This document shows, in pieces, positions 1 to 46,080 of a stretch of DNA of 46,080 nt; the first letter of the stretch is position 1; every line of letters starts with the position of its first letter. The DNA comes from Solobacterium sp. (GTDB lineage: Bacteria > Bacillota_I > Bacilli_A > Erysipelotrichales > Erysipelotrichaceae), in assembly GCA_022486935.1 (NCBI GenBank), contig JAKVJO010000005.1:1-46080 (forward strand), written 5' to 3'. The position numbers were made by a program, and so were the translations under genes. Under the pieces are notes generated by a model. That model was not told the origin of the DNA and did not search any database. It saw only the letters and a program-made list of their open reading frames with translations.

Positions 1-125
1 CAGAGAATGTCATTGTTCAATGAAGTTGAGGCTGGATCTTTGAACCGCCGGACGCCGAACGGCTTCTCCGGTGGTGTGGGAGGAATAAATGGCTGAGGGC
101 TATCGCCCTCAGTCACCTACCCGAT
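1..125 (+). mobile_element. 3' end of a group II intron (domain V and VI), truncated by window edge
   Basis: TTGAACCGCCGGACGCCGAACGGCTTCTCCGGTGGTGTGGGAGG (about 41-83) has the domain V layout (GAACCGCCG...GCCGAACGGC...CCGGTGGTGTG). It is followed by a domain VI-like hairpin GGCTGAGGGCTATCGCCCTCAGTC and the tail CACCTACCCGAT. Confidence 0.72.
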
Positions 126-133
126 TTGGGCAA

Positions 134-166
134 ATAAAAAGCGGGCATTCAATCCCGCTGTTCAGC
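134..166 (-). terminator. Rho-independent terminator of the GNAT gene
   Basis: Minus strand AGCGGGATTGAATGCCCGCTTTTTATTT just after the stop codon at 149. Confidence 0.6.
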
Positions 167-718
167 TGATGACAGGAATCTTCCCATGGTGATCTCGCTG
201 CGGTAGCTGCCATCCTTCAGTTTGAAGGCATGCGGGGTAACACCCCAGGTTTCAAAGCCGCAGGATTCATAGAGGTGCTGGGCCCGCTTGTTATCTGCGA
301 AGACACCGAGTTCGATCTGCTCATAGCCCATTTCTGCCGCAAGCCTGAGATCTTCTTCAATCAGCAGACGGCCGATGCCAAGATGCCAGTAGTCCTGCCG
401 TACCGCAATTGCAAGACTGCAGCGGTGATTGGTCTTGAGATGCTTTCCGACACCGGTCACCTGGGTATGGCCGACCAGCGCACCGTTGATGAATGCACCG
501 ACACACATGCCTGTTTCATCTTCAAGATTTTTCTTCAGGAATCTGTGCATGTTGCGCGAGTCTTCCGTCACTTCTTCCGGATAGCGCATCAAAAAGTCGG
601 ATTCGCCGTAGACCTGTTTCATGAAGCGGTTCACGGTTTCAGCTTCTCCCGGTAAAAGACTCCTCAGGATACAGACTGAAGAGTCTTTGAGATGAAATGT
701 CTTTGGTTCATAGTTCAT
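149..718 (-). CDS. GNAT family N-acetyltransferase
   Basis: 189-aa ORF with GNAT acetyl-CoA motif region (CSLAIAVRQDYWHLGIGRLLIEEDLRLAAEMGYEQIELGVFADNKRAQHLYESCGFE). Confidence 0.88.
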   Translation of the reverse strand: MNYEPKTFHLKDSSVCILRSLLPGEAETVNRFMKQVYGESDFLMRYPEEVTEDSRNMHRFLKKNLEDETGMCVGAFINGALVGHTQVTGVGKHLKTNHRCSLAIAVRQDYWHLGIGRLLIEEDLRLAAEMGYEQIELGVFADNKRAQHLYESCGFETWGVTPHAFKLKDGSYRSEITMGRFLSSAEQRD

Positions 719-730
719 TGGAGTATAACC

Positions 731-1513
731 TCACTGGTGAAAGCTGACCATGACCGGGAAGTGATCAGTCGGATACACTCCCATGTACATGGAACGCAGT
801 ACTGTCACCCGGTCCACATGGAGATCCTTTGAGATCAAGATGTGGTCAATCGGCTTTTGATCATGTGCCATGGATCCGATCGGATCCCGCAGCGTGCTGC
901 CGTCTTTTTCTGTGACGGTCTCCATCAGGTTCAGGGCATTGCCTTCCCCGGTGAGCACTCTTGCGGCATCACTCATGGAAGTGGTATTGAAGTCGCCGGT
1001 CAAAAGCAGGTAATCTCCCTGGAAGCGGCCGATCAGTTCAGATTTGAGAATCGCGGTCAAGGCTGTACGCACTGCCGGGAACATGAAGTCAAGATGGGTA
1101 TTGCAGAAGGTGAATACCGCACCGGTCTCACGGTCTTTCAGGATTGCCAGGGTGGCAATGCGGGGGAAGATGCTTCCGGTCAGTCTGGAGCCTTCTTTTT
1201 CCGGACGGCTGCTGAGCCAGAATGTTTCACTCTTCAGCAAGGTGTAGCGGTCTTTCTTGAACAGCACACAGTTGCGTTCATCGGCAATCGGCAGCGAACG
1301 GTTGCGGGATTTGCCGACAAAGGTATAGTGCTTCTCCAGCCAGGTTAAAGAGGGGATCATCGACGAGGTCAATTCCTGTACGCCGACAAGATCCGGATCA
1401 TTCCAGCGGATCAGTTCTTCAATGGAAGCGGCCCGGCAGGCAAAGGAAGTTTTGCCGTAGGGGAACATCGTATCTGTCATCAGATTCAGAGTCATGAGTT
1501 TCGTTTCAGTCAT
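731..1513 (-). CDS. endonuclease/exonuclease/phosphatase family protein
   Basis: EEP motifs: MTLNLMTDT, LVGVQEL, FCNTHLDF, LLTGDFNT, DHILISKD, YPTDHFPVMV. Start moved to the internal Met at 1513. Confidence 0.85.
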   Translation of the reverse strand: MTETKLMTLNLMTDTMFPYGKTSFACRAASIEELIRWNDPDLVGVQELTSSMIPSLTWLEKHYTFVGKSRNRSLPIADERNCVLFKKDRYTLLKSETFWLSSRPEKEGSRLTGSIFPRIATLAILKDRETGAVFTFCNTHLDFMFPAVRTALTAILKSELIGRFQGDYLLLTGDFNTTSMSDAARVLTGEGNALNLMETVTEKDGSTLRDPIGSMAHDQKPIDHILISKDLHVDRVTVLRSMYMGVYPTDHFPVMVSFHQ

Positions 1514-1535
1514 GCGTCCATTATAAGCCCGGAAA

Positions 1536-1567
1536 ATAAAAAGCGTTCCTCCAATCGGAGAAACGCT
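1536..1567 (-). terminator. Rho-independent terminator of metK
   Basis: Minus strand AGCGTTTCTCC-GATT-GGAGGAACGCT followed by TTTTTATTTT. Confidence 0.75.
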
Positions 1568-1581
1568 GACTTTGAATCTGC

Positions 1582-2676
1582 TCAGTTGAGTTCGAGTTTC
1601 TTGAACTGTTCCCACGGCAGGTTTTCCTTGCCGAAGTGACCGTAGTTGGTCGTCTGGGTGTAGATCGGACGGCGCAGGTCGAGTTCCTTGATGATGTTGG
1701 CAACACTGAAGTCGAAGTTCTTTTCAATGATGTCAAGCAGCTGTTCGTTGGTGTACTTGCTGGTTCCGAAGGTGTCGATGTTGACAGACAGCGGTTTCGG
1801 CTCGCCGATTGCATAGGAGAGCTGCAGCTGGCACTTGTGGCACAGTCCGTTGGCAACCAGGTTGCGGCAGACATAGCGTGCATAGTAAGCAGCGGAACGG
1901 TCAACCTTGGTCGGATCCTTGGAAGAGAAGCAGCCGCCGCCGATCGGTGCATATCCGCCGTAGGAATCGACAACGATCTTACGGCCGGTGGTTCCGGAAT
2001 CGCCCCAGCTGCCACCGAGGATGAAGCTGCCGGACGGATTGATCAGATACTTGGTGTTTTCATCAATGAGCTTCGGATCTACAGTCGGCTTGATGACCTT
2101 TTCAATGATCAGATCATGAAGTTCAGGCTGGGTGATGTTCTTGGTGTGCTGGGTGGAAACGACGATGGTGTCGATCCGCTGCAGTTTGCCGTCGATATAT
2201 TCAGCAGTGACCTGTGTCTTGCCATCCGGGCAGAGACGGTCATCCGTGCGGCGTACTTCTTCGAGCTTCTTTGCAAGCTTGTGTGCACAGTCAATGGCAA
2301 ACGGCATATAGTCGTCAGTCTCATCAGATGCATAGCCGAACATGATGCCCTGGTCGCCGGCTGAGATCTGGTCATGGGCAACTGCGCTGTTGATTTCAGC
2401 AGACTGGGTGTTGACCTTGACAGTGACGTGATACTCCTCGTTGTAGCCGATTTCCTTCATGACGTTCTTGGCAATGGCTTCATAGTCAATCTTTGCCTTG
2501 GTTCCGGCTTCGCCGTAAACAAGAATCAGATCGTCTTTGATAGTTGCCTCAACTGCCATGTGGGAATACGGATCCTGACGCATTGCCTCGTCAAGGATGG
2601 AGTCAGCGATCAGATCGCAGACTTTGTCCGGGTGTCCGCTGGTAACGGACTCAGAAGTGAAATACATTTTTTCCAT
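1582..2676 (-). CDS. metK: S-adenosylmethionine synthetase
   Basis: MEKMYFTSESVTSGHPDKVCD, GEAGTKA, GDQGIMFGYA, DSYGGYAPIGGGCFSSKDPTKVDRSAAYYARY. Confidence 0.98.
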   Translation of the reverse strand: MEKMYFTSESVTSGHPDKVCDLIADSILDEAMRQDPYSHMAVEATIKDDLILVYGEAGTKAKIDYEAIAKNVMKEIGYNEEYHVTVKVNTQSAEINSAVAHDQISAGDQGIMFGYASDETDDYMPFAIDCAHKLAKKLEEVRRTDDRLCPDGKTQVTAEYIDGKLQRIDTIVVSTQHTKNITQPELHDLIIEKVIKPTVDPKLIDENTKYLINPSGSFILGGSWGDSGTTGRKIVVDSYGGYAPIGGGCFSSKDPTKVDRSAAYYARYVCRNLVANGLCHKCQLQLSYAIGEPKPLSVNIDTFGTSKYTNEQLLDIIEKNFDFSVANIIKELDLRRPIYTQTTNYGHFGKENLPWEQFKKLELN

Positions 2677-2740
2677 AAAAAAACTCCTCCTTTTGTTTGT
2701 CTTTTCAACGAACTTGAGAAAGAGATCATGTATTCTCTTT

Positions 2741-2833
2741 CTTTATCGTTGTCAGCATTACCACCTTACGGTTGATTCCGCAGGTTGGTATGAGGCCGAC
2801 GAGCTGACCCTCTTGCCTCATTCTTGATAAAAG
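2741..2833 (-). promoter_or_regulatory. SAM-I (S-box)-like riboswitch variant upstream of metK, apparently without P4
   Basis: Minus strand CTTTTATCAAGAATGAGGCAAGAGGGTCAGCTCGTCGGCCTCATACCAACCTGCGGAATCAACCGTAAGGTGGTAATGCTGACAACGATAAAG. P1 is UUUAUC/GAUAAA, P2 is AUGAGGC/GCCUCAU, P3 is ACCAACCU-CGG/CCG-AGGUGGU, and a 6-bp pseudoknot GUCAGC/GCUGAC is possible. Confidence 0.65.
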
Positions 2834-2915
2834 ACATTGTTATAATGCCACCGCCCAGCCAGTTCGTCACTATACAGATTTTAGGTTCTGTAAACATGGT
2901 ATAATGGCTTCACTT

Positions 2916-4052
2916 ATGAAATGGAACTGGAGCGAGAGAACCAAGGAAAACATTATCTCCCTGACCGTGTCAGGGCTGATTATTACCGTGCTCTGGAGCT
3001 TACTGCATAATCTGTCCGGAGTCGGCAGGGTATTCAGTATCTTCTGGAATGCACTGTCGCCGTTTCTGATTGGATTCTGCCTGGCGTTCATCATGCTGCC
3101 GGCAAGAAGGGCAGCAGAGGTCAGATGGCTTCGGAAAACAAACTGGAAGCCCAAGACAAAGCGCAAGGTTGCCGTACTGATTGCCATGGTGATCTTCATC
3201 CTGGTTGTTGCAAGTTTCTTCATGGTACTGATCCCGCAGCTGGTCAGCAGCGGACGCACCCTGATCAGTTCCATGGATTCCTATATGGATTCCTTCGGCA
3301 GTTTCCTGGACGGCATTACCCAGGATCCTGCCGTTGCTTCAGTGGTCACCAATATCTATGACTGGATCCGCAATACCCTGACCTCATGGCTCAGCGGGGC
3401 AGACGGCATCCTGGCCAAAGTGCTCAGCTATTCCGTATCTTTCTTCAAGGGCATCTTCAACTTCTTTATCGGTCTGATCGTTGCCTGCTACCTGTTATTG
3501 GATCAGGAAGGCTTCCAGCGTCAGGTCCGCAAGGTCAATTATGCAATCTTCAAGAAAGAACACGCAGATCATATCTACTATGTGCTGCACCTGGCTTCCC
3601 AGATGTTCTCCGGCTTTATCTTCGGCAAGGCACTGGATTCCCTGATTGTCGGCATTCTCTGCTATATCTGCTGCATGATCATGAAGATGCCGTATTCACC
3701 GCTGATTGCCTTCGTTGTCGGATTGACCAACATGATTCCGTTCTTCGGCCCATTTATCGGTGCCATTCCCTGCGCGTTTATCCTCCTGATTATCCAACCG
3801 GTCAAGGCTGTGGAGTTCGGTGTATTCATCCTGATCCTGCAGCAGATTGACGGCAATATCATCGGTCCGAAGATCCTCGGCGGTTCCCTTGGACTGCCGG
3901 CACTCTGGGTCATGTTTGCAATCATTGTCGGCGGTGCACTGTTCGGAATTCTCGGCATGTTCTTCGCAGTACCGGTCTTCTCCGTGATCTATGTACTGAT
4001 CCGTGACAAGACCAACCAGACACTGGATCGAAAAAACATATCAGTGCAGTAG
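2916..4052 (+). CDS. AI-2E family transporter (UPF0118)
   Basis: Multi-TM protein with FIFGKALDSLIVGILCYI, PYSPLIAFVVGLTNMIPFFGPFIGAIPCAFILL, QQIDGNIIGPKILGGSLGLPALWVMFAIIVGGALFGILGMFFAVPVF. Confidence 0.92.
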   Translation: MKWNWSERTKENIISLTVSGLIITVLWSLLHNLSGVGRVFSIFWNALSPFLIGFCLAFIMLPARRAAEVRWLRKTNWKPKTKRKVAVLIAMVIFILVVASFFMVLIPQLVSSGRTLISSMDSYMDSFGSFLDGITQDPAVASVVTNIYDWIRNTLTSWLSGADGILAKVLSYSVSFFKGIFNFFIGLIVACYLLLDQEGFQRQVRKVNYAIFKKEHADHIYYVLHLASQMFSGFIFGKALDSLIVGILCYICCMIMKMPYSPLIAFVVGLTNMIPFFGPFIGAIPCAFILLIIQPVKAVEFGVFILILQQIDGNIIGPKILGGSLGLPALWVMFAIIVGGALFGILGMFFAVPVFSVIYVLIRDKTNQTLDRKNISVQ

Positions 4053-4225
4053 AAAGTTACAATTACATCGCAAAGGAAAGTGGGTCAGAACTTCATTGGG
4101 TTCCGGCCGGTTTTTGACTGTGCCGTATTCAGGATACAGATGAGTGTCATGGTCATCCTGGCAAATCATCCATGCATGGAGATGAAGCATCATCTCGGCA
4201 AGGTCCAGGCAAATGAAACAGCAGT

Positions 4226-4261
4226 CAAAATGAAACAAGGCGAAATTCCTGTTTCATTTTG
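4226..4261. terminator. Strong symmetric hairpin, possibly a bidirectional terminator
   Basis: CAAAATGAAACAAGG-CGAAATT-CC-TGTTTCATTTTG: 12-bp perfect arms plus GG/CC. Confidence 0.5.
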
Positions 4262-4555
4262 ATGCGGATTGTCTGGATTCTGCTCATTGGGCTGAGATAT
4301 CCGCATGTGTTTTACGGCTCCGGTATTCTTTTTCACCGATGTACTTTTCTATGGCAAATAAAATCAGATATCGATCTGAAAACTTCTTTCATTACAGTAA
4401 GCGATTTCAATTCATGACTTTCAAAAAAGCCGGATAAAATCGGCGTTTTCTGCCACTTATTCATTGCTTCACAAGATCATTCATGATAGATTGAATCAGC
4501 GATAACACCTGGTATGTATTGAAGCCATGTGAAGATCGAAAGATGGAGGGAAAGA

Positions 4556-6457
4556 ATGAAAAAAGTTTTCGCTTTTACTGCGGCCGCAGCAATGGCACTG
4601 TCATTGGTTGGCTGCAGCAGTTCCAGCAGCACATCCAGCACAGGTGTCTCCGGTACCTTTACCGGAACAGCCCAGGGCAATGGCGGTGACGTCACTGTTA
4701 CCATTACCCTGAAAGACAGCAAGATTACCGATGTCAAGGCAGAGGGAAAAGATGAGACTGCCGGTATCGGAACCAAACCGCTCGAGCAGATGCCTGCAGA
4801 AATGGTTGACGGCAACACGATCAATGTTGATACAGTCGCTTCTGCAACCATCACTTCCAAGGCAATCCTCGAAGCAGCCAAGGCAGCAATTGAAGCAGCA
4901 GGTCTGAATCCGGATGACTATGCAGGAACCAGCACTTCTGCATCAGCAGCCGAAGATCTGACTGAAGACTGCGACGTTGTCGTTGTCGGTGCCGGCGGAG
5001 CCGGTATGACAGCAGCAATCACAGCAGCAGACGCAGGCAGAAAAGTCATCATCGTTGAGAGCCAGTCCGTATCCGGAGGCAACTCCGTACGCGCTACCGG
5101 CGGTATGAATGCAGCAAAGACTTCCTATCAGGATGAGAACACCTTTGATGAATCAGCCGGTGTTGAAAAGACCCTGGCATCTGCTGCAGATAAGTATGCA
5201 GACAATGAAACCATCACCGCACTCGCTGCAACGGTTCAGAAGCAGTGGGATGAGTATCAGGCAGCCCCGACCGGCTACTTTGATTCCGTAGAACTGTTTG
5301 AACTTGACACCATGATCGGCGGCAAGGGCATCAACAATCCGGAACTGGTCAAGACACTCTGCGAGAATTCTTCCGCAGGCATTGACTGGCTGGCTTCCAT
5401 CGGCGCAGATCTGACCAGCGTCGGTGCATTCGGCGGCGCATCCGTCAAGCGTATTCACCGTCCGGTAGACGCAGACGGCAAGACCATCGCAGTCGGCTCC
5501 TACATTGTTCCGATTCTTGAATCAACCTGCGAAGACCGCGGGATCGAAATCATCTACAGCACCACTGCTGACAAGATCCTGACTGATTCCGAGGGCAACG
5601 CTGTTGGAATCGAAGGCAAGGGCGATGCCGGCAATACGGTTACCATCAATGCCAAGTCAGTCGTTCTTGCGACAGGCGGCTTCGGTGCCAACCTCGACAT
5701 GGTTGTTGAATACAAGCCGGAACTTGAAGGATTTGTAACAACCAACGCAGCAGGCGCTCAGGGCCAGGGTATCACTATGGCAACTGAAGTCGGTGCCGGC
5801 ACAGTTGATATGGACCAGATCCAGATTCACCCGACCGTTCACGTTGATGATAACGGTGCAGCGAACCTGATCACTGAAGGACTCCGCGGCGACGGTGCAA
5901 TCCTTGTCAACAAGGAAGGCAAACGCTTCATTGATGAAGTTGGAACCAGAGATGTTGTCTCCGCAGCTGAAAACAGCCAGACAGACGGCATGGCATGGCT
6001 GATCGTTGACCAGAAGATGGTTGACGCATCTGCAGTCATCCAGGGCTACATCAAGAAGGGCTTCACTGTTACAGGCAACACGGTTGAAGAACTCGCAGCC
6101 GCAATGGATGTTGATTCTGCAGCGCTTGTTGAAACAATGTCTACCTGGAACGCAGATGTCGCAGCTGAATCTGATCCTGAATTCAACCGCACATCATTCG
6201 CAGATCCGCTGGATACTGCTCCGTACTATGCAATTACCGTTCAGCCGGGCATCCACCACACCATGGGCGGTGTCACGATTGATACTTCTGCAGAAGTACT
6301 CAAGGAAGACAGCAGCGTCATCAACGGTCTCTTCGCGGCAGGCGAAGTTACCGGCGGCGTACACGGTGCCAACCGTCTCGGCGGCAATGCAGTCGCAGAC
6401 TTCATTGTCTACGGACGGATTGCCGGCCAGAGCGCAGCTGATTACGCAGCAAAATAA
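4556..6457 (+). CDS. flavocytochrome c/fumarate reductase-like lipoprotein (N-terminal FMN_bind domain plus FAD-binding reductase domain)
   Basis: Lipoprotein signal MKKVFAFTAAAAMALSLVGCSSSSS; FMN-bind motif VDTVASATITS; FAD motif DVVVVGAGGAGMTAAITAADAGRKVIIVE; active-site regions GLRGDGAILVNKEGKRFIDE, HHTMGGVTID, GEVTGGVHGANRLGGNA. Confidence 0.93.
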   Translation: MKKVFAFTAAAAMALSLVGCSSSSSTSSTGVSGTFTGTAQGNGGDVTVTITLKDSKITDVKAEGKDETAGIGTKPLEQMPAEMVDGNTINVDTVASATITSKAILEAAKAAIEAAGLNPDDYAGTSTSASAAEDLTEDCDVVVVGAGGAGMTAAITAADAGRKVIIVESQSVSGGNSVRATGGMNAAKTSYQDENTFDESAGVEKTLASAADKYADNETITALAATVQKQWDEYQAAPTGYFDSVELFELDTMIGGKGINNPELVKTLCENSSAGIDWLASIGADLTSVGAFGGASVKRIHRPVDADGKTIAVGSYIVPILESTCEDRGIEIIYSTTADKILTDSEGNAVGIEGKGDAGNTVTINAKSVVLATGGFGANLDMVVEYKPELEGFVTTNAAGAQGQGITMATEVGAGTVDMDQIQIHPTVHVDDNGAANLITEGLRGDGAILVNKEGKRFIDEVGTRDVVSAAENSQTDGMAWLIVDQKMVDASAVIQGYIKKGFTVTGNTVEELAAAMDVDSAALVETMSTWNADVAAESDPEFNRTSFADPLDTAPYYAITVQPGIHHTMGGVTIDTSAEVLKEDSSVINGLFAAGEVTGGVHGANRLGGNAVADFIVYGRIAGQSAADYAAK

Positions 6458-6486
6458 ACGGATTTAGGAATTAATCCAATGTGTAC

Positions 6487-6517
6487 GAAGAGAGAGACCA
6501 ATGCGGCCTCTCTTTTT
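6487..6517 (+). terminator. Rho-independent terminator
   Basis: AAGAGAGAGACCAATGCGGCCTCTCTTTTT. Confidence 0.6.
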
Positions 6518-6521
6518 GAAA

Positions 6522-7346
6522 TCAGTTCAGGCGGCTTTCTTCACGGTATTCTGTTGGAGAAATGCCATACTCACTGCGGAAGATCTGTGAAAAATAAGAC
6601 TGTGAGGAGACACCGATAATGCGTGCGATCTGCCCAAGAGAATGATCTGTGGTGCGCAGCAGAATGCACGCCTCTTTCAGTCTTCTCTTTTTGACGTAGT
6701 CGATCGGTGTATCGCCGGAGTATTTCTTGAACGCGTGGATCAGATAATATTTGCTCATATGGGATTCTTCTGCCAGGCTGTCCAGAGTCAGATTCTCCGA
6801 GAAGTGCTCATCAATATACTGCTTTACATAGGCACATTCATGATTCGGCTTCTGCATCGCAGAGACCGTCAGCACGGCATTGGTGCGCCGGATGATATTC
6901 ACGATCAGCACTTCCAGAAGATCCTGGGAGATGATGCCATAGTAATCGGATTTGGTGCGGGCTTCCAGAAGCAGTGTCTTGATATAGAATAAAATCTCAT
7001 GCTTGTATTCTTCATAGTTTGAAATACTGAAATTCCGGCCGTTATCCAGCAGGGCGATACCATCAATACCAAGTACGATATATTCCAGCGGACGGCGATC
7101 ATGGCTGGATTCGGTATGGCTGGTATTGGCATTGACAATCACAAGATCATCTTCATGAACAGGATAGCATTCATTCTCTATCCGGAATTCTCCTTCGCCG
7201 CGGATCACATAAAACAGTTCGCAGAACGGGTGAACATGCATGAGACTGTGCCAGTCATCTTCATACTTCGCCTGAGTTACATAAAGCAGTTTGCAGTTCA
7301 ATTTGGAAAGATTGCTGCAGTTGACTTCATATAGATTGTTTGCCAT
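6522..7346 (-). CDS. AraC family transcriptional regulator with cupin sensor domain
   Basis: N-terminal cupin (HPFCELFYVIRGEGEF) and C-terminal AraC HTH (LTLDSLAEESHMSKYYLIHAFKKYSGDTPIDYVKKRRLKEACILL ... YFSQIFRSEYGISPTEYR). Confidence 0.93.
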   Translation of the reverse strand: MANNLYEVNCSNLSKLNCKLLYVTQAKYEDDWHSLMHVHPFCELFYVIRGEGEFRIENECYPVHEDDLVIVNANTSHTESSHDRRPLEYIVLGIDGIALLDNGRNFSISNYEEYKHEILFYIKTLLLEARTKSDYYGIISQDLLEVLIVNIIRRTNAVLTVSAMQKPNHECAYVKQYIDEHFSENLTLDSLAEESHMSKYYLIHAFKKYSGDTPIDYVKKRRLKEACILLRTTDHSLGQIARIIGVSSQSYFSQIFRSEYGISPTEYREESRLN

Positions 7347-7424
7347 GGACAGCCTCCAATTATCATAATATTAACATTTTTATAAATAGCAATATATCTA
7401 AAATCAATGACAATTTCAAACTAG

Positions 7425-7438
7425 GATAAGCGCTTTCA
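7425..7438 (+). promoter_or_regulatory. cre-like site (CcpA/LacI-type operator)
   Basis: GATAAGCGCTTTCA, 12/14 to TGWAANCGNTNWCA, upstream of the solute-binding protein gene. Confidence 0.5.
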
Positions 7439-7487
7439 TTCAAGCATACTGATGGTGCAGGGCGAAAGCCCGGGAGGGAAAGAAATA

Positions 7488-8837
7488 ATGAAACGGATTT
7501 CAACTATACTACTGTGCGGCCTGTTGGGATTATCACTGACAGGATGCGCATCCGGCGGAACATCATCCGCCACTGCAACAGCTGGCACTGCAGCAGGCAC
7601 CAATGATCAGACTGTACTGAAAGTCTCCGGACTGGACGGCGGCTATGGAACAGACGGCTGGAATGCAGTCGCAGAAGCGTTCACTGAAGAAACCGGCATC
7701 AAAGTCGAACTCGATCTGGAAAAGAATATTGCAGAGACACTTCGTCCGGTTCTGACTTCCGGAAAGAATGTACCGGATGTGATTTATCTCGCTGTTGGTG
7801 CAGAAGGCAAACTGACCGATACAATGATCTCAGAGAAACAGATCCAGGATATCAGCGATGTACTGACCATGACGATTCCGGGAGAGACCTCAACCGTCAA
7901 GGATAAGATTATCCCCGGATTCACAGATGCACTGACATCCAGCCCATATGGCGATGGAAAAATGTATCTGGCTCCGATTAACTACTCTCCGTGCGGACTC
8001 TTCTATAACGCAGGACTGTTTGAAGAAAAGGGATGGACAGTTCCAACTACATGGGATGAAATGTGGGAACTCGGCGACACCGCAAAGGCAGAAGGAATCG
8101 CACTCTTCACTTATCCGACAACTGGCTATTTCGATGCATTCTTCTCTGCTCTGCTGAATGAGACTGCCGGACCGGACACCTATACAAAACTGATGAATTA
8201 CGATCTTGAGTCATGGAAACTTCCGGAAGTTAAAGAAGCGTTTGATATCGTCGGCAAGCTGGCCGGCTACACCGAGTCCAATACCGTTGCAAACGCAAAC
8301 AGCGATGGATTTACAAAAAACCAGCAGCTGATTCTTGATAATCAGGCTCTGTTCTGCCCGAACGGTACCTGGCTGCCGGGTGAGATGAAAGATGCACCCC
8401 GTGCAGATGGCTTCAAATGGGGATTCATGGCGCTTCCTTCTTACAATTCAAGTGACCGCTATTCTTCAACGTTCTGCGAGCAGGTATATATTCCAAATGG
8501 TGCAGAAAACACAGATGCAGCAAAGCAGTTTATCTCATATCTGTATTCAGACAAGGCAGTAAAGCTGTTCTATGAAAATGGCGGAAATGTCATGCCGACA
8601 AATGATGCTTCTGACATGATCAGCGATGATGATGAAAACAAACTGTATTATTCCATCTATGACAATGGTGCCAAGGCAGACGCATCTGGATTTGCAGCAC
8701 ATGATGCAGTTGAGGGTGTTGATCTGACGTCCGCTGAAGGGATCCTTTATGGAACTGTCAACTCAGTTGTCAACGGCACAAAGACTGCAGACGAATGGTA
8801 CAACGCGGTCATCGAAGCAGTGCAGAAATACAACTGA
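7488..8837 (+). CDS. carbohydrate ABC transporter substrate-binding protein (NgcE-like)
   Basis: Lipoprotein signal MKRISTILLCGLLGLSLTGCASGG; SBP family 1 fold (FTEETGIKVELDLEKN, YLAPINYSPCGLFYNAGLFEEKGWTVPTTWDEM). RBS gggaggg. Confidence 0.9.
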   Translation: MKRISTILLCGLLGLSLTGCASGGTSSATATAGTAAGTNDQTVLKVSGLDGGYGTDGWNAVAEAFTEETGIKVELDLEKNIAETLRPVLTSGKNVPDVIYLAVGAEGKLTDTMISEKQIQDISDVLTMTIPGETSTVKDKIIPGFTDALTSSPYGDGKMYLAPINYSPCGLFYNAGLFEEKGWTVPTTWDEMWELGDTAKAEGIALFTYPTTGYFDAFFSALLNETAGPDTYTKLMNYDLESWKLPEVKEAFDIVGKLAGYTESNTVANANSDGFTKNQQLILDNQALFCPNGTWLPGEMKDAPRADGFKWGFMALPSYNSSDRYSSTFCEQVYIPNGAENTDAAKQFISYLYSDKAVKLFYENGGNVMPTNDASDMISDDDENKLYYSIYDNGAKADASGFAAHDAVEGVDLTSAEGILYGTVNSVVNGTKTADEWYNAVIEAVQKYN

Positions 8838-8859
8838 AGCGTAATTCATTAGAAGGACG

Positions 8860-8884
8860 GCAGCGATGGAAACTTCATCGCTGC
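8860..8884 (+). terminator. Intra-operon hairpin/attenuator between SBP and permease genes
   Basis: GCAGCGATG-GAAACTT-CATCGCTGC followed by TTCTGTTT. Confidence 0.6.
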
Positions 8885-8904
8885 TTCTGTTTGGAGGGCA
8901 ATAT

Positions 8905-9798
8905 ATGACTCAGAATAAAGCTCGAAGTAAGTTTGTCCGGCGGTGTATTCTGCCATCGCTGATCCTGTTTACGATCTTCATGATCATACCGACATTGAAT
9001 GTGTTCTGGATGTCACTGCTGAAATGGGGCGGTCTCTCCAAGAACAAAACGTTTGTCGGTTTGAATAACTTTGTCATTCTTTCACAGGATATGAACTTTG
9101 TGCGGGCACTGCAGAATACAATCTTCCTGATCGTGATTGTGACTGTTGTGACGATGGCCGCAGCTGTGATACTGGCTTCCGTACTGGTTCGGGAAAATCT
9201 GAAAGGGCAGAATTTCTTCCGGGTGATTTTCTACATTCCGAATATTCTGTCAGTTGTTGTAATCTCGGCAATCTTCAGTGCTATTTATGATCCGGCCAAC
9301 GGTCTGCTCAACAGTATCATCAGTTTGTTTCAACCGTCCGGCTGGGAAACAATCAAGTTTCTCGGTGATCAGAAAATCGTTGTCTATTCCATTGCCGGCG
9401 CAATGATATGGCAGGCGATTGGCTATTACATGGTGATGTACATGGCCAGTATGAGTTCTATTTCACCCAGTCTCTATGAGGCTGCGGAACTGGATGGCGC
9501 AACCCGTGTCAAACAGTTCTTCTCGATCACGCTGCCGCTGATCTGGAATAATATCCGGACAACGCTGACCTTCTTTATCATCAGCACAATCAACCTGAGC
9601 TTCCTGTTTGTAAAGGTAATGACTGCCGGCGGCCCGGACGGAGCGAGTGAAACAGTGCTGAGTTATCTCTATAAGCAGGCATACAATAACGCATCCTATG
9701 GCTATGGCATGGCGATCGGTGCTGTTGTATTCATCCTGTCATTTGCACTGAGTGCTGCAGTCAGTCACGTGACAAAACGTGATGTCATCGAGTATTGA
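8905..9798 (+). CDS. carbohydrate ABC transporter permease (MalF type)
   Basis: Binding-protein-dependent permease EAA loop: YEAAELDGATRVKQFFSITLPLI. Start moved to MTQNKARSK after gggagg-type RBS. Confidence 0.92.
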   Translation: MTQNKARSKFVRRCILPSLILFTIFMIIPTLNVFWMSLLKWGGLSKNKTFVGLNNFVILSQDMNFVRALQNTIFLIVIVTVVTMAAAVILASVLVRENLKGQNFFRVIFYIPNILSVVVISAIFSAIYDPANGLLNSIISLFQPSGWETIKFLGDQKIVVYSIAGAMIWQAIGYYMVMYMASMSSISPSLYEAAELDGATRVKQFFSITLPLIWNNIRTTLTFFIISTINLSFLFVKVMTAGGPDGASETVLSYLYKQAYNNASYGYGMAIGAVVFILSFALSAAVSHVTKRDVIEY

Positions 9799-9815
9799 GA
9801 AGGGGGGCGGAGAAC

Positions 9816-10691
9816 ATGAAGAAAAGCCGGCGGAATGCTTCACTGTTTAAAGTATTTATCTATGTGATTCTGATTGCCATAGCAATCTCTATCATTGTCC
9901 CGGTTGGCTGGGTGTTTCTGGCATCAATCAAGCAGAACTCGGAATTCTATGGCAATCCATGGCAACTGCCGAAGGGCTTCTATTTTCAGAATTTCATTGA
10001 TGCCTTTTCAAAGGCAAAGATGGGTGATTACTTTCTGAATTCCGTCACTGTTACTCTGCTTGCTCTGGTGATTCTGCTGGCAGTGGCTCTTCCGGCCGCC
10101 TATGTTCTGGCGCGATATGAATTCAAGGGTCGGAAGATCATCCGGATGCTGTATAATGCCGGACTGTTTATCAATGTGAACTATATTGTGGTGCCGATCT
10201 TCCTGATGCTGCTGGATTGGGATGATGCGCTGTATCAGGCATTGCATGTCGAGTTCTTTCTGAACAATATCTTCGTGCTTGCTGTGGTGTATGCAGCTAC
10301 GGCAATTCCGTTTACGGTCTATCTGCTGGCCAGCTACTTTGAGACTCAGCCGAAGACCTATGAGGAAGCGGCATTTATTGACGGATCCACCTATGGTCAA
10401 ACGCTGCGCAAGATCATGATTCCGATGGCCATGCCAAGTATTGTAACCGTCATTCTGTTCAACTTCCTGGCATTCTGGAATGAGTACATCATTGCCCTGA
10501 CATTGATGCCCGGTTCAAATAAGACGCTGCCTGTGGGACTGGTCAATCTGTCTCAGGCTGCACACGGCAAAGCAGAATATGGAACACTTTATGCAGGACT
10601 TGTCATCGTAATGCTGCCGACATTGATTCTTTACTGTCTGGTACAGAAAAAGCTGACCCAGGGAATGACCGTGGGCGGGATCAAGGAGTGA
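9816..10691 (+). CDS. carbohydrate ABC transporter permease (MalG type)
   Basis: EAA loop YEEAAFIDGSTYGQTLRKIMIPMAMPSIVTVILFNFLAFWNEY. Confidence 0.92.
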   Translation: MKKSRRNASLFKVFIYVILIAIAISIIVPVGWVFLASIKQNSEFYGNPWQLPKGFYFQNFIDAFSKAKMGDYFLNSVTVTLLALVILLAVALPAAYVLARYEFKGRKIIRMLYNAGLFINVNYIVVPIFLMLLDWDDALYQALHVEFFLNNIFVLAVVYAATAIPFTVYLLASYFETQPKTYEEAAFIDGSTYGQTLRKIMIPMAMPSIVTVILFNFLAFWNEYIIALTLMPGSNKTLPVGLVNLSQAAHGKAEYGTLYAGLVIVMLPTLILYCLVQKKLTQGMTVGGIKE

Positions 10692-10695
10692 CGAT

Positions 10696-10869
10696 ATGAA
10701 AGATACAACAGCTGGAGAACTGGCATTCAGGATTGTACTGTTTCTTGTTTCTCTGATACTGGTCTTTATCGGCCAGCGGAATATTGGCTATCCGGGTCTT
10801 TTGATGGAACTGATCGGTTTGCTCGGGATGCTGATGGTATTGAATCTTTATAACCGGAAATTCAAATAG
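10696..10869 (+). CDS. 57-aa small membrane protein, DUF6903-like
   Basis: Not in the supplied ORF track: MKDTTAGELAFRIVLFLVSLILVFIGQRNIGYPGLLMELIGLLGMLMVLNLYNRKFK. Two hydrophobic segments, within the operon, starting 4 nt after the permease stop. Confidence 0.75.
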   Translation: MKDTTAGELAFRIVLFLVSLILVFIGQRNIGYPGLLMELIGLLGMLMVLNLYNRKFK

Positions 10870-10884
10870 AAGGGATAACAATAA

Positions 10885-13041
10885 ATGAAACAGGGAGGCA
10901 GACTGACCATACCGACAGAACTTGGTATGGTGGATGATACATTGAATCTGATTCATGAACTGGATGCGGATGCGATCCGTGACTGTGATGGAACAGAGAT
11001 GCCGCAGCAGCTGAAGCATTGCGGCGCAAAGATTTATGCAACATATTACACAACCCGGAAAGACAATGCCTGGGCCGAGGCGAATCCTGATGAGGTTCAA
11101 CAGGAGTATCTGTCGAGTGACCGCTGCACGGCTGATGGGGAAAGTCTCACCATTGAACTGCTGCGGGGATTCAATCCTCAGGAACTGAAAGTAAATGATC
11201 TGGATGATCCGAAAACCTGGTGGGAGGTCATGGACCGCACGGTTGGCAAACCGCTGGATCCATCCTGCTGGAACTACTGTGCTGAAGATGGAACTGTGAC
11301 ATTAGAGAGTATTCCATATCATGTCTATACTGTCAGCTTCCTGGCGTTTCTGATCTGGGATCCGGTACACATGTACAATTTCATTACAAATGACTGGAAG
11401 GATGATCCGCATCAATGCACGTTGGATGTGAGACAGCCAAAAACTCAGGCTCACGTAATCGAAAAACTGGAGCGCTTCTGCCAGGAACATCCGGAGGTGG
11501 ATGTGATCCGTTTTACGACGTTCTTCCATCAGTTTACGCTGACCTTTGATGATCAGAAACGGGAGAAGTATGTCGAGTGGTTTGGCTACAGTGCAAGCGT
11601 CAGCCCGTATATACTGAAGCAGTTTGAACAGTGGGCCGGCTATCCTTTCCGACCGGAGTACATTGTGGATCAGGGCTATTTCAATTCGTTATTCCGTCAG
11701 CCTTCAAAGCAGTTCAGGGACTTCATTGAATTTCAGCAGATTGAAGTCTGTAAACTTGCTAAGAAACTGGTTGATATTGTCCATGGTTATGGCAAGGAAG
11801 CCATGATGTTTCTGGGTGACCATTGGATTGGCACCGAGCCTTACGGAAAATATTTTGAAGGGATTGGGCTTGATGCAGTGGTCGGCAGTGTTGGCAGCGG
11901 TGTGACCATGCGCATGATTTCTGATATCAAGGGCGTGAAATATACTGAGGGCAGGCTGCTTCCGTATTTCTTCCCCGATGTCTTCTGCGAGGGCGGCGAT
12001 CCAATCGGTGAAGCCAGACAGAACTGGCTGCAGGCAAGACGTGCAATTCTCCGCAGCCCGCTTGACCGTATCGGTTATGGAGGCTATCTGCACCTGGCAG
12101 AAGAGTGGCCCGGGTTTATCAGTACAATCCAGCAGGTAGTGGGTGAATTCCGGGAGATACACGAAAAAACCGGTGATACAAAGTCGAATACGGCACCGTT
12201 CAAAGTGGCAATTCTGAACAGCTGGGGCCATATCCGTTCCTGGATGAATAATCAGGTTCACCACTCAATCTATCATCGGGAAATCTACAGCTACGTCGGT
12301 GTCATTGAGTGTTTGTCCGGTATGCCATTTGATGTTGAGTTCATCGATTTCCAGGATGTCAGAGATGGTTTGGATCCGGATATCAGGGTGATTATCAATG
12401 CCGGTGATCGCGACACTTCCTGGAGCGGCGGCGACAGCTGGCTGGATCCCGAAATCACCTCAGCAATTCGAAAATTTGTCCATGACGGCGGCGGCTTTAT
12501 CGGTGTTGGAGAACCGACCGCGGTTCAGCATCAAGGAGCCTTCTTCCAACTGCGTGATGTATTGGGAGTAGATGAGGAAGTGGGGTATTCCCTGAGTACG
12601 GACAAGTACAATGTATGCAGACCGGAGCACTTCCTCATGGAAGACCTGAATGGAAAGCCAAACTTCGGAGAGGGTATGAAGGGTATCTATGCCTATGGTG
12701 ATCATTACCAGATCCTGGCTCAGGACGGGGAGTATACCCAGATGGCAGTCAATGAATACGGTCATGGCAGAGGAGTATATCTTGCAGGATTGCCATACAG
12801 TCCTGAAAACTGCCGACTGCTGCTGCGGAGTATCTATTATGCGGCACATCGGGAAGCGGACATGAAAGAATACTACGTAACCAATTGCAATACCGAGATT
12901 GCGGCCTATGAATCTGCCGGTGTTGCAGCGGTGATCAACAATACTTCTGAAACGGAGAAAACAGATGTCGTGCTCCATGGATCATTCCGCGAAACTCTGG
13001 AATTGAAGCCAGGGGAGATGCGCTGGATTTCAATTCGCTGA
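10885..13041 (+). CDS. gnpA: 1,3-beta-galactosyl-N-acetylhexosamine phosphorylase (GH112)
   Basis: GH112 signature GRLTIPTELGMVDDTLNLIHELDADAIRDCDGTEMP, TTRKDNAWAEANPDEVQQEYLSSDR, GEARQNWLQARRAILRSPLDRIGYGGYL. Confidence 0.95.
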   Translation: MKQGGRLTIPTELGMVDDTLNLIHELDADAIRDCDGTEMPQQLKHCGAKIYATYYTTRKDNAWAEANPDEVQQEYLSSDRCTADGESLTIELLRGFNPQELKVNDLDDPKTWWEVMDRTVGKPLDPSCWNYCAEDGTVTLESIPYHVYTVSFLAFLIWDPVHMYNFITNDWKDDPHQCTLDVRQPKTQAHVIEKLERFCQEHPEVDVIRFTTFFHQFTLTFDDQKREKYVEWFGYSASVSPYILKQFEQWAGYPFRPEYIVDQGYFNSLFRQPSKQFRDFIEFQQIEVCKLAKKLVDIVHGYGKEAMMFLGDHWIGTEPYGKYFEGIGLDAVVGSVGSGVTMRMISDIKGVKYTEGRLLPYFFPDVFCEGGDPIGEARQNWLQARRAILRSPLDRIGYGGYLHLAEEWPGFISTIQQVVGEFREIHEKTGDTKSNTAPFKVAILNSWGHIRSWMNNQVHHSIYHREIYSYVGVIECLSGMPFDVEFIDFQDVRDGLDPDIRVIINAGDRDTSWSGGDSWLDPEITSAIRKFVHDGGGFIGVGEPTAVQHQGAFFQLRDVLGVDEEVGYSLSTDKYNVCRPEHFLMEDLNGKPNFGEGMKGIYAYGDHYQILAQDGEYTQMAVNEYGHGRGVYLAGLPYSPENCRLLLRSIYYAAHREADMKEYYVTNCNTEIAAYESAGVAAVINNTSETEKTDVVLHGSFRETLELKPGEMRWISIR

Positions 13042-13158
13042 TGGATATGTGAAATAACTTTCACCTGATACGGGTACTCTTCCTGATTGATGGAGATATT
13101 CCCATAACAGTGGGGATCACGGGCTTTTGAAAGAGAATGAAACTGTTCAAAACAGTAA

Positions 13159-13172
13159 GGTAAGCGCTTGCA
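13159..13172 (+). promoter_or_regulatory. cre-like site upstream of msmX/ugpC-like ATPase
   Basis: GGTAAGCGCTTGCA with AAGCGCTT palindromic core. Confidence 0.45.
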
Positions 13173-13363
13173 CAGACGGCTTCATGCGCGTATGATTTCT
13201 GTATCCGAGTAAACTCCACAAGATTGTTCGGAGGAAAAAGAAAGAGGAGGATTCCGCAGACACCTGCGGTGCGTCAGTGTGGAGACCTGACGTAAGACGG
13301 AACGCAAAGAACGCGTCCGGGAGATCTGTACTGCAGAGGCAGTCTGATCAAGGTGGAAAACGT

Positions 13364-14563
13364 ATGGCAACAGTATCTCTGAAACACATCTGCAAGATTT
13401 ATCCAAACGCTGAAGACACCAAGAAGAAAAAGAAGAAGAAGGGAGAGGAACCTGAGCATAATCACCATAACCTGCAGGTTACTGCAGAAGGTGTTCTTGC
13501 AGTTCAGGATTTCAACCTCGAAATCGCCGACAAGGAATTCATCGTATTGGTCGGTCCTTCCGGCTGCGGCAAATCTACTACACTGAGAATGGTCGCAGGC
13601 CTTGAAGAAATCACTTCCGGAGATCTTCTGATCGATGGCAAGCGTATGAACGATGTCGCTCCGAAAGACCGCGATATCGCCATGGTCTTCCAGAACTATG
13701 CACTGTATCCGCACATGACTGTGTACGAAAACATGGCATTCTCCCTGAAGCTGAAGAAAGCTCCAAAAGATGAAATCGACAAGAAGGTACGTCAGGCAGC
13801 TGAAATTCTGGAAATCACAGAATACCTCGATCGTAAGCCGAAGGCATTGTCCGGCGGCCAGAGACAGCGTGTCGCAATCGGCCGTGCCATTGTCCGTAAC
13901 CCTAAAGTATTCCTGATGGATGAGCCGCTGTCCAACCTGGATGCGAAACTCCGTAACCAGATGCGTGCAGAGATCATCAAACTCCGTCAGCGTATTGATA
14001 CCACATTTATCTATGTTACCCATGACCAGACTGAAGCTATGACCCTTGGCGATCGTATCGTCATCATGAAGGACGGCGTCATTCAGCAGATCGGTACTCC
14101 TCAGCAGGTATTTGACAGCCCGGCCAACCTGTTCGTTGCAGGCTTCATCGGTGTTCCTCAGATGAATATGTTCGACGGCAAGCTGGAGAAGAAAGATGGC
14201 AAGTACTATGTTGAACTGGGTGATGCGAAAGTTGAACTCAGCGAAGACAAGCAGAAGCGTCTGACTGCCAACGGCATTGATTCCCAGGATGTCACCGTCG
14301 GTGTACGTCCGGAACATATTGAAGTACATGAAGAGAAGGGCGCTACCATTCACGGCACCGTTGATGTCAGTGAAATGATGGGCTCTGCAGTTCATCTGCA
14401 TCTGCGTGCACTCGGCCGCGATACGATCATCATCGTACCGACGATTGACCTGAGTGGCGAACAGCGTGCCAACTTCGCAGCCGGCAAAGATGTCGAGTTC
14501 ACATTTGAAGGCAACTGCGTACACGTCTTCGATCCGAAGTCCGGCAGAAACCTCGAGTTCTAA
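13364..14563 (+). CDS. sugar ABC transporter ATP-binding protein (MsmX/UgpC family)
   Basis: Walker A GPSGCGKSTT, signature LSGGQRQRVAIGRAIVRNPKVFLMDEPLSNLDAKLR, C-terminal TOBE region GVRPEHIEV. Start moved to MATVSLKHICKIYPN. Confidence 0.95.
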   Translation: MATVSLKHICKIYPNAEDTKKKKKKKGEEPEHNHHNLQVTAEGVLAVQDFNLEIADKEFIVLVGPSGCGKSTTLRMVAGLEEITSGDLLIDGKRMNDVAPKDRDIAMVFQNYALYPHMTVYENMAFSLKLKKAPKDEIDKKVRQAAEILEITEYLDRKPKALSGGQRQRVAIGRAIVRNPKVFLMDEPLSNLDAKLRNQMRAEIIKLRQRIDTTFIYVTHDQTEAMTLGDRIVIMKDGVIQQIGTPQQVFDSPANLFVAGFIGVPQMNMFDGKLEKKDGKYYVELGDAKVELSEDKQKRLTANGIDSQDVTVGVRPEHIEVHEEKGATIHGTVDVSEMMGSAVHLHLRALGRDTIIIVPTIDLSGEQRANFAAGKDVEFTFEGNCVHVFDPKSGRNLEF

Positions 14564-14574
14564 GCATTCCTACA

Positions 14575-14603
14575 GGGACAGTCAGTACATGGCTGTCCTT
14601 TTC
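14575..14603 (+). terminator. Rho-independent terminator
   Basis: GGGACAGTCAGTACATGGCTGTCCTTTTC. Confidence 0.65.
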
Positions 14604-14681
14604 TATATCCATGTATGAAAACTGTTACATATCTATGTAAGAAATAGTTATAAATTTACTGAAAATATTATACAAATTGTA

Positions 14682-14710
14682 TTGACTCTGAACCTCCAAG
14701 TGAGTAATCT
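14682..14710 (+). promoter_or_regulatory. Sigma-A-type promoter of the T-box/cstA transcript
   Basis: TTGACT, 17-nt spacer, TAATCT. Confidence 0.7.
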
Positions 14711-14715
14711 AATAG

Positions 14716-15026
14716 CATCATCACTGAAATGCATTGAACAGGACATGACTGCTTCAAGGGAATCAAGAGAGCCGGTGCTTGGTGAAAGCCGGTATTCCCG
14801 ATAAAGGCCAGCCCTCACCTGCCAGCAGCCTGGTGAACGGAAGAGACTTCTTCCAAGTAGCTGTGGACGGTATCCAGCCGTTAACCGGGAGCGTATTCCC
14901 AATCGGGGATATGCAGTAAGAGGCCATGAAGGTTCATGGCAATCGAAGTGGTACCGCGGAGGAATACACAGCCTTCGTCTTCGAAACTCATGTCGGTGGG
15001 CATGATGCGAAGACGGGGCTTTTTGT
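14716..15026 (+). promoter_or_regulatory. T-box leader (tRNA-sensing riboswitch) with terminator
   Basis: AAGAGAGCCGGTGCTTGGTGAAAGCCGG (Stem I GA-motif/distal region), AAGTAG...ACGGTATCCAGCCGTTA (Stem III region), T-box core CGAAGTGGTACCGCGG (14945-14959), terminator CCTTCGTCTTCG...CGAAGACGGGGCTTTTT. Confidence 0.9.
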
Positions 15027-15093
15027 TTACCTCAGTGATGAACGAAGGGGCTGATGGTTCAGCAGTGAATCCATCAGATAGAGGGGTAAGAGT

Positions 15094-16863
15094 ATGAATA
15101 CACTTGTCATCGTATTATTCTCCGCGGCAGTGCTTGTCGCCGGATACATGTTCTACGGCCGATGGATCGCCAGAAAATGGGGGATTGATCCAAATGCCAA
15201 AACACCTGCAGTCACACACGAAGACGGACAGGATTATGTACCAACCAACGGCTGGACCGTATTCAGCCATCAGTTTTCTTCCATTGCCGGAGCCGGTCCG
15301 GTTACCGGTGCCATTCAGGCGGCCGCATTCGGCTGGCTGCCAGTGCTGCTCTGGGTATTGCTCGGCGGCGTCTTCTTCGGCGCAGTCACTGATTTCGGTG
15401 CACTGTATGCCAGTGTCAAAAATGAAGGCAAGTCGATGGGCCTGTTGATTGAGCAGTACATCGGCAAGACCGGCAGAAAGCTGTTCCTGCTGTTCTGCTG
15501 GCTGTTCACCTTACTGGTCATTGCCGCATTTGCGGACATGGTAGCAGGTACCTTCAATGCCTACACCACAGTTGATGGCTTCACCAGTCTGTCTGACTCG
15601 GCAACCGTCAACGGCGCTGCCGGATCAATCTCATTGATGTTCATCGTATTCGCCATGGTCTTTGGCGTCATCCAGAAGAAGTTCAAGTTCTCCGGCTGGA
15701 AAGAAGCTGTTGTCGGACTTGCGTGTGTCGCCTGTGCATTTGCGATCGGCATGAATGTTCCGATCATCGCCGACAAGCAGTTCTGGATGTACATTACATT
15801 TGCCTATATCTTCCTGGCCGCTGTCATGCCGATGTGGCTGATGATGCAGCCGCGTGACTATATGACGACATTCATGTTCATCGGAATGATTGCCGGTGCG
15901 GCAATCGGCATCATCGTTGCCCATCCGACCATGAACCTGAAAGTATTCACCGGCTTCCATAATGAGAAGCTGGGAGACATGTTCCCGATCCTGTTTGTGA
16001 CGGTTGCCTGCGGTGCCGTTTCCGGCTTCCACAGCCTGGTCTCCTCCGGCACCAGTTCCAAGACGATCTCCAATGAAAAAGATATGCTCAAAGTCGGCTA
16101 TGGCGCCATGGTGCTTGAAAGTCTGCTTGCTGTACTGGCGCTCTGCGTCGCCGGAGCTGCTGCTTCTGCAGATGGCACTGCGGCTGCCGGAACACCGTTC
16201 CAGATCTTCTCTTCCGGTGTTGCAGGACTGTTTGAAATGTTCGGTATCCCGGTCTATGGTGCCCAGTGCTTCATGACCATGTGCGTCTCTGCACTTGCAT
16301 TGACCAGCCTTGATTCTGTTGCACGTATCGGCCGTATGAGCTTCCAGGAACTGTTCGTCGCTGATGATATGGAACACGCTGAAGGCTGGCGTAAAGTCTT
16401 CTGCAACAAGTACTTCGCAACCGTTCTGACCCTTGGCTGCGGCTATGTGCTTGCCAAGATCGGCTACTCCAATATCTGGCCGCTGTTCGGTTCTGCAAAC
16501 CAGCTGCTGAGTGCACTTGTCCTTGTCACACTCTGTGTCTTCATGAAAGTGACCGGACGTGATAACAAGATGCTGTTTGTACCGCTGATCATCATGTTAT
16601 GTGTCACCTTCACGGCCATCATTGAACGGATGAATGGATTGATTCAGGCAGTCATTGCCGGTTCTGCAACCTTCCTCACAGAAGGACTCCAGCTGATCAT
16701 TGCGGTAGCCTTGCTGACACTTGGTATCACCATTGTCATCAACTCCACCCGCAGTTACATCCATGCCAAGAAATACGGCAGCCCGGAAGAGGCAGCCGCA
16801 GATCAGAATAACAATTCTGAAGCATTCAAGCATGATGCCAAACAGGCTGCTGAAGCAGACTGA
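15094..16863 (+). CDS. cstA: carbon starvation protein CstA family transporter
   Basis: CstA motifs: YGRWIARKWGIDPNAKTPAVTHEDGQDYVPTNGWTVFSHQFSSIAGAGPVTGAIQAAAFGWLPVLLWVLLGGVFFGAVTDFGALYASV; many TM segments. Confidence 0.96.
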   Translation: MNTLVIVLFSAAVLVAGYMFYGRWIARKWGIDPNAKTPAVTHEDGQDYVPTNGWTVFSHQFSSIAGAGPVTGAIQAAAFGWLPVLLWVLLGGVFFGAVTDFGALYASVKNEGKSMGLLIEQYIGKTGRKLFLLFCWLFTLLVIAAFADMVAGTFNAYTTVDGFTSLSDSATVNGAAGSISLMFIVFAMVFGVIQKKFKFSGWKEAVVGLACVACAFAIGMNVPIIADKQFWMYITFAYIFLAAVMPMWLMMQPRDYMTTFMFIGMIAGAAIGIIVAHPTMNLKVFTGFHNEKLGDMFPILFVTVACGAVSGFHSLVSSGTSSKTISNEKDMLKVGYGAMVLESLLAVLALCVAGAAASADGTAAAGTPFQIFSSGVAGLFEMFGIPVYGAQCFMTMCVSALALTSLDSVARIGRMSFQELFVADDMEHAEGWRKVFCNKYFATVLTLGCGYVLAKIGYSNIWPLFGSANQLLSALVLVTLCVFMKVTGRDNKMLFVPLIIMLCVTFTAIIERMNGLIQAVIAGSATFLTEGLQLIIAVALLTLGITIVINSTRSYIHAKKYGSPEEAAADQNNNSEAFKHDAKQAAEAD

Positions 16864-16888
16864 TCCACAGCATTCCAAATAAGAAAAA

Positions 16889-16935
16889 GCCATGCACGCA
16901 GGAGATGGATCATCGCCTGTATGCATGGTTTTATG
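16889..16935. terminator. Terminator hairpin between convergent cstA and nanK-like genes
   Basis: AGCCATGCA...TGCATGGTTTT with inner CAGGAGATG..CATCGCCTG. Confidence 0.6.
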
Positions 16936-16943
16936 ATGCCTGC

Positions 16944-17843
16944 TCAGTCGTTATCGAGTTTCTGCTTTACGCAGCTCAATGCACCGTAGAGACCGGCCTG
17001 GTTGCCAAGCTGGGCAGAGTAGATTGCCACATCCTGGAAGCCCGGGATGGCCCGCTCGTGGACTCTTGATTTGATGCCCTGAAGAACAGAAGGCTGTTCC
17101 AGAACGCCGCCGCCAAGTACCAGGCAGGGAATGTTGTAAAGATGCAGGATACTCAGCAGGCCAACAGACACTTCATCCAGCCAGGCATCGACTGCCTGCT
17201 GCACTGATGGCTCAGAGATCCGTTCAAAGATCTTGCGTCCATTATCCAGCGTTGGATCTTTCTGCATGGCCAGTCTGACCAGTGCAGTTGTTGATGCACA
17301 GCGTTCATAGCTGCCGGAGAATGGATCATCTTTGACCATCAGCTCCGGATGGGTGATCAGGCCGCCGATCATCAGATTGGCACTGCCGCCTTTTCCATAG
17401 TAGGGCAGATCATTGAGGAATACGCCGCCGCCGATGCCGGTGCCGTAAGTGATGCAGATGTAATTGGAGTAAGCACGGGCTGCTCCGTAAGTGCCTTCAC
17501 CAAGCGCTGCTGCGTAGGCATCGTTCATGACGCCGCAGATGCAGTTGAAGCGGTCTGCGAAGTAATCCTGTACATGGGTTCCGGTATAGCCGGGCAGATT
17601 TTCATTGGCATAGAGAATGACGCCGTCAACCGGGTCAACCTGGCCAGCGGTGCTGACACCGATTGCCACAAACGGACGGAACTGATCCAAGAGATCGCCG
17701 CACGTCTTGAGCAGTGCCTTGGCACCTTCTTTGGCAGGGGTATCTGCTTCAGCTGTATTGATCAGTCTGTTTCCTTCAAAGAGGCCCGCTTTGATGCGGG
17801 TGCCGCCGATATCAAGAACGGCAATCCGATGTGCCTGACTCAT
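16944..17843 (-). CDS. nanK: ROK family kinase, probable N-acetylmannosamine kinase
   Basis: ROK fold: AVLDIGGTRIKAGLFEG, GVSTAGQVDPVDGVILYANENLPGYTGT, GTGIGGGVFLNDLPYYG; overlaps nanE by 4 nt. Confidence 0.85.
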   Translation of the reverse strand: MSQAHRIAVLDIGGTRIKAGLFEGNRLINTAEADTPAKEGAKALLKTCGDLLDQFRPFVAIGVSTAGQVDPVDGVILYANENLPGYTGTHVQDYFADRFNCICGVMNDAYAAALGEGTYGAARAYSNYICITYGTGIGGGVFLNDLPYYGKGGSANLMIGGLITHPELMVKDDPFSGSYERCASTTALVRLAMQKDPTLDNGRKIFERISEPSVQQAVDAWLDEVSVGLLSILHLYNIPCLVLGGGVLEQPSVLQGIKSRVHERAIPGFQDVAIYSAQLGNQAGLYGALSCVKQKLDND

Positions 17844-18535
17844 TTTTTGATCACCGCCGTAAACTTTCTGGTAATCTGCAGCGGACGGGTAATGGCTCCG
17901 CCGACGACTGCACAGTGAACACCGAGATCCAGCGCTTCACGCAGCTGTTCCGGGGTGCCGATGTTGCCTTCGGCAATAACCGGCTTGCCGCAGTTCTTGA
18001 CCAGATATTCAATCATGTCAAACGGCGGAACAACTCTTCCTTTGGTGTAGGTGGTATAGCCTGCCATGGTAGTGCCGATCAGATCAAATCCCATCTCAGC
18101 AGCGGCCATGCCTTCTTCCTGACTGGAGCAGTCAGCCATGAACAGCTGCTCCGGATACTTTGCACGTACTTCTGTGAAGAACTCTTTCAGCTCACGGCCA
18201 TTCGGTCTGGTGCGTTTGGTGGCATCCATGGCGAGTACTTCTACGCCGCAGGCCATCAGGGCATCGACTTCTTTCATGGTCGGGGTGATATAGACTTCAG
18301 AATCCGGATAGACTTCTTTGATGATGCCGATGATCGGAAGATCAACCGTCTTGCGGATCTCCGTAATGTCTTCGACGGTGTTGGCACGGATACCCACGGC
18401 ACCGCCCTGGAATGCGGCAAGAGCCATGCGGGACATGATGAATGAACTGTGCAGCGGTTCATCCGGCAGTGCCTGACACGAAACGACGAGGCCGCCTTTG
18501 ACTGCGTTGAGAATATCGATATTATGCTGATTCAT
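17840..18535 (-). CDS. nanE: N-acetylmannosamine-6-phosphate 2-epimerase
   Basis: GGLVVSCQALPDEPLHSSFIMSRMALAAFQGGAVGIRANTVEDI, PIIGIIKEVYPDSEVYITPTMKEVDALMACGVEVLAMDATKR. Confidence 0.96.
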   Translation of the reverse strand: MNQHNIDILNAVKGGLVVSCQALPDEPLHSSFIMSRMALAAFQGGAVGIRANTVEDITEIRKTVDLPIIGIIKEVYPDSEVYITPTMKEVDALMACGVEVLAMDATKRTRPNGRELKEFFTEVRAKYPEQLFMADCSSQEEGMAAAEMGFDLIGTTMAGYTTYTKGRVVPPFDMIEYLVKNCGKPVIAEGNIGTPEQLREALDLGVHCAVVGGAITRPLQITRKFTAVIKK

Positions 18536-18683
18536 GAATGAAATCCTCCTGTTTTCTGTAATGACAATTTGATCTTAGCATGACAGTGAATGCTTGTCCA
18601 TGCCGCTGAAATGGGCAGAATGTGCATAAACAGCGGAGTTTATGTGACTATACTGGAATATTATTTCTTATATACATTAATTT

Positions 18684-18695
18684 GAAATTAATTTC
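18684..18695. promoter_or_regulatory. Perfect palindrome, candidate RpiR/NanR operator
   Basis: GAAATTAATTTC in the divergent nanE/rpiR intergenic region; a similar GAAAATAATTTTC lies at 21128-21140. Confidence 0.35.
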
Positions 18696-18745
18696 CCATT
18701 CTGAAGATCTTCGCATATAATGAAAAAAACAGGCAGGTAGAGCAT

Positions 18746-19615
18746 ATGGAAGACAATTCCCCCGATCAGAACTTCTTGATGAAGATCAATGACATCTATT
18801 ACGAACTGACCTCGTCAGAGAAACGTGTCGCAGATGTCATTATTTCCAATGCCGGCAAGGCACCGCACATGACCATCTCCGAACTGGCAAAGGAGTGTTC
18901 CGTGGCCAATGCGACAATCTCCAGATTCTGTCGCAAGCTTGGCTGCCGCAACTATACGGAACTGAGAGTGTCCATTGGCAGGTCTGCCAACTCCCATGAA
19001 ATGTCAGAAGGTCCGATCACCGGGGAAGTGACTCCGGAAGATACGATTACGGAAATGTGTGCCAAAATGTACCGCAGTGAAGTGGATGCGGTCACCCAGA
19101 CCCATGAACTGATCAAGCCGGAGCTGATCAAGGAAGCCTGTGACTGTCTGCGCAAAGCCGGAACGGTATTGTGCATGGGACAGGGCGGTTCCATGATCAT
19201 GGCCGAAGAAGCCGCGCATCTGTTTACCACCACCTACCCGAATTACTTTGCAGTATCCGATGATCATATGCAGATCTCCCGGGCTGCCATCTGTAACAAG
19301 GGCGATGTCATTCTGTATTTTTCCTACTCCGGTGCCACCAGGGAACTGATGGATCTGATTCCGGTTGCCCACGGCCGCGGAGTGATTGTGATTCTCGTAA
19401 CCCGTTTTCCGAACTCTCCGGGTGCCCAGCAGGCAGATGTCATTCTGCAGTGCGGTGCCAATGAGAGCCCGCTGCAGCTTGGCAGTGCCGAGGCCAAGAT
19501 TGCCCAGATCTGTCTGTTGGAGATTCTCCATACCGAGATGTGCAGACATGACATGAATACAATCGGCGAAAGGAAGCAGGCGGTCCTGGACGCACTGACC
19601 TGCAAACATCTGTAA
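18746..19615 (+). CDS. MurR/RpiR family transcriptional regulator (candidate sialic acid regulator)
   Basis: N-terminal HTH_6 (LTSSEKRVADVIISNAGKAPHMTISELAKECSVANATISRFCRKLGCRNYTELR) and SIS domain (GQGGSMIMAEEAAHLF, ILYFSYSGATRELMDLI). Confidence 0.93.
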   Translation: MEDNSPDQNFLMKINDIYYELTSSEKRVADVIISNAGKAPHMTISELAKECSVANATISRFCRKLGCRNYTELRVSIGRSANSHEMSEGPITGEVTPEDTITEMCAKMYRSEVDAVTQTHELIKPELIKEACDCLRKAGTVLCMGQGGSMIMAEEAAHLFTTTYPNYFAVSDDHMQISRAAICNKGDVILYFSYSGATRELMDLIPVAHGRGVIVILVTRFPNSPGAQQADVILQCGANESPLQLGSAEAKIAQICLLEILHTEMCRHDMNTIGERKQAVLDALTCKHL

Positions 19616-19617
19616 TT

Positions 19618-20253
19618 ATGTTTGATCCGAATAATCTATTCTGGCGCATCATCAGCCGGGGTGTTGATATTATCGGTCTCTCACTGCTATGGGCGGCTTT
19701 GAGTCTTCCCATTGTCACCTGCGGGCCGGCAACCTCGGCGCTGTACTATACCATCGTCAAATCATTTCTGCAGGGAGACCGGGATACGTTCCACATCTTC
19801 TGGAAAGCCTTCAAGGACAACCTGAAGCCGGGAATCATCCTGACGCTGATCATCCTGCCGTTTGCCCTGATCCTGGCCTATTTCTACTATGTACTGCAGC
19901 TGAACTGGTCTACCAATATCGGTGCAGTCATGTTTGTCGCCTATGATCTGATGCTGGTGGTGCCGATCGGCATGCTGTGCTGGCTGTTTCCAATGCAGGC
20001 AAGATTTGTCCTGCCGCGCAAGCAGATGATCAAGAATTCCTTCTTTCTTGCCATGAAGCATCTCTTTACAACGATTGTCCTTGTCCTGCTGACGGTAGAA
20101 CTGATTATCAGCACCCTGGAATACTGGTGGCCGATCTTCTTTACCCCGATGGTATGGGCATTCATCAGTGCACTGTTTCTGGAAAAGAAGTTCAAACTGT
20201 ATCTCAGCGAAAGCGATCAGCAGAAGTTTGACCGCCAGCCGCCGGTTATCTGA
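19618..20253 (+). CDS. YesL/DUF624 family membrane protein
   Basis: MFDPNNLFWRIISRGVDIIGLSLLWAALSLPIVTCGPATSALYYTIVKSFLQGDRDTFHIFWKAFKDNLKPG is characteristic of DUF624. Confidence 0.88.
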   Translation: MFDPNNLFWRIISRGVDIIGLSLLWAALSLPIVTCGPATSALYYTIVKSFLQGDRDTFHIFWKAFKDNLKPGIILTLIILPFALILAYFYYVLQLNWSTNIGAVMFVAYDLMLVVPIGMLCWLFPMQARFVLPRKQMIKNSFFLAMKHLFTTIVLVLLTVELIISTLEYWWPIFFTPMVWAFISALFLEKKFKLYLSESDQQKFDRQPPVI

Positions 20254-20268
20254 ATTCAACAAAACAAG

Positions 20269-20308
20269 TACTGCCGCTGAACAGCATATGCTCAGCGGCA
20301 GTATTTTT
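20269..20308. terminator. Strong terminator hairpin (convergent)
   Basis: TACTGCCGCTGAACAGCATATGCTCAGCGGCAGTATTTTT. Confidence 0.85.
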
Positions 20309-20310
20309 AA

Positions 20311-20949
20311 CTAAAGAAGTGTCGGCACCAGTGCAGCGAGCCGTTCTGCCAGCTCTGCATGTCCTTTTCTGGACAGGTGCATGTAATCCTTGGTATTGAA
20401 TGTACAGCCAGCCGCATCCATGTAGTGGCAGCCGGTCAGCTTTGCCTGTGCTTCAAACTGGGCGGGAAGTGCTTCCGCTTTTTCTGCACAGCCGGTACCC
20501 ATGGCCGCATCGTTCATCGCTCTTCCAATCGGCGGCGGGCAGACAATCAGGATATTGGGTTCATGGCTGCCCCAGCAGTCAGTGCTCTTTGCCTTGAGGA
20601 TCAGCCGCTGCAGGCCAAGACCGATACAGGCCGCATTCTGATTCAGCCGGTCCTTGGTGTCATTGGTGCCCAGCATCAGGATCAACAGGTCGACCGGTTC
20701 ATGGCTTTTCAGCAGGGCATAGATCATCGGCAGGGTCGACATGCCTTCGTGCAGGGGATCTTCAAATACGGTGGTCCGTCCGGACAGTCCTTCTTCTGTG
20801 ACCAGGTAATTCTCACCCAGGGCACTTTGCAGCAGGCAGGTCCAGCGTTCATGTTCATTGAAGCGGATACCGTGATCCTCACAGTCAGAGGGATCTGCGC
20901 AGTAGCCGTGGGTATTGGAATCGCCGATACAGAGAATATGTTTTTTCAT
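20311..20949 (-). CDS. SGNH/GDSL hydrolase (arylesterase/sialate O-acetylesterase candidate)
   Basis: CIGDSNTHGY (block I), GLSGRT, LLILMLGTNDTKDRLN, C-terminal DYMHLSRKGHAELAERL. Confidence 0.88.
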   Translation of the reverse strand: MKKHILCIGDSNTHGYCADPSDCEDHGIRFNEHERWTCLLQSALGENYLVTEEGLSGRTTVFEDPLHEGMSTLPMIYALLKSHEPVDLLILMLGTNDTKDRLNQNAACIGLGLQRLILKAKSTDCWGSHEPNILIVCPPPIGRAMNDAAMGTGCAEKAEALPAQFEAQAKLTGCHYMDAAGCTFNTKDYMHLSRKGHAELAERLAALVPTLL

Positions 20950-21127
20950 GTTGGATATAAAATTCCTTTCTTCAATGACACCATTTTGTGAATCCAGCTC
21001 GCATTTGTCAAAGGAAGAAACTCAATTCATCCGGAATGTTCGAAATTCGATTTGAAAACAATTACCTGTTTTTTCCAGATTAGAAAATAGATCTACAAAA
21101 AAGCGGCAGAATGATACGGAGACGATA

Positions 21128-21140
21128 GAAAATAATTTTC
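21128..21140. promoter_or_regulatory. Palindrome, candidate RpiR/NanR operator upstream of sialic-acid ABC genes
   Basis: GAAAATAATTTTC, similar to 18684-18695. Confidence 0.35.
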
Positions 21141-21214
21141 ATTGATGCTAACAAGTAAAAATAATTTCAAATCTCTATTGACGAAAATGGTCATAATCGT
21201 TAAGAATATAGTCA

Positions 21215-21228
21215 TGTTAGCGTTTACA
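21215..21228 (+). promoter_or_regulatory. cre site
   Basis: TGTTAGCGTTTACA, 13/14 match to TGWAANCGNTNWCA, 25 nt upstream of the SBP start. Confidence 0.65.
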
Positions 21229-21252
21229 TTTTCAAACGAAGGAGGAAAGAAA

Positions 21253-22599
21253 ATGTTTAAGAAGGTTTCAGCTTCCGTGCTGGCAGGTGTCATGGCTATT
21301 TCCCTGACCGCCTGCGGATCAAGCACCGCAACCGCAACAGCTACAGCAAAATCTACCGCAGCAGGCACCACATCCGATGTCGCAGATTCCATTACGCTCT
21401 GGACTTACCCGATTGGCAACTGGGGCAATGAAGAATCCGTCAAGACACTGACCGATCAGTTTACCGCTGATACAGGAATCAAGGTTACCGTTGAGTATCT
21501 GACATACTCCGATGGTGACGACAAGGTCAACACCGCGCTTGCCGCAGGTGAGGGACCGGATCTGATCATGGAAGGTCCTGAACGTCTGGTTGCAAACTGG
21601 GGCGCCAAGGGTTACATGGTAGATCTGTCTGACATCATGGATGATACAGACAAGTCAGAGATTTATTCTTCCGTACTCAGTGCATGCCAGGACAGCACCG
21701 GCGCAGTCTATGAGTATCCGCTGGTTATGACCGCTCACTGCATGGCAGTCAACGTTGATGCCTTCAAGGCAGCCGGAGCAGACAAATATCTGGATCTGAC
21801 AACACACACATGGACCACCAAGGATTTCGAAGATGCTATGGCAGCAATGTCGTCCTATTATTCGGGCGAGACCATCGGTGCAGTATACTGCGCAGGCCAG
21901 GGCGGCGACCAGGGCACAAGAGCTCTTGTCAACAACCTGTACGGCGGTACCTTCACCAATGCTGAACATACTGAATATACCTGGGATTCTGCTGAGAACG
22001 TCAAGGCAATCACAGAACTCTACAACATGGATGGAATCAACTTCGACTCTTCCCTGGTCGGCGGCGATGAAATCTCCCTGTTCTACAATGAAACTCTGAA
22101 GGTTGCGTTCTGCTGGAATATCGCTCAGCAGCTCAACCCGAACTCTGCTGATACAGGCACTGGCAAGACCATCAACGGTCAGGAAATCGCATTCATGAGC
22201 TTCCCGTCCGAGACTGGCGAATCCAAGCTCTGCGGCGGCATCTGGGGCTTCGGCGTATTTGACAACAAGGATGATTCCAAGATTGCAGCAGCGAAGCAGT
22301 TCATCTCCTATGTCTGCGATTCTGAGCACACGGTTGATGCAGTCAAGACAGCCAACTACTTCTCAGTACGCGATTCTGCTCACGGAACCGATCTGTCCAA
22401 CATCTGGGCTGACAACGAAACCATGCAGGAATACAGCGTTCTGATGCAGTACCTGGGCGACTACTATCAGGTTACCACCGGATGGGCTGAGGCTCGTACC
22501 GCTTGGTGGAACATGCTCCAGGAAGTTGGAACCGGTGCTGATATCCAGACAACGGTTACCAAGTACGCAGCACAGGCAAACGAAGCCGCAAAAGGCTGA
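21253..22599 (+). CDS. carbohydrate ABC transporter substrate-binding protein (candidate sialic-acid SBP)
   Basis: Lipoprotein signal MFKKVSASVLAGVMAISLTACGSS; SBP family 1 (FTADTGIKVTVEYLTYSDGDDKVNTALAAGEGPDLIM). Start moved to follow ggaggaaag RBS. Confidence 0.9.
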   Translation: MFKKVSASVLAGVMAISLTACGSSTATATATAKSTAAGTTSDVADSITLWTYPIGNWGNEESVKTLTDQFTADTGIKVTVEYLTYSDGDDKVNTALAAGEGPDLIMEGPERLVANWGAKGYMVDLSDIMDDTDKSEIYSSVLSACQDSTGAVYEYPLVMTAHCMAVNVDAFKAAGADKYLDLTTHTWTTKDFEDAMAAMSSYYSGETIGAVYCAGQGGDQGTRALVNNLYGGTFTNAEHTEYTWDSAENVKAITELYNMDGINFDSSLVGGDEISLFYNETLKVAFCWNIAQQLNPNSADTGTGKTINGQEIAFMSFPSETGESKLCGGIWGFGVFDNKDDSKIAAAKQFISYVCDSEHTVDAVKTANYFSVRDSAHGTDLSNIWADNETMQEYSVLMQYLGDYYQVTTGWAEARTAWWNMLQEVGTGADIQTTVTKYAAQANEAAKG

Positions 22600-22630
22600 G
22601 CAACTGCCTGAAGAAGCAATCTAGCAGTTG

Positions 22631-22666
22631 ATATCCCGCCCGCCTTGAGCGGACGGGATATTTCTT
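22631..22666 (+). terminator. Intra-operon attenuator hairpin between SBP and permease
   Basis: ATATCCCGCCCGCCTTGAGCGGACGGGATATTTCTTT. Confidence 0.65.
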
Positions 22667-22705
22667 TCAATCGTACTGTACCAATGAAAGGGGGATGTGT
22701 GTCGG

Positions 22706-23608
22706 ATGAGCGCAAGTGCACCATTAACCAAAGCTCAGGTGAAGAAGGAGACGCTGCATGGATATCTGTTCATGCTGCCGAGCCTTGTCTTCTTTATCGG
22801 CTTTGTCATCATTCCAATGTTTCTATGTATCTACCTCAGCTTCTTTGATTCAAATCTGAATGCAAATGTGGCAGATAAGTTTATCGGTCTTGCAAACTAT
22901 AAAGAACTGTTCCAGGATCCGATTTTCTATAAGGCAATGCAGAACACACTGATTATCGTGGTGGTATCTGTTCCGGTTGTCACGATCTTCTCTCTCTGGG
23001 TTTCTTCAGTTATCTACAAACTCAAAGACTGGGCACTGTCCGCATTCCGGTGCATCTTCTACCTGCCGGTCGTAACCGGATCTGTTGCGGTTACCGTGGT
23101 ATGGAAGTGGATGTACAACAATTACTACGGCATCTTCAACTATGTGCTGAAGGGCATGGGCATCATTGACAAGAATATCAACTGGCTGGGCGATCCGAAG
23201 TATGCGCTTGGCTGTATCATCCTGATCCTTCTGACAACCTCTGTCGGTCAGCCGATCGTGCTGTATGTTTCAGCACTGAACAACGTTGACCAGAGTCTGG
23301 TCGAAGCCGCCAAAGTAGACGGTGCGACAGACAAGGATGTCTTCTGGAAGATCAAGTGGCCGTCCATCATGCCGACCACCCTGTATATCCTCGTCATTAC
23401 GACCATCAACAGCTTCCAGTGCTTTGCATTGATTCAGCTGCTGACTTCCGGCGGACCGAACTACTCCACCGAGACGGTCATGTACTACATCTATTACACC
23501 GCATTCAAGACCTATCGCTTCGGCTATGGTAACGCGATGGGTGTCATACTCGCAATCGTGATTGCAGTACTGTCAGCTGTGCAGTTCAAGCTGGCAAAGG
23601 AAAAGTAA
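22706..23608 (+). CDS. carbohydrate ABC transporter permease (MalF type)
   Basis: EAA loop VEAAKVDGATDKDVFWKIKWPSIMPTTLYILVITTINSFQCFALI. Confidence 0.92.
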   Translation: MSASAPLTKAQVKKETLHGYLFMLPSLVFFIGFVIIPMFLCIYLSFFDSNLNANVADKFIGLANYKELFQDPIFYKAMQNTLIIVVVSVPVVTIFSLWVSSVIYKLKDWALSAFRCIFYLPVVTGSVAVTVVWKWMYNNYYGIFNYVLKGMGIIDKNINWLGDPKYALGCIILILLTTSVGQPIVLYVSALNNVDQSLVEAAKVDGATDKDVFWKIKWPSIMPTTLYILVITTINSFQCFALIQLLTSGGPNYSTETVMYYIYYTAFKTYRFGYGNAMGVILAIVIAVLSAVQFKLAKEK

Positions 23609-23623
23609 GGGGGCGTACAGAAG

Positions 23624-24550
23624 ATGAGTGAAACTGTTACGAAAATGCCTGCAAAGGTAAAGGCCTCCAATGGGGAGAAGTCAACCTGGACAGTATACAA
23701 GACCGTATCGGTCATTGTACTGGTCATCCTGGCAATTCTCTTCGCGTTTCCGCTGTATTGGATCATTACCGGTTCATTCAAGTCCATGCAGGAAATCAAC
23801 TCCACAACGCCGGTCTGGTGGCCGACCCAGTGGGTGCTGACCAACTACCAGAAACTGTTCTCCAAGCGTTCTGCCCCGCTGTTTGAAATCTTCGGAATTG
23901 TCGGACCGACCGTTCCGGGAGCGATCAGATGGCTGGTCAATACCGTATTCATGGCGGTGGTATCCATGGTCCTGACCTGCATTACTGCTACTATGGCAGG
24001 CTATGCACTGGCCAAGAAACGGTTTGTAGGAAGAGGCGTTATCTTCAGCCTGATCGTCTGTGCCATGGCACTGCCGAAACAGGTTATCCTGATTCCGCTG
24101 ATCAAGGAAATCTCTGCCCTGGGTCTGTATGACAGTCTGTGGGCGGTGATCTTCCCGACCGTCGGCTGGCCGTTCGGTGTCTTCCTGATGAAGCAGTTCT
24201 CTGAAGGCATTCCGAATGAACTGCTGGACGCTGCCAAGATTGACGGCGCCGGCGAACTGCGCACCTTCAACCAGATTGTTGTTCCGATGATCAAGCCGGG
24301 TATCGGTGCACTTGCCATCTTTACCTTCATCAACAGCTGGAATGATTACTTCATGCAGCTGATCATGCTGACCAGCAGTAAGAATCTGACCATCTCGCTT
24401 GGTATTGCTACCATGCAGGCAGAGAACTCCACTGACTATGGTCTGATCATGGCCGGTGCTGCGCTTGCCGCAGTTCCGATTATCGTTGTATTCCTGATTT
24501 TCCAGAAGTACTTCACCAAGGGAATCACCATGGGTGCAGTCAAAGGATAA
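23624..24550 (+). CDS. carbohydrate ABC transporter permease (MalG type)
   Basis: EAA loop LLDAAKIDGAGELRTFNQIVVPMIKPGIGALAIFTFINSWNDYF. Confidence 0.92.
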   Translation: MSETVTKMPAKVKASNGEKSTWTVYKTVSVIVLVILAILFAFPLYWIITGSFKSMQEINSTTPVWWPTQWVLTNYQKLFSKRSAPLFEIFGIVGPTVPGAIRWLVNTVFMAVVSMVLTCITATMAGYALAKKRFVGRGVIFSLIVCAMALPKQVILIPLIKEISALGLYDSLWAVIFPTVGWPFGVFLMKQFSEGIPNELLDAAKIDGAGELRTFNQIVVPMIKPGIGALAIFTFINSWNDYFMQLIMLTSSKNLTISLGIATMQAENSTDYGLIMAGAALAAVPIIVVFLIFQKYFTKGITMGAVKG

Positions 24551-24577
24551 TGCTTCGCCAATAGAAAGGAATCATAT

Positions 24578-25483
24578 ATGGATCATACAAAGTTTGAAGG
24601 CATCATTCCGGCATTTTATGCCTGCTATGATGATGAGGGAAATCTTTCGGAAGAACGTGTCAGGGGACTGGCCCGCTATCTTCTGAACAAGGGAGTCAAA
24701 GGTGTCTATGTAGGCGGCTCATCCGGTGAATGCATCTACCAGAGTGTGGCAGAGCGCAAACTTGTACTGGAAGCGGTCATGAAAGAAGTCGGCGGCAAGC
24801 TTACCGTCATTGCCCACGTTGCCTGCAACAATACCAAGGACAGCTGCGAACTGGCTGCCCATTCAGAGTCACTGCACGTTGATGCCATCGCATCTATTCC
24901 GCCGATTTATTTCCATCTTCCGGCTGATGCAGTTGCGGGCTACTGGAATGATATTTCCGCAGCAGCACCGCATACACCGTTTGTGATTTACAACATTCCG
25001 CAGCTGGCCGGAACCGCATTGAGCCTGCCGCTTCTGAAGACCATGAAACAGAATCCGAACCTGCTCGGAGTCAAGAATTCCTCCATGCCGGTACAGGATA
25101 TCCAGATGTGGCGCGATGAAGACGTGTTCGTATTCAACGGACCGGATGAGCAGCTGCTCTCAGGTCTTGCGGCCGGTGCAGGAGCCGGAATCGGCGGCAC
25201 TTATGCGGCAATGCCGGAGCTCTTCCTTGCCATCTTCAAGTGCTACCACGAGGGGGATATGGCAAAGGGCAGACTCATCCAGAATGAAGCCTGCCGGATT
25301 ATCTACAAGGCATGCAGTTCTGACTGCAATATGTACGCTGTACTGAAAGAAGTCATCCGTATCCAGGGCGGACCGGACTGCGGAGATGTACGCAAGCCGC
25401 TGATCGGCCTCACTGAATGCGGTAAGAAAGTGGCACAGGAGACTGCGGATATGATCGCCGCAGCGATCAGGGATCTCTTATGA
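24578..25483 (+). CDS. nanA: N-acetylneuraminate lyase / dihydrodipicolinate synthase family
   Basis: GIIPAFYACYDDEGNLSEERVRGLARYLLNKGVKGVYVGGSSGECIYQSVAERK, FVIYNIPQLAGTALS, LLGVKNSS, sialic-acid gene context. Confidence 0.92.
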   Translation: MDHTKFEGIIPAFYACYDDEGNLSEERVRGLARYLLNKGVKGVYVGGSSGECIYQSVAERKLVLEAVMKEVGGKLTVIAHVACNNTKDSCELAAHSESLHVDAIASIPPIYFHLPADAVAGYWNDISAAAPHTPFVIYNIPQLAGTALSLPLLKTMKQNPNLLGVKNSSMPVQDIQMWRDEDVFVFNGPDEQLLSGLAAGAGAGIGGTYAAMPELFLAIFKCYHEGDMAKGRLIQNEACRIIYKACSSDCNMYAVLKEVIRIQGGPDCGDVRKPLIGLTECGKKVAQETADMIAAAIRDLL

Positions 25484-25932
25484 TCTTTGACCGTATCAGT
25501 CATCGTGACTGCTATGAAACTATTCCCGGACTGAAAGAGATCCTGGATACCATGGCAGAAATCCACAAGGATAACATGCCAAAGGAACCGATTCAGATTG
25601 ATGGAGCCAACTCCTTCATCAACCCGGCATCCATCATCACCAGACCCGTCAATCTCTGCCGCTATGAGGCGCATCGTCAGTATGCCGATGTTCACTATAT
25701 CATTGAGGGCACGGAAGAAATCATTGTCAGCGATCTCAGTGAAGTTACTGAAATCGAAGTGTTCTCAAAAGATAAAGACATTGGCTTCTATGAAGGGGAC
25801 CAGGGTACTGTCTGTATCCTGAAACCGGGTGACTTCCTGGTATGTTTCCCGCAGGATGCACACAAGGTTGCAGTCGCACCTTCTGCCTGCAGCGATGTGC
25901 TGAAACTGGTCGGAAAACTGAGAGTCGGATAA
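25480..25932 (+). CDS. YhcH/YjgK/YiaL family protein
   Basis: DUF386 family: MIFDRISHRDCYETIPGLKEIL, RYEAHRQYADVHYIIEGTEEI, FLVCFPQDAHKVAVAP; overlaps nanA stop. Confidence 0.9.
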   Translation: MIFDRISHRDCYETIPGLKEILDTMAEIHKDNMPKEPIQIDGANSFINPASIITRPVNLCRYEAHRQYADVHYIIEGTEEIIVSDLSEVTEIEVFSKDKDIGFYEGDQGTVCILKPGDFLVCFPQDAHKVAVAPSACSDVLKLVGKLRVG

Positions 25933-25940
25933 CCAACAGA

Positions 25941-25973
25941 AAGCTCATATCGAAGAATGATATGGGCTTTTAT
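25941..25973 (+). terminator. Rho-independent terminator of the nan operon
   Basis: AAGCTCATATCGAAGAATGATATGGGCTTTTAT. Confidence 0.65.
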
Positions 25974-25985
25974 CATGGCATAAAG

Positions 25986-26032
25986 AAAACTCATCTGTAT
26001 TCGGGGAGGGGTCCTTCAGCAGGTGAGTTTTC
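25986..26032. terminator. Terminator hairpin downstream of glnN-like gene
   Basis: AAAACTCATCTG...CAGGTGAGTTTT. Confidence 0.5.
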
Positions 26033-26044
26033 GACGGGAATCAA

Positions 26045-28135
26045 TTATAGGCTGAACAGCATTTCTTCGTAGCTTGGTACTTTGTAATACTCTGTAGATG
26101 CGATCTTCTCATAGGTATCGATGTAGCTGCGGATCTTCATCATGGCAGGGCATACCTTGTCATAGACTGCTTTGCCGCGGGCCATATCAGCCGGCATCTT
26201 CGATACCGTTCCATCGATCTTCTCGAGTTCGCCGCAGGCTCCGTAGAGCTGGTCAATCAGTTCAGAGATCTGGCTGATTCTGGAAGTGACAAACTTCGGT
26301 GCCTTGTCTCCGGCTGCTGCAGCAACCTCGGCGTAGAACTTCAGTTCGGCACTCATAGCCGGAAGGATATCTTCCCTGACGCACTTGAGCAGAACCTTGA
26401 CTTCAATGCCGACAGTCTTGATGTACTGTTCAATATAGATGGTACGGCGTGCCGCAAGTTCAACCTTGCTGTAGACACCGAGATCAGTGAACATCTTGAT
26501 GACTTTCGGATCATCAAATGCTTCATAGCTTTCAACAGAAGAACGGATGTTCGGCAGTCCTCTTCTGGCAGCTTCTTTCAGCCAGTCTTCGGAATAGCCA
26601 TCACCTGAGAACAGGACACGCTTGTGCTTCTTGATGATGTCGCGGCAGATATCCATTGCCTTGGAGCGGATGTCCTGCAGATACTTCAGGCCTTCCAGTT
26701 CAGCGGCAATCTCATTGAGGGTATCAGCCATGATGGAATCAAGGATGACATTGACAAGAGAAGCAGACATCGAGGAACCGAGCATACGGAACTCGAACTT
26801 GTTGCCGGTAAAGGCGACAGGGGAAGTACGGTTGCGGTCGGTATTGTCATGCGGCAGATAAGCAAGTCCGCTGATCGGTGAGAACTCTACCTTGGCACTT
26901 TCTTCCTTCTCCGGTACCTTCTCTGATACAAGGCCGTTCAGGATGCCTTCTACATACTTGCCAAGATAAATGGAGATGATGGCAGGAGGTGCTTCAGAAG
27001 CGCCAAGACGGAAGTCGTTGCCCGGGCAGGCAGCCCCCATACGGAGCAGTTCCGGATAGGTATCTACAGCCTTGATGAAGGCACAGACGAATACCAGGAA
27101 GCGGACATTCTCAGCCGGTTTCTCACCCGGTGCGAACAGGTCCTGACCGTTGTCGGTCATGATGGAATAGTTGTTGTGCTTGCCGGAACCGTTGACACCG
27201 TCAAACGGCTTCTCATGGAGCAGGCAGGCCAGATCATGTTTCTCAGCAGTCTTGCGGAGTACATCCATGACCAGCTGGTTCTGATCGGTTGCGACATTGG
27301 CATTTGCATATACAGATGCCAGTTCGAACTGACCCGGAGCGACTTCATTGTGCTCGGTCTTGGCATAGATGCCAAGCTTCCAGAGCTCATGGTCAACTTC
27401 TGTCATGAAGGCATCAACACGCGGAGGAATTGAACCGAAGTAATGATCTTCCAGTTCCTGTCCTTTCGGGGCAGCGGAGCCAAACAGTGTTCTGCCGGTC
27501 AGCTTCAGGTCTCTGCGATTTTCATAGTACTTCTTGTCAATCAGGAAGTATTCCTGTTCCAGACCGACAACCGGTGAGCAGGATTTGACATCCTTGTCGC
27601 CGAATAAATTTACGATCCTGGTTGCTGCAGTGCTCAGTGATTTGATCGAGCGGAGCAGCGGATCTTTCTTATCAAGGGATTCACCGTTATAGGATACGAA
27701 GATGGTCGGAATGCAGAGTACATTCTCACGGACAAATACCGGAGAAGTAACATCCCAGTAGGTATAGCCGCGGGCTTCAAATGTTGCACGCAGACCGCCG
27801 CTCGGGAAGGAAGACGCATCCGGCTCACCTTTGATCAGTGACTTGCCGGAGAAATGCGTGATCGGCTGTCCGTCAGCTCCCGGGTCAATGAAGGAGTCAT
27901 GTTTCTCTGCAGTATTGCCGGTCATTGGCTGGAACCAGTGTGTGTAATGCGTTGCACCTTTTTCCAGCGCCCAGCGTTTCATTGCATGGGCAATGGCATC
28001 GGCAGTAGTTCGGTCGAGTGAATATTCATTGGCGACTGTTTTCTTCCAGGAGAGGTATACCGGACGCGGCAAGCGTTCAGCCATCTCTTTTTCGCCGAAG
28101 ACCATGGAACCAAAATCTTCGAATGGAGCTTCCAT
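26045..28135 (-). CDS. type III glutamine synthetase (GlnN family)
   Basis: About 700 aa; FGSMVFGEKEMAERLP, THYTHWFQPMTGNTAEKHDSF, GLEQEYFLID, TEHNEVAPGQFELA, LLHEKPFDGVNGSGKHNNYSI. Start at MEAPFEDFGSM. Confidence 0.97.
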   Translation of the reverse strand: MEAPFEDFGSMVFGEKEMAERLPRPVYLSWKKTVANEYSLDRTTADAIAHAMKRWALEKGATHYTHWFQPMTGNTAEKHDSFIDPGADGQPITHFSGKSLIKGEPDASSFPSGGLRATFEARGYTYWDVTSPVFVRENVLCIPTIFVSYNGESLDKKDPLLRSIKSLSTAATRIVNLFGDKDVKSCSPVVGLEQEYFLIDKKYYENRRDLKLTGRTLFGSAAPKGQELEDHYFGSIPPRVDAFMTEVDHELWKLGIYAKTEHNEVAPGQFELASVYANANVATDQNQLVMDVLRKTAEKHDLACLLHEKPFDGVNGSGKHNNYSIMTDNGQDLFAPGEKPAENVRFLVFVCAFIKAVDTYPELLRMGAACPGNDFRLGASEAPPAIISIYLGKYVEGILNGLVSEKVPEKEESAKVEFSPISGLAYLPHDNTDRNRTSPVAFTGNKFEFRMLGSSMSASLVNVILDSIMADTLNEIAAELEGLKYLQDIRSKAMDICRDIIKKHKRVLFSGDGYSEDWLKEAARRGLPNIRSSVESYEAFDDPKVIKMFTDLGVYSKVELAARRTIYIEQYIKTVGIEVKVLLKCVREDILPAMSAELKFYAEVAAAAGDKAPKFVTSRISQISELIDQLYGACGELEKIDGTVSKMPADMARGKAVYDKVCPAMMKIRSYIDTYEKIASTEYYKVPSYEEMLFSL

Positions 28136-28317
28136 ATGAGTGATCCCCCTTTTCATACCGACTATTAAAATCCCACAAGCCATTCAAGTCAATTGAAAAA
28201 TCGAAGAAAATGCAGAAATATTTCTGAAATTGCGTAAGAAAATGAAAAATATATCAGAAATCCGACAAATAATCCGAAGTTCAGTTGAAAATTCGGAATT
28301 GTAAGCACATACAGAAA

Positions 28318-28350
28318 GAAAAAGGAATCCGGCAGGGGATTCCTCTGATC
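28318..28350 (-). terminator. Rho-independent terminator of pilin-like gene
   Basis: Minus strand AGGAATCCCCTGCCGGATTCCTTTTTC. Confidence 0.65.
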
Positions 28351-28360
28351 ATACTTGAGA

Positions 28361-29182
28361 CTATTTCACTGCAACCCAGTTGCCAGTGTTCGCAACAGGC
28401 TTGTTCCATTTATTCATCGTATATGCTTGAGCAAGCACAATATAACTGTCTCCCGTTTGAACGATCGTTCCGGCCGGAACTGTTTTCCCATTAAACTCAT
28501 TGAAGCAGTCCTCCGGCGTTGCATAGATTTTGGTATCCGCCGTCAGTTTCTCGACATTTCCAGCAAAAACCCCACTGTTGTATGAGGTGGCCAATACGGT
28601 ATTTCTATGATCGCCGCTGTAATAGTCTGTATGAGTATAGAAGAGATATTTCTGGTCTCCTTCACTGACCACAGTTCCATAAGATACTTTCACTCCATAT
28701 TGTCCGTCGGCGGCTAAAGTTGACCATTGCTTACCTTCAATATCCAGGATGGATATGGCACCGGGAGTGTCTGTTGCTTCGGCATTGTCACTGCCCAGCA
28801 CCCATGCACAGGAGTGAGTGCCATCTGCAGAGAAGGTGACTTGTACGATCTGATCCAGGGGAATGCCAGATGCTTTGTCATCTTTGAGATCTGTTGTTGA
28901 CTTGCCATATCCTGCAAAGGACTTTGCAGCATCTGCGTCTGTTGATACTGTACCGCTTTCCGCATCATAGTAGTAGACAGCACCGCCTGTTGGCGTATCA
29001 GACAGATACTGTGCGGAGGCTGCGGCTTTGGCACTGCGTACATTGGCCATGTCTGTAGAAGCTTTGGCTTTTGTCAGCTGAGCGGTGAAGATTGGAATGG
29101 ATACGGCAACGAGTACTGCAATGATGGCGACTACAACAAGCAGTTCTGCCAGAGTGAACCCTTTATTTTGTCTGCTTTTCAT
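28361..29182 (-). CDS. type IV prepilin-like protein (class III signal peptide)
   Basis: MKSRQNKGFTLAELLVVVAIIAVLVAVSIPIFTAQLTKAKASTDMANVRSAKAAA has a prepilin peptidase site (G/FTLAE) and hydrophobic helix; about 230-aa variable body. Confidence 0.85.
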   Translation of the reverse strand: MKSRQNKGFTLAELLVVVAIIAVLVAVSIPIFTAQLTKAKASTDMANVRSAKAAASAQYLSDTPTGGAVYYYDAESGTVSTDADAAKSFAGYGKSTTDLKDDKASGIPLDQIVQVTFSADGTHSCAWVLGSDNAEATDTPGAISILDIEGKQWSTLAADGQYGVKVSYGTVVSEGDQKYLFYTHTDYYSGDHRNTVLATSYNSGVFAGNVEKLTADTKIYATPEDCFNEFNGKTVPAGTIVQTGDSYIVLAQAYTMNKWNKPVANTGNWVAVK

Positions 29183-29304
29183 GGAAGCAATTGTCCTATG
29201 ATTAGTTTCCTCAGTCAACAAAAAGTGCGCCAATATATATGATTCTGGTGTTGGATACAGGGTATATGAAAAGGAACCCAGGTGATGGATTCCTCTAGTT
29301 CTGA

Positions 29305-29664
29305 TCAATAGTAGGAGTAGTTGCCGCCGTTGTTGTCGTAGGCAGTGCCATCAAGACCGTTGGTCTCCTGTGCTTCCATGATGACCTGTTTGACTTCCGG
29401 GATCTCATCAATGAGAATTGCCTGAACGCCATCGGAGATATCCTGGCTGGCCATGACACAGCCTGCACATGCACCGACCATCCGTACTGTAACAACACCG
29501 TCTTTATAATCAACTAACTGCAGATCGCCGCCATCCTGCTGGATGTAGGGACGGATCTTGTTGATGGAAGCTTCGATGCGCTCCAGTAAATCTGACGGGA
29601 TTGGTTCTTTTGCGGCAGTTGGCTCTGCTGCAGTCTGTTCTGTGGGTTTGGAATTCTCTTCCAT
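29305..29664 (-). CDS. NifU-like (NFU) Fe-S scaffold domain protein
   Basis: LLERIEASINKIRPYIQQDGGDLQLVDYKDGVVTVRMVGACAGCVMASQDISDGVQAILIDEIPEV (CxxC). Confidence 0.92.
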   Translation of the reverse strand: MEENSKPTEQTAAEPTAAKEPIPSDLLERIEASINKIRPYIQQDGGDLQLVDYKDGVVTVRMVGACAGCVMASQDISDGVQAILIDEIPEVKQVIMEAQETNGLDGTAYDNNGGNYSYY

Positions 29665-29683
29665 ATAATGAATGCCTTCTTTC

Positions 29684-30166
29684 CTATGCTTTCATGCCGA
29701 AGTGGAAGATCAGAGCGATGAGTGCGCCGAGGATAATACCGCCGGCACATTCGGTCCATTTATGCCCAAGAACATCCTTGAGTTTAATCTTGTAGATAGG
29801 GTCTTCCAGTTTGACGTCCGACTTTGTCTGTACGTCCTTGATCAATTGTTGCGTAATCTTGATGTTTTGTCCAGAATAATACCTCACGTTGGCAGCGTCG
29901 TAGATGACGATGACAGCCATCGCACAGGTGACAGCGAAGATGGTGGAACTGAAATGTTCCTGAATACCGACGGACAGTGCCAGTGCTGAAACAAGTGCAC
30001 TGTGCGAACTTGGAAATCCGCCGCTGGCTTTGACAAGGGACCAGCGCCACTCATGATGATTGATGTAATAGTACAAAGGCTTCAGCGCCTGAGCCAGCAC
30101 TGCTGAAAGCATTGCGCAGAAGAATGGATACATATTCTTGATCATGGGATAGATTGTAACCCGCAT
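29684..30166 (-). CDS. divergent PAP2 family protein (YuiD-like)
   Basis: SAVLAQALKPLYYYINHHEWRWSLVKASGGFPSSHSALVSALALSVG, GHKWTECAGGIILGALIAL. Confidence 0.88.
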   Translation of the reverse strand: MRVTIYPMIKNMYPFFCAMLSAVLAQALKPLYYYINHHEWRWSLVKASGGFPSSHSALVSALALSVGIQEHFSSTIFAVTCAMAVIVIYDAANVRYYSGQNIKITQQLIKDVQTKSDVKLEDPIYKIKLKDVLGHKWTECAGGIILGALIALIFHFGMKA

Positions 30167-30215
30167 GGCACGTACCTCGCTTGGAAAATTGTAACACAGC
30201 AAAATGAGAAACTAA

Positions 30216-30758
30216 TCAGGACTTCTTGTTCTTGCGCTGGGCCCGACGCTCAGCAGCAGCCTTCTTGCGTGCTTCTGCTTCAGCCTTTTCTCTTGCGTTC
30301 TGCAGATCCAGGGCACGGCGGTTATATTCTTTTTCAGGCATCTTCTTGTTGAATGCCCGTACCAGCTGTCCGCTGTTGAGCACCGGTTCAAGAATGGTCT
30401 TGTCATCCTTCAGTTCAACCTTCAATACATCAGGCTGACCCTGCTGGCGTTCAATAGACCACTGGATCACATCATCCCAGTAGAAGATCTGACACTGCTC
30501 CGGAAGCTTGGCAGGATAGATGACACAGTAGCCGCCATAGACCTCAATCTGCAGGCGGTTCTTGATGCAGAAGAAGCCGACAGCCGCAAGACCGATCAGT
30601 ACAACTCCAAGAAACCACATGGACCGGATAAAGAGAAAGACAATACCGACAACCAATACAACAATGATGGCATAGTAGGGCTTTGACTGGATCTTCTTTT
30701 CCGGTTTATCTCCTTTTGGGAGATCTTTAATATCAATCAGATTTACAAGTTCGTTCAT
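30216..30758 (-). CDS. hypothetical membrane protein, two TM plus Lys/Arg-rich tail
   Basis: Two hydrophobic segments (YYAIIVVLVVGIVFLFI, FLGVVLIGLAAVGFF), C-terminal EKAEAEARKKAAAERRAQRKNKKS; RBS gaggaa. Confidence 0.7.
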   Translation of the reverse strand: MNELVNLIDIKDLPKGDKPEKKIQSKPYYAIIVVLVVGIVFLFIRSMWFLGVVLIGLAAVGFFCIKNRLQIEVYGGYCVIYPAKLPEQCQIFYWDDVIQWSIERQQGQPDVLKVELKDDKTILEPVLNSGQLVRAFNKKMPEKEYNRRALDLQNAREKAEAEARKKAAAERRAQRKNKKS

Positions 30759-30886
30759 ATCAATTCCTCGCTATGTATTATCTCACATACAGGGGTGTTT
30801 CCGATACTCAAACAGGCGTCATTTATACATGTGGCGATCGCTGTACAACAGAATGCAGTATGATGAAACCACGGAGGAGATCAAAC

Positions 30887-32110
30887 ATGGACCGTGTATC
30901 AGAATTTGAGCATCTGCGCTTTGGCATGTTTATCCATTTCGGGCTGTATTCACAGGCTGAAAAAGGGGAATGGGCATGGCTGCTGAATCAGGATATCCGC
31001 AAGGACTATAACCGGCTGTTTGAACAGTTCAACCCGGTGAATCTTGACTGGCATGACATTGTGTCCATGGCAAAACAGGCTGGCTGTAAGTATATTGTAC
31101 TGACAACCCGGCACCATGAAGGATTCTCCCTGTATGATACCCGGGGACTGTCTGACTATGATGTCATGCATACCCCATACGGTCATGACATTGTAAAGGA
31201 CTACGTGACAGAGTGCCGGAAACAGGGGATTGTACCATTTCTCTACCACACAACCCTGGACTGGCAGAACCCGGACTTCAAAGAGAACTTCCCAAAGTAC
31301 CAGCAGTATCTGAGAGACTCAGTCAAAGTACTGTGTCAGAACTACGGCAGACTTGGCGGCTTCTGGTTTGACGGCAACTGGTCCAGAGCAGACGCGGACT
31401 GGGAAGAAGATGCGCTGTATCAGATGATCCGCCAGTATCAGCCAGAAGCCATCCTGACCAATAACTCAGGCCTGCAGGGCAGGGGTATCAGGGGCAATGG
31501 ACTTCTTGATACCGTTACGTTTGAACAGGGCCACCTCGATGAAAAGAATGAAGCAGAAACAGGCAGGCATGTGGCAATGGAAGCCTGTGAAACGATGAAT
31601 CATAACTGGGGTGCAGCAGAGTATGATCTGGACTACCGCACCCCAAGAGATCTGATTGAGATGCTGAACCGGTGCCGCAAGACCCAGGCAAACTACCTGT
31701 TGAATATCGGCCTGAACGGCGATGGCAGCGTACCGATCATGAGCCGTGCACTGCTGCATCAGTTAGGTGTCTGGACCAACTACGCAAAGGATTCTTTCTA
31801 TGATGGCACAATGAGCAAGCTCAAAGGAACAGATGGCGTCTATGCCCTGGATCATGAAGGATATACAGATGTCTACTGCCCGCAGATCGGACTGGCAGAT
31901 ATCAATAACCCAATCATCAAGTCAGATTCATTTGAACCCAATGTCGTACTGAAAGGCCCGCACAGAACAGTCGCGTCCATCCGCTGGCTGGATAACAGCG
32001 AAGCTCTGGAGTTCAAAGAAGACAGCGGCCATATCGGTTTCTATGCCACGCAGTTTCCTTATGGCGTTGATCTTGTAGTGCGCATTGCAAGGATCACCTG
32101 GAAGGCATGA
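30887..32110 (+). CDS. alpha-L-fucosidase (GH29)
   Basis: FEHLRFGMFIHFGLYSQAEKGEW, YIVLTTRHHEGFSLYDT, GGFWFDGNWSRADADWEEDALYQMIRQYQPEAILTNN, NYLLNIGLNGDGSVP. Start after acggaggag RBS. Confidence 0.92.
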   Translation: MDRVSEFEHLRFGMFIHFGLYSQAEKGEWAWLLNQDIRKDYNRLFEQFNPVNLDWHDIVSMAKQAGCKYIVLTTRHHEGFSLYDTRGLSDYDVMHTPYGHDIVKDYVTECRKQGIVPFLYHTTLDWQNPDFKENFPKYQQYLRDSVKVLCQNYGRLGGFWFDGNWSRADADWEEDALYQMIRQYQPEAILTNNSGLQGRGIRGNGLLDTVTFEQGHLDEKNEAETGRHVAMEACETMNHNWGAAEYDLDYRTPRDLIEMLNRCRKTQANYLLNIGLNGDGSVPIMSRALLHQLGVWTNYAKDSFYDGTMSKLKGTDGVYALDHEGYTDVYCPQIGLADINNPIIKSDSFEPNVVLKGPHRTVASIRWLDNSEALEFKEDSGHIGFYATQFPYGVDLVVRIARITWKA

Positions 32111-32111
32111 G

Positions 32112-32136
32112 AAAAGGGAGCGTATTCTCCCTTTGG
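32112..32136. terminator. Convergent terminator hairpin
   Basis: AAAAGGGAG-CGTATT-CTCCCTTT. Confidence 0.6.
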
Positions 32137-32142
32137 TCTGGT

Positions 32143-33042
32143 TTATTTCTGTTCGAGTGTCTTACGGACAAAGCCGCCGGCCTGATTCAGTCTGGTTTCG
32201 GCTTCCTCTTTGGTGCAGTTCAAGAGGATCATGACAATAGCTGTCTTGACCATTCCCCCGGAAGAGAGTCTTGCCTGTTCTGCTTCTTCCCTGGTGCATC
32301 CGGTCGCTTCCATGATGATGTTTTCAGCCCGGCTGATCAGTTTCTCGTTGGACTGTTTGACGTCTACCATCAGATTCTGATAGGCCTTGCCGTTGAGAAT
32401 CATCGAGCCGGTGGAGATCATGTTCAGAATCATCTTCTGGCTGGTGCCGGACTTCAGCCGGGTGGAGCCGGTCAGTACTTCCGGTCCGTTATCCGGTTCA
32501 ATGGCAATCTCGGCAGCTTTGCCGACTTTGGAATGCTTGTTGCAGGCAATGGCTGCAGTATGGCAGCCCAGTGTCTTGGCATATTCCAGGGCGCCGATGA
32601 CGTACGGGGTGCGTCCGCTTGCGGCAATGCCGATGACCATGTCTTTGGCATTGCAGTTGATCTTTTTGAGATCCTGCACGCCTTCTTCTGCGTGGTCTTC
32701 TGCACCTTCAACTGCTTTGATGAAGGCATTCTCGCCGCCGGCAATCAGGCCGATGACGGTATCATAGGAAACGCCGAAGGTAGGCGGGCATTCGACGGCA
32801 TCCAGTAAGCCGAGTCTTCCGGAAGTGCCGGCACCTGTATAGATGATTCTTCCGCCGTTTCTCAGTGCTTCTGCACTGCGTTCAATGGTTCTGGCAATTT
32901 CCGGAAGTACTTCCTGTACGCCTTTGACGACATTGCTGTCTTCCCGGTTCATGGTGGTCGCAATTTCAAGTGCGGACATCTGATCCAGGTTCATGGTGGT
33001 TGGATTGCGCTGTTCGGTCGTGAGTTTTGAAAGATCTACCAT
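32143..33042 (-). CDS. murQ: N-acetylmuramic acid 6-phosphate etherase
   Basis: LTTEQRNPTTMNLDQMSALEI, GGRIIYTGAGTSGRLGLLDAVECPPTFG, MVIGIAASGRTPYVIGAL. Confidence 0.97.
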   Translation of the reverse strand: MVDLSKLTTEQRNPTTMNLDQMSALEIATTMNREDSNVVKGVQEVLPEIARTIERSAEALRNGGRIIYTGAGTSGRLGLLDAVECPPTFGVSYDTVIGLIAGGENAFIKAVEGAEDHAEEGVQDLKKINCNAKDMVIGIAASGRTPYVIGALEYAKTLGCHTAAIACNKHSKVGKAAEIAIEPDNGPEVLTGSTRLKSGTSQKMILNMISTGSMILNGKAYQNLMVDVKQSNEKLISRAENIIMEATGCTREEAEQARLSSGGMVKTAIVMILLNCTKEEAETRLNQAGGFVRKTLEQK

Positions 33043-33177
33043 ATTATCTAATTTTCCTCCGTATCACTGAAAAAGATTATATCAGCCAAACCTGAAAAAG
33101 AGTACATGATACCGGAGGTTTTCATCCTTCCGGCTGACAGCCTGTGTGATATACTTTGAACAGCAGGAAGGCGGGCA

Positions 33178-33552
33178 ATGACATATCAGACAGGACAGAT
33201 TGTAGAAGGTAAGGTAACCGGTATCCAGCCGTACGGGGCATTCGTGTCCCTCGACAAGCATACCAGCGGCCTGATCCACATCTCTGAAATCAGCGATGGC
33301 TATGTCCGGGATATCAGCCGCTTTGTACAGCTGGGAGATACGGTGCGGGTCAAGATCATTGATTATGATCAGAAGACCGGTCAGGCCAGATTGAGTCTGA
33401 AAGCACTGAATCATACCAGAGTACGCAGCCGCCGGCATCCAGTCGGCCGTATCAAGGCCAGTCTTCCCGAAATGAAAATCGGCTTTGGCTCCATCGCCGG
33501 GCACATGCCGCAGTGGATTGCCGAGGCATCAGGAGAAGGAGAGAAAAAATGA
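33178..33552 (+). CDS. S1 RNA-binding domain protein (YugI/CvfD-like)
   Basis: GQIVEGKVTGIQPYGAFVSLDKHTSGLIHISEISDGYVRDISRFVQLGDTVRVKIIDYDQKTGQARLSLKAL. Confidence 0.92.
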   Translation: MTYQTGQIVEGKVTGIQPYGAFVSLDKHTSGLIHISEISDGYVRDISRFVQLGDTVRVKIIDYDQKTGQARLSLKALNHTRVRSRRHPVGRIKASLPEMKIGFGSIAGHMPQWIAEASGEGEKK

Positions 33553-34829
33553 TGAAGTTGGATGAATCACACGCTCTATTAAAAGAAGACATCGCGTCCT
33601 ACCAGAGTGAAGTAACCCGCATCAGCAAGATGATTCATGAGAAGACCGGTGCCGGGAATGACTTCCTGGGCTGGGAAAACTGGCCGGAATCTTACGACAA
33701 AGAAGAGTTTGAACGGATGATCAGTCTTTCCGCCAAACTGAAGGACAAGGCAGAGTGCCTGGTTGTCTGCGGAATCGGCGGATCTTACCTGGGTGCCCGG
33801 GCTGCCATTGAAATGATCCAGGGTCTGTATCCGAATCTCAAGACCGAAGTGATCTTTGTCGGCAATACCTTCTCCAGCACTTATATGAGCCAGGTACTGG
33901 CACACATCAAGGACAAGAGTGTCATCCTGAATGTCATCTCCAAGTCCGGCACAACAACTGAAACTGCCCTGGCATTCCGTATGCTGAGAGAGTTCATGGA
34001 ACAGAAGTACGGCAAGGAAGAATGCAAAGAACGCATCATTGCCACAACTGACAAGGCCAGAGGCACTCTGAAGGCACTGGCAAATGAGGAAGGCTATCAG
34101 ACCTTCGTCATCCCGGATGATATCGGCGGCCGCTACTCTGTCATTACCCCGGTAGGACTTCTGCCGATGGCACTGATGGGAATTGATATCCGCGAAGTCA
34201 TGAACGGACTGACAGATGCCTACCATGATCTTGCGACAGATGATCTTGCAAAGAATGATGCATACCGTTATGCAGTTGCCAGACGGATCCTGCAGAAGCA
34301 GGGCTATAACGCAGAGATGTTTGTGACATATGAACCGCAGCTGAGATCACTCGGTGAGTGGTGGAAACAGCTGCTCGGCGAGTCTGAAGGCAAAGACGGC
34401 AAGGGCATCCTTCCGGATTCTGCAACATTCTCTACCGATCTGCACAGTCTTGGCCAGTTCATTCAGCAGGGCAACAAGGTGCTGTTTGAAACGGTACTGA
34501 CGGTTGAAACACCGACTCTGGATCAGACTGTTCTAAATGATCCGGCAAACGGTGACGGCATGAACTACCTGACCGGCAAGTCCCTTGACTGGATCAACAA
34601 GCAGGCATTTGCAGGAACCCTGGAAGCTCATGAGGTCTCCGGCGGTGTACCGAACCTGCTCATCTCCATTCCGGATATGAAAGAACACAGCTTTGGATAT
34701 CTGTGCTACTGGTTCTTCATGGCTACGGCAATGACCTGCTATATGCTGGACATCAACCCGTTCAACCAGCCGGGTGTTGAGATCTACAAGAAGAACATGT
34801 TCCGTCTGCTTGGCAAGCCAGGCTGCTAA
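33549..34829 (+). CDS. pgi: glucose-6-phosphate isomerase
   Basis: VVCGIGGSYLGARAAIEMI, NVISKSGTTTETALAFRMLRE, DDIGGRYSVITPVGLLP, NPFNQPGVEIYKKNMFRLLGKPG. Confidence 0.97.
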   Translation: MMKLDESHALLKEDIASYQSEVTRISKMIHEKTGAGNDFLGWENWPESYDKEEFERMISLSAKLKDKAECLVVCGIGGSYLGARAAIEMIQGLYPNLKTEVIFVGNTFSSTYMSQVLAHIKDKSVILNVISKSGTTTETALAFRMLREFMEQKYGKEECKERIIATTDKARGTLKALANEEGYQTFVIPDDIGGRYSVITPVGLLPMALMGIDIREVMNGLTDAYHDLATDDLAKNDAYRYAVARRILQKQGYNAEMFVTYEPQLRSLGEWWKQLLGESEGKDGKGILPDSATFSTDLHSLGQFIQQGNKVLFETVLTVETPTLDQTVLNDPANGDGMNYLTGKSLDWINKQAFAGTLEAHEVSGGVPNLLISIPDMKEHSFGYLCYWFFMATAMTCYMLDINPFNQPGVEIYKKNMFRLLGKPGC

Positions 34830-34850
34830 TCAGAATCATTGACTCAATGA

Positions 34851-34886
34851 AGCGTCTGATCTCAAATGAGGTCGGGCGCTTTTTTG
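34851..34886 (+). terminator. Rho-independent terminator of pgi
   Basis: AGCGTCTGATCTCAAATGAGGTCGGGCGCTTTTTT. Confidence 0.8.
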
Positions 34887-34910
34887 GATGCTGGAGTATA
34901 ATTCACCCAT

Positions 34911-36281
34911 ATGCAGAAACTGACACAGGAACAGCAGTACAGAAAGATGGCAGAGACACCGGTTGAAAAACTGATTCTTTCACTTGGTCTGCCGACGGTC
35001 ATCTCCATGCTGGTAACGAATATCTACAACATGGCGGATACCTACTTTGTCGGAACACTTGGCACTTCGGCAAGCGGGGCTACCGGCATTGTCTTCAGCC
35101 TGATGGCGATCCTTCAGGCATTCGGCTTCATGTTCGGCCATGGGGCAGGCTCCAACATCTCCCGCCGGCTTGGCGCCAGGGATGTGGAAGAGGCGAGGGA
35201 GTACGCATCTACTTCTTTCTATCTCTCGATTGCGGCAGGGCTGATCATCATGGGAATCGGGTTATGCTTCATGGATCCTTTGATGAGGCTGTTGGGCAGT
35301 ACAGAAACAATTCTTTCCTATGCCAGGGTATATGCCTTCTATATATTGATTGCCGGACCGGCAATGACATCCGGCTGTGTTATGAACAATATCCTGCGGT
35401 ATGAGGGCAAGGCATTCTATGCCATGATCGGCCTGACTTCCGGCGGGATCCTGAATATCTTCATGGATGCGATCTTCATCAATGTGCTGCACATGGGCAT
35501 TGCCGGAGCGGGTCTTGCGACAGCAGTCTCGCAGTATATCTCCATGGGCATTCTGATCATTCCGTATCTGAGCGGCCAGACGGAAAGCAAGATCTCACTT
35601 CGCTACTTCACGCACCGTATGGAGATCGTCAGAAACATCGTTACCGTAGGCTTCCCGTCACTGATGAGACAGGGATTGAATTCCATCTCCACCATGGTGC
35701 TGAACTCCTGTGCCGGGGTATATGGAGATGCAGCAGTTGCGGCAGTCTCCATTGTTTCAAGAATCATGAACTTCCTGTTATGTGTTGCGATTGGAATCGG
35801 GCAGGGGCTGCAGCCGGTCAGTGCATTCAACTATGGCGCAAAGATCTACAGCCGGGTCAGAAAAGGATTTGCCTTTGCCATGAAGCTTGGCATGGCAATG
35901 ATGGCAGTATTGGCTGTGATTGGCTGGTGCAACGCTTCCTCATTTGTGACCTTCTTCCGAAATGATCCGGCGGTCATTGAGATCGGCACCCAGGCACTGC
36001 GGCTGCAGTGTCTCTCACTGATCCTGATGCCTACCACGCTCTATGGAAACATGCTGTTTCAATCAATCGGTCTCAGCGGTACAGCAACGTTCCTTGCGGC
36101 ACTGCGCAGCGGAATTGTACTGATCCCGGTACTGCTCATCCTGACACACTTCTTTGGACTGGGCGGTCTGGAATGTGCCCAGGCAGTATCAGAGACACTG
36201 TCAACGATCCTGACCATCCCATTTATCATCCACTTCCTGAAGTGCCTGCCCCAGGATGGACAGGAGACATCACAGCAGTGA
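34911..36281 (+). CDS. MATE family efflux transporter
   Basis: 12-TM MATE protein: PVEKLILSLGLPTVISMLVTNIYNMADTYFVGTLGTSASGATGIVF, GHGAGSNISRRLGARD, IGQGLQPVSAFNYGAK. Confidence 0.94.
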   Translation: MQKLTQEQQYRKMAETPVEKLILSLGLPTVISMLVTNIYNMADTYFVGTLGTSASGATGIVFSLMAILQAFGFMFGHGAGSNISRRLGARDVEEAREYASTSFYLSIAAGLIIMGIGLCFMDPLMRLLGSTETILSYARVYAFYILIAGPAMTSGCVMNNILRYEGKAFYAMIGLTSGGILNIFMDAIFINVLHMGIAGAGLATAVSQYISMGILIIPYLSGQTESKISLRYFTHRMEIVRNIVTVGFPSLMRQGLNSISTMVLNSCAGVYGDAAVAAVSIVSRIMNFLLCVAIGIGQGLQPVSAFNYGAKIYSRVRKGFAFAMKLGMAMMAVLAVIGWCNASSFVTFFRNDPAVIEIGTQALRLQCLSLILMPTTLYGNMLFQSIGLSGTATFLAALRSGIVLIPVLLILTHFFGLGGLECAQAVSETLSTILTIPFIIHFLKCLPQDGQETSQQ

Positions 36282-36287
36282 CATCCG

Positions 36288-36318
36288 GAAGTCTGATCAA
36301 TGATCGGGCTTCTTTTGT
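36288..36318 (+). terminator. Rho-independent terminator of MATE gene
   Basis: GAAGTCTGATCAATGATCGGGCTTCTTTT. Confidence 0.65.
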
Positions 36319-36338
36319 ATATGACACAGCGCACAGAA

Positions 36339-36375
36339 AAAGAGCCCTGATCGGTATGAGATCAGAGCTCTTGTT
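36339..36375 (-). terminator. Rho-independent terminator of the tandem-repeat lipoprotein gene
   Basis: AAGAGCCCTGATCGGTATGAGATCAGAGCTCTT, U-run on minus strand. Confidence 0.6.
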
Positions 36376-36395
36376 TCAGATCTTTAGTTCAGTGA

Positions 36396-37469
36396 TTAGT
36401 TGAGCGCAGCTGCGTTTGCAATTGCGGTAACAACAGCACCCTGGAGATCAGTGATGTTGATGGTGGTAGTTGTCTTCAGATCTGCATCGTCTGTGACTGT
36501 GCTGCCTTCATCATTGGTTGTGGTAGCCATTCCGGAGATGTCTGCGGAAGTCTTGCCAACAGTCCAAGCTTCGAAGCCTTCGTTCTGTTCGAACCATTCA
36601 CCGACCTGGGAAACCTTGGACATGCCATAATCAGCACCCTTGGCCATCTTGGTCTTAGCTTCAGTAGCATCGCCATCAAGAACGCCTGCGGATGTGAACT
36701 TAGCGGAATCCTGAGCAACGTCATCCTGTGTGAAGAGAACCTTGCCGTCAGCGTCGAGTGCTACAACTGCATAAGTAACATTGGACTGAACGGAACCATC
36801 ATCTTCGCCGTCAGCGTCAGAGAGTTTCATGGAAGTCTTGGAACCTGTACCAACCTGAGCGATTGTTCCATCAACTTCGGTTGCGTTTTCAACAGCTGCC
36901 TTGAATGCAGTGATGAATGCGTCAACGCCCATGGTGCAGCCGGTCTTCAGATCAGCGTCATCAGGAACATTGGAGCCTTCGTCATTGGTTGTAACAGCCA
37001 TGTTTTCGAAATCAGAAACAGTCTTGCCAACAGCCCACTTTTCGAGCGCGTCAATCTGTTCATACCATTCTTTGCCAATGGAAGAAGCCTTGGCCATACC
37101 ATAATCTGCTCCCTTTTCCTTCTTGGTCGGGGTAGCTGCAGACGCATCAGAAGTGATTGCGCCGGTGGAACTGAAGGTGCCCTTGTTCTGAGCAACATCG
37201 AAGTAGACATACTTGATGGTGTCGCCGTCCAGAACGACACTTGCATAAGTGGTCGCTACCTGGATGGAGCCGTCATCTTCTCCGTCCGCATCAACTGTTG
37301 AGAATGATGTGGTGGAACCGATACCGACTTTCAGAGAACCTGTGGATGCTGCAGCTGTTGTAGCTGCGGTGGATGCTGCTGCTGTGCTTGCGGTTGTGGA
37401 TGTAGCTGTGCTGGAGCTGCAGCCCGCGAGCATTGCAACTGCACAAAGTGCTGCAATGTACTTTTTCAT
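36396..37469 (-). CDS. lipoprotein with two tandem FMN_bind-like repeats lacking canonical flavinylation motif
   Basis: Lipobox AMLAGCSSS. Two repeats of about 150 aa share SxxxDADGEDDGS(I/V)Q, KGADYGM(A/S)K, (E)WxEQ, (A)W(A/T)VGKT, DDADLKT(G/T). The position of the usual [ST]GAT-x-T motif reads TGCTMG and TTTTIN. Confidence 0.8.
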   Translation of the reverse strand: MKKYIAALCAVAMLAGCSSSTATSTTASTAAASTAATTAAASTGSLKVGIGSTTSFSTVDADGEDDGSIQVATTYASVVLDGDTIKYVYFDVAQNKGTFSSTGAITSDASAATPTKKEKGADYGMAKASSIGKEWYEQIDALEKWAVGKTVSDFENMAVTTNDEGSNVPDDADLKTGCTMGVDAFITAFKAAVENATEVDGTIAQVGTGSKTSMKLSDADGEDDGSVQSNVTYAVVALDADGKVLFTQDDVAQDSAKFTSAGVLDGDATEAKTKMAKGADYGMSKVSQVGEWFEQNEGFEAWTVGKTSADISGMATTTNDEGSTVTDDADLKTTTTINITDLQGAVVTAIANAAALN

Positions 37470-37522
37470 GAGTTATTTTCTCCCTCCGTACTTAAGTGAT
37501 GATAAGGGAAAAAAGAGCCCAA

Positions 37523-37536
37523 TGCAAGCGCTTTGA
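37523..37536 (-). promoter_or_regulatory. cre-like site upstream of the tandem-repeat lipoprotein
   Basis: Minus strand TCAAAGCGCTTGCA (12/14 to cre consensus). Confidence 0.5.
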
Positions 37537-37724
37537 CCACGGTATCACAAGTTAGTCTAGACTATGATTTATTTTTTTTCTGTAACAATGCTGTAAACTG
37601 GCACAGTTTTCACAATGTGTGAAAAATAAGTGAGTTTATATCAAAAAGTGCCACCTGTCAGGAAAACATGATTCTACTGTCTCCTTAAAGTACCTTACTG
37701 GAAGATCAGAAGGTACTCTGCACC

Positions 37725-37754
37725 GAAAAAAAGCACTGCCATGATGGCAATGCT
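37725..37754 (-). terminator. Terminator at the end of the ArsP_2-like gene
   Basis: Minus strand AGCATTGCCATCATGGCAGTGCTTTTTTT. Confidence 0.6.
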
Positions 37755-38593
37755 CAGAAGAAGATTTCCAGGATCAGGCCGGCAATGAATGCCGATGCCC
37801 AGGTGTAGCCGATGATCTTCAGATTGTTCTTCATGTTCGGGTTGACCCTGAACAGTACCATCATGCCAACGCCTGCATTGGCAAGCAGACCGGCACAGAC
37901 TGCCGGGAAGCCAATGACGTTGTTTAAGTAGAGGGTGGAGAGCAATACCGAGGATGCGCAGCTTGGGATCATGCCGATCAGCGTGGAGGTCAGTACTGCA
38001 CTGGTTGGATGGGCAGTGACAAAGGCGCTCAGGGTATCGGTGCCGATGATCTCCATGAAACTGTTCATGAGGAATGTGATGACCAGAAGCCACACAGCAA
38101 TCTTCAGGGTATGTTCCAGTGCTGCCTTCCAGATACTTTCATGTTCGCAGTCACAGTGCTCCTGTTCGCAGAAGGTATCAATGTGGGTCATTTCATGCTT
38201 GGAGAAGAAGTCTGCTGTATAGCCGGCAATCAATGCGACGATAACCTTCACCAGCAGGATCGGGGCAATCTTGTCCATGCCTGCCTGGGCTGAGATCAAT
38301 ATCGGTAACATTTCATCGCTGGTGGAAAGATAGACTGCAATCAAGGTGCCGGCCGAGATGACGCCGGTGGTATAAAGCGAACTGGCTGCGGTAGAAAATC
38401 CGCACTCCGGTACGATGCCGAATAATGCGCCGGCCAGTGGGGCAGCTTTGCGGTGATGTTCCAGAAAGTGCTCCATCTGATTGCCGGTCTGATGCTCCAT
38501 CCATTCCAGAAACAGATAAGTAAGGAAGAGGAAGGGGATCAGTCTTGCGACATCGATCAGTGTATCAAGTAAAATCTCTTTTAACAGTTCCAT
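37754..38593 (-). CDS. putative arsenic-efflux/manganese transporter family permease (ArsP_2-like)
   Basis: PFLFLTYLFLEWMEHQTG, AGALFGIVPECGFSTAASSLYTTGVISAGTLIAVYLSTSDEMLPIL, cytosolic CEQEHCDCEHE loop, LIGMIPSCASSVLLSTLYL. Confidence 0.8.
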   Translation of the reverse strand: MELLKEILLDTLIDVARLIPFLFLTYLFLEWMEHQTGNQMEHFLEHHRKAAPLAGALFGIVPECGFSTAASSLYTTGVISAGTLIAVYLSTSDEMLPILISAQAGMDKIAPILLVKVIVALIAGYTADFFSKHEMTHIDTFCEQEHCDCEHESIWKAALEHTLKIAVWLLVITFLMNSFMEIIGTDTLSAFVTAHPTSAVLTSTLIGMIPSCASSVLLSTLYLNNVIGFPAVCAGLLANAGVGMMVLFRVNPNMKNNLKIIGYTWASAFIAGLILEIFF

Positions 38594-38598
38594 TCAGA

Positions 38599-39747
38599 TC
38601 ATCCCCAGGTGATATGGTCATTCAGACCATCCGTCCAGGCAATGTACAGATCTCCGACTACCTTGGAATTCGGGCAGTCCTTCAGAACATCGGAATCTTT
38701 ATCTGCCATCCAGATGACATCAACATCTGTATCCGGGTTGGCAGCCTTGTACGCTTCGATGGTTGCCAGACCCTCTTCGTAGGACATGGTGAATAACGTG
38801 GTGCTGAGACAGTCAGCGGTGCCGGAATCTTTGGTCACAATGGTGACTGAGTGGTAGTAAGATGCCGGATAGTTGGTGGAAGGATCAATAATGTGGTGAT
38901 AGCGGTTGCCGTCAGTTGCCGTGTAGTAGCGCTCATAGTCGCCGCTGGTCACGAAGGATTCTTCACCTGATTCAGAGACAACCATCAGATTGTCAGATCC
39001 GGTCGGGTTCTGGATCCGTACATTCCAGGTCGTGCCGTCCGCCTTGTCGCCCAGGGTGCGGTTGTTTCCGCCGGCATTGATTGCCGCGTGGACAACGCCT
39101 TCACTCTGCAGCTGATCGGCGATCTTCTCGGTCGCATAGCCCTTGGCAATGCCGCCGACATCCAGCGATACATTCGGATCAGTGATGTAGACGGTGCTGG
39201 CTTCCTCATCAATCTGGATGTAATCCCATCCTTTATAGGAGGCTGCTTCACTCAGTTCTTCGTCACTCGGCAGGTCGCCCTGTTCCCCGTCTTCATTCTT
39301 GGTGATGCCTTCTTCACGGTACTTGTGCCATACCTTGAGCAGACTGCCCATGGTCACATCGAATTCTCCGTTGGAGTATTCATAGAACTGCTTCGCCTTC
39401 TTCAGCATGTCTATGATATCGGAGGATACGGTGACCGGTGCAATGCCGGCATTGTCATTAATCGTCTTCAGATTATTCAGGCCGTCATAGTTGTTGTAGA
39501 TGTCAAACAGGTTGTTGTAATACTTGAAGAGATCGACCGCTTCGTTGAAATGGGTGTCGAACAGATCCTTGCTGTCAGTGGCTTCCTGGTAAACCAGAAC
39601 CGTGTCAAAGCCAGCATCTACCGACACATTCTGATAGGTTTGCAAACCGGAATCAGAAGGGGATGCACTTGCCGAGGCAGTACTTGAAGTACAGCTGCAG
39701 AGCATCGTTAAACTAATGAAAGAAATCACAATTTGTCTTATTTTCAT
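38599..39747 (-). CDS. apbE: FAD:protein FMN transferase (ApbE), lipoprotein
   Basis: LTMLCSCTSS lipobox; FDVTMGSLLKVWHKYREEG, VSLDVGGIAKGYATEKIADQL, AAINAGGNNRTLG, SGDYERYYTATDGNRYHHIIDPSTNYPA. Confidence 0.95.
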   Translation of the reverse strand: MKIRQIVISFISLTMLCSCTSSTASASASPSDSGLQTYQNVSVDAGFDTVLVYQEATDSKDLFDTHFNEAVDLFKYYNNLFDIYNNYDGLNNLKTINDNAGIAPVTVSSDIIDMLKKAKQFYEYSNGEFDVTMGSLLKVWHKYREEGITKNEDGEQGDLPSDEELSEAASYKGWDYIQIDEEASTVYITDPNVSLDVGGIAKGYATEKIADQLQSEGVVHAAINAGGNNRTLGDKADGTTWNVRIQNPTGSDNLMVVSESGEESFVTSGDYERYYTATDGNRYHHIIDPSTNYPASYYHSVTIVTKDSGTADCLSTTLFTMSYEEGLATIEAYKAANPDTDVDVIWMADKDSDVLKDCPNSKVVGDLYIAWTDGLNDHITWG

Positions 39748-39807
39748 AACGACTGAAATTGTACCATAACAGTGCGAGTATTATGGGTGAATTGCACTTT
39801 AAACAAT

Positions 39808-39815
39808 GCTATAAT
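39808..39815 (+). promoter_or_regulatory. Extended -10 promoter of the rnf operon
   Basis: GCTATAAT, preceded by T (TGCTATAAT), upstream of ggaaggg RBS and rnfC. Confidence 0.55.
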
Positions 39816-39848
39816 GCCCATGTTTATTAAAGGAAGGGATATCGATAT

Positions 39849-41132
39849 ATGTCAATTTTAACCGGGCCGATGCATTGGCATCTGGACGGGCACAAGGATC
39901 TCACTGCGCACAGTGAAGTCCGGACGATGCCTGATCCGGATATCATCCGCATCCCACTCTTCAACGGCAATGCTGTCTGCACACCGCTTGTTAAAGTGGG
40001 GGATGAAGTCAAAGCCGGCCAAAAGATTGCTGAACGCAATGACCATTTTTATCTGCCATTGTATTCACCGGTTTCCGGCACTGTCACAGCGATTGAAAAA
40101 CGCCAGACCAGTGTTCTGAAGCCGTATGATCATCTGGTCATTACCAATGATCATAAGAACACGTTTTGCAAGCCATTCGAGACACTCGACTATGAGAAGG
40201 CTACGAATGAAGAACTGCTGGCTTTCGTCAAGGAAGCCGGTCCGCTGGGTCTTGGCGGAGCAGGATTCCCGACTTATGTGAAATACCTCAAGCCGGAGAA
40301 TGTTGATCTGTTCATCATCAACGCAGTGGAATGTGAACCGTACCTGACTTCCGATTATGCCAATGCTCTGGCAAACCCGGAACAGCTCAAGACAGGTGCG
40401 CTTGCACTGTTCAAACTGAGCACGGCCAAGAAGGCCTGTGTTGCAGTCAAGGAAGACAAGAAAGAACTGATCGCTTCTTTGACCAAGACATTTGAAGGAA
40501 CACCGGTTGAAGTTCATACCGTACCGGACATCTATCCGGCCGGCTGGGAACGTGAACTGGTATGGCTGATCACCGGCAAGCGCTATGGCAAACTGCCGAT
40601 GGAAGCCGGCTGTATCCTGAACAACGTATCGACCTGTATTGCCCTCGGTGATGCACTGAGTGAAGGCAGACCGATTATGTACAAGACCGTCACGGTATCC
40701 GGAGACGGCGTCAAGCAGCCTCAGAATGTCATCGTACCGGTAGGTACCATGGCTTCAGATATCATCCAGTTCTGCGGCGGCTATGAAGGCGATGACTGTC
40801 TTCTGATTGCCGGCGGACCGATGATGGGCAAGACCATTCCGAACGACCAGTTCGTAATCGGCTATGCCTGCGGTGCTTTGACGGTACTCAAGCACCGTGA
40901 TCCGTTCTCCGTGAAGTGCCTGCGCTGCGGCAAGTGCACAGAAGTGTGCCCGGCAGGTATGGAACCGGTACGTATCAACAACTGCGAGAAACTCAAGGAT
41001 GTTGAGACGCTGAAGAAACTTGATATCAACTCCTGCATTGAATGCGGCTTATGCACCTACATCTGCCCGTCCATGCTGGATGTTACAGAAGGAATCCGCA
41101 AGGCCAAGAGATATATGGCCCTTGTGAAGTAA
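39849..41132 (+). CDS. rnfC: RNF electron transport complex subunit C
   Basis: AGPLGLGGAGFPTYVKYL, INAVECEPYLTSDY, two 4Fe-4S motifs CLRCGKCTEVCPAGMEP and CIECGLCTYICPS. Confidence 0.96.
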   Translation: MSILTGPMHWHLDGHKDLTAHSEVRTMPDPDIIRIPLFNGNAVCTPLVKVGDEVKAGQKIAERNDHFYLPLYSPVSGTVTAIEKRQTSVLKPYDHLVITNDHKNTFCKPFETLDYEKATNEELLAFVKEAGPLGLGGAGFPTYVKYLKPENVDLFIINAVECEPYLTSDYANALANPEQLKTGALALFKLSTAKKACVAVKEDKKELIASLTKTFEGTPVEVHTVPDIYPAGWERELVWLITGKRYGKLPMEAGCILNNVSTCIALGDALSEGRPIMYKTVTVSGDGVKQPQNVIVPVGTMASDIIQFCGGYEGDDCLLIAGGPMMGKTIPNDQFVIGYACGALTVLKHRDPFSVKCLRCGKCTEVCPAGMEPVRINNCEKLKDVETLKKLDINSCIECGLCTYICPSMLDVTEGIRKAKRYMALVK

Positions 41133-41147
41133 GGGAGGAGAGAAACG

Positions 41148-43055
41148 ATGAAGTTTACATTTAAGCCTTCGCCGAACTATCGCACTTCCAGAAGCACAAG
41201 CAGTATCATGCGGGATCTGACGATGTGCCTGTGTGCGGTGACACTGTTCTCCGTGATCTACTACTGCACTGCATATGGTGCAAGCTACGGACTGCGGGTC
41301 ATCCTGCTCATGGCTGATGGCATTGCGGCAACACTGATTACCGAGGCCATCTGGCTCAAGGCAACCAAGAAGGATATCAAGACCGGCATCCTGTCATCCT
41401 ATTCCTGGATTACAGCAATGATCCTGGTTCTGATTTCTTCCATTGATACCAGCTACTTCGCAATTGCAGTCGCATCTGTGATTGCCATTGTATTCGGCAA
41501 ACTGGTATTCGGCGGTTTCGGTCAGAATATCTTCAACCCGGCTGCCTTCGGAGAAGCAATCATCATGCAGAGCTTCTCGGCAACCAAGTCGGTTGACTTT
41601 GCGACCAGCGCAACCCCGACCAATGTATTGAATTCTTACGGCTGGGTATTGAACAGTGAGCAGTTCTCATCTGTATCCTCGCAGTTCGGGGGACTCGGGA
41701 ACATGTTCCTGGGAATGTATCCAAGCTGTATCGGCAGCACCTGCGGCCTGCTGATCATTGCCTGCGGCATCTTCCTGATTGTCCGCAAGGATATTGACTG
41801 GCAGACACCGGTCTTCTATATCGGTTCCATCTTCGTCATGACTGCCCTGATCGGCGCCATGCACGGTTCCGGCTTCTGGTATCCGGCAATCCAGATTCTC
41901 TCCGGCGGCATCCTGTTCGGTGCAATCTTCATGATTACCGATCCGGTCACCAGTCCGGTTACATTGCCTGGACGTATCGTATTCGCAGTCGGTGCAGCAG
42001 CACTGACCGTCATCATCCGTACCAAGTCCAATCTGGCAGATGGCGTTCTGTATTCCATCCTGCTGATGAATATGCTGACACCGGCCATCGACAAGATGTT
42101 CGACGGCAACCAGATCCGCGACGGCAAGAAGTTCAGAAACAAGACGATTCTCGTTTCTGTCATCCTGCTGGCTGTCACCCTGGGCTTCGGCTCACAGCTG
42201 ACTGCCAAGACACCGGTTTCTGATACTGCTTCAACTGATAACAGCGGAAGCACATCCACAGCAGCAACCACAACCAGTCTCAGTGCAGACTACTCACAGA
42301 ATGAGGCAGAATGCACCGAGGAAAGCAATGACGGTTCTACTGCAGTCTATGCATGTTCTGCAAAGGGCTACGGTCTGATCAACAACGTTGAGGGTGAAGG
42401 CAAGAACAAGGTTACGGTAACCGTGGATCTTGGCACCAACACCGTCAAGTCAGTTGAACTGAAGCGCTTCGGCGATACCGAGGGCGTAGGCTCTACGGCA
42501 ACCACCGACAGTGCACTGGCTGCGTATGAAGGAAAGTCCATCTCTGATGATGTCGATCTGACCACCGGCGCAACCTACACCAGTGATTCCATCGCATCCA
42601 TGGTTCAGGCAGCCCTGAACGGCGGCACACCGCTTGCATCAGGTGAAACCACCGGCACTTCCGGCGGCAGTTCCTCTACTGGTTCTGCCCTGGCACTGAA
42701 CGGCGATTACCCGGACTATGAAGCAACCTGTGAAGAATCATCCAATGACGGAACCACTGCAGTCTATGCATGTTCTGCCAAGGGCTATGGCCTGATCAAC
42801 AACGTGGAAGGCGAAGGCAAGAACAAGGTCACCGTGACGGTTGATCTTGGCACACAGTCCATTACTTCCATTGAACTGAAGCGCTTCGGAGATACCGAGG
42901 GCGTCGGTTCCATGGCAACCACTGACAGTGCACTGGGCGAGTATGCAGGAAAGACTTCTGCAGACAGCGTCGATGCAGTCAGCGGCGCAACCTTTACAAG
43001 CACTTCCATTGCCGCCATGGCAGAAGCCGCACTGAACGCTGCGGCTGGAAACTAA
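41148..43055 (+). CDS. rnfD: RnfD fused to two C-terminal FMN_bind-like repeats
   Basis: RnfD TM core (FGGFGQNIFNPAAFGEAII, DFATSATPTNV) followed by two repeats ending in VDLTTGATYTSDSI and VDAVSGATFTSTSI. Confidence 0.93.
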   Translation: MKFTFKPSPNYRTSRSTSSIMRDLTMCLCAVTLFSVIYYCTAYGASYGLRVILLMADGIAATLITEAIWLKATKKDIKTGILSSYSWITAMILVLISSIDTSYFAIAVASVIAIVFGKLVFGGFGQNIFNPAAFGEAIIMQSFSATKSVDFATSATPTNVLNSYGWVLNSEQFSSVSSQFGGLGNMFLGMYPSCIGSTCGLLIIACGIFLIVRKDIDWQTPVFYIGSIFVMTALIGAMHGSGFWYPAIQILSGGILFGAIFMITDPVTSPVTLPGRIVFAVGAAALTVIIRTKSNLADGVLYSILLMNMLTPAIDKMFDGNQIRDGKKFRNKTILVSVILLAVTLGFGSQLTAKTPVSDTASTDNSGSTSTAATTTSLSADYSQNEAECTEESNDGSTAVYACSAKGYGLINNVEGEGKNKVTVTVDLGTNTVKSVELKRFGDTEGVGSTATTDSALAAYEGKSISDDVDLTTGATYTSDSIASMVQAALNGGTPLASGETTGTSGGSSSTGSALALNGDYPDYEATCEESSNDGTTAVYACSAKGYGLINNVEGEGKNKVTVTVDLGTQSITSIELKRFGDTEGVGSMATTDSALGEYAGKTSADSVDAVSGATFTSTSIAAMAEAALNAAAGN

Positions 43056-43070
43056 GGAGGGAATGAAGAG

Positions 43071-43586
43071 ATGAAAAAAGATTCGATCCTCTATAAAGTT
43101 GTTCTTCTTGGAATTCTCTGTTCGATCTGCGGCGTACTGATGTCTGCAGTCAACTCGGTGACCGCACCGGTCATTGCCGAGGCTGCCATCGCCAAGGAGA
43201 AAGACAACCTCGAGAAGATCTACCCGGGTGCCACCTTTACCGAAGTAACCGGCTATGATGATCCGACAGGTCTTGTCACCGGCGTCTATGACGCTGAGGG
43301 AGAGGGCACTGTATACAAGATTCACGCAGTCGGCTATAACTCCTCCGGATTCGACTTCATGGTCGCATTCAACACGGATGGATCTGTCGGCGGATATGTC
43401 GTCATCTCAGAAAGCGAGACTTCCGGTTTCGGCAAGCGCTGCTTCGAAGATGATTACACCAACCAGATCATGGGCATTACGTCCAAGGACGATGCACCGC
43501 TGCTGTCCGGAGCGACACTGACTTCCACAGCAGTCAAGAACGGTATCAGTGCAGCAGAGGCATTGTTCAATGCCTCGAACAACTAA
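43071..43586 (+). CDS. rnfG: RNF complex subunit G (FMN_bind)
   Basis: Single TM then GFDFMVAFNTDGSVGGYVVISESETSGFGKRC and flavinylation motif LLSGATLTSTAV. Confidence 0.93.
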   Translation: MKKDSILYKVVLLGILCSICGVLMSAVNSVTAPVIAEAAIAKEKDNLEKIYPGATFTEVTGYDDPTGLVTGVYDAEGEGTVYKIHAVGYNSSGFDFMVAFNTDGSVGGYVVISESETSGFGKRCFEDDYTNQIMGITSKDDAPLLSGATLTSTAVKNGISAAEALFNASNN

Positions 43587-43598
43587 GGAGGCACGGGC

Positions 43599-44282
43599 AT
43601 GAGTGAAAACACGAAAGTAAAGAAGAGAGGCTTCTTTGCGGAAATGGTTTACAGCAACCCGGTCTTCGGACTGTACCTGGGCATCTGCTCAGCACTTGCT
43701 GTAACAACTTCCATCAACAACGCACTCGGCATGGGCGTCTGTGTCATTGTCGTCCTGGTGATGAGCAACATCATCATCTCGCTGATTGCCAAGATCACCC
43801 CGGATGATATTCACATTCCGGTCTACATCGTTATCATCGCAACACTGGTTACTGTCGTAAGCATGCTGCTGGAGGCATATACCCCGGAGCTGTTCTCGGC
43901 ACTGGGCGCATTCGTTGACCTGATTGTCGTTAACTGCATCATCCTGGGCAGAGCGGAAGCGTATGCCTGCAACCACAATGTTGCAGAGTCTGCCAAGGAC
44001 GGCATCATGATGGGCCTTGCATACACATTCTCACTGCTTGCAATGTCTTTGATCAGACAGATTCTCGGCACCGGCATCCTGTCTCTGACAAACCCGATGA
44101 CCAACGAAACCATCTTCAGCATCCGTCTGATTCCGGCTGGATTTGAGATTCCGGTATTCACTTCCCAGACTGGCGCATTCCTGACCTTCGCAATTCTTGC
44201 GGCACTGGTTACGGCATATAAGAATCACAACGATGCCAAAGAAGCAGAGGCAGCCAAGACTGCTGTTAAGGGGGCAAAGTAA
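43599..44282 (+). CDS. rnfE: RNF complex subunit E
   Basis: NPVFGLYLGICSALAVTTSINNALGMG, IIVNCIILGRAEAYA-type segment (LIVVNCIILGRAEAYACNHNVAESAKDGIMMGLAYTFSLLAMSLIRQILGTG). Confidence 0.95.
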   Translation: MSENTKVKKRGFFAEMVYSNPVFGLYLGICSALAVTTSINNALGMGVCVIVVLVMSNIIISLIAKITPDDIHIPVYIVIIATLVTVVSMLLEAYTPELFSALGAFVDLIVVNCIILGRAEAYACNHNVAESAKDGIMMGLAYTFSLLAMSLIRQILGTGILSLTNPMTNETIFSIRLIPAGFEIPVFTSQTGAFLTFAILAALVTAYKNHNDAKEAEAAKTAVKGAK

Positions 44283-44285
44283 GTT

Positions 44286-44858
44286 ATGAATCTCTTTACC
44301 TTATTGATCAGCGGCATGCTGATCAACAACATCATCCTGACCAAGTTCATTGGCATGTGCCCGTTCATGGGTGTATCCAACAAGCAGAGTTCTGCAGTTG
44401 GCATGGGTGTTGCTGTTATCTTCGTTATCTTCGGTGCATCTGTATTATCCTGGCTTCTGTACTACTACGTACTGGTACCGCTGGATCTGACATACATGAA
44501 GCTGATCTGCTTTATCCTGCTGATTGCAGCGTTCGTACAGTTTGTTGAAATGTACATGAAGAAGGGTATGCCGGCACTGTATAAGTCACTGGGTATCTAC
44601 CTTCCGCTGATCACCACCAACTGTGCAGTGCTCTATGTTGCACTGGATAACATTACACAGGGCTACACGCTGATTGAGACCATGGTCAATTCCATCGGTG
44701 TACCGGTCGGCTTCATGCTGGTGCTGGTCATCTTCTCCACGATCAGAGAGCGTCTGGTCGCCAATGATGTGCCGTCCGCATTCAAGGGCAACCCGATTGC
44801 GTTTGTCTGCGCAGCCATCATGGCAATTGCATTCTCCGCATTTGCCGGACTGGTCTAA
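44286..44858 (+). CDS. rnfA: RNF complex subunit A
   Basis: ISGMLINNIILTKFIGMCPFMGVSNKQSSAVGMG, YLPLITTNCAVLYVAL, STIRERLVANDVPSAFKGNPIAFVCAAIMAIAFSAFAGL. Confidence 0.95.
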   Translation: MNLFTLLISGMLINNIILTKFIGMCPFMGVSNKQSSAVGMGVAVIFVIFGASVLSWLLYYYVLVPLDLTYMKLICFILLIAAFVQFVEMYMKKGMPALYKSLGIYLPLITTNCAVLYVALDNITQGYTLIETMVNSIGVPVGFMLVLVIFSTIRERLVANDVPSAFKGNPIAFVCAAIMAIAFSAFAGLV

Positions 44859-44864
44859 CTGTTT

Positions 44865-45065
44865 ATGAACAATGTCCTGTATGCAATTCTGATTGCGGCA
44901 GCACTGCTGGGTATCAATATCTGGCTGCTGCAGGCAAACAAGAAAACGCCGGTCCCCAAAGGCTGTGAGAATCTGAAGCCGGACTGCCGCGGCTGCGGGA
45001 TTACCGACTGTGCATTGAAAAGAGAACTGGAAGATCAAGCGAAAGGAGCGAAGACTGAATCATGA
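44865..45065 (+). CDS. 66-aa TM-anchored Cys-motif protein inserted between rnfA and rnfB
   Basis: MNNVLYAILIAAALLGINIWLLQANKKTPVPKGCENLKPDCRGCGITDCALKRELE: one TM plus C-x6-C-x2-C-x4-C; start 6 nt after rnfA stop, overlaps next ORF. Confidence 0.8.
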   Translation: MNNVLYAILIAAALLGINIWLLQANKKTPVPKGCENLKPDCRGCGITDCALKRELEDQAKGAKTES

Positions 45066-45343
45066 TTAAAGCACTCATAATGATGCTGATACTGGGTGGC
45101 GTAGTCGGCCTGGTACTCGGCTTTGCGGCAACGAAGTTCCATGTTGAAGTAGATCACCGCGAACAGGATCTGCTGGGCATGCTGCCTGGTTACAACTGCG
45201 GCGGCTGCGGCTATCCTGGCTGCTCCGGTATGGCTGCTGCATTGGCAGATGGATCAGGCGACATTGATAAATGCAAGCCATCCAAAGCTGAGCAGAAAGA
45301 CAAGATCAAGCAGTATCTGAAGGACAACCCGAAAGCTGCTTAA
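45062..45343 (+). CDS. rnfB: short RnfB: TM plus FeS domain only, no ferredoxin domain
   Basis: MIKALIMMLILGGVVGLVLGFAATKFHVEVDHREQDLLGMLPGYNCGGCGYPGCSGMAAALADGSGDIDKC; TAA followed directly by a terminator. Confidence 0.85.
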   Translation: MIKALIMMLILGGVVGLVLGFAATKFHVEVDHREQDLLGMLPGYNCGGCGYPGCSGMAAALADGSGDIDKCKPSKAEQKDKIKQYLKDNPKAA

Positions 45344-45354
45344 TATGATCCACC

Positions 45355-45384
45355 AAGAGAGAATTCTTCGGAATTCTCTTTTAA
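45355..45384 (+). terminator. Rho-independent terminator of the rnf operon
   Basis: AGAGAATTC-TTCG-GAATTCTCTTTT (UUCG loop). Confidence 0.85.
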
Positions 45385-45437
45385 TTTCGGGGAACTGCAC
45401 CTCCTTTTGCGTATGAGAAGGGCGGAGGGCATGAACC

Positions 45438-46080
45438 GTGAAAAAAATCTTACGTATGCAGGTGCTGAAAATCATCGGCTGCACTGCACTGTTACTGGGC
45501 ATTATTGGACTTGGCTTTGAAATCCGTCTGAAGATGAAACTGAATCTGCAGGTAACCTACATTGCCGCAAGGGATATTCCTCCCCGTACCAGAATTGAAG
45601 AAACAGACCTGATCGAGATCAGGATTCCCAATGACTACCTGCTGGACAATACGTATCACACCAAAGCAGAAATCATCGGCAGGTATACCGAGATCCAGGG
45701 TATGATCCCGGCCGGTTCCGTATTCTACAGGCACATGCTCTACGAAGAAGAGGATCTGCCGGACTATCCAACCCTGCAGCTCAAGGAAGGACAGGCTGCC
45801 TATACCCTGGAAACAGATCTTGCACGACTTGGCGGATCCATCGTTTCCGGCCAGCGTGTCGATATCTATGTGTCCATTGAACAGCGCCAGCAGGCACCCA
45901 TCACCGGATGTCTTCTCTCCGGTGCCCGTGTTATTTCTGTCAAGGACCACAAAGGATTGGACCTGAGTGATGAGCGCAGTACCGGTATTCCCTATCTTGC
46001 CATACTGGCAGTGAACAGATCTGATCTTGAACTGTTGTCCGTTGCCGAACAGATGGGATCAGTCCGCCTGTTTTCTTCCA
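45438..46080 (+). CDS. SAF domain / CpaB-like Flp pilus assembly protein (partial, runs off window)
   Basis: Open frame from GTG after ggcggaggg: MKKILRMQVLKIIGCTALLLGIIGLGFEIRLKMKLNLQVTYIAARDIPPRTRIEETDLIEIRIPNDYLLDNTYHTKAEIIGRYTEIQGMIPAGSVFYRHMLYEE. TM then SAF-like region; absent from the ORF track. Confidence 0.75.
   Translation, partial: MKKILRMQVLKIIGCTALLLGIIGLGFEIRLKMKLNLQVTYIAARDIPPRTRIEETDLIEIRIPNDYLLDNTYHTKAEIIGRYTEIQGMIPAGSVFYRHMLYEEEDLPDYPTLQLKEGQAAYTLETDLARLGGSIVSGQRVDIYVSIEQRQQAPITGCLLSGARVISVKDHKGLDLSDERSTGIPYLAILAVNRSDLELLSVAEQMGSVRLFSS

Follow-up and report, generated by a model that had tools for sequence, protein, structure and literature searches.

We analysed a stretch of 46,080 nucleotides (the window) from a rumen Solobacterium-like bacterium, the genome of which is 62% complete. 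The window carries an Rnf operon in the order apbE (divergent), rnfC, D, G, E, A, B (Table 1). All six subunit genes expected of a functional Rnf are present, RnfC is complete, and RnfA and RnfE contain all four of the [2Fe-2S] cysteines that are invariant across 40 aligned relatives. With two FMN_bind domains on RnfD and one on RnfG, the system also falls among the multi-flavinylated RNFs. RnfB is short, and a Pfam search of the window, including the frames next to rnfB, found no C-terminal ferredoxin or polyferredoxin input domain. The RnfB of T. maritima is likewise reduced to the FdI domain (PMC9588780), and the Rnf of that organism is reported to use ferredoxin (PMC12052999). A short RnfB therefore does not exclude ferredoxin as a donor, and we dropped it as proof against ferredoxin use.

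Immediately 3' of rnfB, a gene for a CpaB/RcpC Flp-pilus assembly protein begins (45438-46079) and runs beyond the end of the window. On the other side of the operon, an arsenic-efflux type permease (NF037962; 37754-38593, minus strand) separates apbE from a two-repeat lipoprotein. This lipoprotein has a lipobox (LPAM_1) but lies below detection by PF04205, and GCT or TTT replaces GAT in its motifs; a PDB sequence search gave no match. A homologue in a relative (L117:7117-7563) matched both the lipoprotein (E 5.9e-10) and PF04205 (E 1.5e-6), which links the lipoprotein to the FMN_bind/PplA group, and we take it to resemble PplA. Elsewhere in the window, a lacto-N-biose/galacto-N-biose phosphorylase gene (10885-13041) adjoins an ABC sugar transporter.

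Table 1. Positions in the window of the Rnf operon, of elements within rnfD and of associated genes
Feature	Position	Strand	Evidence
Lipoprotein reductase at the cell surface (FMN_bind + FAD_binding_2), candidate acceptor of electrons	4529..6457	+	one of six in the genome
PplA-like two-repeat lipoprotein, putative member of the FMN_bind superfamily, motifs DADLKTGCT / DADLKTTTT	36396..37469	-	via homologue L117
apbE, FAD:protein FMN transferase, divergent	38599..39747	-	PF02424, E 8.7e-73
rnfC, FMN/NADH + two [4Fe-4S]	39849..41132	+	PF01512, PF13375, Fer4; TIGR01945 over cut-off
rnfD, 635 aa, core + TM11 + two FMN_bind	41148..43055	+	Pfam, AlphaFold2, Foldseek
RnfD core flavinylation motif DFATSATPT, Thr156	41595..41621	+	A-T-P invariant in 22 relatives
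RnfD TM11 (residues 333-351), which canonical RnfD lacks	42144..42200	+	hydropathy, model helix 326-349, positive-inside flanks
RnfD FMN_bind domain 1, residues 377-491, Thr476	42276..42620	+	Pfam, profile built here, motif
RnfD FMN_bind domain 2, residues 517-631, Thr615	42696..43040	+	Pfam, profile built here, motif
rnfG, one TM + one FMN_bind (SGATLTS)	43071..43586	+	PF04205, E 3.9e-10
rnfE, [2Fe-2S] cysteines retained	43599..44282	+	PF02508; cysteine columns
rnfA, [2Fe-2S] cysteines retained	44286..44858	+	PF02508, TIGR01943 over cut-off; cysteine columns
Short rnfB, 93 aa, TM + FdI (FeS), Cys46/49/54/71	45062..45343	+	PF04060 only

Domains, predicted topology and candidate flavin sites of RnfD

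The first-pass annotation had described the rnfD reading frame as a core with its own flavin motif, a Ser/Thr linker and two repeats, the latter thought to be FMN_bind domains. Translation and Pfam analysis agreed with this description. The core matched PF03116 (NQR2_RnfD_RnfE) over residues 5-319 (E 2.9e-72, 244 bits against a cut-off of 27.7), and TIGR01946 scored 194, under its cut-off of 207. Two stretches of the tail matched PF04205 (E 2.9e-15, 57.1 bits against a cut-off of 22), and both folded well in an AlphaFold2 model of RnfD (m92bd0123cd27, 22 relatives, mean pLDDT 76), where they form two well-formed alpha/beta domains. Foldseek aligned the core with RnfD of A. woodii (9eri_D, TM-score on the target 0.77) and of C. 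tetanomorphum (7zc6_D, 0.81), and gave only weak matches to NqrC. No PF00175 NAD-binding domain, the hallmark of the NQR/RNF-like one-way system, was found in RnfD by Pfam.

In solved structures, RnfD has ten helices and both of its terminal arms, N and C, are cytoplasmic (PMC9588780, PMC11889175). The protein encoded in the window departs from this arrangement by the additional helix at residues 333-351 and an outer tail of 284 residues, and is an extended variant rather than a plain RnfD. The first-pass annotation had mentioned neither this helix nor the short RnfB and the PplA-like lipoprotein. The additional helix is preceded by the basic stretch DGKKFRNK and followed by TAKTPVSDTASTD, the Ser/Thr-rich linker after the helix having nearly no basic residues. 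Because the canonical C-terminus is cytoplasmic and a single helix with positive-inside flanks has been added, the tail is placed outside, and both of its FMN_bind domains should be extracytosolic. The proposal of an electron path outside the membrane had been made to depend on two points, that the repeats model as FMN_bind domains and that the tail is not cytoplasmic; the HMM searches and the model bear out the former, and the flanks of TM11 speak for the latter.

The motifs DFATSATPT, DLTTGATYT and DAVSGATFT start at residues 150, 470 and 609 of RnfD. The triad A155-T156-P157 is invariant in the 22 aligned relatives. In A. woodii, FMN is bound to the RnfD residue that is T156 in its own numbering (PMC11889175), and the FMN at this site of canonical RnfD lies near RnfG. 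In the tail, DLTTGAT and DAVSGAT fit the pattern D-x-x-[ST]-G-A-T. We consider T156, T476 and T615 to be the candidate FMN-threonines of RnfD; together with one site on RnfG, they leave the earlier count of four covalent flavins for the operon standing as a prediction. The two repeats lie 139 residues apart and are 74% identical as protein, while their DNA is 84% identical over the central 165 nucleotides, with 21 of the 27 differences at third codon positions. This bias argues for a tandem duplication under purifying selection rather than chance resemblance.

Distribution and natural variants of the tailed RnfD

The survey covered the phylum of the window together with small samples of plasmids, and we dissected 60 fetched operons besides the loci collected earlier; the counts below refer to non-duplicate loci, of which a few may represent one genome present in two collections. 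RnfD matches were found in 54 of 60 genomes of relatives, and the named records bearing it were mostly Solobacterium and Erysipelotrichaceae MAGs, with Anaerorhabdus furcosa also represented; this culturable relative shows the same layout, with one predicted FMN on its tail (locus L049). The fusion of RnfD with FMN_bind, whose spread the first-pass annotation had left for later study, proved to be widespread in related bacteria and present in many independent assemblies. Hydropathy identified TM11 in 63 of the 65 loci with a short RnfB, the two exceptions having scores of 1.55 and 1.21 where the limit was 1.6, and in none of seven loci with a long RnfB, two RnfD-G fusions being set aside. Across the TM11-RnfD clade, and in most of the dissected loci, RnfB consists of a TM helix and FdI (63-131 aa). 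In a tree of RnfD cores, which was unrooted and built by a quick method, a single branch (SH-aLRT 99) set all 72 rows of the short type or lacking RnfB apart from the others. By these sequence comparisons, the extra helix of RnfD is the mark of a single clade within the window's class, accompanied by a short RnfB, and this clade occurs in the Erysipelotrichaceae and in related families of that class. Among the dissected loci, the number of FMN_bind domains varied from 0 to 3 per tail and from 1 to 5 per RnfG, and the attachment motif, searched with a loose pattern, was retained in 66 of 70 tail domains.

In some relatives, the RnfD tail would supply the FMN in operons in which rnfG was not found. 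Two such loci assigned to f11 (L119 and L120) contain C, D, E and A, with B in L119 only, and genome G116 has a single FMN_bind match genome-wide. At two further loci (L150, 3361-4935; L151, 3822-5396), the operon has a single FMN_bind domain, which is fused to RnfD, and RnfB is full length; these RnfD proteins are only about 30% identical to that of the window, though assigned to the same genus. Both arrangements indicate that the RnfD tail can stand in for RnfG.

In other relatives, it is the ferredoxin arm that has changed. Two f7 genomes that are 99-100% complete (G073 and G119) retain RnfC, the flavin-tailed RnfD, FMN proteins and ApbE, and gave no match to PF02508 or PF04060. At the rnfE and rnfA positions they encode membrane proteins that weakly resemble RnfE/RnfA in their C-terminal segments (hhalign E-values of 7e-4 and 3e-4, with probabilities of only 26-38%) and lack all four [2Fe-2S] ligand cysteines. 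We therefore regard RnfA/E of these genomes as degenerate rather than absent. G260, assigned to f11, also has rnfC and a flavin-tailed rnfD without PF02508 or PF04060 matches. Taken together, the f7 and G260 sequences suggest that the RnfC-RnfD half with its tail is able to work alone, without the ferredoxin arm. Degenerate RnfE/RnfA-like genes devoid of ligand cysteines lie at L118 (6115-7244) and L117 (2662-3713), alongside intact rnfC and flavin-tailed rnfD, and no RnfB match was found in the genome for these loci.

Possible electron routes and their alternatives

The reading that we favour, and hold to be somewhat more probable than not, is that this complete Rnf has a side-branch of flavins through which electrons are exported. 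An RnfG-like module, consisting of one TM helix and an FMN_bind domain that is duplicated here, would have been added to RnfD at the outer face of the membrane. The product of the adjacent apbE gene would flavinylate T156, T476 and T615 of RnfD as well as the RnfG site. Electrons from NADH would pass from RnfC to the riboflavin and FMN of RnfD and on to the outer flavins, while those from ferredoxin would pass through the FdI domain of RnfB, the [2Fe-2S] cluster of RnfA/E and RnfG, so that both inputs would meet at the outer flavins. From there, the two tail flavins may act as a tethered branch leading to surface flavoproteins, namely the FAD/FMN lipoprotein reductases and perhaps the PplA-like lipoprotein. 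The domain architecture, the sequence-predicted topology, the conservation of the motifs, the clade and the gene context come directly from the analysis, whereas we infer the loading of the flavins, the direction of the branch, its acceptors and export itself. Since RnfD reportedly does not pump Na+ (PMC11889175), export through RnfC and RnfD alone would conserve no energy; export from ferredoxin via RnfA/E could do so. The Rnf genes of the window are intact, so ordinary ferredoxin:NAD+ activity is likely as well.

The path from the tail to surface reductases, as envisaged in the first-pass annotation, is plausible in that the genome, 62% complete, encodes six lipoprotein FAD_binding_2 and FMN_bind reductases besides the Rnf proteins; the suggestion is weakened by relatives that have the tail without such reductases. 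In a sample of 392 genomes of the phylum, FMN_bind was found in 121 and PF03116 in 149, and comparison of the two tables showed PF03116 in every listed genome with at least five FMN_bind matches. Three genomes with a long or flavin-tailed RnfD (G184, G205 and G421) had no more FMN_bind matches than the Rnf operon would account for, and FMN_bind reductases are therefore not obligate partners of the tail. With respect to other feeders, 12 related genomes of good quality yielded UbiA quinone prenyltransferase in three, NapH-type Fer4_5 in one, MsrQ-type Ferric_reduct in none and EetB-like PF07456 in 11. EetA/EetB-like genes in most relatives mean that there are candidate routes other than Rnf, and the idea of Rnf as the sole possible route to the reductases was rejected, EetB-like genes being present in 11 of 13 genomes and not found in the window's own. 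One complete relative without UbiA carries an EetA/EetB-like pair (NusG_II and PF07456; L161, 2647-3605).

It is also conceivable, though we judge it unlikely, that the tail flavins export nothing and serve only the ferredoxin:NAD+ cycle, as additional RnfG-like shuttles or as an electron buffer between RnfA/E and RnfD. The replacement of RnfG by the tail in the f11 operons and in the L150/L151 fusions with full RnfB would fit such a role, as would the intact Rnf core genes of the window and the tailed genomes that lack any FMN_bind protein outside the operon. However, RnfG is also present in the window, where an extra shuttle is not needed, the number of extra domains ranges from 0 to 3 among close relatives, unlike a fixed catalytic part, and f7 has kept the tail despite the loss of its ferredoxin arm. 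The same f7 systems, which have RnfC, RnfD-FMN, FMN proteins and ApbE but neither RnfB nor cluster cysteines, could instead mean that the complex is now mainly a one-way, NADH-driven exporter working through RnfC and RnfD, with RnfA, E, B and G secondary, and a short RnfB throughout the clade points the same way. For the window we find this distinctly improbable, given that its four [2Fe-2S] and four FdI cysteines are all intact and that T. maritima combines an FdI-only RnfB with a ferredoxin-using Rnf, as cited above.

It is very improbable that the tail arose by neutral expansion of a repeat or through an error of assembly. Its length and copy number vary widely and the two repeats are near copies of one another, but it occurs in many independent assemblies, its motif is conserved in nearly all tail domains, and the differences between the repeats are concentrated at third codon positions. 

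In a further reading, possible if doubtful, the RnfC/RnfD half with its flavin tail may be a free-standing NADH-driven export machine that arose within Rnf when an RnfG-like module was placed on RnfD, and that outlived the ferredoxin arm in f7, leaving RnfA/E without [2Fe-2S]; the window would then represent a stage with both functions.

Relation to known systems

Canonical Rnf, as represented by C. tetanomorphum (7ZC6), A. woodii (9ERI) and A. vinelandii (8AHX), shares with the window the subunits C, D, G, E, A and B, the fold of the RnfD core, the T156-FMN site, the RnfA/E cluster cysteines and the domains of RnfC. Canonical RnfD ends in the cytoplasm after ten TM helices, whereas that of the window continues into TM11 and two FMN_bind domains, and, unlike in the canonical complexes, RnfB comprises the FdI domain only. 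Multi-flavinylated RnfG is already known, and a second electron path to outside acceptors was proposed for it by Meheust et al. (2021, eLife; PMC8238504). Additional FMN_bind domains in an Rnf operon are common to that system and the window; there the extra flavins are described on RnfG, whereas here the additional domains follow a new TM helix of RnfD and RnfG is ordinary. In the open-access main texts on flavinylation and Rnf that were searched, we found no description of FMN_bind on RnfD.

The NQR/RNF-like systems, in which RnfD/NqrB is fused to the NAD domain of NqrF, share the idea of RnfD-derived one-way export and an FMN_bind partner (PMC8238504, PMC11334425). They have lost the flavin site of the core and end in an NAD(P)H domain on the cytosolic side; in the window, by contrast, the added domain is predicted to be extracytosolic, the core threonine is retained and NADH would be supplied by RnfC. 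With the extracellular electron transfer system of Listeria (Ndh2, EetAB, PplA, FmnB), the window has in common an ApbE-type transferase, a putatively PplA-like lipoprotein and surface flavoproteins, but no EetB match was found in its genome (62% complete), and UbiA is infrequent among the good-quality relatives.

Many Erysipelotrichaceae of the gut and rumen have numerous surface flavin reductases and no clear quinone or NapH-type feeder, and the flavin-tailed Rnf offers a testable membrane route to these enzymes. Rnf would change from an internal redox loop to a possible three-way junction of NADH, ferredoxin and extracellular acceptors. The variants described here, with 0-3 domains on the RnfD tail, 1-5 on RnfG, a tail in place of RnfG and a degenerate ferredoxin arm, form a natural series that is ready for use in studies of the Rnf mechanism. 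A separate fusion, of RnfE with FMN_bind (PF02508 and PF04205), was observed at L100 (6517-7614), in a genome with at least 14 FMN_bind matches.
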